From Polychytrium aggregatum (taxonomy: Eukaryota; Chytridiomycota; Chytridiomycetes; Polychytriales): 64,000 nt of DNA. The notes under the pieces are model-generated. The model did no database searches. It worked only from the letters and a program-made list of their open reading frames with translations, and was not told the DNA's origin. Positions 1 through 64,000 of the stretch are shown here, in pieces. The DNA lies in assembly GCF_025602895.1 (NCBI RefSeq), contig NW_026516206.1, positions 1,054,001 to 1,118,000 on the forward strand, given 5' to 3'. Numbering within the stretch: the stretch's first letter is position 1; every line of letters starts with the position of its first letter. Both the position numbers and the translations under genes were made by a program.

Positions 1-2
1 TG

Positions 3-1019
3 ATGTCCCAAAAGACGCTTCCGGCCTCGTCGCTGCACTTCCACCCCAACCCGTCCATCCACCCCCTCTCGATCCACCACCCCCAAGCCATCCTCCGGTC
101 CGATGTCCACTTGCCGGCCCGAGACGACGCCATGTCGATCGAATCGGCCAGCCTCGGGTCTCCAAACCCCTTCAAGATCGGCACCTCGCCCGAGACATCG
201 CTGACGGTCGAGCGAACCCCCTCGGAGCTGTATGGCGGCAGCGGGCCGTTCTTCCTGACGCTCGGGGACATTGGAGCACCGTTCAGCAGCGATCTGGAAG
301 CCTACGAGATCGGTGGCTACTCTGCGAGCGATATGTCGTCGCTGGCGTATGGCGGGGCGTTCCCGATGAATGTCCCTGTCATGGCGACCGCACAGGCACC
401 GACTCCGATGACCACTCCGACCCTCACTCCGACCCTCACTCCGACCCTCACTCCGGCCACGGCGACCATCAAGTCGGCTCGTGACGGCCATCATCAATCC
501 GCCGAAGCCCGACACAGCCATACTGCGGGCGCATGCAGCCACCTGGACAACGATGGCGGCAGCCGCCCATGCAGCCAATGCGCGCGCCTCAAGTACATGA
601 GCCGTATCGACAGTTCCCGCAAGGAGCGCAAGCGGGGCGCCATGCGAGGCTCCCACATATCCACGACCAAGAGGCAGAGCTTCACTGTCGACCGCACCTT
701 GGCGTATCTCACCTCCAGCGACTGCTCCGAAGGCGAGGAGTCAGAGTGCTGCTCCGACCACGACGAACGCCCCGTCTCCCACCGCAAGCTCTCGGTGGCC
801 TCCCTGGGCTCGGTGACCTCTGCCGGCGAAGACGAAGCCTGCTCGATTGGGTCCTCGCCACTGAGCCAGCTGCAGGACGACATGGTCTTTGGCCTTGACG
901 ACCCCTCGAGCAAGGCTCACGGCCTTGGCTTTGGCAGCAACGAGGACTTTCTTTTGTTTTCCGATCCCGTTGTTGGTTCGCCGTACATGGCTGACTTGAC
1001 CGAAATGATGCTCGACTAG
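3..1019 (+). CDS. Zinc-cluster regulator paralog, copy A (5'-truncated by window edge; degenerate zinc cluster)
   Basis: The frame is open from the window start to a stop at 1017-1019, so the true start lies upstream. The first ~145 residues equal residues ~169-313 of the gene at 8560-10206; DNA positions 1-435 match 9062-9496 without a difference. After that the proteins diverge: a Thr-Pro-Thr-Leu repeat, then a remnant of the Zn2Cys6 region. Copy B has six properly spaced cysteines, whereas here only ACSHLDN...RPCSQC remains, and the first CxxC pair, the third and the last cysteine are gone. The basic RKERKR stretch is kept. The C-terminus is acidic and Ser-rich and could be an activation domain. 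Inference: a former transcription factor that can no longer bind DNA through a zinc cluster, perhaps a dominant-negative partner or a decaying gene. Confidence 0.7.
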   Translation: MSQKTLPASSLHFHPNPSIHPLSIHHPQAILRSDVHLPARDDAMSIESASLGSPNPFKIGTSPETSLTVERTPSELYGGSGPFFLTLGDIGAPFSSDLEAYEIGGYSASDMSSLAYGGAFPMNVPVMATAQAPTPMTTPTLTPTLTPTLTPATATIKSARDGHHQSAEARHSHTAGACSHLDNDGGSRPCSQCARLKYMSRIDSSRKERKRGAMRGSHISTTKRQSFTVDRTLAYLTSSDCSEGEESECCSDHDERPVSHRKLSVASLGSVTSAGEDEACSIGSSPLSQLQDDMVFGLDDPSSKAHGLGFGSNEDFLLFSDPVVGSPYMADLTEMMLD

Positions 1020-1499
1020 GAACCCGTGTTGGAGGAAGTGAGGCGGATGGGGGTGGGTGGTTGAGTTCTCATGGCGCTCTGGTCCGCTGTGACTTTACCA
1101 TACCCACCCTCCACCACCACAGTATCGCCCGTCTTGGCGGCCGATGTTTGCCTCATACCCCTTCCCTCCTTTGCGCTTCCCTCCTTTGCGCTTCCCTCCT
1201 TCGCGCTTGCCTCCTTCGCTCCTTCGTTCTAACGCTGCCTGCCTGTCTGTCTGCACACCCAAGCCAAGCTTCCAGATATCCTTCTTGATGTACCCTATTA
1301 TTTATTTGTATGTATTGACTCCATTGTATCGACTCCATTGAACCTCTCTCTATCTATCTCTCTCCGATCCCCCAGCCGTTTTGACTCTGTAATTGGGCTG
1401 GGCTGGCCGCTTATCTCCCTCCAATGTATATGTTCTGCACTTTGACCGTGTCTCTCCCTCCCCCTGTATCCATGCATCCATAAAATACATTTACAGCGT
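1020..1499. other. Intergenic, copy A 3' flank
   Basis: No gene is seen. Positions ~1160-1215 hold an imperfect pyrimidine-rich repeat of a CTCCTTTGCGCTTCC unit. The transposable element begins just after this stretch. Confidence 0.5.
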
Positions 1500-1506
1500 A
1501 TCCACC

Positions 1507-1519
1507 AAAAAACGGGACA
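1507..1519 (+). repeat. Left terminal inverted repeat of Fanzor element
   Basis: AAAAAACGGGACA is the reverse complement of the core of 4701-4714. The identical motif opens the second copy at 28783-28795. Confidence 0.8.
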
Positions 1520-1577
1520 CCCGGGTTTTTGACCACTCATCGAATATTTTGTTACCCAATGTTATCGCGCGCTGGCC

Positions 1578-1990
1578 ATGACCATTCGCCACACAACCAC
1601 TCTCCAGAGGAAAGTATCACTCTCACTCTGCCACACTGCCATCCACCGAGCAGGTCTCTCACACAAGAGGGCAACACACCTCTACAAGTCCAAGCGACTG
1701 GATGAGCGAGTGGCACAGTTCAGGGACCAGGCCCGCTCCATCGACCCACGACGGCTCGTTTTTGTCGATGAGACGGGGATCAGGAGATCCATTTTCCCTC
1801 TCTACGGATACTCACCGAAGGGTGCTCCGCTTCGCCAGCGCAATCACATGAAACACAAGTCTGTCTCGGCTGCATTTGCAATCAACCACTCTGGTGTGCT
1901 GCATCGAGCGCCGAGGATGGTCAGTGATCTTCACCCCACCTGCTTCACCCGACTACAATCCCATCGAGAACTTCTTTGGGGTTGAGTTCC
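1578..1990 (+). pseudogene. Tc1/mariner-type transposase relic (DDE superfamily)
   Basis: The 135-aa frame carries the block RLVFVDETGIRRSIFPLYG and then GYSPKGAP, typical of the Tc1/mariner DDE catalytic core around the first conserved aspartate (VDET). The N-terminal helix-turn-helix domains are absent. After AFAINHSGV the frame is lost: the middle part with the second aspartate (normally LDN) is missing, and the last block (SPDYNPIENFFG) is seen in another frame at ~1945-1985. An internal deletion and frameshift have therefore destroyed it. It is directly followed by the promoter of the Fanzor gene, so the nuclease sits in the 3' half of a former autonomous transposon. Confidence 0.75.
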
Positions 1991-2121
1991 TCCAATTTGG
2001 GGTTTAGTCCCTCCAATCAAGCCGCCGTTCTCACGCTCAAATCCCTGGCTTGAACCTCTCGGCGATTTTTGAACAGGTCGCTTCCCCAACCAGCCCGCAA
2101 AGACGGGTTCCTGCTCTCGGG

Positions 2122-2128
2122 TATAAAT
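2122..2128 (+). promoter_or_regulatory. Putative TATA box of Fanzor gene
   Basis: TATAAAT lies about 130 bp upstream of the Fanzor ATG, inside the element, between the transposase relic and the ORF. Confidence 0.4.
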
Positions 2129-2256
2129 GCCACACCTTCGTCCTGCTGCTTTCTTCCCTCATCTCGCCTTGATCTGATCATCGCGCTATTGCACGATAAA
2201 AAAAAGTCTCTGCTCTGACCAGTACCACTGGCAGGCATCCAGCATCCTCTGCCCCC

Positions 2257-4629
2257 ATGCCTCCGAAGCGCAAGGGTACCGGTGATGGCCAGCCTCGGCC
2301 ACCCAGGCCCAAGAAAGCCAAGTCACAGTCGGAGCCTGTCTCTGGTTCGTATTCTGACCCCACGCATGCTTGGTCGTCTGTTGCTCCGTTGCTCACCACC
2401 ACTGCTTCTGCAGATCCAATGGATGTCGATCCCACCGAGCCTGGTCCATCTACTTCCTCGAGTACCGGCAAGCGATGTCGCCAGTGCGATGGCACCGATC
2501 ACGAACGCTGCAACACCAGCAAATGTCCCAAATACCGGCCCCTCAAGAGCTCTGTCGTCCCACTCGTGGATGGAAGGTCATCCGCCCCTCAGTTCAGCTG
2601 CTTCAAGCAGACGATGGATGGCTGTTGTCTCAATCCCGCTCTCCGCGACAAGATCCAGGCCACCGTCGAGGCCATGACCCAGATCCAGTTCGAGGCATCC
2701 AGGCTGCTCAACCTGCACATCCTCCGGTGCATCGAGCAGGATCTTCCCATCCCCGTCATCTCCAAGTCCACCCCTGCTTTCGTTCGCCAATGCTTCAAGA
2801 TCGTCCAGGCCGATGCCCTCTCCCCGACCGGGGACAATGAGAAATACAACGAGCATCTGGTCGCTTCCTTTCGCGACTACCAGACCACTCGGCACGCAGA
2901 CCTGCCTCCGGCCCCTCGTCTGCCTGATGGTGCTCACAGTCAGCTTCTCACACTGGCTGTCAATGCCTATGCCACCAACTGCACCACCCACCTCGACCTG
3001 GCCTACTGGCGACTCCTTCGCCGCTTCTGCGCTGCCGTCTTCCCAGCCAACAAGCATAAGCACGAAGCCATCGAGGCCTGTCTCGAGCTCTTCGAGAAAC
3101 CAGGGCAGACTCCACCCAAGGCCGATCTCGAGTTCCTCTATCCCGACTTTGGCCACGTCCTGGACGAGTTTCGGTACAGCAACGACCAGGACCGCTTCCG
3201 GGCCCTCCATCGCCTCTCACACCATGTGAGAATCCTCGCCCGGGACAAGATGGTCGACAATGTCCACAAGTGGATCGACTGTGACATGCCCGCCCTCCGA
3301 GTCACCGAGCTGCAGCGCCAGGCCAAGCTGGACGAGCTCACTGCCCAAGGCATTCCCTCCGACGACAAGAGGTTCACCACGGCCAAGTCGGAGCTCGGCA
3401 CCACCAAGTCCAAGATCAACAAGCTGGCATCCAGACTCAAGTGGGCCCTCAAGCAGCTCGCTCTCGACACTCCTCCGGCCGTGTGCACGATGGTTCCTCT
3501 ATGCACTGCCACGGCCAAGTATGTCAAGATCGACACCGTCACTCTCTGGCAACTCCTTGGTCCAAAGAAACGCCTTGGACTCACCCGGGACAAGCTCAAG
3601 GAAGAAGGTGATGACGGTGTCAACAACCAGGATCGTCTCTGGCGCAGTTGCTTCAAGCTGCGTAGTTCCCTCTTCCAAGAGCGGGACGTGAACAAGAAGC
3701 TGTTCAACTACGAGATCAGCACCGATGGCATTGGATGCACCATCGGTCTCGTCAAGTTTCTGCCCCGAACCGATCACACCGAGACCATCGAGCCTCCTCC
3801 GACTGCCGAGCAGCGCATCCAGGCCCACATCGGCGACCCAGACCCCGGTCGCACCACTTGGATTGGCATCGATCCTGGAGTCGGCTCCATCTTCACGGCA
3901 GTCATCCAAGCACCGGGCCACCAAGACGAGGTGGTCTCATTCTCCAATGGCCATTACCAGCAAATGTGTGGCCATACGTCCAACACCAAGTGGCACAACA
4001 CCATGAAGTATCGACTCAGCATCGAGACCTGGATGTCGACCACCCCCTCGCCCAAGGTGTCGTCCTCGGAGGCTTTCAAGGTCCATCTCACCCATGTCCT
4101 GCGACCGGAGCTGCGAGTGCAGCTCGACTTCCACCTTGGCAAGAAGGCCCGTCACCATCGCTTCACGGGCCACAAGAGGCGCCAAGTGGCCGTCGACAGG
4201 ATGTGCAAGGCCGTCCTGAAGCACGCCCCGATACGGACCGATGTGGTGATCGCCTTTGGCAATGCGTCATGGCGACAGGGCAAGGGCTATGCATCCAGCC
4301 CTCGGAGGCAGCGATTTGCTCGGTACTTTGAGCAGTTCGAGCACCACCGACGCCGTCCCAATCACCATCATGGAAGCGTCAAGGTAGTCTCGACGAACGA
4401 GTTCAACACCTCGCAAGTGTGCTCCAAGTGCCTGGAGCCAGTTCGGTTGGAAGGACTCGATGCGCCCAGTGTTGCGAATTCCCACTTTGTCAGGAGCTGC
4501 AAGAATCCCAGCTGCCGGACAGTGTGGAATCGCGATGTCAATGCGGCGCGCAACATGATCATAGTGTGCAGGTCGATTGTGGAGATCGGAGAGCGACCGG
4601 CGGTCTTCACTCGGAGGCTGTCAAAGTGA
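2257..4629 (+). CDS. Fanzor RNA-guided endonuclease (eukaryotic TnpB/IS200-605-type OrfB homolog)
   Basis: This is an intronless 790-aa ORF with no stop or frameshift. The N-terminus is basic and disordered (MPPKRKG, PRPKKAKS: likely nuclear localisation), then a Cys/His knuckle C-x2-C-x4-H-x2-C-x4-C (KRCRQCDGTDHERCNTSKC, ~residues 73-92). The middle ~130-500 is helical (recognition/wedge region). RuvC-I is WIGIDPGVGSIFTAV (~535-550, catalytic Asp in IDPG). The next block VVIAFGNASWRQGKG (~665-680) is the Fanzor-type rearranged RuvC-II area. A zinc finger CSKC...CKNPSC (~722-760) leads into RuvC-III NRDVNAARNM with the last catalytic Asp. Known for the family: RNA-guided DNA cleavage using an omegaRNA encoded near the 3' end of the element. 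Inference: active-looking nuclease. The length is within the range of Fanzor1 proteins; Fanzors are known from chytrids such as Spizellomyces. Confidence 0.9.
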   Translation: MPPKRKGTGDGQPRPPRPKKAKSQSEPVSGSYSDPTHAWSSVAPLLTTTASADPMDVDPTEPGPSTSSSTGKRCRQCDGTDHERCNTSKCPKYRPLKSSVVPLVDGRSSAPQFSCFKQTMDGCCLNPALRDKIQATVEAMTQIQFEASRLLNLHILRCIEQDLPIPVISKSTPAFVRQCFKIVQADALSPTGDNEKYNEHLVASFRDYQTTRHADLPPAPRLPDGAHSQLLTLAVNAYATNCTTHLDLAYWRLLRRFCAAVFPANKHKHEAIEACLELFEKPGQTPPKADLEFLYPDFGHVLDEFRYSNDQDRFRALHRLSHHVRILARDKMVDNVHKWIDCDMPALRVTELQRQAKLDELTAQGIPSDDKRFTTAKSELGTTKSKINKLASRLKWALKQLALDTPPAVCTMVPLCTATAKYVKIDTVTLWQLLGPKKRLGLTRDKLKEEGDDGVNNQDRLWRSCFKLRSSLFQERDVNKKLFNYEISTDGIGCTIGLVKFLPRTDHTETIEPPPTAEQRIQAHIGDPDPGRTTWIGIDPGVGSIFTAVIQAPGHQDEVVSFSNGHYQQMCGHTSNTKWHNTMKYRLSIETWMSTTPSPKVSSSEAFKVHLTHVLRPELRVQLDFHLGKKARHHRFTGHKRRQVAVDRMCKAVLKHAPIRTDVVIAFGNASWRQGKGYASSPRRQRFARYFEQFEHHRRRPNHHHGSVKVVSTNEFNTSQVCSKCLEPVRLEGLDAPSVANSHFVRSCKNPSCRTVWNRDVNAARNMIIVCRSIVEIGERPAVFTRRLSK

Positions 4630-4700
4630 TCTGTTTTATTTCTTGTGGCTTTGCTAGACGCGAGCACAGCACATACTACTGTTCATGGAAACGGCTATGT

Positions 4701-4714
4701 TGTCCCGTTTTTTT
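4701..4714 (+). repeat. Right terminal inverted repeat of Fanzor element
   Basis: TGTCCCGTTTTTTT is inverted relative to 1507-1519. The same motif lies at 29051-29064 in the second copy. In both, CTGAATAAAGTGTA follows before the sequences diverge. Confidence 0.8.
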
Positions 4715-4717
4715 CTG

Positions 4718-4723
4718 AATAAA
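4718..4723 (+). terminator. AATAAA polyadenylation signal at the element's right end
   Basis: The AATAAA hexamer is 88 bp after the Fanzor stop and within the last 14 bp shared by both copies. It may end the Fanzor mRNA, and could supply poly(A) signals to genes next to insertions. Confidence 0.4.
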
Positions 4724-4728
4724 GTGTA

Positions 4729-7700
4729 CAAGCCCCTTCTCACAAAGCCTAAGGGAGACCCGTGCTCTCGCTGACTGGCCTCATGGAGCTTTGGCTGGTC
4801 CTTTGGTGTGCGATGCAGCAATCAAAAGTCGGCGTCTATTCTCCCATCGAGCGTCCTTGAGGGAGTGACGGCGGGTGACGGCGATCCATCCTTGGACACA
4901 ATGTCCCGAGCCGCCATGGGCACATTGATCCATTCACTGGTTGCGGTCTGGTTGTTGACGGAGATGGGCGCTCTCGCCAACGTTTGCCTCGAGTGGTGCG
5001 ATTGCCGACGGCCACCCCGGACAGAACGCCCCTCCCCTTGATGCCGTTGCCGCCAGTGCACCACAGTCGGTCCTCGGCTAGCCACCCCAGCGGACCGGCA
5101 AGGACAATCGGCCGCTGTCGCATACCATTTGCTCAGGCCGGCACGAGGACTTGCAACCTCTGCCAAGCACCGCAACAAGACCGCTCCTCTCGGCCCTTCT
5201 TCCGACTCCCCCACCCACCCTGCCGAACAGCGCCGCTCTGGCTCGGCCGTCTGTGCTCCCCCTTCCTTCATCCTGTCTTCATCATCCTGCAGTCGGACGG
5301 ATCGATTGGGCGCGGGCGCTGCAGCAACGGAGCGAGTGAGTCGTCCCTTCGGACAATCACTTGGCCCGACGGAATAACATTGCCGCTGGATGGCCACAGC
5401 GGCAAACATCTGACAGAGTCGATGGGCCTTCTCCCATGGCTGTGACTCGGTGGCCACTCTTCCCGACAAAGTACCGGCCAAGCGCAACGGGAAGAGCGCC
5501 GGCAGACACAATCTGGAGCACGAACTGCTCGCCAAAGCAGCCAGATCGAGTCGAGTCAAGTCGAGTCAAGAGTACAGACAGGGCCCAGCCGCCCCGGGGC
5601 TGAGCGACCACTGATTGGACGAGCCGACATTGGCGGCACACCGGCCGCTGGTCGACGAATAGTCGTCTGCTTCTTCGTCCAGGATGTGCCCATCGAGTGT
5701 CCGAGGACAGCGTCCTGCCAGCCCGATCGGCTTTGGTTTGTGGTGTGGTTGTGCTGGGATGGAGGGGGCTCCGGTGGGAACCACTCCCAAAGAAAGGCAC
5801 TAGGAAACAAGGTCGCTGCAGGCCAACATGGCAAGGCACGACAGGACATGGCAGGACATGGCAGGATATCTGGCAAAGCCCGAGGAGGTCCAGCGAGCGG
5901 GGGAGGGTGTGGGCAGAGGCCACACGCACCGGCCATAGGACAGCTGATGCCAGGCCGGCCGACAGCAAGCCTCTCGATGACGACAGGTTTCATTCGGGGG
6001 GGGGATGCAGGTGACGGACGCTGCGTGGATGATCCCGCCGTTGTTTCTGCCCCTTCTCATGGGACAGTGGCAGATTGCAGTTGGTATCGCTGCCGCATCC
6101 CACACCACGATGCTTCCCACAGACCACCCGAAGCCAGCCGCTCGAGCCCAACCACTCAAGACCAGCCACGGGCCACTTGCCATCCACATGGCCTCGCTGG
6201 GTGTTTCCAGCATGGCTCCTTTGGTCGCTGGTATCTCACCTTCTCTTGCTCCCCTCTCCTCCGACATCCGTCGCCCAAGCAGGCTTCCCACGGCTCGATT
6301 GGGTCGTGCGGCGGGGCTGTCACTGTCGGCCGGTTGGGTTCTGCACTGGTGGCGAGAGGGACAGCTGCGGGACAGCGATGCCGACCATGACCGGAGGATG
6401 TAGCGGGCGGGTATAGTCGCTACGGAGCTGGCCGGCCCAAAGCACCGATGCCCCAATGCACCAATCCATGAGTGCGCGATACACCGATGCACCGATGAAC
6501 CAAAGCGGCGATGTTGGCCGACGGCACCGGCCGCTGCGGTTTTGCGCCGCCGCGGCGGGTGCTCACCAAAAGATTGTCTGGTCTGGATTTTGGTGTCAAA
6601 GATGCACTTCCCAGAGCAGCCCGGGTGGCCCTGCCCAACGACCCAGCCGGTCCGGCAGCAGCGGCAGCAGCAGCAGGATGTGTCCTGCTTCCAACTTGGC
6701 GGTTACTTGACAACTGCTCGGTGTGGTAGCTACTTGGCAAACCGCTTGCTGGCGGCCTTGCCCTGGACGAGCGTCCGCCTGTTGGCCGTTCGCGGCTGCT
6801 GGTCGTTCCGCAGATCCACTGTCGTTGGGTATTCGAGCACGTAATCAGGGCATATCTGACTTGAGTGCACACCGCCCCTCTCACCATATGGTTGCTTGCC
6901 CTGGTGGCCGTCGGCCGCATGCATCCTTCTCTCTGCCTTGATGTCCGCGTCCGCATCCTCTGTGAGATCTCCACCGTTGGTCTCGCCCATCCCACGCTCC
7001 CAACGATCCCGCTTAGCACTCCCCCCCGCTCATGTCGAGTCCCTGTTGCTGGCGTGCTGCTCATGCACGATCGTTCGCTCATCTATTCCACGCCCAAACC
7101 AGTCATCCCCTCGCCAGAGCCACTTGTCCCTTTCGTTTGCGTTGGTCATCCCACAAAGGGACGATAGAGGGGGGGAGTGCAACCACGGCGATGCACCACT
7201 GAGCCCATAGGGCCAGGCGGATTGCAACGGCCGACTGCAGTCAGACACTCCAACAAGAGCACACCCAGAGAGCGACGGCCACGCGCCGGCGAGAGGGTTC
7301 AATTTGCAGTCCCCTTCGGCCAAGGGAGGGTTTGGCTCTGGTTTTCAGCCCAGGCCCGTGCGGACAAGGGTGGACCACGACGGGACCCCTTCGGCCGACC
7401 ACTCCCTGCGGCTCCCTCGTTCGGTCCTGTTGCAGGCCCGCTGTCTGCAGCGGCATGCCGGCCCTCCACCCTAGCGGCCTGCTCTCGAACCGCTGGCGAG
7501 TGCACCGTTATTTACGTCTGATCTCATGGGCGATCTGGTGCTGTCGGCCGCGATCGTCAGGACCTCCCCCCCCCATCGTGTCCGTCGTCAGTCACCGTCC
7601 CGCCCCTCGGTCAACCTCTGGGCTGACTCTTTGCATCTTATAAAAACAGGGCTCTCCATCTTCCGCCTCTCGTCCTTTCCTCTCATCCCTCCCTCCGTCG

Positions 7701-7936
7701 ATCTTCTTTTCTCAGCTTCCGCCGCCTTCGAAGCCGCTGGTGTATCTCCCTTGGATTCCCAGCTCGACGATCGCTCTCGCTCTCTGTCGGGGTCAACAAT
7801 CTCATACCCAAATAACCCTCAAAAACAGTACCAACAACAACAGTAGGGGGGAAAAAAATCTTGCCCGCACACAGACAGGCCACTTACCACCCCCATATTG
7901 CAATCAAAGAAGAAAAAAAGCCAACCAACTGCAGCC
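4729..7936. other. Long intergenic region upstream of zinc-cluster gene B
   Basis: I see no supported gene in these 3.2 kb. The many open frames on both strands are GC-rich, rich in Arg/Pro/Ser and resemble no family. Some G or C homopolymers occur (for example ~5997-6004). The last ~300 bp contain the likely core promoter of gene B and pyrimidine-rich leader sequence. Confidence 0.5.
7639..7645 (+). promoter_or_regulatory. Putative TATA box of zinc-cluster gene B
   Basis: TATAAAA followed by a pyrimidine-rich stretch lies about 290 bp before the ATG at 7937. Confidence 0.4.
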
Positions 7937-10206
7937 ATGTCCATGTCTTCGATGTCGTTTGCGTCTCCCCAGGCGGACGCCTCGCTCTCACCGGGCCAGC
8001 TTGTACGTTAGTTCTTCTCTCCTGCTCCCTCCCTTCGTTTCTCCACCCCCCCACCCAAAGGGCGGTACCAGAGCCAAGGCGCTTTCTTAAATCGGGTCCT
8101 TTTCGCCCTGTCCCCCCTTCTCCCTCCCTTGTCTGTCGTCGGTCTGCTGTCGGTCACTCTGTCTCCACCACCGGTCTCCTCCTCCCCCGTCCTTGATCTC
8201 CATCGACCCAAATCGATCCGCCCTGTCTCCCACAGTAGATCGTACCGGTGATCTCATCCTCAGCTCCTCCCAGATAACGACTTGGGTCGGTTGGAAGGGG
8301 GGTGTCTGGGCAGGAAGGGAGGGGGAGGCACTTTTTAGTCATTTCCGCCGTGATCACACTTTCCACGATCACACGCGAACGCCATAGATCACTCCTGAGC
8401 ACTTTGGAGCCCAGGCTAGCACAATCTCACCGACCTCCCCCCTGATCGCACGCTCGCAGTGCGTGGCCACCATGGACATCCGCCCTGACTAACCCGAGCC
8501 CTGTATTCGCCACCGCCCGCCTTACCCAACACTACCAGGAACAAAAGCTCGATCGCTACATGCCAGGCGATACGAATCCGTACATCAGCGAAGTCTCTGC
8601 CGAGTCAAACTCAGTGATCTACCCGTCCTCCAGCCCGATGCGTCCGGATCAGATTCATTCGGCTTTCATGGGCCAAGTGCAGGTCTCCCCAGGCGACCAC
8701 GAGCGGATGCCACCCCATCTCTCGCCCCTTTCTCCGGCGTCGCCTCCCAGCATTTCCAACACCCCCACTCTGGGCTGCCACATCCACCCGTCGATTCATG
8801 CCATGCACCCCCAGACCATCAACCCCCTGCAGCTCAATGCCCCAATGTCGCTCGCCAGCTCCCGCCCCATCTCCATGTCGGCATGCGCGGCCTGCCGAGG
8901 CCAGTCCCACATCCACACCCACTCCCACACCCACACCCACACCAACCTCGCCCACTCCCACTCCCACATCCACTCCTATCCCCATCCCCACTCCCACTCC
9001 CACTCCTATCCCCTGCCTGTTGCCCACCCCCATGCACTCGGCTCTCTCCAGGCACCCGGTTTGATGTCCCAAAAGACGCTTCCGGCCTCGTCGCTGCACT
9101 TCCACCCCAACCCGTCCATCCACCCCCTCTCGATCCACCACCCCCAAGCCATCCTCCGGTCCGATGTCCACTTGCCGGCCCGAGACGACGCCATGTCGAT
9201 CGAATCGGCCAGCCTCGGGTCTCCAAACCCCTTCAAGATCGGCACCTCGCCCGAGACATCGCTGACGGTCGAGCGAACCCCCTCGGAGCTGTATGGCGGC
9301 AGCGGGCCGTTCTTCCTGACGCTCGGGGACATTGGAGCACCGTTCAGCAGCGATCTGGAAGCCTACGAGATCGGTGGCTACTCTGCGAGCGATATGTCGT
9401 CGCTGGCGTATGGCGGGGCGTTCCCGATGAATGTCCCTGTCATGGCGACCGCACAGGCACCGACTCCGATGACCACTCCGACCCTCACTCCGACCCCCAC
9501 TCCGGCCACGGCAGCAACTATCACTCCCACAGCCATCTCGGTGTATTCCGGCGATATCTCTGACGCACCCGCGGCACCAATTGTGTCCGGTAGCTCTAGC
9601 ACCCGCAGCTCGTTCTTGAAGAAGGATCTTGGCTTCTCGACTGCTTCCGAGATCCTCTCCAAGCTCGTCCACAGCACCGGCCGCGAAAGCATCGGGTCGC
9701 GGCGCAGCCAGGTCAAAGTTGCATGCAACCACTGCAAGAAGGCGTGCAAACGCTGCGATAGCAACCGCCCATGCAGTCGGTGCGTCCGCCTGGATTATAC
9801 GGACTGTGCTGATGCGCCTCGAAAGGAGCGCAAGCGCATCAAGCGGAGCATCAAGACTCCATCGATGGAGTCTCTCACGAGCGACATCGAGACAGCATCG
9901 CAATACACCACCGCCACCGCCACAACCGACACCAGAGACACCGACTCCATTTCCATGCTTTCCACCAGCGAGTTCTCCGAAGGCGAATCGACCTACCGCT
10001 CCGTCTCCATCAAGACCCGGCCATCGCTGACCTCCATTTGCTCGATGTTCGAAGATCCGGTGTCTCCGCCCCCGATCCACATGCCTCTTCGCGATTATGC
10101 TGAGCCCATGGACAGCATGCCCCAGACCCCTGAAGAATTTGACAGCCTGCTCATGAATCCCAATCAGTTTGAATCGTTTTTCCCCGAGGGTGGCTATCGC
10201 TTCTAA
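7937..10206 (+). CDS. Zn2Cys6 zinc-cluster transcription factor, copy B
   Basis: The model joins 7937-8002 and 8539-10206 (577 aa). The first exon MSMSSMSFASPQ...PGQL ends at GTACGT, the intron ends ACCAG, and both keep phase 0 into EQKLDRYMPGD, so I prefer this start to the ATG at 8560. A His-rich tract (HIHTHSHTHTHTN..., ~residues 135-175) is followed by the segment shared with copy A. The DNA-binding domain near 418-445 reads ACNHCKKACKRC...CSRC...DC, i.e. C-x2-C-x6-C-x5-C-x2-C-x7-C, followed by basic RKERKRIKR. This is the canonical fungal binuclear cluster; NHCKKA...RPCSRC resembles the Ert1/AcuM-type subgroup. The C-terminal 130 residues are acidic and Ser/Thr-rich, a likely activation domain. 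Target genes are unknown. An AATAAA is at 10932. Confidence 0.85.
8899..9012 (+). repeat. In-frame CAC/CCACTC-type repeat encoding a His/Ser/Thr/Pro-rich tract
   Basis: The DNA repeats CACTCCCACACC-like units and codes alternating His with Thr, Ser or Pro. It may bind metal or be a slippage-prone spacer. It lies upstream of the segment shared with copy A, so I cannot tell whether copy A has it. Confidence 0.6.
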
Positions 10207-11727
10207 GGACACTATGGCCCTCACGCACTCTCTCAGCCCGCAACACAAGCACTCATTCGAAATGCATCTGTCTTCCATCCATCATCCACTCATCCAATGT
10301 ACATGTTCAAGCACGCATCTTCATCATTCTTTGTCTCCATCTACTCTCAAACTGTGGCCATTGCCACAATTCCCATCTTGACCCTGCGGCTTTGGCTGCA
10401 ACCCATCATGCAGCGGGCCCAACGATCGAAACGCATCCAATCCCGTCCTTATTTGGAACCCCAAAAAAACAAGAAAAAGAAACTAAGAAGTTATGTTCTT
10501 TCATCAAGCGAATCGGAAGCGACTCGACGCTTTGCGCAGCTTTCCTCTGATCTGGAGTCCCTCGTATCGTATACGTGCACATGTATGAATGTATCAGCAT
10601 TTGGCGCCATTACCAACAGAAAAAAACAAACGAAGCAACCTCAATCTATCTCTCCTATCATTTCATTCATCCATTCACCTATTCATCTTCATCATCACTA
10701 TCATCGCCATCGCGATGGTCTATAGCATATACGTTGCGCTCACTTTGCAGAAACAGTTTCCTCGACACGGCTCCTATTTATTCTGATTTAACGGTTTGTT
10801 TGATTCCAGTTTTGAAATCAATTGATTTTCATTCCTTCCTTTCATTTTGGACTTTTTATGCGATCATGGCAATGGATCATGACTTTGAGTTATTATTCTT
10901 TTTGAAATGAAACAAGGCGAAAGCATCCGCAATAAAACCCTGAAAGCGGGGATACCCGAGTTGTGGTATTGTTGATCCTCCTGATACTTACTTTCCGATA
11001 CACCCGCTGAAATGAGCTCCCCCGCGCTGGCTCGTATCCCTCGTGAAAGCGTCCGAGCAGCCCACAGGGCACGGTGTGTCTCGCTGTCGCAGGTCAGATT
11101 GCTGCGACGCCAAGATGACCACAGACACTGGCCTTTGCGTTTCGCTTTGACCGTTTCTCCAGTGCCTCGCTGTCGCTATTTCGAGAAGAGAGAACCCGCC
11201 AAGTGGTGCTCCGCTTCCTTGGCGGGGCGGCCAAGTCCAGTCCAATCACGACCGATTCGCTCGTTCCCACGCCCATCGATCGCAATGGGTGAAAATTTGG
11301 GAGGGACGAGCGAGCACTTTTGTCGTTTCGTGCTTGCTCTGCCTCGCCGCCCCCTCCCCTCTCAGTTCCGAGGCTCGGCTGAACTCCAGTACGTCTTCGT
11401 CTTTGCGCCAAACGCCTGCATCTCGCACGTTTGCCGATTACGCTCCGCTCTCCAACCGAAGACCCTCTGTTTACCCCCCCCCACCTGCGCGATCGAGTAC
11501 GGTTCATTCTTTCTTGCATCCAAGGCTTCGCGATTTTGTTCTCTCTTCCACATCTTGTGCTTGTGAGATCCGCATCTAAAACATAGCTACTGACACTCTC
11601 CATTTCCTTCGCTTCGTCCAGTTATCATCCTTCCCCTCCCTCAGGGGCAGAGAACCAAACAAATAGAGAGGGGGAAAAAAAAACAGGAACATCAAATAGC
11701 AAAGGAAAGGGCCAAGCAGAGAAAGAT
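10207..11727. other. Intergenic region between zinc-cluster gene B and CYFIP gene
   Basis: No supported gene. The first ~720 bp are AT-richer 3' flank with AATAAA at 10932; the remainder is probably the CYFIP promoter and leader, with a short A-run near 11680. Open frames here have no recognisable domains. Confidence 0.5.
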
Positions 11728-14700
11728 ATGACGGAGAAGGCACTCGAGGCCATCTTGGCCAATCTGGCTACGCGAGTTGGAGCAGACGAAACGCCGACGA
11801 TCACTTCAGCGGGCCGGCTGATCGGTACCCCAGCCATCGACATTCCAAACCTGAGCGACACGGTTCTGTTCGACCCCGACCTCTACTCCTACGCAAGCGG
11901 CAATAGTGGTGGTGGTGGTGGCGGCGCTGGGGAGAAAGAAAGGGACAAGACGGTATTCTCGTATTTCACGGTGGAGGGCAAGATGATTACGAAGCTGGTG
12001 CGTATTGCTGCAGTCGCGTTTGTGAGCAGAGTTGCTGCTGTTGGGAGGATGGAGGATGGAGGATGGAGGAGGAAGAGGAGGAGGAGGTGAGAGATGGCTA
12101 AGATGCGATGAGGATCGAGGGTGCCGGCAGTATCAAGGCGAATTGAGTCAAAAGAGTGTCGGACATTCGGCCTGGGCACACTAATACCTCGAGCAGCGCG
12201 AGCAGTTGGCTGCGGCGGATGTACATCGTTGCCCCTTACTGACCGTATGCTTCATTTGGGTGCTGGGTCATCGGAACAGAGCGATATTTTGAAAACCGGC
12301 AAAGAGCTACTGTCGAGACTCTACTCCTATCGTCACTGCGGTCAGGCTATACCGCAGGTAAGGCCTCTCGAATGGCGTGTGGCTCTCCCGTCTTGCCTTG
12401 GGACATCCGGTCCCGGCCCCATAGTCAAGCTCTCCGGCCAAGAACCAACTTGACCCAGACTCACATTCCCATTTCGACACTCTCGCCTCAGGTCCAAGCT
12501 ATGAAGCCCGACTGCAGCGCCGAGTACTACAAGCGCGTGCACGAGATTCTGCAGCCCGAGATCCAAAAGATGCTCCAGTTCATGAACTTCAGGGACTCGG
12601 CCAACAAGATCGTCACGGAGGTGTTCTCGGTCATCATTACCGAGGTTGCCTCCAATCCCAGCGACGTGTTTTGCTCGGACAACTTTCTGCTCAACCTGGC
12701 GGCCATCTTGGATCTGTATGTCGTGCTGGATGCTATGAAGAACATCAAGGGCTCGATGAACAATGACCTGTCGCAGTACAAGAGGTAAGGGGCGTCGATC
12801 TCGCTGCGCTAAGCCGTCGCTGCAGCGATGCTGTCGTTGTGTCGCTGGCCGTCTATTTTCTTTCACCCAGCTCTTGACATCGTGGCCAACACACGACCCC
12901 ACTGTTGCTCACTTTGACTTCACTTTGACTACATTTTGACTACATTTTGACCTCACTTTGACTTCACCGCCCTCTTTCACTCCCATTACCATTCCCGTTC
13001 CCGTTCCCGCTCTCCCCTTCCCTCCAGAGCAACATCGCTTATGCGCCAGGCCATGCTCTCTGCAAACCAGCCTCTCGATCCAAAGCAAAATCTGATGGAC
13101 GACGAGACGACGATGAAGCTGTATCTGTTTCTCGGAAACCAGGACCAGTTCTCGATCGAGCTGAAGAAGGGCTTGCAGGCCGTGACTGGATACGAGGATC
13201 TGATCCAGGAAATGATTGGCACCTGTGCCGACTACATCGAAAGCGAGCAGTACCTACTGCCCGACACCAAGCATTCCTATCTCAAGGCAGGTTGCCGGTG
13301 AACGAGGAGAGGGACGAGGGTCGTGGGAGTCCACCAAGCGCATGCACACACACTTGGAGCACCCCCACCAGGCCGTCAGACCAACGACCTGGAGTTGGCA
13401 ACATTGGCAATATTGGCGCCGCGACTGATTGAATGCCCATGATCGACATGCAGGCGATTGCCTTTGGGCTTTTCCTCATGGATGGCGACACTGACGAGAA
13501 AGACATCACCAAGAGAAAGCGGTTCCGACTGGACCGACTCGCCAAGCTTTTCCGGGTGAGTTGGGCAGAGCAGCATGCGCTGCGACGACACACATCGCGA
13601 GTCAAGGGTGCCGTTCGGGCCGCGCGGTGAGCTTACAACAAACTCGTGGCTCGTCCGGCTGACCACCATTGATCGTCCCTTCCTCTCCATCCCTTCCAAA
13701 GACTGTACCGGTGGTGCCGCTCTTTGGAGACATGCCCATTACTCTATCTACCATCTACGCCAAGGCGCCTCACCTGGGGAGCAAGTGGCAGGCCGTCGAC
13801 ATGAGCGAAAAGGCGGCCTTTGAAAAGTCATACAAGATCGTCAACTCGCTCGAGGCCACACGAAACAGCTACCACGAGTACCTGACCACATTTGGAAAGA
13901 CTACCAACATGGTAAAGCGACGAGCACTGAGCCGCGGGAGGCTGCCGTGAATCGCCGAGCTCTGCGACAACGATGCTGACTTGACCTGCCGTGACACCAC
14001 CATAGCTCCGCAAGGTGCTTGAGCAGAAGGGCTGCTTCTCATTTGATGAATACGAGCGAATCTACGAGATTTTGTTCGAAGGAATCCGGCTGCTTTGTGC
14101 CTGTACAACGAATGTGCTGGAGCAGGTACAGTAGCGCAAACAAGTGCCGGCTCCAGTCGCTATATTGAAGCCGATTGATCAGCAATGCTAGACACACGCT
14201 GACGGTACACTGGAAGAGTGTGTATACTGCGTGTGGGAGACCAGGCGGATGTCTATCCAGGAATGCCTGCTCGACATCCGCCTGGACCAGTGGCGTAGTG
14301 GTGTTGATGTTGTGCAAAATCTATTGCTGAACCTTGTGCCTTGCAGAGTGCATGGAAATATGCCAACCCAACGAGCTCAGCGATCAACATGGACATTCCT
14401 CCGACTGCAATCGACTATGAGCTGGTGAGTTGCGCACCACCGAGCAAATCAAGCGCCCAGAGATCGCTCAGCTGCAGCGACACACGCCTTGGGAATGGAA
14501 GAAGGGGATCTGACTCCAATCGGCTTCGTTGAAACAGGTGGTCAAGTACAACTACAGCCCAAAGGAGCGGCGCGCGCTCATCGAGGTGTGTATGTGGACG
14601 ACGCTCGCCGTCGATAGTGATCCATAGCTTGTGCCCGAAGCGCTTACGCCAGCGCGATTTGTTTGCAATTATGCGATTTGCTTCGACAGTACATTGCCAT

Positions 14701-17700
14701 CATCAAGAAGCTCTCGAGTCTGTTCCTGAGCCTCGACGACTACATGATAGAAGGGATTCAGCGGCATTTGTATTCGGCCTTTCAAGGCTTCATGAAGTAC
14801 AACATGGCCGACTATATTGCACATGCAACCAAGAAGAAGCGCTCGATCGCCAAGTAAGGCGCTGGTCTTGTTTAGCGGTATCGTGGCCAGCGCTTGCTGC
14901 CCGGCTGTGAATGTCGGGAGGTGGTGGCGTTGAACTGCTATCGTGGCAATGTGTTGGAGGTTCGTGATCGGCCAGTAATCCAACCAACCCTATCTCTCGC
15001 CGCATATCCTCCACGTTCCGGTGCACACGTTACGAAAGCGTGCTCAAGGTCGTCAGAGAACTCTCGGTCGATGGCCTGTCCGACGAGGCCGCCAAATCTC
15101 CGTCCAAGACGATGCCGGTGATCAATCCGAGGAACCGAAAGGAGCCATTTTCCCTCACGCAGGTGCGCGAATCTCACCAAGCCCAAATGCCCTTCTTGAG
15201 TGCCGCGCTTGTTGTGGACGAGATCTGTTCTCAGAGAACTAACCATCCTCTCTGTGCGCATTATCGCTCGGCACTCGCGCAGCTGCACTATGCTCGGACC
15301 TTGATGGGCTTTGCCTTCAGTGAGAAGTCAAAGGGCATGAAAGGCGGGCTGCTCAAGGAGAAGGACTTCAAAGAAAGCCACGTGGACGAGATGCAGGATT
15401 TTTTCTACAAATCGTACTATTTCCCTCACATGATCGATTTCAAAGGTATTGATTTGGATCAGTGTCTGTGCATCGCGGCGCTATATTGGGACTCTTAGCA
15501 AGCCAGAGCCTAGTAATGGTCGGGGAAGGGGAGGGGAGAGGGAGGACATGGTCGCGTGCATTTCCTTTCGGCCTGTCGAGCTGGCGACGCTGATGCCACT
15601 GGGCCTGGGCCGACCAAACAGGAACGGTCGAGAGCTGCTCGGATCTCTCAGATCTCTGGTACAAGGAGTTTTATCTTGAAATGTCCAAGAAAGTGCAGGT
15701 GTGTGTTTCGCATTGGTGACGCAAGCCAAACTGTGTGCATGAATCTGCATCGATTGCGACGAGAACAGAGCCCACGACCCACTAACGACCAAGCACCCAT
15801 CTGTCCTACTGTAGTTTCCAATTTCGATGTCACTCCCATGGATTCTTACCGAGTCGATTCTGGACGGACTGCATCCCGAGGCCATCGGGTACGAGATCCC
15901 ATTTTGTCAGCTTTCGGCCGTCGTTGTGAGCTTGGCGGCAAAGTAGCGACTGAATATCTCCGTGTGCCTTGTGGATCGCCTCCACAGATACCTGTTCTTC
16001 GCCTTTGATGTCTACAACGATGCTGCCAATCGGGCTCTGCATCGCCTCAAGTGCAAGTTTATATACGACGAAATTGTGGCTGAGGTAACAGCTCTGAATT
16101 GCTCGTGAAGTTGTCGGCAGTGATTTGCGCCTTCGTCTATGTCTTCGATTGTTGTGTGGCCTTGATTGACCTCGGATATGTTCGCCGGTCTCTGGGGTGG
16201 AGTCACGTTCGTATCGATGTTTGAGTTGAGAGGCGAGAGTATGCGCTGTTGGTTCAGTTTCCGATGGCTGGTACTGGATTGAGACTCATCTGCCACCACT
16301 CTGGGCAGGTCAATTTGTGCTTTGACCAGCTGATCTTCCACGTGAGCGAGCACATCTATTCTCATTTCAAGAGATTTGCCTCCAGGTTGGTTTCGCCGGT
16401 ACTCCCGCTTGAGCCGTCGATCGTCGTCGCAGAGTTCGATCTGGCATCTCGAATAGCAGGACTGACGATCGTATCCCTTGCGTTTTCAAACACCTCGTCC
16501 TTGGACGACAGCATGCTGCTTCCGATCGAGTTCCGCAACAAGATGGATGCCTGGTCTAGGCACTCGTACCAAGGGAGTAAAGAGACGCCGCTTGACTGCT
16601 ACAACAATATTTTGAGACAGCGGCACTTTCAGGTTGGTCGAGAGGGCGTGGGGGGGGGGCTGTAAGGCCGTTTGTGGTTGCCTTCGTGGGACATGAGGAG
16701 CACTGTGAATATCAGAGGCAGAAGGATATCGAAGACCTCGGCCCTAACCAATCGATCTGGCGAAACATCGACGATAGCTGTTGGGGCGCTCTTTGAACAT
16801 GGCAAAGCTGTTTGCAGAGCAAATGAACCAGCAACTCCGGAAGAGTATCGACATTGCGATCGGCCGCTACGAGTCTAGCACCATGCATATGGTGATTGTG
16901 GGTATTCGTCTTGGCACGGACCTAGACTTTGAAACCGGAGCTGCTGCCTTACCGGCTGATATTGACCTTGAGTGTAGCGATGGATGGGGGTTGGCTGTGA
17001 TCCTCTATGCTAAGGCTACTGTTTCATATGTACCGCACATCTGAACTGTCGCTCAGGAACTCGAGCATCTCCTCAAGGTCATCAAGGAAACGCATCGGCT
17101 CTTGTCCCAGCATCTGACGCTGGATTCGTTCGAGGACATGCTCATGGAAGTTGATGAGACGGTCTCGCTGACCAAGGTCAACGGTCGGATCCTTACGCAC
17201 ACGGTCTCCCAGATCATCGAGGATGTTGCACCAAACTCGGTCTACAATATGCACAGCCGCAGGTATGTCCCGCATTACTGTCCGTGCCGTGTATTCTGAG
17301 CTGCTATGGATGGCTTCGCTCCAGCAAGGCTGATGCCATCGATCCACTCTGCAAGATTCATGCGAAAAGAAGGCACTATGGCCCCATCCAAGCCGCAGCA
17401 GAAGGTTTCCCATTCGCATATGTATGGATCCAAAGTAAGCTATACTCTCAGCTTGACTATGTACCCATGTACTCGACTATGACCTTGACCTTGACCTTGC
17501 CCTTGACCCGGTGTTCTGACGCCTTTGGATGTATTTGCTGCCAGAGTATCGGCTCGCTGCTGGGAGCGCACTTTGCTTTGTATCGTGGATATCTAGGCGA
17601 TGCGCACTTCCAAGCGATTGCGCGGCTGATCGGAATCAAAGGTGTTGCTGTGCTCCTTGGCGAGATCACCTACCACGCCGAGCAATTGGTGAAGTATCGC

Positions 17701-19138
17701 ACGACAGACCGGATGACAGTGCAGCCCATGCGAGCAGATAGGGCTATCGGAGCTCCGTTTGCGCAGAGATCTCTGGTATGCTCGTTAACACGGCCTCGAA
17801 TTCTTTCAAAACCCCAGCTCTCGACCCAAGTGTCGGCATTCGTGTTGGTGTTCCAGAAGGGAGCTGCTCAGACGGTCAAACTGCCGATGCTGGAATATGG
17901 CGTCGTTGGCGCATACGGATACTTTGCCGCACACTTTGGTCCGATCATCCAGTATCCAGACCTCCACTCGCTCGTTTTGAATGGATTCCGGAGCTTTGGC
18001 AATCTGGCGCTCCTGCTGCAGTGCATGGATGATGCAATGGTATGCGGTGCGACACACTCGCAAGCGGCGACTCGCCTGATGGCCAAACGAGCACCCATAC
18101 TGACCACAAATCGATCGTCCGACTGACAACCAAACGCGAATTCTGCGGCGAGCAGCAAAGCGAAAAGTGTTTGGGAAGGGTTTTGCTCGGCCTGTTCAGC
18201 ACACAGACTGCTTCAGGTGGGCTTCCGTAACATTGTGCCAATGTCGTTGCGATGGCACTGCCCTAACATCGTGCATCGCTTTGAATGGGGGGGGGGATGC
18301 AGGGGCTGCCGATGTGCTTGATCAGCTGGTTCAAGACGGTGACGCACAACACAGCAGAGAATCGCTCCCGATGGTATGTTTACTTGGCTTGCGAGCCACC
18401 TAGCAGCGAAACTGCCGGTCGATGTGCTGTGGTTATCGATAACGACCTGTGGCGCCCGATTGGAGGGATTACTGACAGTGCGAATCCTGGTGCTGTTGGC
18501 GATCAACCCAGTCGTTCGGAGACTGGAAGAAGCGAGTCGACACCATCGCAGGCTATGAGGGAGCTGGCCATCTCTTCCGCAAGTTCCTGGAGGATCTCCG
18601 AAAGACTCTGGCTCATACAAACGAAGACTGGAAGATCAGCGACGCGCAGGGCCACCTGAACAACCCCAAAGCGTTCTACAAAATCTGGTGCGCAATACAC
18701 TTTGCGTTTCTGCTTGCTCCAGAGGAGGAGAGCGTCGACAGCCCCAGGGATCTGTTTGGAGACGGCGTCCTCTGGGCCGGGTAAGTTATTCGTCGCGCAG
18801 CGAAGTGATATGGCAACGCAACGATGCTTCCTCAGAGGCCGAGTGCCGGGCGGAATGCGTGAGCCTTGCGCTGACCGTGACGATCTTGCGCTGTCAGCTC
18901 GATCATAATGCAGCTGCTGGACCAGGTGGAGCTGTTCAGAGCACTCGATCCAAGCCATCACGTCCTGCGGGTGTTCAAGCACGAGTCTCGGACAAAGGAC
19001 CAGCCGGGACAGCCCGCCAAGGACATGAAAGACAAGCTTCCCCCGTCAGTGCGGCAGTTCCTGAGGGCTGCGCAGCTGGACCAGATCCTGGAGGACGAGA
19101 TATTTGATGTGCTTGGACGGGCCACGGCGACGGCTTGA
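11728..19138 (+). CDS. CYFIP: CYFIP/Sra1/PIR121, WAVE regulatory complex subunit
   Basis: The spliced protein follows animal CYFIP1/2 from end to end: HCGQAIPQ, VVPLFGDMPITL, LPWILTESIL, RQRHFQLLGRSLN, LARLIGIKGVAVLL, FGDGVLWAGSIIM and the ending RAAQLDQILEDEI. The family binds Rac1-GTP and holds WAVE/SCAR inactive until Arp2/3-driven actin assembly is needed. Exons consistent in phase: 11728-11997, 12197-12220, 12280-12357, 12492-12784, 13028-13286, 13454-13555, 13702-13911, 14006-14125, 14347-14424, 14538-14585, 14690-14853, 15039-15162, 15283-15445, 15622-15697, 15815-15888, 15988-16084, 16309-16385, 16512-16632, 16778-16891, 17057-17262, 17329-17434, 17545-17688, 17818-18039, (18217-~18500 not resolved), 18512-18780, 18898-19138. 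The intron after 13286 appears to start with GC. Weak points are the exon 2 start, a possible 9-nt exon near 17767, and 18040-18511. Confidence 0.9.
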
Positions 19139-19715
19139 TGCCGAGCAGCGCGGAGAAGGCTCGCGGGGTGGGGAGATCGCTCGCCAGACACAGTCCGAGG
19201 ACCTGTATCGCATGCCGAATTCAGAACACGGCTTGGCGACGCCCAGCCGACCCCTGGCGCTGGGGCAGGGCACCCGCGGCTGGGCACCGGCCGCCCTGCC
19301 ACCAGCGCCACCGCTCGATCGGCACCCGTGCGCTTGCATGTGAAAACCGGCGAGGTGCCCGCAGCGGCCCTGTGATTGTGTGCTCGCTGTGCGGTTGTGA
19401 TGGCGACATCAGCAGGCTCGGTCGCACACTGTGTCACGCACGTTGTGTCACGCACCTTTTTTTTTCTCCACGCAGAGCCGTTTTTCCCGTGCGCGCCGGG
19501 GCAAAAAAGGGGTCGGCGCCGCTACAAAACCGACCGCTCAGGCCTCGCTGCTCCTGCGCTTCCGCTGCCAAATCTGCTCTTATCGCCGCACCCACAACGT
19601 CCTCTGCGACCCTGCTGCCTTCGCTGCCGTGAACCCGCTCCGGTCTTCCATCTGTCCCCTCCAGCCCGTCCAGTCCTACCGCCAGCGCCCTTCTCGCCCA
19701 CCACCACTCGTCCAA
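19139..19715. other. Intergenic, CYFIP 3' flank and promoter of the 53-aa gene
   Basis: No other gene is seen. A T-run at 19459-19466 and CT-rich leader sequence precede the ATG at 19716. Confidence 0.4.
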
Positions 19716-19877
19716 ATGGCTGCTTCCAAGACCAACAAAGTTCAGAGCTGGACCAACGACTTTCTGTCCGATCTCCCGTGCTGGTTCATGGCGCTCTACG
19801 GAACCATCTTCTGGATTGTTGTTGCATACAGCATTGGAAGCACCCCCAAGAACGCTGTTGCCTCTCCTCTGTTGTGA
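19716..19877 (+). CDS. Small single-pass membrane protein (53 aa), unrecognised
   Basis: The ORF starts MAASKTNKVQSW and has one hydrophobic stretch, LPCWFMALYGTIFWIVVAYS (~residues 20-39), then a short polar tail. The ATG is preceded by CCAAA, a reasonable fungal start context, after a pyrimidine-rich leader that resembles other leaders in the window. A longer in-frame extension upstream (from 19431) is Arg/Ser/Pro-rich and looks non-coding. The size and single TM suggest an accessory subunit of a membrane complex or an ER/mitochondrial micro-protein, but I cannot assign a family. A downstream exon is possible because GTGAG follows closely after the stop. Confidence 0.45.
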   Translation: MAASKTNKVQSWTNDFLSDLPCWFMALYGTIFWIVVAYSIGSTPKNAVASPLL

Positions 19878-21305
19878 GGACCCCGTCGATGTGAGTCGTC
19901 TCTCCTGCCTCCTCTGTCGGCAGTTGCCCCCTTGCGGGTGGGCTTCATGATGGGGCGGACTCCCTCGCGGCGATGCGCTTGGGCCACCAGGACGGCCGCG
20001 TTGGCTCGTGGGCCGTTTTTTCATTCGACCGGAGAACGCAGCGCGCCGGCCACACCACGTTCCTGGTGGCTCCACTTGCGCTGCTGGTCATGATAACGAT
20101 AGCTGTTGCACGCGCGCTATCGACCGACGCCGTGGCCTCGCTGGTCTGATTCTCATACCGCTGCCTTCTGCTGAATCCCGTCTGCAGGTTCCCTCATCCG
20201 CGTGCGCTGCTGCTGTCTTGGCGCATCCTCCGCAGGTCCAGGATGGCCGTGCGCTCGTCCCTCCGGCTTGCTCTTTAATTTGGTGCTAGAGGCCCACACG
20301 GGGCTCCAGAATCCCCGGTGTATAATGCGTGTGTAAAATTGTTTTGATGATGTGATGATTCCACCAAGCCCTTCTCTGAACTGGCTGCGTCTTGCCTATT
20401 TAATGACGTCTGCATTTTGCTTCTTCTCTCAGCTTGTTCCTTCTTATTCTCTCAGCTTCTTCGCTCAACTTGTTCCACTCAGCCAGCCGCTCTCTTTGGC
20501 GCATCCTCTTCCCTCTCGTATGCATACTTTCTCGTTGGTGCTTCCCTCTTCCACCTTGACACGACCTCAACTTGCTTCTCCTCCCGCTCTCTTTTGCTGT
20601 ATACTGTTTTGATCTATCCAAGCCTGCGCCGCGTCTCCCTTCATGTTGCTCCGTATTCATGGACGCGCACCAAAGCGGCCCTCTTCGTGCCTTCGACCGA
20701 ATATAGATTTGGACTCGCTACTCTCTGTGTCCCAGCATATGGTCTGCAAATAGTCCTTCCGCGTGTGAATCGGTTGGCTCTCGTCGGGACTGGCATCCGC
20801 ATGCACACGCACTCTGCCCACTCACTCGCTGCTGCGGCCGAGACCCATGCTTCAAGTCGACTTGGGTCTGGGAGAACGGGCTCCGCCCTGTCGGATGGAT
20901 CGAGACGGCGGAATATTGTCCGCTCCCATGGCGATCACGGGAAAGCGGCATGACCGCACGTGTCCGTCTCGCTGGACGAGGCGAGAGCGTCAGCGAGGCG
21001 AGGGCATCTCGCTCTGGCTGCGCCACGGCCTCTGTCGCTGCGCACGCCGTCTCGGCCACACACCACCGCCAGCGACCCCAGCCGCTGCGAGATCCCCGAG
21101 ATCTCAAGACCCAAAGCGCCCTCTCTCTCTCTCGGCTCGTCTCTGTTCGGCCATCATCACACCCGCCGCTGCCGCCTGTCGCTCGGACCTCGCTCCCTCT
21201 ATACAGCGGCGCTTTCTGCTTGGCCGACGAGCACTACCATACACCCGATCTTGCTCGCGCAGCAAGACCTGATCCTGTCGCCCTCGTCTGATCACACCGC
21301 ACGCC
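19878..21305. other. Intergenic region upstream of BRR2
   Basis: No supported gene. Long CT-rich blocks (~20410-20600) and GC-rich sequence up to the BRR2 ATG at 21306 are probably the promoter and leader. Confidence 0.5.
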
Positions 21306-24300
21306 ATGGCCGAGCAAATCCAGAGAGATCAGCAGTACCAGTACACAGCCAATGCCAGTCTTGTCCTGAACGTCAACCGCTCGAGTCTCCCCCGACGAGA
21401 CCAAGAACCCAGCGGTGAGCCCGAGACCCTCTACGGACGGATCAAGAAGAATGAGTTTGGTGATCGAGCCGTTCGCACCATCGATGAACAGAAAGAAAAG
21501 GTCGAGGCCAGGAGAAAGGCCAAGGAACAGAAGCTGAAAGCCAGCGGCGCCGAGCGCGATGCCGTCAAAAAGTCGAAAAAGGATCGAGACAGGTATGTTC
21601 TTGGCCTCCTTGCCGACGCACTCTTGCTGCCGGTTCCCTGAAGCCCACGCTCTGCAGGTGTGCTCCTCTGCCGGGCTCATCTCACTACCGCTCGTGGACT
21701 GCCACATGCGCTGGCCGATGCATTGGCCGATCAGACTGCACTCGATCCCGTCCTGATACCTGTCTGTCCTTTCTGTTTGTTTATCTGCCTGGGATTGATG
21801 GCGACACACCGTTGACCCCCGCTTGGAAATGCCCCACCTATGCCATGTCCTTGGCTCGTCAGCTTTGCCCGATATGGGCACTCGAACATTCTGGCTGCCA
21901 CCGACGATTTTGAGGGCGAGACGTACCGCCCGCGAACCAGAGAGACCCGGCAGACGTATGAGCTGATCCTGACCAACATCCAACGCTACCTCGGCGACAT
22001 CGCAACCGAGTACCTCCGCGGCGCTGCCGACGAGGTCCTTGCGATCCTCAAGGACGACTCGAAGAAGGATTTCGACAAGAAAAAGGAGCTCGAGGGCGTC
22101 TTTCGAATCTCGGTCAGCTCGGTTGACTTTTCGCAGCTCGTCAACCTCTCCAAAAAGATCACCGACTACAACATCACAGACGCTGCCGAGCCCAGCAACG
22201 AGTCGGGCATGGCTCGCGACCAAGATCTAGACGAGGAGTATGGTGTTGCTGTTGTTTTTGAGGAAGATGATGAGGACGAAGACGACGACGACGAGTACGA
22301 GGTCAAGGATGCCGAGGATGAAGACGACGAAGAGAGCCGCCGAGTCGGTGCCGTCGCCGACGATGGCGAGCCCTCGGATGTTCTCAAGACCAGTGCCGCC
22401 GGCGCCGATGACATGGACACGGAGGCGGACAACGACGACTTTACGACCGTTATCACCGCCGGCGCAGCGAAAAAGCAGACCAAGGGCGCCGCTCCAACCG
22501 AGGTGCTCAACCCCCACGACGTCGACGCCTTCTGGCTCCAGCGCACCGTCTCCACATTCTACAGCGACGCCCATACGGCGCAAGAAAAGACCAAGCTTTC
22601 CTTTGGCATCCTCTCGTCTGCATCGAACCCCAGAGAGTGCGAAAACGAGCTCATGGCCCTCTTTGACTTTGACAAATTCGAGCTCGTCAAGCTCCTCACG
22701 CGCAATCGCGATGTCATTGTCTGGTGTACCCGGCTAGCCCGAGCCGAGGGTGACGAAAGGGTCAGCATCCAAAACGAAATGCGCGAAAGCGGATACGCGA
22801 GCATCCTTGAGCAGCTCCTGCTGGCACCGACCCGCAAAGCCCAGGGCGAGAGCCGTCGAGGTGTCGTCGAGGACGCCATGAAGTTCCAGCAGGCCCAGGG
22901 CCCCATCGATCCGACAGCGTTGCTGAGCGCTTCGGCAGCGACCGTATCAGGATCATACGTGCCGCGAGCCGTGATCGATCTGGAATCGATGACGTTCGAG
23001 CAGGGTGGCCATCTGATGTCCAACAAAAAGTGCAAGCTGCCCGAAGGCACCATCAAGCGAAGCAAGAAGGGCTACGAAGAGATCCACGTCCCCGCCCCCA
23101 GGAGCAAGCCCATGGCTGAAAACGAGAAGCTTGTACCGATCGCGTCTCTGCCCCAGTGGGCTCGCGCAGGCTTCAAGGGCGCCGAGAAGCTCAACCGGGT
23201 CCAAAGCCAGGTCTATCCCATCGCCTTTGGCGAAGATGAGAATCTGCTGATCTGCGCCCCGACCGGTGCTGGCAAGGTAAGCGGGTTTGCTGTCGTTGCT
23301 GTCGTTGCTGTCGTTGCTGTCGTTGCTGTCGTTGCTGTCGTTGCTGCCAAATGCGATGCAGGCGCGTGGATCAAGCCGCCGCCTACATTTTACAGTGTCC
23401 TTGGGCGCTGAGCCACGAGCCGATCTGGGCTTGTACTGACCATTTGTCCTGATATCCTCTGCGCCTGTGCCAACCGCCAGACCAACGTCGCCATGCTCAC
23501 TATCCTGAGAGAAATAGGCAAGAACATGGATGAGCAGACCGGAGCCCTCAACTTGGAGGCCTTCAAGATTGTCTACATTGCCCCCATGAAGGCTCTGGTT
23601 GCCGAAATGGTCGGCAACTTCCAAAAGCGCCTCGACAACTATGGCATCAAGGTATCCGAGCTCACCGGCGATCGCCAGCTCACCAAGCAGCAGATCGCCG
23701 AGACCCAGATCATCGTCACCACTCCAGAAAAGTGGGATGTTATCACCCGCAAGGCCACGGATCGCTCCTATACCAACCTAGTTCGTCTCATCATCATCGA
23801 CGAAGTCCATTTGCTCCACGACGAGCGCGGACCTGTCCTCGAGAGCATCATCAGCCGCACGATTCGCACCATGGAGCAGACACAGGAGCTCGTTCGCCTT
23901 GTCGGCCTCAGTGCCACGCTCCCAAACTACCACGATGTCGCCGCGTTCATGCGCGTCAAGCCCAACCGGGGCCTGTTTTACTTTGACAACAGCTACCGCC
24001 CATGCCCCCTGAAGCAGCAGTACATTGGCATCACCGAGAAGAAGGCCATCAAGCGCTTCCAGCTCATGAACGAGATCGCATACGAAAAGGTTATGGAGGA
24101 GTCCGGCAAGAACCAGATTCTCATCTTCTGCCACTCGCGCAAGGAGACCGCCAAGACCGCCAAGACTCTGCGCGACATGGCCATCGAGAAGGATACCATC
24201 GGCGAGATCCTGGGCCGTGACGCAGCCAGCCGCGAAATCTTGCAGACGGAGGCAGCCACGGTCAAGAACAAGGATCTGCAGGACATTCTGCCATACGGCT

Positions 24301-27300
24301 TCGCGATCCACCACGCCGGCATGGCCCGATCCGACCGCACCCTCGTCGAGGACCTGTTTGCCGGCGGCCACGTCCAGGTGTTGGTGTCGACGGCCACGCT
24401 GGCCTGGGGTGTCAACCTCCCCGCCCATACCGTCATCATCAAGGGCACCCAGGTTTATTCGCCCGAGAAGGGCCGCTGGGTTGAGCTGAGCCCACAGGAT
24501 GTCCTCCAGATGCTTGGTCGCGCCGGCCGTCCCCAGTTCGACACTCACGGCGAGGGTATCATCCTCACTACCCACACCGAGCTGCAGTACTATCTGTCGC
24601 TGCTCAACCAGCAGCTGCCAATCGAGTCCCAGTTCATCTCTAAGCTCGCCGACAACATGAACGCCGAGATTGTACTGGGCAACATTCGCAGCCGCGAGGA
24701 TGCGGCCACCTGGCTCGGCTACACCTATCTGTATGTCCGCATGTTGCGAAATCCGTCGCTCTACAACATCACCCCCGATGATCTGGCCGAGGATCGCTTC
24801 CTCGAACAAAAGCGAACCGACCTGGTCCACAGCGCCGCGACCTTGCTTGACAAGAGCAACCTGATTCGATACGACAAAAAGACCGGCAAGTTCCAGGTCA
24901 CCGAGCTGGGCCGCATTGCGTCGCACTACTACGTCAGCCACCAGTCCATGGCCAAGTACAACCAGCACCTCAAGCCGACGCTGAGCCTCATGGACCTCTT
25001 CCGCATCTTTGCTCTGTCGGAGGAGTTCAAGTTCATTCCCGTCCGCGAGGAAGAGAAGCTCGAGCTCACCAAGATGCTCGAGCGCGTGCCTGTGCCTGTG
25101 AAAGAGAGCATCGAGGAGCCCACTGCCAAAATCAACGTGCTGCTGCAGGCCTACATCTCGCAGCTGCAGCTCGAGGGCTTTGCGCTCATGAGCGACATGG
25201 TCTACGTCACCCAGAGCGCCAGCCGAATCATCCGAGCAATCTTTGAGATCTGTCTCAAACAAGGCTGGGCCCAGCTCGCGCGCAAGGCCCTCGATCTCTG
25301 CAAGATGGTCGATCGCCGCATGTGGTTGTCGATGAACCCGCTGCGCCAGTTCCGGTCGTTCCCGGCCGATCTCATCAAGCGGTTGGAGAGCAAAGAGTTT
25401 GCCTGGGACCGCTACTACGACCTGCAAGAGTACGAGCTGGGCGAGCTTGCCGGCATCCCCAAGCTTGGAAAGCTGATCCACAAGTTCGTCCACATGCTCC
25501 CGAAACTCGAGATCGAGGCCCATGTGCAGCCCATCACGCGCTCTCTCCTGCAGATCGAGCTGCGAATCACGCCCGACTTTACCTTTGACGAGAAGGGTGC
25601 CAGCGGCGCCGAGTCGTTCTGGGTCTTGATTGAAGACGTCGACGGCGAGCAGATCCTGTACCACGATCTCTTCCTGCTGAAGGAGCGATATGCCACCGAG
25701 GAGCACGTCATGAAGTTCACCATTCCGCTCTACGAGCCCTTGCCGCCCAACTACTTTGTGTCGATTGTGTCGGATCGCTGGCTTCATTCAGAGACGCGTG
25801 CGCCTGTTTCGTTCAAGCACTTGATCCTGCCCGAGAAGTACGTCCCGCACACCGAGCTCTTGGATCTACAGCCACTCCCGACGGCTGCGTTCGGGAACCG
25901 AGAGTTTGAGGCCGTCTACAAGGACATCCGCGTATTCAATCCCATTCAGACGCAGGTCTTCAACTCGCTCTACAACTCTGACGACAACGTCTTTGTGGGT
26001 GCGCCAGCCGGAAGCGGCAAGGTATGTGTGCTAGTTGCCGTGTGTGTGTGGTCGCAGTTTTTTCGATGGTCCTAACCTTCGCTGGGCAAGTGTGCTGAAC
26101 CTCCTCCTATCAACCTCTTCCTATCAACCCTATCCATCGACCTCCTCCTATCAACCCTCTCCATCACTCCTCTCTATCGACCTTGGCTATCGACCGTCAT
26201 CTCATTACTTTCCTGTCTCCTATGCTCTAGACGATCTGCGCCGAGTTTGCTCTGCTTCGCCTCTGGGCCCGCAACCCGCGTGCTCGCTGCGTCTACATTG
26301 CGCCAAACGCCGACGTTGCTGAGCTGCAGATGGCCGACTGGAAGTCCAAATTCGGCAAGCTTCTGGGCGGCAAGAACATTGTGCTGTTGACCGGCGAGAC
26401 AACGGCCGATCTCAAGTTCCTTGAAAAGGGCGACATCATCTTCTCGACCCCGGAGCACTGGGACATGCTCTCCCGCCGCTGGAAGCAGCGCAAAAACGTT
26501 CAGACGATTGGGCTATTCATCGTGGATGAAGTTCACTTGATTGGCAGCACTCCCTCTGGCCCGACGATCGAGGTCATTGTGTCGAGGATGCGCTTCATCA
26601 ACGCCCAGATCGAGGGCAAGATCCGTATCGTTGCCCTGGGCACCTCGCTTGCCAATGCCCGCGACCTGGGCGAGTGGATTGGCGCCAACAGCCACTCGAC
26701 CTTCAACTTCCACCCCAACGTGCGTCCGATTCCGCTCGAGATCCACATCCAAACTTACAACATCCCGCACTTTGCCTCGCTGATGATCGCCATGAGCAAG
26801 CCTGTCTTCCTCGGCCTGACTCAGGTTGCGCCCGGCCGGCCGGCCATCGTCTTTGTTCCAAGCCGCAAGCAGTGCCGCCTGACGGCCATCGAGCTGCTGA
26901 CGCTCTGCGCTGCCCAAGGAACGGCCAAGCAGTTCCTGCGATGCAGCGAAGATGCCATCGAAGAGTATGTCCAAAAGATCGAGGACAGGCATCTGGCCGA
27001 GACCGTTTCCTACGGCGTGGCCTTCTTCCACGAGGCCCTGAGCCGCAACGACAAGCGCATCGTCGAGACGCTCTTTGAGAGCAACGCCATCCAGGTGGTC
27101 GTTGCCAGCAAGGATACCTGCTGGGGCATTCGTCTGCGCGCGCAGCTCGTCGTTATCATGGGCACCCAGTTCTACGAAGGACGGGAGCACCGCTACGCCG
27201 ACTACCCGATTGCCGAGGTTCTTCAGATGATGGGACGAGCCACCCGTCCGGCCCCTGGCGAGAGCGCAAAGTGCATTCTGATGTGCCAGGCGGTCAAGAA

Positions 27301-28657
27301 GGACTTTTACAAAAAGTTCCTGTACGAGGCGCTGCCGGTCGAGTCGCACCTCGACCACTTCCTGCATGACCACTTCAACGCCGAGGTTGTCACCAAAACC
27401 ATCGAGAACAAGCAGGAGGCCGTCGACTATCTCACTTGGACATTCCTCTACCGCCGCCTGACCCTCAACCCGAACTACTACAACCTGCAGGGCGTCACGC
27501 ACCGCCACATCTCGGACTATCTCTCCGAGCTCGTCGAGACGACCCTCGAGGACCTGGCCAACTCAAAGTGCATCGAGCTCGAGGACGACAACATGGGGCC
27601 CCTCAACCTGGGCATGATTGCGGCCTACTACTACATCAAATACGAGACCATCGAGCTCTTCTCGATGTCGCTGACCCAGAAGACCAAGCACCGTGGTCTG
27701 CTGGAGATTATCGCTGCGGCGGCAGAGTACTTTAGCGTGCCCATTCGCCACCACGAAGACAGGGTGCTCAAGCAGATCTACGACCGGCTCCCTGTCAAGG
27801 TCGAGAACCCCAACTTTATGGATCCACACGTCAAGACCAACATCCTGCTTCAGGCGCACTTCTCGCGCATCCAGCTGCCACCTGATCTGGAATCCGACCA
27901 GAGATCGATCCTCACGCGAGTGATTGCCCTGATCCAGGCTGCCGTTGATGTGATCTCGTCCAACGGCTGGCTCGACCCTGCGGTCACGGCCATGGAGCTC
28001 TCGCAAATGTGCGTCCAGGCGGTTTGGAACCGCGACTCGGTGCTCCGACAAGTGCCGCACTTGACGCTGCCTGTGATCGAACGGCTCAAGGGCAAGGGCG
28101 TCGAGGACATTTTCCAGCTCATGGAGATGGACGACGATGACCGCAACCAGGCCCTGGGCATGGACGGCAAGCGCATGGCTGACATTGCTCGGTTTGCAAA
28201 CCGGTACCCCAATATCGAGTTGTCGTTCGATCTCTCGGAGGACGAGGCACACCAGGGCGACATGGTGACCCTCAAGGTTGTGCTCGAGCGCGATGTCGAC
28301 GAGGACGACGAGAACAGCAGCGGCCCCACCGACGTCGGTCCTGTAATCGCACCGCACTTCCCCGTCAAGAAGGATGAGGGCTGGTGGCTTGTTGTCGGCA
28401 ACCCCAAGGACAAGACGCTGCTGGCGATCAAGCGCCTGACACTGCAGCGGAAGCTGACTGTCAGCCTGGACTTTGCCATCCCGGAGAGCGTCCTCGGCGA
28501 CGTCGACTTCAAGCTCTACTTTATGTGCGACTCGTACACCGGCGTCGATCAAGAGTACGACCTGCCGATCAAGGTTCTCGAGGGCAACGACGCCGGCGAG
28601 GACGATGACGACGGCGACGAAGGCGACGACAGCGACGAGGAGATGGAGGACGCCTAG
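21306..28657 (+). CDS. BRR2: Pre-mRNA-splicing helicase BRR2 (U5 snRNP, Ski2-like, two helicase cassettes)
   Basis: Exons 21306-21592, 21863-23276, 23481-26021 and 26231-28657 join in phase to 2222 aa, close to yeast (2163) and human (2136). The N-terminus ([26 protein letters not shown]) and the block [13 protein letters not shown] match the Brr2 N-terminal region; an acidic stretch follows. Cassette 1: Walker [10 protein letters not shown] (~567), DEVH box [15 protein letters not shown] (~671), motif [14 protein letters not shown], then a winged-helix and a Sec63 domain. Cassette 2: Walker [10 protein letters not shown] (~1414), [13 protein letters not shown] (~1511), motif [15 protein letters not shown] (HANRP-like region in animals), second Sec63 domain, acidic tail. 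It unwinds U4/U6 during spliceosome activation in the nucleus. Both Walker A motifs are interrupted by an intron between Lys and Thr. Confidence 0.97.
23287..23346 (+). repeat. 9-bp tandem repeat (TTGCTGTCG)n in BRR2 intron 2
   Basis: There are six to seven near-perfect copies of a TTGCTGTCG unit, starting 10 bp after the donor of the intron that splits the first Walker A motif. The repeat is a multiple of three and leaves the frame open if the intron is retained. Confidence 0.8.
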
Positions 28658-28765
28658 GAATTTTGCCGTGTCTGGTGGCCCCGTGGCCAGGGTGGGGGAG
28701 CGGGAGGGTGGGGACCGCACGCAACACAGCGCATTGAGAACATGTGACGCAGCCCCGAGCTCCAC

Positions 28766-28771
28766 AATAAA
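28766..28771 (+). terminator. AATAAA polyadenylation signal, BRR2
   Basis: An AATAAA hexamer lies 109 bp after the BRR2 stop, a few bases before the inserted short Fanzor-element copy. Confidence 0.5.
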
Positions 28772-28775
28772 GGCA

Positions 28776-29078
28776 ATCCAATAAAAAACGGGACACCCGG
28801 GTTTTTGACCATTCATCGAATATTTTGTTACCCAATGTTATCGCGCGCTGGCCATGACCATTCGCCGGACAGTGTGGAATCGCGACGTCAATGCGGCGCG
28901 CAACATGATCGCAGTGTGCAGGTCGATTGTGGAGATCGGAGAGCGACCGGCGGTCTTCACTCGGAGGCTGCCAAAGTGATCTGTTTTATTTCTTGTGGCT
29001 TTGCTAGACGCGAGCACAGCACATACTACTGTTCATGGAAACGGCTATATTGTCCCGTTTTTTTCTGAATAAAGTGTA
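28776..29078 (+). mobile_element. MITE-like internal-deletion derivative of the Fanzor element
   Basis: Positions 28783-28866 match 1507-1590 with one difference, and 28864-29078 match 4514-4728 with about five. The two parts are joined at a shared GCC triplet, so ~2.9 kb of the full element (transposase relic and most of the Fanzor gene) is gone. The left and right inverted repeats are intact and TA lies on both sides (28782-28783 and 29077-29078). What is kept of Fanzor starts at the last zinc-finger/RuvC-III codons (RTVWNRDVNAARNM) and runs through the stop, the 3' UTR and the right end. It is inserted ~120 bp downstream of the BRR2 stop and within its likely 3' UTR or termination zone. 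Confidence 0.88.
28910..29078 (+). ncRNA. Predicted stand-alone omegaRNA-like region in the short element (guide would start at ~29079)
   Basis: This segment corresponds to 4560-4728 of the full element, where a Fanzor omegaRNA scaffold is expected. It is the main internal sequence that survived the deletion. The flanking DNA differs from that of copy 1, so a transcript would carry a different guide. Inference only; expression and folding were not tested. Confidence 0.3.
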
Positions 29079-29135
29079 AAGGACGACTGAAAACTAGGGG
29101 CGAGAAAGGCGGCCGCGGAGTGGGGATGGTGATGG

Positions 29136-29183
29136 GTGTGGTGATGTGCGGTGTGGTGATGTGCGGTGTGGTGATGTGTGGTG
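29136..29183. repeat. 15-bp tandem repeat next to the MITE
   Basis: About three copies of GTGTGGTGATGTGCG lie ~60 bp beyond the right border of the short element. Confidence 0.6.
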
Positions 29184-30130
29184 GTAGTAATCCACAACCA
29201 AGACAGACAACGATGGCAGACGATGCGAGGAAATGATAACCGGCGATGGTTGGTCTGCCTTGCCCTGCCGCGTGGACGAAGGAATTGCAGTTCATCAGCC
29301 CGCACGCCTCGTCACGAAGTGGATAGGCGTGTGTCATCTTTGCTTGGCCGTGGCTTCATCCTGCTCTGCCTCCTCTGCCTCCACCACAACCACAGGTCCG
29401 ATCGATCGGGCAGCTGAAGGGGACAGGCCCACGCCGACGGGTCTTGTGCTCATTCAGATGGTCGGTGTGTAGCGCCGGTGGAGTGCGGGGAAAGGGGAGG
29501 GAAAGGGATCGCCTGGACAGGCAGACCGACCATCAGACAGATATTTGCTTGGCGCTGTCACTGCTGGCCCAAGACGCTGGGGGGGGGGCACAAAAGGGCC
29601 CAAATGGTGCGAGCCTGCGAACAAGGGTGCAGGCGAGAGTGCATTGTGCAGCCGGACAGCGCCGATGCGGGAAGTGGGTGGATGAGCAGATGGGGGAAGC
29701 AACGAGATGAGATGAAGACAATGGGACTTGCCAAGCAGGGAAAGGATGAGAAAGAATCCAGAGATGGGGAGGCGGACGGAAAGCACAGATGCCAAATCAA
29801 ACCAAGACCGGGAGTGGTCACAAAAGTCAGTTGGTTGGCCAAGAATGTCAGTCGGTTGGTCAGACAGGCAGCTTCGCCCACCCTCCTTCGCCTCGAGATT
29901 GCCCGCTGACCTGAGCCAAAATTTCGCCTCAGAGCCGTCAACGAGTGAAGGAAGGCGGACGACCGACTTGTGGTGCGGGAAGCCGCCGGAGGAGAGCTAC
30001 TCGTGGTTCCAATCCCGCGACAAGACGAGGTGGAGCCCCCTTCCCAGACCCGCAACCACAGGGCGATTGAAGGGAATAGATGGAGGCGGCGGACAAACAA
30101 ATATCTGCCGGGATCAGCAAGGGACCAGTC

Positions 30131-30182
30131 CGGGATCTGTCCGGGATCTGTTTGGGATCTGTCCGGGATCTGCCTGGGATCT
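30131..30182. repeat. 10-11-bp tandem repeat (CGGGATCTGT)n
   Basis: Five imperfect copies with variation at the two bases between GGGATCTG units. No gene context. Confidence 0.6.
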
Positions 30183-31155
30183 TGTGGATGGATCCGCTGG
30201 TGGGAATGGGCGGTTGATTGCTGGGCGTTGACTGTCGGGTGTCATAGCAGCGCTGGCGGCTATCGAAATGGCCAGCAAGCCTCGGGGACAGCTGAGGCGT
30301 ATTGTTACATTTACTAGGATCGACAGGCCACCTCCCGCTGCTCCACCCGCCCCGACTGCCATTCAATTTCAGAAGAGAAGCACGAGCCGACATCGTATCT
30401 ATTCAAGATGCATGGACAGTGGTGATCTGATGGCATCGGCAGTAACCGGCCACTAGAACCCACTTTGGAGACAGCTAGCTACGGTCGACTGTAAGGACGG
30501 ATAGATCTATTGACGATGGAACCGAGGTGGGGAGGAGAAGTGGTTATGCAACACACAGAGAAGGAAGGGACGGCGGGAATCATGGGAGCTGCAATTGATT
30601 CGTGCAAAGGAGATTTGGCGGGAGCGTCAAAGCAAAGAAGCAACCGAATAGAAGAAGAGAGCCGGAAATATATGGCCAAAATGGAGGGAAGTGCCAGTGA
30701 AATGTGGTGCAAGTATCGCAGGCAACGGTAGACTCGCCGTGAGGCGTCGAGAATGGGGATGGGTGTCGCTGACGAGGTGGAGCATGCCGACTTGAAAGTG
30801 TTAAAGGGGGCAGCAATGGACGGATGGAGATGGGAGACACAACCGGAAACGAATATAGTACATTAAAACATGGCCACTCGTACGAGTATATGAATTAGAA
30901 CCAAGTTGACCAAAACATTAGAAGAGTGAAGCTGACACAAGGGCCTGTCCACTGCAGGACAGGAGAGCCGGCGACGAGCAGGCAAGGGAGGGGAGGGAGT
31001 TTGATGCAGAGAGGAACATGAACGACTTCCCAGGTCGATGGGGGATCGATGGAAAGAGAACGAGAGCGAGCCGGAGCCGGAGCCGGAGCCCATCGGCGAT
31101 GTGCATAGTATCGGGAGATTATGTCGAGTCGTCGTCGCTGCTATCGTTTCGCCTA

Positions 31156-34103
31156 TTATCTATTGGACCTTTGATTTGGCGACGAATATGCCGACGTCAG
31201 GGAGCGCTGCTGCCCCTGGTCAGGGGAGCGTGGCGACGACGGCGAGTTTGACTGCAACGAACGTGAGCCCGAGAACGACCTCTGGCCCTCAGAGGCATAC
31301 AGAGGACGTGGCGGTGGCGGCGGAAGATGGCGGAAGGAGCCCGGCGGAAGAGGAGAAGGGCCCGGCGGGAAAGACTGACTGTATGGCGGCCTGGATGGCG
31401 GTGGTGGTGATGTCCCACGCGAGGGCAGCTCGCCTGGGAACGACGACGACGGAACCGGGCTTGCTCGAAATCCCGGGGTGGTTCCTGGTGTCGGCAGCAG
31501 CAGGCCGGCCGGCGACAACGAGTGCATCGAGGCGGTACTGTTGTGGAAATCTCGGTACGATTGCTGCTGCTGCGGTGGCTGCGACGATGGCTGCGCCAAC
31601 AACTTGGGCTGGATGGCATATGGATGGTATCGCTTGGGAACACTTCGCTCGGGAGGTGATGTGCGCTCCGACGACTCTTCCGACGAGTGTCCCCCGAGGG
31701 CGGCGTCCTTGCGAATATGGATGGCGACGCCTTGGCGGGCAAAGCAGCGGGACAACTCGGTCGAGTCTAGTAGGATCCATTGCCGGAGCGTGGGGTGAGT
31801 GTGAATCGCCAATGACAGCAAGCGCAGGAAAGGTCGTCAAGACTTCCCATTTCCCGCCCGCAGCCTCATTAATGCCCGGATCGATACCGCCCCTCATGGG
31901 CTTCTCGTGGGCCACAAAAGTTGAATGCAAGGGAGTAGGGCAGTCGTCGTACCTGTCATTCCCGGAAAAGTCTTGGGCGGGAAGCTCTCAAACACATCCG
32001 AGACGATGCTGGCCTCGAATCCTGTGGTCGAATCGCGCCTGAGACCAAAGCCAGGATGAACAGGTACAATGTCAGCATCAGTTCCCACGATGGAGACGGC
32101 AAGCTCGACTGAGGACCAGCCTGGGGAGGATGGCATTGCTATCGTGCTAGACCCCGTCGGTGGTCCTGGGCGGACTCCCTGGTGGCTGGAGAGACCACGA
32201 TGGCATCGCTGGCGGCATGGGGCGGGGGGCAACAGGAGTGGATCCAGCCCCGGCGCGCAGGGCAAGTTGCCTTGGTCCACTGCCTCGCCTTGGCCGTTCG
32301 TCCCACCACAGTCGCACCCATTCCTGCAGGTAGTTGAAGGGAGCCCGAGCAACGCCCAAGGCGATCCAGCCTGCCCACCCGCACATCGATTGCCCAGCGG
32401 CACCAACAGCCGCCATTCCACGCCCGCTCACACGATGGGCGCCTTTGCCCAGAGCGCCATCCGCTGCCGCCACATCCACCACCTTCGCCCTGCCGATGGA
32501 CGGCCGCGGCGATGAAAGGTGGGGACAGCATCGATGGCGACGGCGACGGCGAGATGTACCTACCGCGTCACATTGATCAGATTGAACTTGAGACGGTACG
32601 TGCCTTGTGTTCGTACTGAGATGTCGTTGAAAACGAAAAACATGCCCTCCTTGCCGCTGTGGTCGTAGAGCACCGCGCAAGATGTCACCAGGGTCCCCAC
32701 CAGCGTCTGGCAGAACTGCGACGATGACGAAAAGGGATAGAGGTCGTGGGACGCTTGCAGACCCTTTGTCTTGGCGCGAGCTGGGTCGACAGCAGGATCG
32801 TTTGGCGATGCAGGAGCGAAGGGCCATCGCGACCGGTGTTGGTTTGAGCCCGAGGAAGGAGATTGCCGCAGATAGAGGTCGTTTGTGGAGGTTGTTGATT
32901 GTGGGATAATTGGGAGAGACTCGGGTGAGACACGTTTCCGATCCTGTGGGTTGGGGCCTGTTGGCAAGCGCGGAGCCATTCCATGCCAATTCCACCTCGG
33001 ACTGCGTTGGATACGTACGATGGATGACGACGCTTCGGTCTTCGCTGCCTTGAGCCGAATACAACGACACGTAGCAGACCAGAAGCGGATAGTGCTCGGG
33101 GCTGGGCAAAGAAAGGGCAAAGGAAGACGCGGACCCAGAGTTCGATCCAGAGTTCGACCCGGGCCAGAGAGCATTCCAAAGCAGAGCCGAGGCCGCAGAC
33201 AGCGCAGATGGTTGATGGCGCAGATGTGATCGAAGGTTGATGGGCGATGCGGAGCAGGAGCCGGAGAGCGGGAACAATAACCAATACAAGAGTGAGAACC
33301 GCGAGTCCGGATCGATGACTAGTGCTTCTCCGTGCAAATCAAGCTGCTCTCTGAAACGGGTGTGCTTGGGGAGAGACGAAGGCCAGAGGATCGAGCATCC
33401 CGAGTGCTGCTGGCACATGTGAACAAGATTGGGTCGGGGGAGTAATCGAGACTCGCCCTCCAGGATCACAGGCAGCACAATCTCGGCGTGATCAGCAACG
33501 GGGGATCGTTCCATACCTGACATCGATTGTGTTGCCTTCTCGATCGACAACCAGCAACTGGATCACAGGAGGCGGGTCTCTGGAAAGCCGCGATCGAGAA
33601 CACGAAATCAGCAACCGGGACAGAGAAATGTAAGTACAGACGACGAGATGCAGACACGGATAGCGAGAGGCAAGTATGTATGGATGAACAAGAAGCAAGT
33701 TGGGATAGCGAGACGCAAGCATAGGCCGAGACGTCAACACAGGCGGACCCAGACACATCCCGACCGAGCCGAGACCAGCTGAAAGGTCGCTGGGCCCGAT
33801 GGAGGTATTCCCAAGTGGAGTATCTCCAGGCGACTGGACTGCCACGATCGGATCCGTTTGTAACTGCAACTGCGCCGATGGTGTTCCTGCGCCTGTGCCT
33901 ATGGCTGTCCCTTCTCCCAGACGACATCGACACTCGGCTATCATGGGCCTGCACCTAGTGCAGTTGCAGCGGACTCGGTCTTACATGAGCCGCCGATCTT
34001 TGGTATCGGAGAAGCCGCACATCCGGGCACGAATGGGCTGCTGGGAGATGACAAGCTTGTAGGTGCTGTGGATGGGCCGCCGTGTGCCATAGTCGAGGGC
34101 CAT
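31156..34103 (-). CDS. Velvet-family regulator (VosA/VelB/VelC-type)
   Basis: Exons (complement) 33985-34103, 33517-33579, 33019-33101, 32564-32753, 31953-32038 and 31156-31766 join in phase to 383 aa. The velvet domain is clear: YKLVISQQPIRARMCGFS, DPPPVIQLLVVD, a middle HYPLLVCYVSLYS segment, TLVGTLVTSC, MFFVFNDISVRTQGTYRLKF, then SDVFESFPPKTFPGM and LSRCFARQGVAIHIRK. The last ~180 residues are Ser/Pro-rich and disordered, with a run of prolines. Family knowledge: velvet proteins form homo- and heterodimers that bind DNA and couple development (sporulation) with secondary metabolism. The start MALDYGTRRPI fits the short N-terminus of VosA/VelB types. The exon 3/4 junction (33019 to 32753) is the least certain. 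Which velvet subfamily it belongs to cannot be decided by eye. Confidence 0.88.
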
Positions 34104-37100
34104 GGCGTGCAGGGGTGCGTGCGTACGTACGTTCGGGAGAGAGGTGGAGAAGACGGCCCGAGTCAGGAAAAGGCAAAAGGCAAGCGAGTGGCAGAGGGAG
34201 CGGGGCCGCATGGGGCAGCTCGCACGGGCAGCCTATATTGCCCGGGCCATGAGCAAGCCGTGCCGCCCGTGAGGCGGTATCAAGATGGAAGCCATAGCAA
34301 AACCATCGACAGCAAAAGTAACAATCGCCACAAATTGCAGCAGTAGCCACGGCGACGATAGTGGCAGTGGCAGTCGCAGTGGTGGAGACATACACGTCGG
34401 ATGGATGCATGCTTGAGCTGTGTGGTTGAGAACAGAGGCAAGATCCGGTAGAGGCAGCTCAGCTGGCTGTGGGTACGAGATGGACAAAGGTCTGGAGGGT
34501 GGCCGATGCGAGCGAGAGGGGGCTCTGGAGTGGCCAACAGCGATTCGGGGGGAAGGGAGATGCTGAGGCAGCCGGGGATGGGAGGGGGAACAGCCCGAGC
34601 CCTGGACGACGAGAGTGGTGCGAGGCAGGAGGACAACGGGGGATCAGAGCAACCAGAGAGATAAACCAGAAAGAAATGCGATGGGATAAGAAATACCGCG
34701 AGGGACTGCAGACCAGAGCCAGCGTGGGTTGGGAGAGCCGGGAGCCTGCCAGCAAGGTGGGTTGGGGGGGGGGTGCACTAAGTGGGAGCGTTCAAGGATT
34801 CCCCTGACCCCAGTCCAGCAATGACGACAGGCGCGAGAACCAAGCGCCCAAAGGCCGAGTACAGCCACAAGGAGACCACGGCGAGAAGGCCGCGGGCGAG
34901 CCCTAAATCCTGGGGACGAACCAGCGGGACGGCGAGCACGCCCAATCATGAGGACGGCAGCAGCCACCTGTCTGCCCGGGCCGAGCAACGCCCCGGCAGC
35001 TCAAGGTACCATGGGTGGGTGCCTGGAAGCGCAGAGCACACTCCGCCGCTTGTTGCTCTCCTTGCCCCGGGTGGCGGGTGGGTCGTGGGAGCCCCTTGCA
35101 AAGACCCCCCCCACTCGACCAGCAAGCACAACGGCCCCTGTCGTGGGACGGATGCTGGCTGCTGCGTGGGAACCGGGAAAACCGAGTGTGAGCTGGAATG
35201 AGCAGTGGCGATGGTGTTGGGTATAGCAGTGGCAACGGTGTTGGCATCGAGATCGCTGGTGTCGGCAGTGGTGTTCGCACCAACTTTGATGTTGCTGCTG
35301 CTGCTCTGACAGCATGCCGCGCCACAGGCACCGTCCAAGTGCACAATACAAAAGCACCACTTGCAACAGCAGAAGGAGAAGCAGAAGCAGAAGCACCGAT
35401 ATCTGCACGCCAAAGCACACTGCCTGCAGCCCTGCCCCCACAGCCACCATTCGGCGGTTCTCGCTCGGCATAACACCAGGCAAATAGGAGAAACCGCAGC
35501 CAGTTCCGCCGCAAACAAGCGGTGGCTTTGTCGGCAGGCGCGTTGTACTGATAGGCCGGCTGTTGGCAAAGAGCAGCGATGGAGGGAATCTGGCTGCAAC
35601 AAAGGCGCATCGGTGCGCCCTTGTGGTTGCGCTAATGCAGCGTTGGGGTGGTGCGTTGGCCCTGTATGGCGAAGGACAAAGGCTCGTCGTCCAGCAGGAC
35701 GGATGCCAGCGGACCACACCACACCACACCCACCATACCACACCATACCACACCATACCACACCAGACCCAAACAAGCCGAGACAGAGCACGGCAGAACG
35801 AACAGCCCCGGGGCAGGGCGGTTGGCCGATCGCCAGATGGATCGGGGAAGCTGACAGCGGTGCAACCGCCGTAATCGAAGCGAAATGGAGGCGCTGGCCC
35901 ACCGCCAAAACACGGCAGCGATGGCGGGTGGGTGGGTGGATGGCGGTGGTGGACAGCCCGGCCCATTGCGATCGCAAGAGGGAAGATGATCGACCAGGAG
36001 ATCAGATGAGACGAGATGTGCGCGGGTCTGTCGAGGTGTGGTCGCGCAGCCGCCCGCCATACGCACGCACACCCGAGACCCAGAGCAAAGGGCGGCCCTG
36101 GCCAACAACCAGCGAGCGAGCGCCGGACCTGCCACGCATGGCTCGTGTACAGGTTGCTTGCACGCCGGCGTCTGGCCGGTGCATGGGGGGAGAGCACCGG
36201 AGGCCTGTGGGGACGGAGCAGCGACGCTGGAGGCCGGTATATGTACGGTGCCTCGGATAGAGACCCCGCAGCGACCGGATGGGGCTTGCAGCATCTGCAT
36301 CTGTGCACTAGAACGTCCCGAGTTTCAATGCGTGTTGTTCATGGTGGGGAGATGGCATTCCGAGTTGAAGGTGTCGCACCCACCGCCGATGCCCTCAACG
36401 CACATGTCCTTGAGAGCTCATCCCATAATATCTCATCGCCGAGCCCGTCGCAGCCATGCGAGTGGTGACAACACCGTCTCGCCAGGCTTTCGACCGACAC
36501 CGTTCCAGTCCACATCGACACCGTTCTGGTCCACACCAACACCATCCCCGTCTCAATCGCGGGCAGGCAACGGTGCAGCCACGGCCCGATCCGCCCACTC
36601 CCCTTGCGGCTCAATCTCCCCACGGCGCTCCTCAATTTACGGGAGGGGGAGCCGATTGCATCAAGGCCGCCACGGCTCGGCAAGACGCAGCGCCATTTGC
36701 CTTGCTGCCGTCAGCCCTTGCGGGCGTCTCTCGGCTCTTTCCCTTTCCCATCTTTCTCCCCACGCCTTGGCAACAACGCGTGCAAGCTGCTGATTGTGCA
36801 AGGTGTTTCATCGCGCTGAAGCCGCGGCCCACCCGATCCTGCCTAGCACAGCCACAAATCCCCACGTCGCACACGAGGGCCTTGTGCGCCCTTGCTTCGC
36901 GGCGCGGCGAATCTCGTGGCTGAGCGTGCCTGCGCAAGCAGTGCCGGAACTTGGCCGGCTGCACTCCAGCAGCCAATCCGGTGTCTCTGGACCAATGTGC
37001 CCCTCTGTGCATCAGACAGATCTGCGCCGGTTTCTCTATCGTGCCGCTGTCTTCCACTTCCAGCCTGTCGGCCTCGCCATCCTGTCTGCCACCCAATCCC

Positions 37101-38627
37101 ATCGCATTCTCTCCACTCGCCAAGCACCAGCCAGTCCCGGGACTGTTATTTCGCCAACTTCCTTCCTTCCCCCTCCCCCCCAAAAAAATGCGCCGAAATG
37201 GGCCAAGCCAAATGCAGCAGACGACTTTGTCGCGTGAGCCTGATCCGATGGCACTCGCATCTGCGACCAAGGCTGGGGCATCTGGGCCGGCAAAGCCGGC
37301 GGCGATGGATCACAAACTCCCTCATACGACCAGACGAAGGGCGCCTTCGTTGCTGGCGGCGCATTATCAGACAAAGCCACAACGCCGCCCAGCCGTCTGC
37401 CTCATCAACAATCCTCTTGTCCAGCCAACCAACTTGCTGGTGCATCGCTCGAGCCCAGCAACATTTGTTTGCGCATGCGCCGCAGATCCCGAGCAGTGCG
37501 AATCTGGGCGCCGGCTGTTTTGATGCACAAGTCATCTCCGCTTCAAAGTTGCCGCCTGGACCGACCGAGTTTCGGGGCCGGGGGCGTTCATTTGCATCAT
37601 CTCCTTGCAACTCACTGCACCGTCAGCTTGAGGGGCTGTCGCAGAGGACTCGGATCTGTGACAAAGCCAGACCCATTGCGGATGAGCTGGATGGGCCAGT
37701 CCCAGCGTCCTTGATCCGATCCAGTCCAAGCCTTGCTGATCCGCCGCCACGCAACAACATGCAGCAATAGCATGCAGGGACCTGTGCCATCCGAGTCCCT
37801 CTCCCAGTCCCAAAGCGCCGACCATCAAGGCTCATTAAAGGCCCAGATGCGCTCTTGAGTCAACTCTGTCCCGGTTCCCACGAGCCAACTCGGGTGGGCG
37901 GTGGAGTCTACGGATTTCCCACGACGAGAGACAGACACGTACATGTTGTCAGCACTCCTCAAGGCTCGAGGTGGATTGCTTGTTCATAGGACCAGACTAT
38001 CCACAGGCGTGATGGTCGACGGCGCTACTCGGATCTGAATTGAGAATGCGGCCTGCTGAATCCAGCTAACGCCGTACCCCCCGAAGAGACTGCGCCGCGA
38101 CGGTGTCGCTTGAACGATTCTGGTGCGATGTATGTGCAGGAGCGTTGTATTTCGAATCGATTGATCAGTGTCAGCCCGTATCTCCAGTATCTCCCTCCCC
38201 CTTGGCCTCTCCTCATTTTGTAGCAGATCTATCCCGCCTATGGTCCTGTAAAGCGTGCATCTCCAAGCCGAATCTCCAGTCTCCAGTATCCAGTCTCCAG
38301 TCTCCAGTCTCACGGCTCAAAGTATATACAACCAAGATCGAGACCCATGCCGACCACCCGGTAAATGGATGGAAGCAGTCTCAAACGGAGCAGCAAAGAG
38401 CATAGCCGTGCTACGATGCCGCTCATGCAGCAGCACAGCAAGAAGGGATAGCGTAGGTTCCTAGTTTCAGTTGCGAGCGGCAGATGGCAGCAGACTCCAC
38501 GATTGGTTCGAGGAGTGTCTCGGCGAGGGCCGGTCGGCTTGAATCCTCAACACACGACTTGGCTGGCCGAGTCTATCGCTCAGTGATGGCCACAGATTTC
38601 AAACTGCTCTCCCTGGAACGAGTGTTT
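34104..38627. other. 4.5-kb intergenic region upstream of the velvet gene
   Basis: No supported gene in either strand; open frames are low-complexity. It contains a 10-bp CCATACCACA-type repeat at 35713-35765 and a TCCAGTC-type repeat at ~38273-38312. Velvet-family genes often have long regulatory upstream regions, which could explain the length (inference). Confidence 0.45.
35713..35765. repeat. CCACA/CCATACCACA tandem repeat
   Basis: Short direct repeats of CCACA and CCATACCACA in intergenic DNA. There are no spacers of constant length, so this is not a CRISPR array. Confidence 0.6.
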
Positions 38628-41600
38628 CTAGATATTCAGTGCCCGCTTGATGATCTCCTTGACATCGTCGGATGCTGGGTTGTTTGACTCTATCGAGCTG
38701 CCATACATTTGGATTCCTGGCTCATAGAGTGGCGGATAGCCTCCATGGTAGTCGCAGTGGAGTGGTCCTGATCCGCTGCCGTTGCTGCCGCCACTGCCGC
38801 CGGTCGGTAGGACGTTGCTCTGGACAGGTCCGTAGTCGCATGGATTGCTCTGAACCTGTCCCCGCATCTCAGCTCCGTCGCCGTATGGCATCTTGTAGAG
38901 CCCGTGGCGAGGCTCGCCAAAGTCGACCGGCGAAAGGCCCTGGTATCCGCCGCCATTGTACTCGTGCATTTGTGTGGGCAGCAGAAGCGTCTTGGGGGGC
39001 TCCATGGCGGCGCCCTCGATGCCATGGTGGAACGATGAAGATGGGGGTGGAAGTAACAGTCCGAGGGATCCTTGGTACGACGAGTTGGGGGCGTCGTTCA
39101 GGTTGCTCATGTTCATCACACTTGGCTTGGCCTTGCTCTTGGGCATCGGGTAATCCTCGAGAGGGAATCCAGAAGAGGGGTATGATGAGTTGTACTCGAT
39201 CAGATACGATGTTGAGTTGAATGGTGTGGACACTTGCGATCCGAGGTGCGGCAGTGAGTACGAGTATTCATCTGCAGGCTGGGTCTGAGACGAGGGCACC
39301 AGAGGCGAGATCAGAACTTGCATTTCGTAGTCGCGATGGTCTGCTGGGGCCTGCGATGACCCAACTAAGCCGTCAGCGCCCGCTCCGTTGCTGCTGCTGC
39401 TGTTGTTGTTCCCGTTGCTTGGGGCACCATTTCCACCGCCACTGCCGACATGGTGATGGTGGTGGTGGCTGGAATGGTGGGGATGCATATCGCCGTTGCT
39501 GTTCCCGATGCCAGTGCCGAGATCGTGGCTGCCAGGACCATGGGCACTGTTGTTGCTGTTGCTGCTGATACTACTACTGCTACTGCTGCTACCCAAGCTA
39601 CCGACATGTCCGTGGTCGTGGCCATGGCTGTGGCTTTGCGCATGGTGCTGGTTTGCACTGTGGTTGCCCTTGGTTTGGCTGCCTCCAACGCCATTGCCGT
39701 TGCTGCTGCAAAACTGCTGGTGATCGTGCGCAGACTGAGGTGACGTCTGCTGGTCAACCGAGATGCCAGTCATTGCGTCTGTGAATTTGTATGACCAGGA
39801 ATTGTATCCCGGGATGGTCCCGAGTGGACCAAAGTTGACACAAAAGCCATCGACATTCTGGCCACTGCAGAGCGATGTCCAAAAGGAAATATGCGTGTGA
39901 GACGGCGCCATCCAGCCCTACGTAGCAAGGTGCGGCCATGGGACGCCTCAGCCTCAGCCATGGCGAATAGATCAAAAGACCCAACCAAAGCGAATGGCCC
40001 AGACAACTACCAGGTACACATCATGCACACGGCCTATCACGCACTTGCTTTAGCACATGCGCAATATCTGATCCAACGCGCCGACTCGACACAACAACCA
40101 AACTCTCATCCCTTCAACTCAAGGACGCTCGATCAAGTGCGTGCCTTCGATGCCATTGCACATCTAGTCCATGACCGCCAGACGCAATACTCACAGATAC
40201 ACAATCACATGGGACTCGTCCTGTAGGATCTTCTCCCGGCCCGTGGGCGTGAGAAAGATCAGTCGCGACGCAAAGAAGCAGTGCGGGTAGTTCGTGACGG
40301 CGTCAAACCACGAGTTGCCCAGATCCACCTTGAGGAGCACAAAGCACGACGTAATCTCGCCCGCGAGGTACTTTTGCTCGGCCATAAAGAACCATCTGGA
40401 CTGCTTCGAGATGCCCTCCTGGTCACATCCCTGCGGGGGGGACAGCCACACATGGCCCTTCCAGGCTCGGTTGAGTCCGTTCAGGGCCTCGTCGTAGATC
40501 TCTCGCGCAATCTGGTTGGCGTGCAGGTCGTTGGCAAAGTGACACGTTGCTGGATCGAGATCAAAACAACCGCATCCAATAACCTGCTTTGCTGCCTGGA
40601 TGATCTCCTTGGGTGTGTAGAGCTCGCTGCTGAGATCCGAGAAGGAGACTCCCGTCTCTGCGGCCAGCACCAAAGAAATCAGGGACGAGGGGCAAAGATG
40701 AATGAATGGCAGTCATTAGTTTACGGCATGGGCGTTCGCGGAGACGCTGTAAGCGCTGTAAACGGAGCCGCCATACTCAGCTCTCGACATACGTCCACAG
40801 CCATCTCACTGAAGGCATCCTGTGACGATCCAGATGCGTACCGTACTTGACCGTCATGGCAACAACATGCTCCTCGGTGATGGTCAGCCCCGAGTCGCAG
40901 ACCTGCTTCCAGATGAACCGCCGAATTTCCGGCGGAAACTTGTGGAGCGAGCGGATGTGTGAGATGTTGGCCGGAACGGGCAAGCTCGGGTCTTCGATGA
41001 TGGATTCATACACGCTCCTAGAGCACCGGACGGGACGACAGTGTGATCAGCAGGCGCGGCGCACAACGATCCAACCCCAGGTCATCGAGCACTTGACTCG
41101 GCGTGCGATTATGGCCAGTGGTTGCAGTTGCCGCCAACAGGCACTTGCGAGTTGAACAGGGCACGGCATTCAATCGCAGCGCCCAACCACAGCAGAGTTG
41201 CATCCCCCATCCCAAGCCCCACTTACGCGGAGCACAGATATGTGTTGGTCGTTCGGCGGCTGAATTGAAACCGATTCTTGGCGTATACATATATGGTTTT
41301 CTCTGGTTCTGGATCGAATGAGAAGGGAATCGAGAGTGCGGTCAGCGATATCACAGCAATACACCACGGCCAAACTCCACGTCAAATACCACGGCGCTGC
41401 AGTGACTATCCTGCAACTTTATCGCTGTTTACGGCGCGACAGTGTATCTTGCGCCGACGCACATGGGAACTGCCATCGACACGCGATACCAGAGGCCCAC
41501 CCAAGACCACAGCTACTGGCAAGCGCCGTGTGTTGTCACAGGCCCGCTTGGATCGAGATCAAAGCCACGCCCTGGCCCAAGCCACGACGTGTTGGGGGTA

Positions 41601-42370
41601 GATGCCTTACCATACAGCTTTTCGGCATCAATATCGCGCAAGGCAGCCGCTAGATACCAGCAGGAGGCGAGCGGATACAGTGGTGGTTAGGGGATCACCG
41701 AAGGGACAGTGAAGGGTCGTCCGCAGCCAGCCGCTCGATGCAGTTGGCTCCCAGTGTCAGCCGGCTAGGGAGCATTGGTAAACACGCTTCCAGTTAGTCC
41801 GACAAAGCAGGCAGCCCCTCGTCCAGGCTTACCAACAAGAAAGAACTTGCCGGTGCCCAGGTGCTCGCGTATGATATTCTCGAGATGTACGAGCCGGAGG
41901 TGCTTTTCCTCCAGAGTCATCTCGACCACCCGGTATGACACGAGATCATGACCAGCCGGGTGGTAAGTGTACTCAAAGTCCCCCCGCCCGGTGGACTTGG
42001 CCATGCCGGGGATCTCGTCGACGTGAATGCCGTGCGCTTTGGTCTCCTTGGAACGGCCGGGCTGTCCACTGGCTCGCTTGTTCTTGAATTTGCGCGAGGC
42101 AGACTCGTCGCCCTCATCGTGGTGCAGGTGGTGGTTGCTGTACTGAACATCGGGGTCGTGTGGATACGCGTCTGGCTTCCACTTGCGCTTGCTGACCGCG
42201 CCGATATTCTGGAACTCGTTCGTTGTGAGCATCGCTGGAGAGCAGGCCGACAAGGAGACTCTTGGTGCTTCGAAGCCTAAGGCTTGGCCGTTGGGAGCGG
42301 CTCGACTAAACGGGCCTGATGCTGTGGGAACCTGCGAAGGAGCGAGAACGGGCAGGGTCGACGCGGCCAT
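38628..42370 (-). CDS. Dam-like (phage-type) N6-adenine DNA methyltransferase domain protein with low-complexity tail
   Basis: Exons (complement) 41833-42370, 41611-41649, 41227-41276, 41076-41143, 40842-41017, 40195-40657 and 38628-39864 join in phase to 856 aa. The exon at 40195-40657 plus the start of the last exon match the phage-type Dam family layout: ELYTPKEIIQAA, FDLDPATCHFAND (D-x-D-P acidic motif and Asn), GLNRAWKGHVWLSPPQG (catalytic motif normally NPPY/F, here SPPQ), WFDAV, SRLIFLTPTGRE, DESHVIVYLGQNVDGFCVNFG. The upstream part (PNDQHISVLR..., NISHIRSLHKFPPEIRRFIWKQV, LTITEEHVVAM) recalls ParB-type helix-turn-helix regions, tentatively. The last ~400 residues are His/Asn/Gly/Ser-rich. 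Early-diverging fungi are known for abundant 6mA, so a DNA-modifying role is possible, but SPPQ raises doubt about catalysis. The intron 41018-41075 could instead be coding with a 1-nt frameshift. An in-frame start further upstream is possible. Confidence 0.75.
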
Positions 42371-42812
42371 GGCCCTCCAAACCCCGGGGTTCTTCTGCGG
42401 CACATTACGCGCCCAATTTCCCTCCATTCCCTCCCTGGCCGGGTCGTCCGACCCAGCATTGCGACAAACAGCCGGCACAGTTCGTGTGGGGCGAAATGAG
42501 CGCGTAGAGAAGGGGGGGAATCGGTTCTGGCGGCCGCCACTCGAAGAAGACTCCCGCCGGACGAAGGCGCCCAAGGCGCCTGAGAATGCGGTACGGCAAG
42601 TACCCCGCGGCCAGACCCTTGCAGCGGCCGGCGGCGGAATAAAACAGGGACTCGCCGGCTTTTACACAGAGCCTATCTGTAGCTGACCATGAGCCCATCC
42701 AGTAGCCTTGGCACGCCGAACGGAGGCCCCTATCAACCAAAGTCGTCTCGAGAGCGATTCATGTTATTTGGGATACTCAATGCGCCCCGGTGCGCAATGC
42801 CACGGCGCTGCT
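42371..42812. other. Short intergenic region between TPR and Dam-like genes
   Basis: The Dam-like frame stays open upstream to 42574, so the gene may begin there; otherwise this is its promoter. No other feature is seen. Confidence 0.4.
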
Positions 42813-45109
42813 TCAGCGACCCGCCCAACCAGATGCATAAAAGTACACAAAAAATGCCAAAAGCAGGACCAAGCCGCTTCCGACCTCGACGGCAATCCGA
42901 TGCGAAAGCGGCTTCGAAGTCGTGGCGGCAGCGACAGCAGCAGACTTGGGTTGGCCGGGCGTCTGCTGAGATGCTTGGCGCGGAATGGGCACCGGGACCG
43001 TCTGAACTGAGATTCCGTTGTCTGCATCATCGCCGGCACCCTCATCATCATCCTCGACAGTGTCCCCGTCGGATTCTTCTTCGTCGTGATCCTCATTCTG
43101 GCCATTGTCGTCGATCCGGTCGTCGTCCTCGGACTGATCACCGTCGCCGGTGCGATCGTCGCTGTCGCTGTCGCTGCCCCCATCATCGTCTCTGAGTGCA
43201 TTAGCCGATTTGCTTTGGGGGCCAAGAGTGTTCCCTGATTTGCTCCCTGCCCCCTTAGTTCGACCGAGGCCTTGGGAGGTGTAGTACGATTCAAAAAACT
43301 CGCAGAGCTTGGGCAGATCACCGCATGTATACCAGGTGACCGAGCCGTCCGCATCGCAGTCCATGCACTTGGGCACAAAGCTCGTCACCTTGCCGAGCTG
43401 GTCGGGGGCTTTGCCGTAGAAGCTGAATGGGTCCACAATCTCCTTGCTGACTCGGTCTACCAGGAAACCAAAGGTCTGGTGTCGAGAGACCGGCACAAGA
43501 ATGTCGCTTTGCGCAAAGGCTGCACCAGGTGCGCTGAATGTCCACACCAAATCGTATCGCTTGGACGGATACAGCTCGCAAAACAGCGCAAGCACCATCA
43601 GGAGACTGAGTAGAGGGTCGTCGGGCTGCAGCAGGCTGCCCAGGGTTGCCTGTAGATATCGATTCGTATCGTGCCAATGCGTCGACGATATGCTCGTTAC
43701 CCTCCAGATCGACAAGCGAGCTAGCTCCCATTCCCGTACTCACCACCCTTCAAGGGTGACCCGATGCTCGTGCTTGTGAGCGTGCCCCCGGACAAACCTA
43801 CCTCGGCGGACAGACCCTGCTGGAAGCTGTTCGATGCGAATGAGGCAATGCGAGTGACAATGCTCTTGAACCTTGCGCTGTTCTGGGCCGCCGCATACGA
43901 TGCCGGGTCGAACCGAGACATATCCCAGTACTGGATATGGGCGGACTGAGTCTTGAACCACTCGGCAACGCTCTGGGAGCATCCATAGATGATCCGGGGT
44001 CAGTCACAGGCTCCAGGTCGGACGGTGGCCGAGGGACGAGTGCACTCGCAATACAACGTACCCATGAGTTGTGGCGAAGATCCATCATCATGCCAAGGAA
44101 GTGTTGGTCGAGGCCACCTTTGGCCGGGCTCGCCTTCTCGGCTTTCTTGGAGGTCTCGAGATAAATCCGCTTCAGATCCACATCGTCGGGCGCATGAGCG
44201 AGGCCCTGTTGGAAAGCGCTGAGGGCATCGACCAAGTTGCCCAGTTTCAGCTCAATCATGCCTGCCGTCGGGCCGAGTTGTCAGCGTCAGCCGCTGCTCT
44301 GAAGCCATCGTCCTCGCAAATCCCCTGATGGCAAAGGCAAATAGAACCGTCGACAGCAACCACCTACCCTTGCGGTACCAGGCCTTGGGCCATTCGGGCT
44401 GGACCGCAGCACACCGATTGGCATACTGCCTGGCATCCGTCAGGCGATCCAGTCGAATGAGGGTCTGGGTGATATTGCCCAGGATGCTGGCGTTGGCAGG
44501 ATCGAGCTTCAGGGCCTTCTGGTATCGCTCGAGGGCCTCTCGAAGGCGAGACTGCTTGTAAAACCCATTGCCCTCCTCCTTGAGCTGCTGGGCCTGATCG
44601 GCCGTGTGGGCGCTCAGCTCGACCAGCTCCGTGGCGAGCTTCTTGTAGAGGGTGGCCTTCTCGTTGTCCTTCAGGGCGGTATAGACTGGAGTTGAGGCAT
44701 CGGTGTTACTGCAGTTGCTCTGGGTGAAAATGGGGCAGGCGATCTATGCTCTGCCGTATCGACCGTGCGGCCTGCGCTCAATCGCCCAGACACCATCGAC
44801 CATCATACTCTGGGCAGCCCGAGTGGCCGCGGCCACCCGTGTGGAGAAGCAGTTTGGGATGATCTCCTCGGCCACCTGGACATCTTCCTGCTGGAGAACG
44901 GCGATGACGTCGCTCAGGGCCTTGCTGTATTCCTTGGTTTCCATGAAGCATGTGCTGCGGGAGAGCATGGGCAGCTGCTTGGGGATCTGGGGCCATCGCT
45001 CCATTAGCTCGGTGAAGAGAGCGGCGGCCTTGGAATAGTCCTTGGCAGCAACGGCGCCAGACGCAGCGAGCAGAACATCTTGTGGGTTCTGGATGGTGCT
45101 TGAGGACAT
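42813..45109 (-). CDS. TPR-repeat protein with acidic linker and C-terminal membrane anchor
   Basis: Exons (complement): ~44794-45109, ~44368-44719, 44062-44261, 43802-43972, 42813-43724, about 650 aa; the junction between the first two is not resolved. The start is MSSSTIQNPQDVL. Tetratricopeptide units are seen in exon 1 (AKDYSKAAALFTELMERWP), exon 2 (EEGNGFYKQSRLREALERYQ, then LDPANASILGNITQTLI) and exon 3 (KLGNLVDALSAFQQGLAHAP). The later part has no family I recognise (SAHIQYWDMSRFDP, PLLSLLMVLALFCELYPSKR, YTCGDLPKLCEFFESYY). A strongly acidic Asp/Glu linker follows, and the protein ends in one hydrophobic helix (VEVGSGLVLLLAFFVYFYAS), so it is probably tail-anchored with TPRs in the cytosol. 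Possibly a co-chaperone or receptor of the ER or mitochondrial surface. Confidence 0.75.
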
Positions 45110-45371
45110 GGCCCTGGGCGAGAAGCGCTGGAGATGCCGGATGCGTGATGCCGGATGTGTGATGCAGGGCAAAGGGCGCAAGAGTGTGTCGCAATACCCC
45201 GACCGCAATCAAGCAGCGGCAGGCCGGCATCAGCCGATAACCGCACCGATATCGTGGCTGAGAAGTACATTGCTGGCCATCTAGGAAATGTATTGGTGCG
45301 CAAAGGCTTCAATGCAGCAGGTGAAGGTCGGCCGGCCATAGCGCAGACATACCAGCCGATGACAGCGACCA

Positions 45372-48300
45372 TCAAGCCGTGCAGCTGGCGATGCTCTTTT
45401 TTTCATCCACCACCTCGACTGCATCCTTCGAGACGCCGAGATACGGCTTGAGATGCTTCATGAACGGGCGGATGTAATCCAGCAGGAACCAGATCCCGAT
45501 CGTCAGCGGCGGCACGCCCATGAACAGGAACGCCGCAATCTCCATGAAGCCGATGGGGAAAAAGAACACGGTCGACTGTAGCTCCGGGGCCGTGAGATAC
45601 AATAACAGGCTCGACAGCGACCTGAAGCTGCTGATCAGGCATATCGAAGTGTAGATGATGCGCTTCAGGATGTTCTCGAGAGGTTTGCGGTGCGGCGAGA
45701 TGATCATGTACGGCAGCATCAACACCCAGCAGATGAAGAAGATGGCGACGCAGCATTCGTAGGTACTCTGCGACCCCAGGATCGAGGAGAGAAGTAGAAC
45801 CGATTTCGCTGCAACAACCGCCAGAGTTAGCCATGGATACGCACATAATCATATTGTGGAGCCAGAGCCACAATCCAGGCAAGAAGCCACTGCAACGAGC
45901 CACTGCAACGAGCCACTGCCACTGCGACGCCGTGGCCGACCACAGCAAGATGTCCCAAGCCTACCGAGATAGTCGTAGGAGAAGAGCCACCAGTACTCTG
46001 GCTTGAAGTGGCTGCAGAACATAAAGTAGGCCAGCGAAGCAACAGACGATGCTGTCTTCTTGGGTGGGTTTGCTCTGGAGATCCGCTCATGCTTCTTCCG
46101 GGCGATGAGGAAGATCACGAAGGGGAATCCAACGCTGACGGCGACCAGAACGACTGCTGCGGTGATCGCCATTCCGAGGTGATTGCCCACGAAGCACTGT
46201 ACAGTCGGATCGACTTTCATGACTAGCATTTGTCTCTCGGACTCATCATAGACGCGGATGCAGTTCATGATGTCCAGGGCGCTATGGATCAATGGAAAAT
46301 AACAAAAATCGGCAATATGGAGGGTGCTCCACTGAGAGCGCAGATGTCGCATCAAGAGAGCCATCAGTCAGCACGGCCACGAATGTATGTGTGCGATTGT
46401 GTTGAGTGGATCGACGCATTTCCCGGTTATGAGCAACTCGGAGCTCCGGGGTGAGCACAGGCGACGCTTGCTTACAATCAAAGCAGACCGCATTGTTCGA
46501 CCTTTGAGGATCTTGAGTGGGGTTGTTGTCTTTGTTGTGGCAACTTGGTCCCAGAGCAGCTCAAGGAGGTAGAACACAAAGAGAACAGCAAAGGCAAAGA
46601 TTGGCCACAGGAACCTATTGTGTAGAGCAAGCAAGTCAGTAAGTGAGTGAGTGAGTGAGTGGGCGAGTGAGTGAGTGAGTGAGTGAGTGAGTGAGTGAGT
46701 GAGTGAGTGAGTGAGCTGATGCTTCAGCGGCATCCTTGCGAATATACGGCGCACAGCGAGAGTCCCCAGCCAACTTACTTGAACCCCGACTTTGCGACGC
46801 CACTGACCGGATAGATGGCATAGTTCAGAGGAAAGTCAATGTTCAACTGCACATCAGCAGGAACGAACGGATGAGTATGAGAGTAAGTGGTCGTGCGAAA
46901 CAGCAAGTTGGCTTGCCCAAAGATTCACACCGCAACGCCTACCGAGAATATGCGCAGATACAAGATCCACTCATCATAAGATATGCTCGTAAGTGACGAG
47001 GCCTATTGAGAATTCATGTGTCAGTCGAATCAGCGCCGTTAGCATAAATGAGAGGAGCCTTTGCCTCGTGGCAGCGTACCTGGAAGAAGAACAATATACT
47101 AGACAGATGCCAGATATTCGAGTCAGCTGAGTGATTCGAAGATTCGCGTCGATCCACTCTGCGAATCCATCGTTGCATTGCTCCTGAAACTTACTCGTTC
47201 ACCCAGACCAGGAAAGTCGGGGGCACAAAGATGGTGAAGATTATGTAGAATATGGTCCCGAGGACGATCAAAGTCATATATACCGACGATGTGGTTGGGT
47301 CGTATGGCACTGGATCGAGTACAGAAACCATCAATGAGAAATGGAGGCGGTGGTGTGCGTTTGCATCGAATGTCCACAGCCGATACAGCCGATGCAGCCA
47401 CGCGGTTGATTGCACTACTTACCACATTCATATCCCCAGTAATAGTACTACGGCACCAGTCGTCAGAAGTTGATGCATTCCGTCAGGTGAGTCGCTGGGT
47501 CTATACGAGCACATGGCGAACGCATCGTGTGGACACATTCCTCTATGTCGCCACCACTCGCATACTCACACCAGGAGAGCATTGGGAGCACAGATATCCC
47601 TCCGAGTTTGCCGCGCACGTTGCAGAACTGTTGTACATGCATGCTTGATGTTCATACGGCAGTTGAAGTGAGTGGTTTGATCTGGAGAATCTCTGACGAA
47701 GCGTTGATCAAGAAGAGTGGGGCAGCAGTGCAATGTCGCCCTTACCACCACTCGGACAGCAGACTCCATACAACGGACAGCTCTGAAATATTTGATCGCC
47801 ATCCTGACTGATGATCTGATCAAGCAGGGAGCGTGAGCAAGCGCTGAAGCATCGGGCTCTTGAGCGATTCGTGACGTTCGGTGCCCATGCGCAGAAGCAG
47901 GGGTCCTTACCTGATAGTATCCTTCTGCTGGGTAGAGCTGCGATCCGCCGGGGCATATGGCGCCTATAGGCATGTAATGGTCAGTGCGTGTGGTCGCTGG
48001 CGGATCGAAAAGCGATGCAACCTCGGCACGTTTCGGCAAGTGCTTGGTGAGAAAGCAATAACTGCCGCGATATCATCCGAATTGCGCCGAGAGGTCGATG
48101 GGCGAATGGGGGTGATCCGGCTGAATTGTGGTAGTGGGCGGACGGACGCCGATGACGCAATATGGCTTACCGTCGGGACACCTTTGGCATGGCAGATTGG
48201 ACCGCACCAAGCTGTAGCTGTTGGTGCCGCAAACTGCACACACATTTGTGTTGGTTGACGAATCGTAGACCATGCCTGATCCAGCGCTGCAGTCTGACGG

Positions 48301-51300
48301 TCAGGGTATTAGCGATGCTTTGCCGTGATTATCGAGCACTAGCAAAGAGACCGATCAACGAAACCCACTCTGATCGAAGGTGAGGTTGAACAGTGGCCAG
48401 GAATTGACTCCGTCACTTCGGGATATACCCGAGACCGCCACGCCTATGATTGAGAAGGTGCCGGTTTGGCTGTTTGGCAAGATGCTGCTAAAGTTGACAG
48501 TGTTGTCGGAGTTGACGATGGCTTTCGCTGTTTCGCCGCGAAGGGCACCCGAAACAACGCTGCCAGTTCCCTGCGAGATGGCTTGGATCTGAACAATGAC
48601 AGGCGCATTGAGGTTTACCGCTGGAAGTACATAATGTTAGCAGCTTGCCGTCAGCCTTCAAGAGCCAGAGCCGCAGTGGACTCGCACGCACTATCGTCAT
48701 GCTCACCTGATAAGCGGTTGAAGGCATCGACCGCCTGGACAACGAACCACGGAAGAGAAGACGACAGTCCAACTGCCGTCGATGGAGCTATCCAGTTGGT
48801 CAAGTTGAGCTGCAGCGACATGGGCGGCGAGTCCATGACAAAGCTCGAGGAGATGATTCCGTACACTGGCTGTTGCTGGAATGCAATGGCAAAGTTTGTG
48901 TCTTGTATGAAGAAGGTTCCGCCTCCGACAAGATTAGAGAATCCACTGCCAAAGGAGATTGTCGATGGGCTGTTGAGATAGACGGAGCTTCCAAATGGAG
49001 ATGCCGTATTTGACATCGTCACAGACTGGTTGAAGAGGACGGTTGCACCGCCGTCCATGTACATCACACCACCCATACTTGACGCGGATGCTCCGTTGAT
49101 TGTGGTCGTTCCGGGACTGTCGAAGCGCAGGGTGCTGCTCTGGTACAGACAAAAGGCACCGCCGATACGGGAGGAAACGCCTGAAATGACAATGTTTCCA
49201 AGAAGCGATAGGGTCGACGGCACGCCATTGGTTTCTGCATAGAGAACTCCGCCGCCATTCGTCGCTTGGCAGTTGCTGACCGTCGAGTCTCTCATGACCA
49301 CCATGGCGCCATTCTGGATGAAAGCCACAGATCCAAAGTTGGACGAGACACTGCTGATCCGGCAGTTCGTTAGGCTTGACACAGAATACGATGGGTCGCG
49401 ATAGACAACACTGGATGTTATGATGCCGCCATTGGCGGAGACTCTGAGCGTAGAGAAGGTGCAGTTGGTGGCGCTGAAGGAGCTGTCTTCCATAAATACG
49501 ATGCCACCATAGGCTGCTGTAGTGGTCGTTACGATCGTGTTGTTCATGGTGACCTGTGATAGGGACTGTGCAGTGACGACTCCGCCCAAGCCGCCGCAAA
49601 CTAGATTCTGGAGCACCGAGTTGATGATCTTGAGGTTGCATCCGGACCACATGTAGGCGAGAGAGCCCTGCGTGCTCGCCGAAGCGCCATTCACAGAAAT
49701 AGTATCCAGCAGCAGCTCGGCGTTGTTGTTGAGGAAGAAGGCGCCGCCGCTCTGAGCCGAGACTCCCGAGACGTAGACCGATCTGACGATTGATGGAGAA
49801 GCAAAGCTGCCGGCCCCATAGGAGTATTCGTAGTAGGCTGGAGGGCCAACGGATGAATAAGCGAGCAAGCTATTAGCGGAACTCTGGTATGGTTCGCACA
49901 GCCTTCCGCCTCATGGACCATTCGCTTACCGCATCCCGCCCACGTTGTGCCGGTCGCATTGATACAGCTTCCGCCGGTCCATATCACCTGGGACGATGAG
50001 CTGAAGATTGCTCCAACGCCCGAAGTGACCTTATGGACCTGAAAATTGGTCAGGGTCACGCTCGAGTAGCTAAAGATGGCGCAGCCGCCGAATCCCGAGG
50101 CCACCATTAGCCTGCATCGAACGTTGTTTAGCGACAGGGTAGCGTGGTCGGCCCATATGCCCCCGTTATTGAGGGTGCTGACGTTGGAGAGAGTGGAGTT
50201 GGATATAGTCAAGATTGAATCGGCCGCGGTGTCGCCATAGAACGATATGCAGCCTCCTGAGGTGGAATAGCTGCCGTAGACTGAAAGACTCATGTTCGAC
50301 AAGGTCACGGTTGAGGGTCCTATAGCCAACATCTGAATCCAGTACGCGTGCGACGGGGAAGAGAATTAATGATGTCGTGCGGATGCCGCTATTCCACAAA
50401 GATCTCTGCGGGCGGCTGCGGGCTCCTCCGTTTGCTGCTTGGTCGGCTTCTGCCTTACCACGGCACCAAAAGGTCGCTTGTCGATTGTGGTGCTGATGGC
50501 CATGGTCCCGGTAAAGTTGAGCAGAGTGCCCGTGAAGGTGCTCCCCGAGCTGACTTTGATCAGGGTTACGTTGATGTAGTGTGTGTCTGGCGGACATACG
50601 AACACATCAGCCTTTCACTCAGATGCTCGAGGTGCTGTCGCCGGCAAGACGGTCTTTCTCACCCATGAATGTCGCGTTGTAGACATTGACTACTCCTCCG
50701 CCCATGATCCACAGCTGGAAATGTGTCCGGAGGCATGGGTGCGATGTTGTGGAGTATACAGCAGGTTAATTCATATGCGACAGTGTCCCCTGAGGCACAA
50801 CCATCAACGAGCGGCATTATGCCGGATGGATAATAGAGCAGGATGCATCCGAGAAGCCAATGCCTTACGATTGCGCCGGGATGCGAGCCGGTGGTGGCTG
50901 TGGCCGTCACGATGCCTGGAAAGGCGCTGACGTTGGTCGGGGAGCGGTTGCTCGGGCCGACGAATGATACATTTGCCAAGTTGAGGGACCCATAGACCTG
51001 GATGGGTGGACTGGATGCACGACGATAGAGTGTGAGTGCACAGCCAACCTTGTCCAAGCACCGAATGCAGTCCAAGCAGTTCAATGCCAGTCGGTCCACC
51101 GTTTCCACGATGTTTTTGCGGACAGAACAGAACAGGACGACAGACAAAACACAAGCCATAGGTACATACCAGTTCACGAGGGCACAGTTGGATATGCTTG
51201 CGGAGGAATGCGCCTGAACAACGTATATATCGCTTGTATTGGGCATACTTGGATTGCACACGAGGGTCGTGAAAGACGACCCTTGGCAGCCTCCGACAGG

Positions 51301-51399
51301 GTCAAAAGTCGCATCAACATGGAGGGTTTGCAGCAGCAGTAGCAGCAGCAGCAACAGAAAAACGGGTGGGGCCGGCCGCCCAAAGAGAGTCAGGTTCAT
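45372..51399 (-). CDS. Surface protein: signal peptide, parallel beta-helix, Cys-rich module, multi-TM C-terminus
   Basis: This is a multi-exon gene. It starts MNLTLFGRPAPPVFLLLLLL, a clear signal peptide ending near HVDA. The large ectodomain (~48700-51250) consists of ~25-residue turns rich in Gly, Ser, Asn and Val (for example SLTNCRISSVSSNFGSVAFI, DSTVSNCQATNGGGVLYAE), typical of right-handed parallel beta-helices and bacterial Pmp-like repeats. Next come Cys-rich pieces (CAVCGTNSY...CQRCPDG, ICPGGSQLYPAEGYYQ, SCPLYGVCCPSGG; GCC2/GCC3-like). The C-terminal part has several TM helices (TLIVLGTIFYIIFTIFVPPT; PIFAFAVLFVFYLLELLW; MAITAAVVLVAVSVGFPFVI; IGFMEIAAFLFMGVPPLTIG) and ends KKSIASCTA. 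Such proteins occur in chytrids and other zoosporic eukaryotes; adhesion or sensing is plausible. Only some exons were delimited. Confidence 0.72.
46642..46714. repeat. (GAGT)n microsatellite in an intron of the beta-helix gene
   Basis: About 18 tetranucleotide units of AGTG/GAGT, interrupted once by GGGC, lie between two exons that code membrane helices. Confidence 0.85.
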
Positions 51400-51931
51400 G
51401 GTGTACAGTCCAGCACCTTGACACCACGCGCTGGCATCAAGAGGGATCGTCCAGCAGGATGCAAAGGGGACAACAGGGCGCATAAGAGGCTTTTGAGCGT
51501 CGAGTTGCTTGCTCAAGCCACTTTCGACCAGGCAGGCAGACAGGCCGCAAACTCCCCGACAGTCGATCGGACCCAAATGTCGTCACTTGATTCCAATCAT
51601 GAGAGGCGCAAGCGTGCGAATGCCCTCATCAGTCCAGCCCGATGCGATCACATTCTGGACAAGTAACCATGACCGAACAGACGCTGAATCAACGTGGTGG
51701 CCCCACTCGGCTGGAGCACAGGTGTATTGGCCGTCGAGCTGGTCTCGTCAAAAATCTGAGCAACGACACCCAGATGCGTATGGAGCCCGACAGTCCGCTC
51801 GCGACATCTCCAGTCTACTCGCCCAACGGTTCCCTCGATCCGGCGCAGATGTGAACATTCAGTCATCGTGTGGACTCGAGTAGTCGTCGCCACTGCCACT
51901 GAGTGTCCGGAGCGATGACGGAGAATGGCAA
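51400..51931. other. Intergenic, promoter of the beta-helix gene and 3' flank of NAA20
   Basis: Nothing recognisable. Both neighbours are on the minus strand. Confidence 0.4.
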
Positions 51932-53209
51932 TCACCATTCGAGATCCTCTGGACGGACGGGATGCTTCAGCGGAATGATGCTTTCCTTCTTGACATCTCG
52001 CGGCAGTGCCTTGCGCATATCTGAGTCGCACCGAAAGATCTGGATGAGTACCAAAGCTGCATATGCCACCAGAGTATGGCAGTGCGGATTGCTGTGCGGG
52101 TTGCTGTGCGGGTTGCTGTGCGGGTTGCTGTCCAGACCAGATCAGACAACATGGCGACCTGCTCAAATGCATACCAAAGGCGTCCTCAGGGTCGTCGCCG
52201 GTGTAGTAGCTAAGTACTCGCCGGTACACGGTGTATCCAAACTTTGTATACATGTCGATGGCCACGGAGTTGGACGAGCGGACGAATAGATCGACAAAGT
52301 AGGTGTTGTAGCTGCAATTGGACAGGGGTAGGGATCAGCAAAAGGACATCATTCAAACGCTGCCAGCAGGAACAGTCGTTTATGTGGAGCCAAACGGGCC
52401 GCAAAGGGCCATGGGGCCATGGAGAGGGCTGCCCTCAGGCCCGCACAATAGCTTACATTTTCTCCGAGACTTCCTCGAGAATCTTCATCAGGCCATCGGC
52501 GAGACCAAGCCGACGAAACTCAGGCGAGACCGTGAGGGCCGTGACATGGCCGTGCCAGAGCTTGTTCAGGCCCTCGGCCTTGCCCATGACTATATCAGGG
52601 ACGAAGAACGGTCAGGAGGCCTGATGACAGATCCGGCGACCAGCAGAGCTCCAGAGGCGGTCGGATAGCAGGTCGCTGCTGCTGCGTCTTGTCGCTGCTG
52701 TGGCTCGCCGAGTCGCCGTTCAACCGACAGGCGGCTTCGTCAACGATGGTTTCCGCCAGCCGACTTACTGTATCCCATCAGCGACTTGCCCGGAGACTCG
52801 GCCACGACGAAATAGTCGGGCCACTGGGCGAGATATTGCAGGTAAAACGACAGCCCGTACTGTCCATAAAAATGACGGCAAAGATGCCGACATGAAACGG
52901 TCTTTGATCAGCCACAGACACCGTCGCGATCTGCGTTCGTGTTGGCTTGCAAGTTCCCTCCCACTCTCGTTACCGTTTCAGTAAGAGGATCAAGATTGCT
53001 GCAGGATTGCGACCACGGAGACATATTGGTCAGCGGTTGGTCGGAGGCACCGACTCGGCTGCCGAGACCAGGTTCGGGAAATCAAAGTCCCTCAAACCTC
53101 ACCCGGCACACTACCCTCCATATCCGACACGCAAGCACAGAAGCAGTGGCGCATACATGTTGTTGAAGCGGAACAGGTCGTCCGCGACGAATCGCCGGAG
53201 TGTGGTCAT
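51932..53209 (-). CDS. NAA20: NatB catalytic subunit NAA20 (N-terminal acetyltransferase)
   Basis: Exons (complement) 53157-53209, 52974-52998, 52769-52859, 52457-52589, 52175-52311 and 51932-52020 join in phase to 175 aa (human NAA20 has 178). The start is MTTLRRFVADDLFRFNN, then NLDPLTET, YLQYLAQWPDYF, MGKAEGLNKLWHGHVTALTV, the acetyl-CoA loop RRLGLADGLM, FVDLFVRSSNSVAIDMYTKF, YRRVLSYYTG and the ending DMRKALPRDVKKESI...EDLEW. NatB acetylates proteins starting Met-Asp, Met-Glu, Met-Asn or Met-Gln on the ribosome together with NAA25. The gene is compact with five small introns; one contains a 12-bp repeat. Confidence 0.96.
52081..52130. repeat. 12-bp tandem repeat (GGGTTGCTGTGC)n in the last NAA20 intron
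   Basis: Four near-identical copies lie in the intron 52021-52174. Confidence 0.75.
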
Positions 53210-53562
53210 TGCGGGATCTCTGGATGTGGATCTGGATCGATGGCAAGCACACAATCGCTTCGCCGATGGCCACGAAGCATTTCGCGCTTGTGCTCTCGCC
53301 GAGAACGGTCGCCCAAGCGAGAGCATCTCGGGGCTGGATATGACGGATTTCACCCAACCCATGACGACACACTGCTGCTGATACTGCTCGACAGCAGGGC
53401 GACGGACATTGACGGACATTGATGGACTGCGGGTACTGACGGGTACTGAGGATTCGGAGCAAGGGTGTCTGTCTGTTGATTTCAATATCCCAAAGCGCAC
53501 CGTTCTCGGTGCCAAACCATGCCGGAGCCGAACATCCTGCAACCATGAGCCCAGCGGGTCGT

Positions 53563-56342
53563 TCACACCAGCCGGTAGGTCCGTCGAGCCAGGGCATCCG
53601 ACAGCCGCTTGGATTCCTCTGTGGCGGCCGCAACAAAGTCAAATGTTGGGAGCCGAATCAGATCCGCGTGTGTTAGAGAAAGATCCATTGATACGAGCGC
53701 CCAGTAGCCAGCCCTGCCGCCATACAACTGGTATTCGCTCGTCAGCTTACGCTCGAGTTGGTTGAGGTTCATGTCCGTCTTGGGAACGACGGCAAGCAGC
53801 GTGCGGCCACCTGACTTTTGGCCAACGAGCCAGGCGTCGTTCTTGGTCTTCAGATAGATCTCTTTCAGTCCAAGCTCTGGTCTGGACAAGACGCAGAGCA
53901 ACAGCGATAGGGATTAAGCACAGGGGCGGGAGCAGAGGCAGTAGGGACGGGATGGGGCATAGATATGGCTCCGGGTGTCCAGAGTCAGTCTTGGGCTCAC
54001 CTCGTCAGCTCATCGTTGATCTCGTCGAGACAGTCGATGATCTCGGGTGCCCCGGATGCCCCACGGGTTCCCACAAAGGTGGTCTTGTAGCGCCGAGTGG
54101 TCGAGTCGTAGTAAAAGTGCTGGTAGGTCTGCTCGATTGCTTCGCTGGGGGCAGCAAGAGTCGCTGGGATCAGGGCTTCTGTCCGGGCTCCATCGTCGCG
54201 GTGTACAGAAATACAGACACAAACCTCTCAGCCTCTCGACGGGCCGCTTGTTCGGCAACTTCAGCAAGGCGGTCATCCAAAAAGATCTTGAGGTTGACCC
54301 AGAAGGAGCGAGTAAACACTGTCTGTGGATTTCCGATGGAGGCCTTGGGAAGGGCAAAGGCAATGGTGGCCGAGCCGACCTGTCGTCGCCAACCAAAAGC
54401 ACACAAGCATGTGCAGAGGGTGTTGAGTATGCAGAGTGTGAGAGCGGTGAAGTCCTCGACAAGCGAAAGTGGTGCTAGGACAGAAACTTGCTCGGCGATG
54501 ACTCGACCGAGCTGTCAAACCGCCATAGTCACCCAGAGGCACAAGTTGCAGGCGCGCACCAGCTCGCTCAGACCGAATGGCATCTCACGAGGAGGACGGG
54601 AAGAGCAGCGTACCTGGTATACAATCAAGTAGTGCTCGATGCCATTATCTCCAAGATATACTCTCTTCGGGATGCTGTCATTCTCGAGCGCGTCTCCGGA
54701 AAAGATTGGACCGACCAAGAAGCCACAAAATCGAGTGGATGTTCGCCACTTTGCGGAGAAGGATATCCGCCCATCCGAGCCGCTGCTTGTCTCGGAGATG
54801 GCCGGGGACTTGAGCGAAGCCGGTCTGGTTCCGATGGCCGCCTGCAATGCCATGCAATCAAATGTCATCAGATGAAATGCAAGGACTAAGCGAATCAGCC
54901 ACTGAGCGGTGGCTCTCGTCACCGGTGTATGCCCACCTCGCCTTTCTGCTTGACTTGGTTGATGATGTTGTCGTTGATCTTGCCTGTTTCGGGATCGGTC
55001 AAGTAGTCATAGATTTGGTGCAACGAACCCAAGTCCTTGAAGCCGCTATAGACGACGTGATGATCCCAGAGCAGCAGCGGTTGTCTGAGTTCCGGAAAGG
55101 TCGTCTGGAGTGACCGGATGAATGCGAGGATGGCCAGGGACGATTCTCGCTGCGGATCGATGAGGCTGATGCCTACGAATACACAAAAGTCAGCAATGCT
55201 ACGGATCCTGGTGGGCGAAAGGGCGCAGATTGGTGTGAGAACCTGTCCTTTACGACTGCATCATACCATTGAAGGTCGTGAGCAGATCCAAACCAGAGAC
55301 GTTGATCCGGTCGAGATAGCGAGTGTAGAAATCCTCGAGGGTTTCTTTGAAGGCCGAGAGCGACCGAGACTCGATGAAATGGCGGAAGCCTCGATGGAGG
55401 ATCTGATTGCATGTGTCGTCGACCAGAAGCAGCGGTAGCAGAAACGAGAAACCTGAGTGAGCACCAACTCCATTACACAACCAGACCGATGATGTTGCTG
55501 GTGCTGTGTCGGGAGCATGATGCGCGCTGATATAGAGACCAGGCAAGAGCCGCATGTCTCGGCCCGACCATGCACAAGCGCTTGAATTCCGTCCCAGCTT
55601 GCCCCTCTGCCTCTTCGCTCACGACAATGACGGCCGGCCTGACCTGGAACGACCGGTAAGCCCGCCCAACAAGGGATTTGAGAGCTTCGTCTGGGAGGTT
55701 GCTAGCGTACTTTGTCGATGTGGTACCGTCCTTGCGAGTCTCGGTCGTGAATCCCCTGGCGATTTTCTGTCGACGCAATCATCGTCAGTAGGGAGAATGC
55801 TAGGCCGGTTGATGCCACGGCTTGCCATCGCCCTTGCGGGTCCAATATCCGAAGGAGACAGGAGGCTTCCGTGATGAGCGCCCCAGAGCTGCAGCCGCCC
55901 CCCACAGCGTTACCATCAGCATCCACCACCCGTCCTCGGGCTCAGTGACCACCGAGACGTGCCGACGAGTCTTGATGATCTCCCCAGGACGAGACGAGCC
56001 AAAGTTCCTGTTGAAACATCGAATGTGGATGAAGGCCGAGGCGGCCGAGCCAAACGAGTGAGCCAGCAGCGGCAATCCAGGGCTGCCCGATTCACAGAGC
56101 AGTTCCCAGGAAGATGTTCACAAAGGAAAGCTGCAGCTGCGATATTGGCAGAGCGGTACGGACGCTGTAAAGTTGATAATGGCCTGGGCGAGACCAACTT
56201 CGCGGAGGACGCTGTCGCTGGCATCCAGGGTCGGATACGAGAAACAGATCTGGCGGTCGACGGTCTCCTCGGTCGGGCCGAGAGCCGGGCTGAAGATTGT
56301 GAATTGAACGAGGCGAGGGCCTTCGCTCTGTGTCCGTGCCAT
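53563..56342 (-). CDS. CCZ1: Vacuolar fusion protein CCZ1 (Mon1-Ccz1 Rab7/Ypt7 GEF)
   Basis: Segments in family order on the minus strand: MARTQSEGPRLVQFTIFSPA and FSYPTLDASDSVLREVGLAQ (longin domain start, ~56130-56342), RRHVSVVTEPEDGWWMLM (~55920), KGIARGFTTET-like and LPDEALKSLVGRAYRSF (~55650-55770), LSAFKETLEDFYTRYLDRIN and LDLLTTFNGM (~55265-55430), TFPELRQPLLLWDHHVVYSG (~55000-55110), RVYLGDNGIEHYLIVYQ (~54620-54850), FWVNLKIFLDDRLAEVAEQA (~54230-54340), FVGTRGASGAPEIIDCLDEI (~54000-54130), and ELGLKEIYLKTKNDAWLVGQ (~53780-53880). With Mon1 it activates the Rab7-family GTPase Ypt7 for endosome/vacuole fusion and autophagy. About ten exons; boundaries are approximate. A donor GTAAGC at ~53754 suggests one more small exon, so the true C-terminus may lie closer to NAA20 than given. 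Confidence 0.87.
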
Positions 56343-56752
56343 GGTGGATGGAAGACGGCTGGTGTGGGCGGCGACGACCCGGCGATATGGAGCGGAGCGA
56401 GAGGGGATTTCGGCGGTCGGTTGGGATGCGTTGGGTCGTGGTGGCGAGCCCAAAAGCCACGCGAAGGCGCCGTCGACTTGCTGCTGCCAGGGATCGTGGC
56501 GCTGGGAATCGGGATGCCAGAAGAGAGCCGAGGTCCGTGCTCGAGCAGAACTGCACCACGGCCGATGGTCGATGCAGCGAGGCACCATGCAATGTGGCCA
56601 TGAATACATCCGAGGGCTATATCCGCCGGCAGCGCATCTCTTGCCCTGTCTTGCACGGGTGGATGGAATGAAAAATGTATTCACCAGAGCCGAGCAAACC
56701 ACCCAGCCCTCTCCCCGCTGACGACCCATGTCCGACTGCGTCATCGGTCGGA
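56343..56752. other. Intergenic, promoter of CCZ1 and 3' flank of the SVP26-like gene
   Basis: No feature recognised in this GC-rich stretch. Confidence 0.4.
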
Positions 56753-58192
56753 TCAATAGAGCTTGCGGCTCTCGCCGAGCCCTTGGCTGCTTCCCTGGGC
56801 AAAGTTGCCAAAGAGAGACTTGACGATATTGGTCTTTTTCTTTTGCGGACCGCTGGCCGAGATATTGGAGGAATCTGGCGGTGGCCAAGGGTTGAGGTCA
56901 GCGAGGGAGGATAGAGGCGATAGAGGCGATAGAGGCGATAGAGGCAACGGGAAAAGACAAGCGTTGCGGCGCATTCCACAACCAGGACTCAGATTCGGTC
57001 GTTGCTCGCTGCTCGAGCGCTCAAGGGACGTGAGCAGAGCTAACGCAATGAGGCTCCAGCTCAAGCAGCCGCCAGCCAAGCTACACCACTGCGAAGCGAG
57101 CAGCAACTCACCAAAGTTCGGCAGGGTGTATTCGTTTGCCGTCAGCGAGACAAAGAACATGAACGGCACCAGCCATACGCACAGACCGAAGAAGGTGGCG
57201 ACCTCGGCAAACGGGTGGTATTGAGATGAGAAGTGCCAGAACCAGAGGAAGTGATCGGCGACGGCGAGGACTGTCGGATTGTTGATGGCGGTGCCAGACA
57301 TCCGGATCCATTCGATGGATTCCAGATCCGTGCGAATGGATTGCCCAGCGAGTTTGATCGATTTCGATCGCGTTCCATACGATGCCATTGATGCAACCCA
57401 AAGCAAGCGCAGGAGAGGAGCACAGTCGGTGCAAAATCCGAAGCGATCAGCTGGGCTGGACGGGCTGTGGGCGGATTTGAGCAGAACCCGAGGCAAGTCC
57501 AGCGAGCCCATCACACCCTCGAAGCTACGTTGACATCACTGTGGAATCCTGCATCCGACACTCACCGCAGCTGATGATGAAGACCGGATCGACGATGGGG
57601 ATGGAAGGAAACGTTCGGAGCATCAGGCTGTACCAGGCATGGCATCCGATCGAGAACACCAGCTTCCACCACGACAGCCGGTCAAAGGCCAGGAGAAGCA
57701 CATGGAAGCCGATGATCACCTGGATGAGGGAAGAAGCAGAAAACAAGCACACTCGTGAGCCCAATCCGATACAGGGGAGCCGTGGAAGAATTCTTTGCGA
57801 TCGGCTGCCGGACTCGTGCATGAGATGTGCGCAGACGACTCACCCCGATCGACGCCCGAATGATCCTCTTGGTCTGGACCGAATATTCCTGCAGACGTAC
57901 ATCATAGAGCATCATCCCGTGTCAATGTGCATACAGCCGTGCAAGATACCATTTGCTGCATTGATGAGCGACGGCGACCAAGGACCGACCTCCACGATTT
58001 CTGCGAGATAATACAGCCCGCTGCCTGGAGCGCAAAGGAGAGTGCATCGAGGAATGAGTTATGGGGCAGCTGCCAGCAGCCTTCGCCGAAGCAGCACATC
58101 ACATATCGAGCAGGCGGCTCACCCAGGCTGAACGCGACGGATATGAAAAAGGCCACATAGCCAACATAGACGAGGATTGGCAGGAACCCCAT
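56753..58192 (-). CDS. SVP26: TEX261/SVP26-family ER-to-Golgi cargo adaptor
   Basis: Exons (complement) 58123-58192, 57990-58024, 57844-57888, 57566-57719, 57112-57270 and 56753-56874 join in phase to 194 aa (human TEX261 has 196). The protein reads MGFLPILVYVGYVAFFISVA, GLYYLAEIVEEYSVQTKRII, VIIGFHVLLLAFDRLSWWKL, FPSIPIVDPVFIISCG, DHFLWFWHFSSQYHPFAEVA, FGLCVWLVPFMFFVSLTANE and a polar basic C-terminus ending ESRKLY. It has four to five TM helices. The family packages certain Golgi membrane proteins into COPII vesicles and recycles between ER and early Golgi. The last intron contains a 9-bp repeat. Confidence 0.93.
56910..56945. repeat. 9-bp tandem repeat (GATAGAGGC)n in the last SVP26-like intron
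   Basis: Four copies, close to the acceptor of the last exon on the minus strand. Confidence 0.7.
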
Positions 58193-58699
58193 GATGCGTG
58201 AGTGACTGGGGCGATGGATGTTGGGATCGCACGCCCAGGGCCGAACAGGGCCAAGAAGGCGTGGACCAGCGGATCGAGCCAGCCGGGCGTGGATCGAGCC
58301 GCGTGTGTGTGTGTGCTTGGGCGAGAGCAGGCCGGACCGAGAGCAGCCGAGAGCGCGGCGAGAGCGCGGCGAGCGAGGGTGGATGAAGTGTCGTGCCTGT
58401 GTTCTGAATGGGTCTCTGCAATGACGACGCCATCCCAGCAATGTTCTGGGAGTCGAGTTTCGGTTTGGCTTTTGTTTTTTATTTCGTTACTTTTCGAACA
58501 AAATCGGATGATGCAGAGAGTGCAAGAGTAGAAAACAAGAATAGAAAGCAAGAATAGAAAGCAAGAGGGCGGTGAACGAATGCGGATGGATGGATATATG
58601 TACAGAGTTCGATGCTCACAGAGATCGGATGGTTGTGTATACCAAAGGCCAATCGGCCCGGAAGCGACAGCAGTTAGGTAAGCACTTGGCTGCCCCCGT
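58193..58699. other. Intergenic, promoter of the SVP26-like gene
   Basis: No gene seen. AT-rich with AGAATAGAAAGCAAG-type direct repeats at ~58535-58566. Confidence 0.4.
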
Positions 58700-59887
58700 C
58701 TACCTCCGTGCCGAGCGGCGGGCGGAGCTCTTGCCCACGGACTCGAGATGGCGAATGACGGCAGTGCCGACGCGGGGGTTGGGGAGCGGCAGGTTCTGGA
58801 TTTTGAGCAGGTGGGTGCGGTAGTGCTGGAGGGAAGGGCCGGCGGCGACGTTAGCTGGCAGGGTCGATGGACTGGGACAGCATACAGGGACCATGAGGCA
58901 GCACGGCGACAGACAACAGGAGGGGCTGCATACCTGGTTCATTCCGTCCTGGCGGCGGAAGCGGGCCTGGCAGTCGGGGAACGGGCAGGGATAAGGCTTC
59001 TCGCCGGTGTGTATCCTGGTGGTGGGGGCAGAGACGGGAGGGCATGAGTCAATGCAGCATTGGCATGTCTGTCAGACAACGGCGGCGGAGCCACGGGTAC
59101 ACCCGGGCCTGGCCCAGAGTCATGATTACTCACCGCTTGTGTCTTGAGAGGTGGCCGCTGGTTGGCAGAGAGAAACGCGGCAGGAACAGGACCCGTCAGC
59201 AACACAGCCAGCAACACAGCCAGCGAGACCACAGGCGGGACCACAGGCGAGACCACAGGCAAGGCAGCACGCCCCCCCGCTTCCGACAGCCCCGCAAATG
59301 TCAAAGCCGCAGGGCAGCACCCCCTGCAAACAAGGCGGACACTGGGCACCATCCCCGCCGAGACGAAGCAGGCGGGCGAGGGACGGGGTCGTCCTCCGGC
59401 CCCGCCGATCGCTGTGGTCTAGTTACCTGGTCGTAAAGGTCTTGCCACAGGAAGGATAGTCGCAAGGGTAGCGCTTGCGCTCGGAGAGGCCAAGCTTCTT
59501 GTCCTGGGCCTGGGGAGAGGTGACAGGGCTGCTGAAGGAGCTGCAGGAGGCCATGGTCGAGGACACCGCCGGCGAGAAGGCCGATGCATTGTGGCGGATC
59601 TGGGTCCAGGCAGCAAGCTGCTGGGCAGCGAGGGAGGTTTCGAGGTCATGGTCGGTGCACGGCGTGGACTCTTTGGAGCTCGAGACCTGGCTGTGGGCAG
59701 ACTCGCTCGGGCTGTCGGGCGACACCAGGCGATCGTACTCGGTGGGAACATGGATCTCGTAGAGATCATAGTCTCTCTCGCAGAGGAGGTTGACGAGGTT
59801 GCCGGAAGACGAGCGGCCGTAGAGGCAGAGCGCCGACTTTGGCGACAGGCTGGCGCTGGCCAGAGTTTCAGGGAGCGTCAGGACCAT
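58700..59887 (-). CDS. C2H2 zinc-finger transcription factor, Nrg1-like
   Basis: Exons (complement) 59427-59887, 59134-59157, 58934-59015 and 58700-58825 join in phase to 230 aa. Two adjacent C2H2 fingers are assembled only after splicing: YPCDYPSCGKTFTT|SGHLSRHKR|IHTGEKP and YPCPFPDCQARFRRQDGMNQ|HYRTH. The TTSGHL and RQD-x-M-x-QHYRTHL patterns resemble the fungal Nrg1/Nrg2 repressors (glucose repression, filamentation). The N-terminus is Ser-rich, without a domain I know, and the C-terminus is short and basic. A tiny 24-nt exon encodes the recognition helix of finger 1. It is likely nuclear and binds CCCT-like sites by analogy (inference). Confidence 0.88.
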
Positions 59888-62620
59888 GGCGGCGGCAAAC
59901 GGGCGTGCAGAGGCAAGGTTTTTTGGGAGGCGGGTGGGGACCGGAAGCAGATGCAGCGATGCAGCAGAGGGCCCAGCAAAGCGATCGGGCGGGCAGGGCG
60001 AGCAAGTGGAGGTCAGCGACCGGGTTTGGGGGAGGGGAAGGCGGTGCGGCGGGAAGGCGGGCAGGTTTTATCGGGCGAAGGATCCAGGGCTGGAACTTGG
60101 GCTGGGTCGCCAGGAGGCCAGCGCGACGGGGGGGTACTTTGTTCCGCCCCTTGCCTTGCCGCTGCCGGAGAGAAAAGGGCCGTGAAGGAACGGGTCGGTG
60201 TCACCGCGACGAACTCCAGCCGTCCCGGATCAGGTGCCGCGGCATCCCCCAACACCCACATGGTCCCACGGGCCCTCGGCCGAGCAGAAAAATGTAAAAC
60301 GGTTTATCCGACGGGGCAGGTGGGTCCGAGGCCGCCCGGCCGCTGCCTGTTCCGGCGACCCCCGAGCGGCCACTGGTCCGTGGACGTCTCCACCAGGACC
60401 CCCTCCCAAGGCCCAGGGAGCGCAGCGGCGGCCGGGCTGGATCTGCGCTGGCGTCTGGCGGGCGAAGATGCTGCTACTACTGACGTTGATGTTGCTGCTG
60501 CTGCTGATGCACCTCACCTTGGCCGAGACAAAAAACACACCGCAACACAACATTGCCCTTTTGGCTGCTCGGGAGACCGGCTAATCACAAGGCCCGACGA
60601 CGGCGGTGCCATTGTCCCTGTCGCAGGGCTGGGGCAAACAGGGGCCCACGGGTCAGCTGCTGTCGCAGAAGGACAATGTCTGTGCGCGCTGCGCGCCCGG
60701 ATCGCGGGCCACAAGCGCTCGCGTCATCCCGACAAAGCCGCCCTCGCGCCACAGAGACAGCGCGCCACGGCATTGACGGGTATGCCCCCGCAGCGTGGTC
60801 CCGCAATGCGCCGCTCGCCCACTCTGCCCACTGTCGGCGGCGCAGGGGACCGCGGCTGTCAGGGCGCTGCCCGGGTGCCTGCCTGGCCCGGGAGCGCGTC
60901 GGTGCCCGGCCCCGCTGTGCTGTACAGACAGGTGTGTATGGCGCGAAACACGGTCAGACAGCGGGTCGGCAGCTCGAGCGAGACCAGCGAGGCGACACAC
61001 AACGGTGTGGCCGATGCTGCCGATGGGCATGCGCTCCCCTGCAACCCAAATGCCGTCCAGGCGAGTTGACGACAGCCGCCCCTCTGAAACCAAAGGCAGC
61101 AGCAACCCCAGTGTGCTGCACCCGTGACCCGCCCGCACGCGCCTGCCGCAGACAGCCGAACATGGTGTCAGCTCCGATTTTATCCGTCTCCCTTCATCGG
61201 CCGCTGGCACTGTGCCGCGCTGTCCCCGCACAGCCAGGGGCCGTCAAGGACAAGCAGCGGGTACGTGTCGCACAGAGCGTCGAACATCCCCGTGCTGCAC
61301 CCCCGCACAAGGCCCGCTGATGGCCCCGCTCCCTGGGCCCCGCGGTCGCTGGCTTGTGACCGGCCGCGCGGCTCGCTGCTGGTTGGCGTCCTCGGGTGAT
61401 CCGCATCGAGCTGATTCGCTGGCGCGGTGGCCTGCTTTCCTCTTTTGCCGTCAAGGCGCCGCTCCCCCCAGAGACCTCCACCACTTGGACACAGGCCGCG
61501 CGCTCTGAAATGGAAGACTGCCCCGTGCGACAGCGGCCGGGGCTGCTCCGCACACCCCGTCAACGTGCGCGCTGCTGCGGAGGTGTGTCCAGTGGTGTCG
61601 CGGCCTCCCCCGCCGAGCCGCAAAATGGCTGTGGCGCCCGCCATGGCTCCAGCGCGGCGGCAGAACACGACCCAGAGCCCATTGGCCGGCAGTGCGGGCA
61701 TGCCCCATCTCCTGCGCGCTTCCCCCTGTCCACGACCCAGCCCGCACCAACCATAGGTTCCTGTACCGGCCGCCATTGACGAATTCGTGCATCGCCAGCG
61801 GCCGGCCAGCACCACGAGGCGATCTGCGGCCATCTTCCGGCGCCTGTCTGCGGGCCACGACCCATGCCCCAGCGTGTTCTCTGTGCCGTTTCCGATCGAC
61901 CCGTCGCCTGGCCGTTTGCACGTTCGCTTGCCGCCCACCGGATTGTCCATCCACCGGGCTGTCCATCCACCCAGCTGTCCATCCACCGTATTCTTCATCC
62001 ACCCACTCACCCACCCGCCTATCCCTTTCCACATGGGCCCTTCCGGATGGGCCACATCTGACTCGTTCCTCACCGATCGCTTGGCTTGGCTGGGAGATCC
62101 GTCCTTGACGCCTGACAGAATCCTGCGTTTCCCTCGCCCTTCTGCCCCGAGGCTTGTCGCTGGCCTTCATCCCAAACCAGGAATGCACCCCGGGTCCCCA
62201 TCCCACACGGATCCTGCACCGATCCATCTCATCGAGGGTTCACCCCAAACGCGGTTGCGGGTGCCAGGGTCTTTCGCTGAAAGTTAAGGTCGCCTGAACG
62301 GGAGTCTCGTCAATTCCAAGATGGGACTTGCGCTCGCCGGGATCCGCTGGCTGGAACAAGAGGCAAGCGATCGTCTCGGGCACAGCACACATGCACGGCT
62401 ATGCATGGTACTGGACCATATCCAGTCATCCCGTTCCTCGACAGTCCATCCATCCCATCCCTCAACAGTCCATCCGTTCTGCTTCGACCGCGAATCGAAC
62501 CAGCTGGCCCGCACGTGATGCTGGCGGGCAGGCTTGACAAATCGCAGGCGATCGGCCTTTGCCTGGGCCTGCTGTCCTGCCAGATCTTGCCCAACTCGCT
62601 CGCCAACTCACTCGCCAACG
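59888..62620. other. GC-rich intergenic region, divergent promoters of the C2H2 gene and NFU1
   Basis: No supported gene. Long open frames, including one antisense to the C2H2 gene (59591-61069), are by-products of the GC content. CATCCACC/GTCCATC repeats occur at ~61945-62030. The two flanking genes are transcribed away from each other, so it holds both promoters. Confidence 0.5.
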
Positions 62621-63803
62621 ATGCAACGCATGGCGTCTGTGGTCCGCGGCCTTGCCCGCTCCTCGCTCCGAATGCCTCTCCGGACTTTCCATCTGGCGAG
62701 ACCAACCCATGTTACCCAGGCCGTTGCCTCTCGGGCAATCCAGACGACCTTTGTCCTGCAGAGTAAGACATCCAGAGCTGCGTCGCACCATCAGCCATCT
62801 GCAGATGCACAAATGCCCCAGCCGGAATCAGCACAGGATCGAGATTCGCATCTTTGAGCCTATCAAGCCGATCACTCACCAGAGAGCCGAGACAGCCTTG
62901 GGATCTTATCCGGCGATCTGATCGTCCAAGCCTTGTCTCAATGGCCCTCTGCCAGCACACACCCAAAGGCGATGCACATTGGAACAGCGCCACTAATGAC
63001 GTCCTTTTGTTCTCTGGGGCCTGGCTCCTCCTACGACTTCCACCAGAGCGCTCCATGTTCATCCAAACCGAGGTCACCCCCAACGTGGACTCGCTCAAGT
63101 TCAAGCCCGGCGTCCCCGTCATGTCCAACGGCGAGACTGCTGAGTTCACCAGCGGCCGAGAAGCGCTTGTGTCTCCGCTCGGCAAACGCCTCTTCCAGAT
63201 CGACGGCATCCAGTCTGTCTTCTTCGGCCCCGACTTTATCACCGTCAACAAGCACCAGGAGCACGCCTGGCAGATCATGAAGCCCGAGATCTACTCGGCC
63301 ATCATGGACCACTTTGCCAGTGGCCAGCCCATCATCTCCGAGGGCGTCGAGGCAGCCAGAGACACCGAGATTCAGCCCGAGGACTCGGAAACCGTGGCGA
63401 TGATCAAGGAGCTGCTCGATACCCGCATCCGCCCAACCATCCAGGAGGACGGCGGCGACATTGAGTACAAGGGCTTTGAGAACGGCGTGGTCAAGCTCAA
63501 GCTCAAAGGCTCGTGCCGCACCTGCGATTCCTCGGTCGTCACCCTCAAGAATGGAATCGAGAACATGCTCATGGTGAGCACTCTCCACGAGACCGATCGA
63601 CGCAGTGCTGAAAGCGGCTTGGGTGTTGTGGCTGTCTGCATATCTAACTCGCTCTGCATCGCGGCCGCATTTGACGCTTGATATCACAGCACTATATTCC
63701 CGAAGTCACTGCGGTCGAGCAGGTCTTTGACGAGCACGAAGCCATTGCTCGGGCCGAGTTTGAAAAGTTTGAAGAGTCGCTGCGACAAGACCGGCTCAAG
63801 TGA
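62621..63803 (+). CDS. NFU1: Mitochondrial iron-sulfur scaffold/carrier NFU1
   Basis: Exons 62621-62762, 63047-63573 and 63690-63803 join in phase to 260 aa (human NFU1 has 254). The N-terminus [18 protein letters not shown] is basic, Ser- and Leu-rich, a mitochondrial targeting peptide. The N-terminal domain begins [20 protein letters not shown] with [13 protein letters not shown]; the NifU-like C-terminal domain has [20 protein letters not shown] and the cluster-binding GSCRTC (Cys ~203 and 206), then IENMLM|HYIPEV and an acidic tail. It hands [4Fe-4S] clusters to lipoate synthase and respiratory enzymes. The intron after ENMLM begins GTGAGC and ends CACAG. Confidence 0.96.
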
Positions 63804-64000
63804 GCGGCCAAGCCGAGGCTCGCAGCATCATATGCCGCTCCGACGGCCCAACGACTCTGATTGAATCCGGACCGCATCAGTGTGGGGGCCCATCTTGAAA
63901 GTGTCGCGGCGTGGCCCCAAAAGCAGCGCTTCTGCGAATGAAAGCCCACTGAAACCTCTTCGACAAAGATCCAAAGCTCTCCATCGAGCACCATGAATAC
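63804..64000. other. NFU1 3' flank
   Basis: No gene can be supported in the last ~200 bp. Confidence 0.4.

Follow-up and report, generated by a model that had tools for sequence, protein, structure and literature searches.

MITEs that mariner elements give rise to by internal deletion are short deletion copies with TIRs and TA at their ends, and we know of no mariner-derived MITE with an RNA-guided nuclease or a guide region.

The closest described system is that of the chytrid Spizellomyces punctatus, for which the accessible parts of Saito et al. (2023, PMC10432273) count 134 ghost loci beside 42 that carry an Fz gene, complete or partial. According to the same parts of that article, the scaffolds of four ghost loci support editing in human cells, the authors suggest that ghosts act in trans, a conserved CA precedes the left IR of SpuFz1, whose measured TAM is CATA, and a figure legend compares the ghost architecture of three further species; the S. 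punctatus IR would accordingly start with TA. Fanzor1-carrying Mariner elements that, like the parent element treated here, combine a Mariner transposase, Fanzor1, TIRs and TA duplications were described by Bao and Jurka (2013, PMC3627910), in the accessible text of which no ORF-less short derivative was met. For bacterial IS200/605 elements, the part of a preprint available to us (PMC11870625) reports that the TnpB nuclease cuts the empty site and that the element is copied back. That retention uses a guide recorded from the flank, as is likewise proposed here, and has been demonstrated for nuclease-carrying elements, whereas for Fanzor in the present case it is a proposal only.

The element analyzed here lies in a stretch of 64,000 nucleotides from the chytrid Polychytrium aggregatum (the window). 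Like the Spu-1 ghosts, as far as the accessible description goes (PMC10432273), it keeps the ends of a Fanzor1 element and the candidate right-end omegaRNA region, has lost the ORF, exists in many copies and has conserved bases before its left end, which in Spu-1 agree with the TAM. Unlike the Spu-1 ghosts, which are ~550 nt long and whose IRs show seven differences from the IRs of the Fz loci, it is the product of a single deletion, is ~97% identical to its parent and shares sites with full copies; moreover, its parent bears a transposase as well as Fanzor, whereas no transposase was found between the IRs of Spu-1. The initial annotation of this DNA, which knew of no such system in fungi, was mistaken on that point, given the ghost omegaRNA elements published for S. 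punctatus (PMC10432273, accessible parts), and its reading of the short copy as a non-autonomous guide locus is plausible and not new in kind. The most interesting addition over the published ghosts is a set of sites that hold two forms of the element. Our preferred reading, to which we assign a probability of about 0.6, is that the short form is a ghost of a Tc1/mariner-Fanzor1 element, that it supplies a guide RNA to a Fanzor acting in trans and that it reached part of its sites via gene conversion. A presumed autonomous parent, a single deletion and two-form sites are all found within one genome, that of an organism which also carries open nuclease and transposase frames, and the question of what Fanzor is for becomes testable through a predicted TAM (TTA) and a candidate omegaRNA and guides at many sites.

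The short copy and its parent element

The short copy occupies window positions 28770 to 29076 on the forward strand (307 bp), with borders, fixed by aligning 30 fetched short copies and by the ends found at 60 loci, that read TA|CAGGCAATCC...AATAAAGTG|TA. The initial annotation had rightly recognized a short deletion derivative with TA on both sides and two blocks that match the full copy of the window; its borders (28776 to 29078) and its left end of 84 bp have been corrected to those given here and to ~97 bp. The left TA (28768 to 28769), which is preceded by A at this copy and represents an inferred target site duplication, has its counterpart in the right TA at 29077 to 29078. The retained left end (28770 to 28866, 97 bp, forward strand) comprises the left TIR, a leader and the transposase start codon, and the retained right end (28864 to 29076, 213 bp, forward strand) comprises the final Fanzor C-terminal codons, the stop and a 3′ non-coding region of 97 bases to the border. 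The two ends share the GCC at 28864 to 28866, the microhomology already proposed, which corresponds to window positions 1588-1590 and 4514-4516 in the full copy. Identity to the window full copy, previously put at ~97%, is 96.7% over 91 bp of the left end and 97.7% over 213 bp of the right end. To judge from this alignment, it is shown that one internal deletion at the GCC microhomology took out most of the transposase and Fanzor genes. The junction joins both reading frames into an in-frame fusion of 41 aa (MTIR + RTVWNRDVNAARN...RRLPK; 28854 to 28979, forward strand), which runs from the transposase start into the C-terminal codons of Fanzor. The 30 short copies with the best scores comprise 25 distinct ones, and all 25 have this frame open. 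This openness was considered as a sign of selection and the idea was dropped, since exchange with full copies explains it. The short form thus has the features of a MITE, being short and multi-copy with TIRs present, the transposase gene absent and a mini-ORF only, as well as those of a ghost element in the sense of Saito et al. (2023), with Fanzor-element ends and no Fanzor ORF.

The window also contains a full-type member of the family at 1494 to 4726 (3233 bp, forward strand), whose transposase frame is truncated (1578 to 1985, forward strand, 135 aa) and whose Fanzor1 ORF is open (2257 to 4629, forward strand, 790 aa). On the basis of its domains and ends, the parent is a Tc1/mariner element carrying Fanzor1. 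The longest copies, of 3.74 kb, can encode both a Tc1/mariner transposase and Fanzor, and the transposase of locus L034 (310 aa) matches DDE_3 (PF13358) at 2.8e-24. The expectation that a Fanzor is encoded elsewhere in the genome was borne out: among the 30 full copies fetched, those with the best scores out of 40 and including one haplotype pair, the 790-aa Fanzor frame is open in 23 and the 310-aa transposase frame in 10. PF13358 itself has 335 first-look places in the genome, of which 150 were scored, and many of these have a 325-aa open frame. The family has TIR cores ACGGGACA/TGTCCCGT, left and right TIRs that are unlike each other (CAGGCAATCCAAT vs CACTTTATTCAGA) and a right flank that starts with TA in 47 of 49 cases, so that a DDE_3-type transposase, TIRs and a TA duplication, the last deduced from occupied sites as no empty site was seen, place it with Tc1/mariner.

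The window Fanzor contains the Pfam TNB domain (PF07282, 1.7e-9) and the Fanzor1 C-terminal motif D-X(125-275)-[TS][TS]XX-C4 zinc finger-X-RD as defined in the accessible part of Bao and Jurka (2013, PMC3627910), with WIGIDPG from residue 535, NTSQVC from 717 and NRDVN from 758. Kinship with Fanzor1 also emerges from a two-sequence C-terminal profile, built from the window Fanzor and that of a second family 64% identical to it; the two top hits of this profile among solved structures are SpuFz1 (8e-4) and GtFz1 (0.018). The single full Fanzor sequence gave nothing at 0.001, and no Fanzor up to E 10, when compared with solved structures, and its AlphaFold2 model from one sequence, considered with regard to the bilobed RuvC fold of Fanzor1, has a mean pLDDT of 38.

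In the stretch 28657-28780 of the window, ~110 bp separate the stop of a BRR2-like helicase frame from the short copy, which lies downstream of it. The flanks of the short copy when joined read CACAATAAAGGACG, which places its insertion in an AATAAA that may be a polyA signal; owing to a variant first base, A for C, the element again gives AATAAA at the left border. Separately from the Fanzor finding, the window has a 300-bp exact direct repeat at 1-300 and 9062-9361, 9 kb apart.

Genomic copies and the candidate omegaRNA region

The genome searched comprises 64.7 Mb in 418 contigs and contains the left end at 395 places (≤3 mismatches) and the right-end consensus at 338. As anticipated, the short form is multi-copy: the junction of the window copy, which defines the 303-type, occurs 51 times at ≤2 mismatches, both haplotype copies counted, against 0 for a reversed-pattern control, and among the listed matches to the short copy (40 of 1151 candidates scored), 40 of 41 start at base 1 or 3 and extend to base 303, with 93-100% identity, which together place the short copy far beyond chance. 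A second junction, of a 1.1-kb type, was found 16 times. For 70 of 100 listed exact left ends (out of the 395), a partner right end was sought by position: in 47 cases it lay at a distance of 3.1-3.7 kb, 4 copies belonged to the 303-type and 5 to other short forms, and for 14 no right end was listed. Seven of those 14 were partly read (L066-L072), two are known copies (L046 and L048) and two lie at contig ends; the remaining three (C13:458181, C72 and C93) fell outside the reading, and the one on contig C93 carries the 1.1-kb junction. L069 and L071, one site on two contigs, have a left end and no right end within ~880 bp beyond, and L068 is interrupted by an apparent further insertion. A short element with both ends that lacks the right region, which would have spoken against a guide function, was absent from the nine of these 14 left ends examined; this is weak evidence, because only part of the left ends was covered and four right breakpoints are known, which keep roughly 450, 213, 165 and 160 bp and make retention of 160 bp unsurprising by itself.

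The short form keeps, besides the TIRs and the transposase start region, the 3′ end, which is where other Fanzor1 elements encode their omegaRNA scaffold, in agreement with the earlier proposal that the ends and a candidate omegaRNA region were retained. By comparison with Saito et al. (2023), the candidate scaffold core would span 28980 to 29076 (forward strand), and its 5′ limit may fall within the ORF. In our preferred reading, the omegaRNA would run to the border so that the flank serves as guide, predicted for the window copy as the first ~15 nt of the right flank (29079 to 29093, forward strand) by analogy with SpuFz1, whose guide has 14-15 nt, and Fanzor made from other copies would bind the RNA of the short copy.

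The folding evidence varies between copies. The common 142-nt right-end variant has a fold z of -2.68, better than all 200 shuffles, and the 142 nt of L034 a z of -2.08, better than 195 of 200, while the 99 nt of the window copy (z -0.80) are little better than shuffles and the right end of the second family does not stand out from them (z -0.02 and -1.05). One pair of a right-end hairpin shows uncompensated variation and is broken in the window copy, and the right-end region has no Rfam match at E≤1. A hint, seen by eye, of covariation in a guide-proximal stem between the two families was dropped, as the alignment of the left arm is ambiguous and variants are often uncompensated. Self-targeting guides were likewise dropped: 0 of 53 first-16-nt flanks match the element exactly and 2 of 53 do so at ≤2 mismatches. 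The case for a candidate omegaRNA locus is built on position, open nuclease frames, the TTA signal described below and the published ghosts.

An ordinary MITE, that is, a deletion derivative moved in trans by a mariner transposase, with no functional omegaRNA and with its right part retained by accident or as a requirement in cis for transposition, would account for the TIRs and the TA on both sides, for the existence of copies with an open transposase frame, for retention of at least ~160 bp given four right breakpoints only and for the unremarkable fold of the window copy. We nonetheless regard it as unlikely, since ghost scaffolds of similar layout are functional elsewhere (PMC10432273, accessible parts) and since it leaves the one-sided T before the left TA unexplained unless the transposase distinguishes left from right.

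A second family (family B), whose Fanzor C-terminus is the one 64% identical to the window Fanzor, adjoins L034. It was seen at L034:4055-4574, L073-L092 and L103-L112, its TIR is related to that of the present family (family A), and its end pattern occurs at 435 places at ≤3 mismatches. A repeated flank start, AGTAT..., was read by eye in 13 of 19 family B right ends, and the right flank is present at 106 places at ≤2 mismatches. Homing of family B into a repeated target was considered and dropped: at 10 of 10 further places, also read by eye, the flank already adjoins the right end of a family B copy. It therefore probably belongs to a larger repeat, inside which family B may lie. The family A copies L034, L049, L040 and L047 are beside or inside diverged Fanzor or transposase fragments, as nested insertions.

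The base before the left TA

At 54 distinct sites, for which nine pairs sharing a left flank were counted once and nine of 72 loci without a recognized left end were excluded (L008, L018, L028, L031, L036, L053, L062, L067 and L072), T precedes the left TA 48 times, A 4 times and C twice. T stands there in 24 of 26 short sites (20 of 22 among those of the 303-type) and in 24 of 28 others, and T-TA was also seen at L008, L031, L036 and L053, outside the 54-site count. On the right side, 7 of 47 sites have the mirror base, an A following the TA, an asymmetry with a Fisher probability of 2e-14. Conserved bases beside the left end, a mark of published ghosts, are a property of 24 of the 26 short sites and not of the window copy, which reads ATA rather than TTA at its left border.

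The one-sided T, together with the conserved CA that agrees with the TAM in S. punctatus, leads us to predict TTA as the TAM of the Fanzor encoded here. Under our preferred reading, Fanzor would cut the unoccupied version of a site beside this TTA, and the element would then be restored from the other chromosome. The T could, on the other hand, be a base of the element or a target preference of a transposase aware of left and right; the unlike TIRs do make the two ends distinguishable, and no empty allele was found. To our knowledge, target choice of Tc1/mariner is symmetric, and a transposase blind to its ends would be expected to leave a symmetric pattern. Another base is found at 6 of the 54 sites, and the CA before the left end in Spizellomyces matches a measured TAM (PMC10432273, accessible parts), which together make an origin of the T in the transposase or the element quite improbable in our estimation. 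The T at short sites may itself descend from full copies that were replaced, and for this reason it does not by itself prove that cutting is guided by ghosts. On the right side, T is the first base after the TA in 11 of 26 short copies vs 0 of 21 full copies (Fisher 5e-4, uncorrected for the ~16 positions viewed).

Sites holding short and full forms

In places, the assembly seems to contain both haplotypes, as suggested by the near-identical collinear contigs C246 and C398, with two sites ~30.5 kb apart on each, and by the collinear pair C384 and C399, on which two junctions of the 1.1-kb type and one of the 303 type recur at the same spacing. Queries with joined flanks covered 16 of 25 short loci and 20 of 30 full loci, the short sites L015, L018 and L028 being left out. 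Ten of the 16 short sites matched themselves only, weak partial matches aside, and six matched a second place, none of which was an empty allele. At L004, L016, L027 and L030 the flanks of the second place are ~3.6-3.7 kb apart, the spacing of a full-length element; the ends of these alleles were read and their length is given by the flank spacing. The second place of L026 has the 1.1-kb spacing, and that of L023 (~0.28 kb) is a short form that has undergone another deletion and contains filler resembling that of L065. With L002/L043 as a fifth short/full pair, 12 of 25 distinct short sites have a second allele, which is full-length in 5, 1.1-kb in 1, ~280-bp in 1 and short in 5. The short form had been proposed to carry a new guide; this is only partly right, as at five sites it shares its site, and hence its guide, with a full-length allele. 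Among the queried full sites, 12 of 20 have a second place, and where both flanks are visible, in 3, their spacing is 3.4-3.7 kb; there was no match across joined flanks among 63 hits for the 20 sites (40 of 974 candidates scored). The lack of empty alleles was rejected as proof of homing, because it is equally expected if the insertions predate the haplotype split.

Within the five short/full pairs, 3 of 900 flank positions differ, against 32 of 1552 in the shared element parts (p 2.7e-4). Of 26 differences in the right end, 21 fall ≤95 bp from the junction (p 2e-4), the outlying ones being at 167-186 in L002, 156 in L027 and 129 in L004. Three of the five pairs show no difference in the left end; L030 (at 30-44) and L027 have three each. 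A left-end variant, GTGG for CAGG, is confined among flank-listed loci to L002/L043. Several polymorphisms of the right end are common to short and full copies in similar proportions (A/G 13:12 vs 16:13; T/C 17:8 vs 18:11), whereas three junction-adjacent sites differ between the short and the full form (A in 7 of 25 vs 2 of 29; A in 3 vs 0; G in 7 vs 1), and in a weakly resolved tree of right ends the two forms are intermixed. Clustering of differences near the junction is the trace expected of a conversion tract that carried the junction from another copy and, with two forms at one site, it indicates spread at least partly by gene conversion. The short form thus appears, from these comparisons, to replace the long form in place, and in our preferred reading it would have been copied by gene conversion into sites already holding a full element. 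The direction from full to short is the likelier one, as long copies are the commoner form. In-place replacement of full Fanzor elements by ghosts was not found in the titles and abstract beginnings of the open-access papers listed for Fanzor.

It may also be that the short form never transposes and that all short sites are full sites converted ectopically or by recurrent deletion. The 7 of 12 second alleles that are full-length (5), 1.1-kb (1) or ~280-bp (1) fit that account, as do the clustering near the junction and the interleaving of short and full right ends in the weakly resolved tree. Set against these are the 5 of 12 two-allele sites that are short on both copies, the 10 of 16 queried short sites without a second copy and the 3 of 25 outside the check, and we consider a complete absence of transposition a real possibility, if a somewhat improbable one. 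A bolder variant would make the short form an RNA-only hyperparasite, with breaks at Fanzor sites repaired from short copies so as to yield guide-only sites that keep the address and lose the nuclease gene; the breaks would come from excision by the transposase, followed by Fanzor cutting of the restored TTA site. This we hold to be highly doubtful, and conversion at part of the sites, as in our preferred reading, is what we retain. One further short copy, L015, has ~170 bp of left flank in common with the full copy L040 at 96% identity, with different right flanks, for which ectopic recombination between elements is a possible origin.
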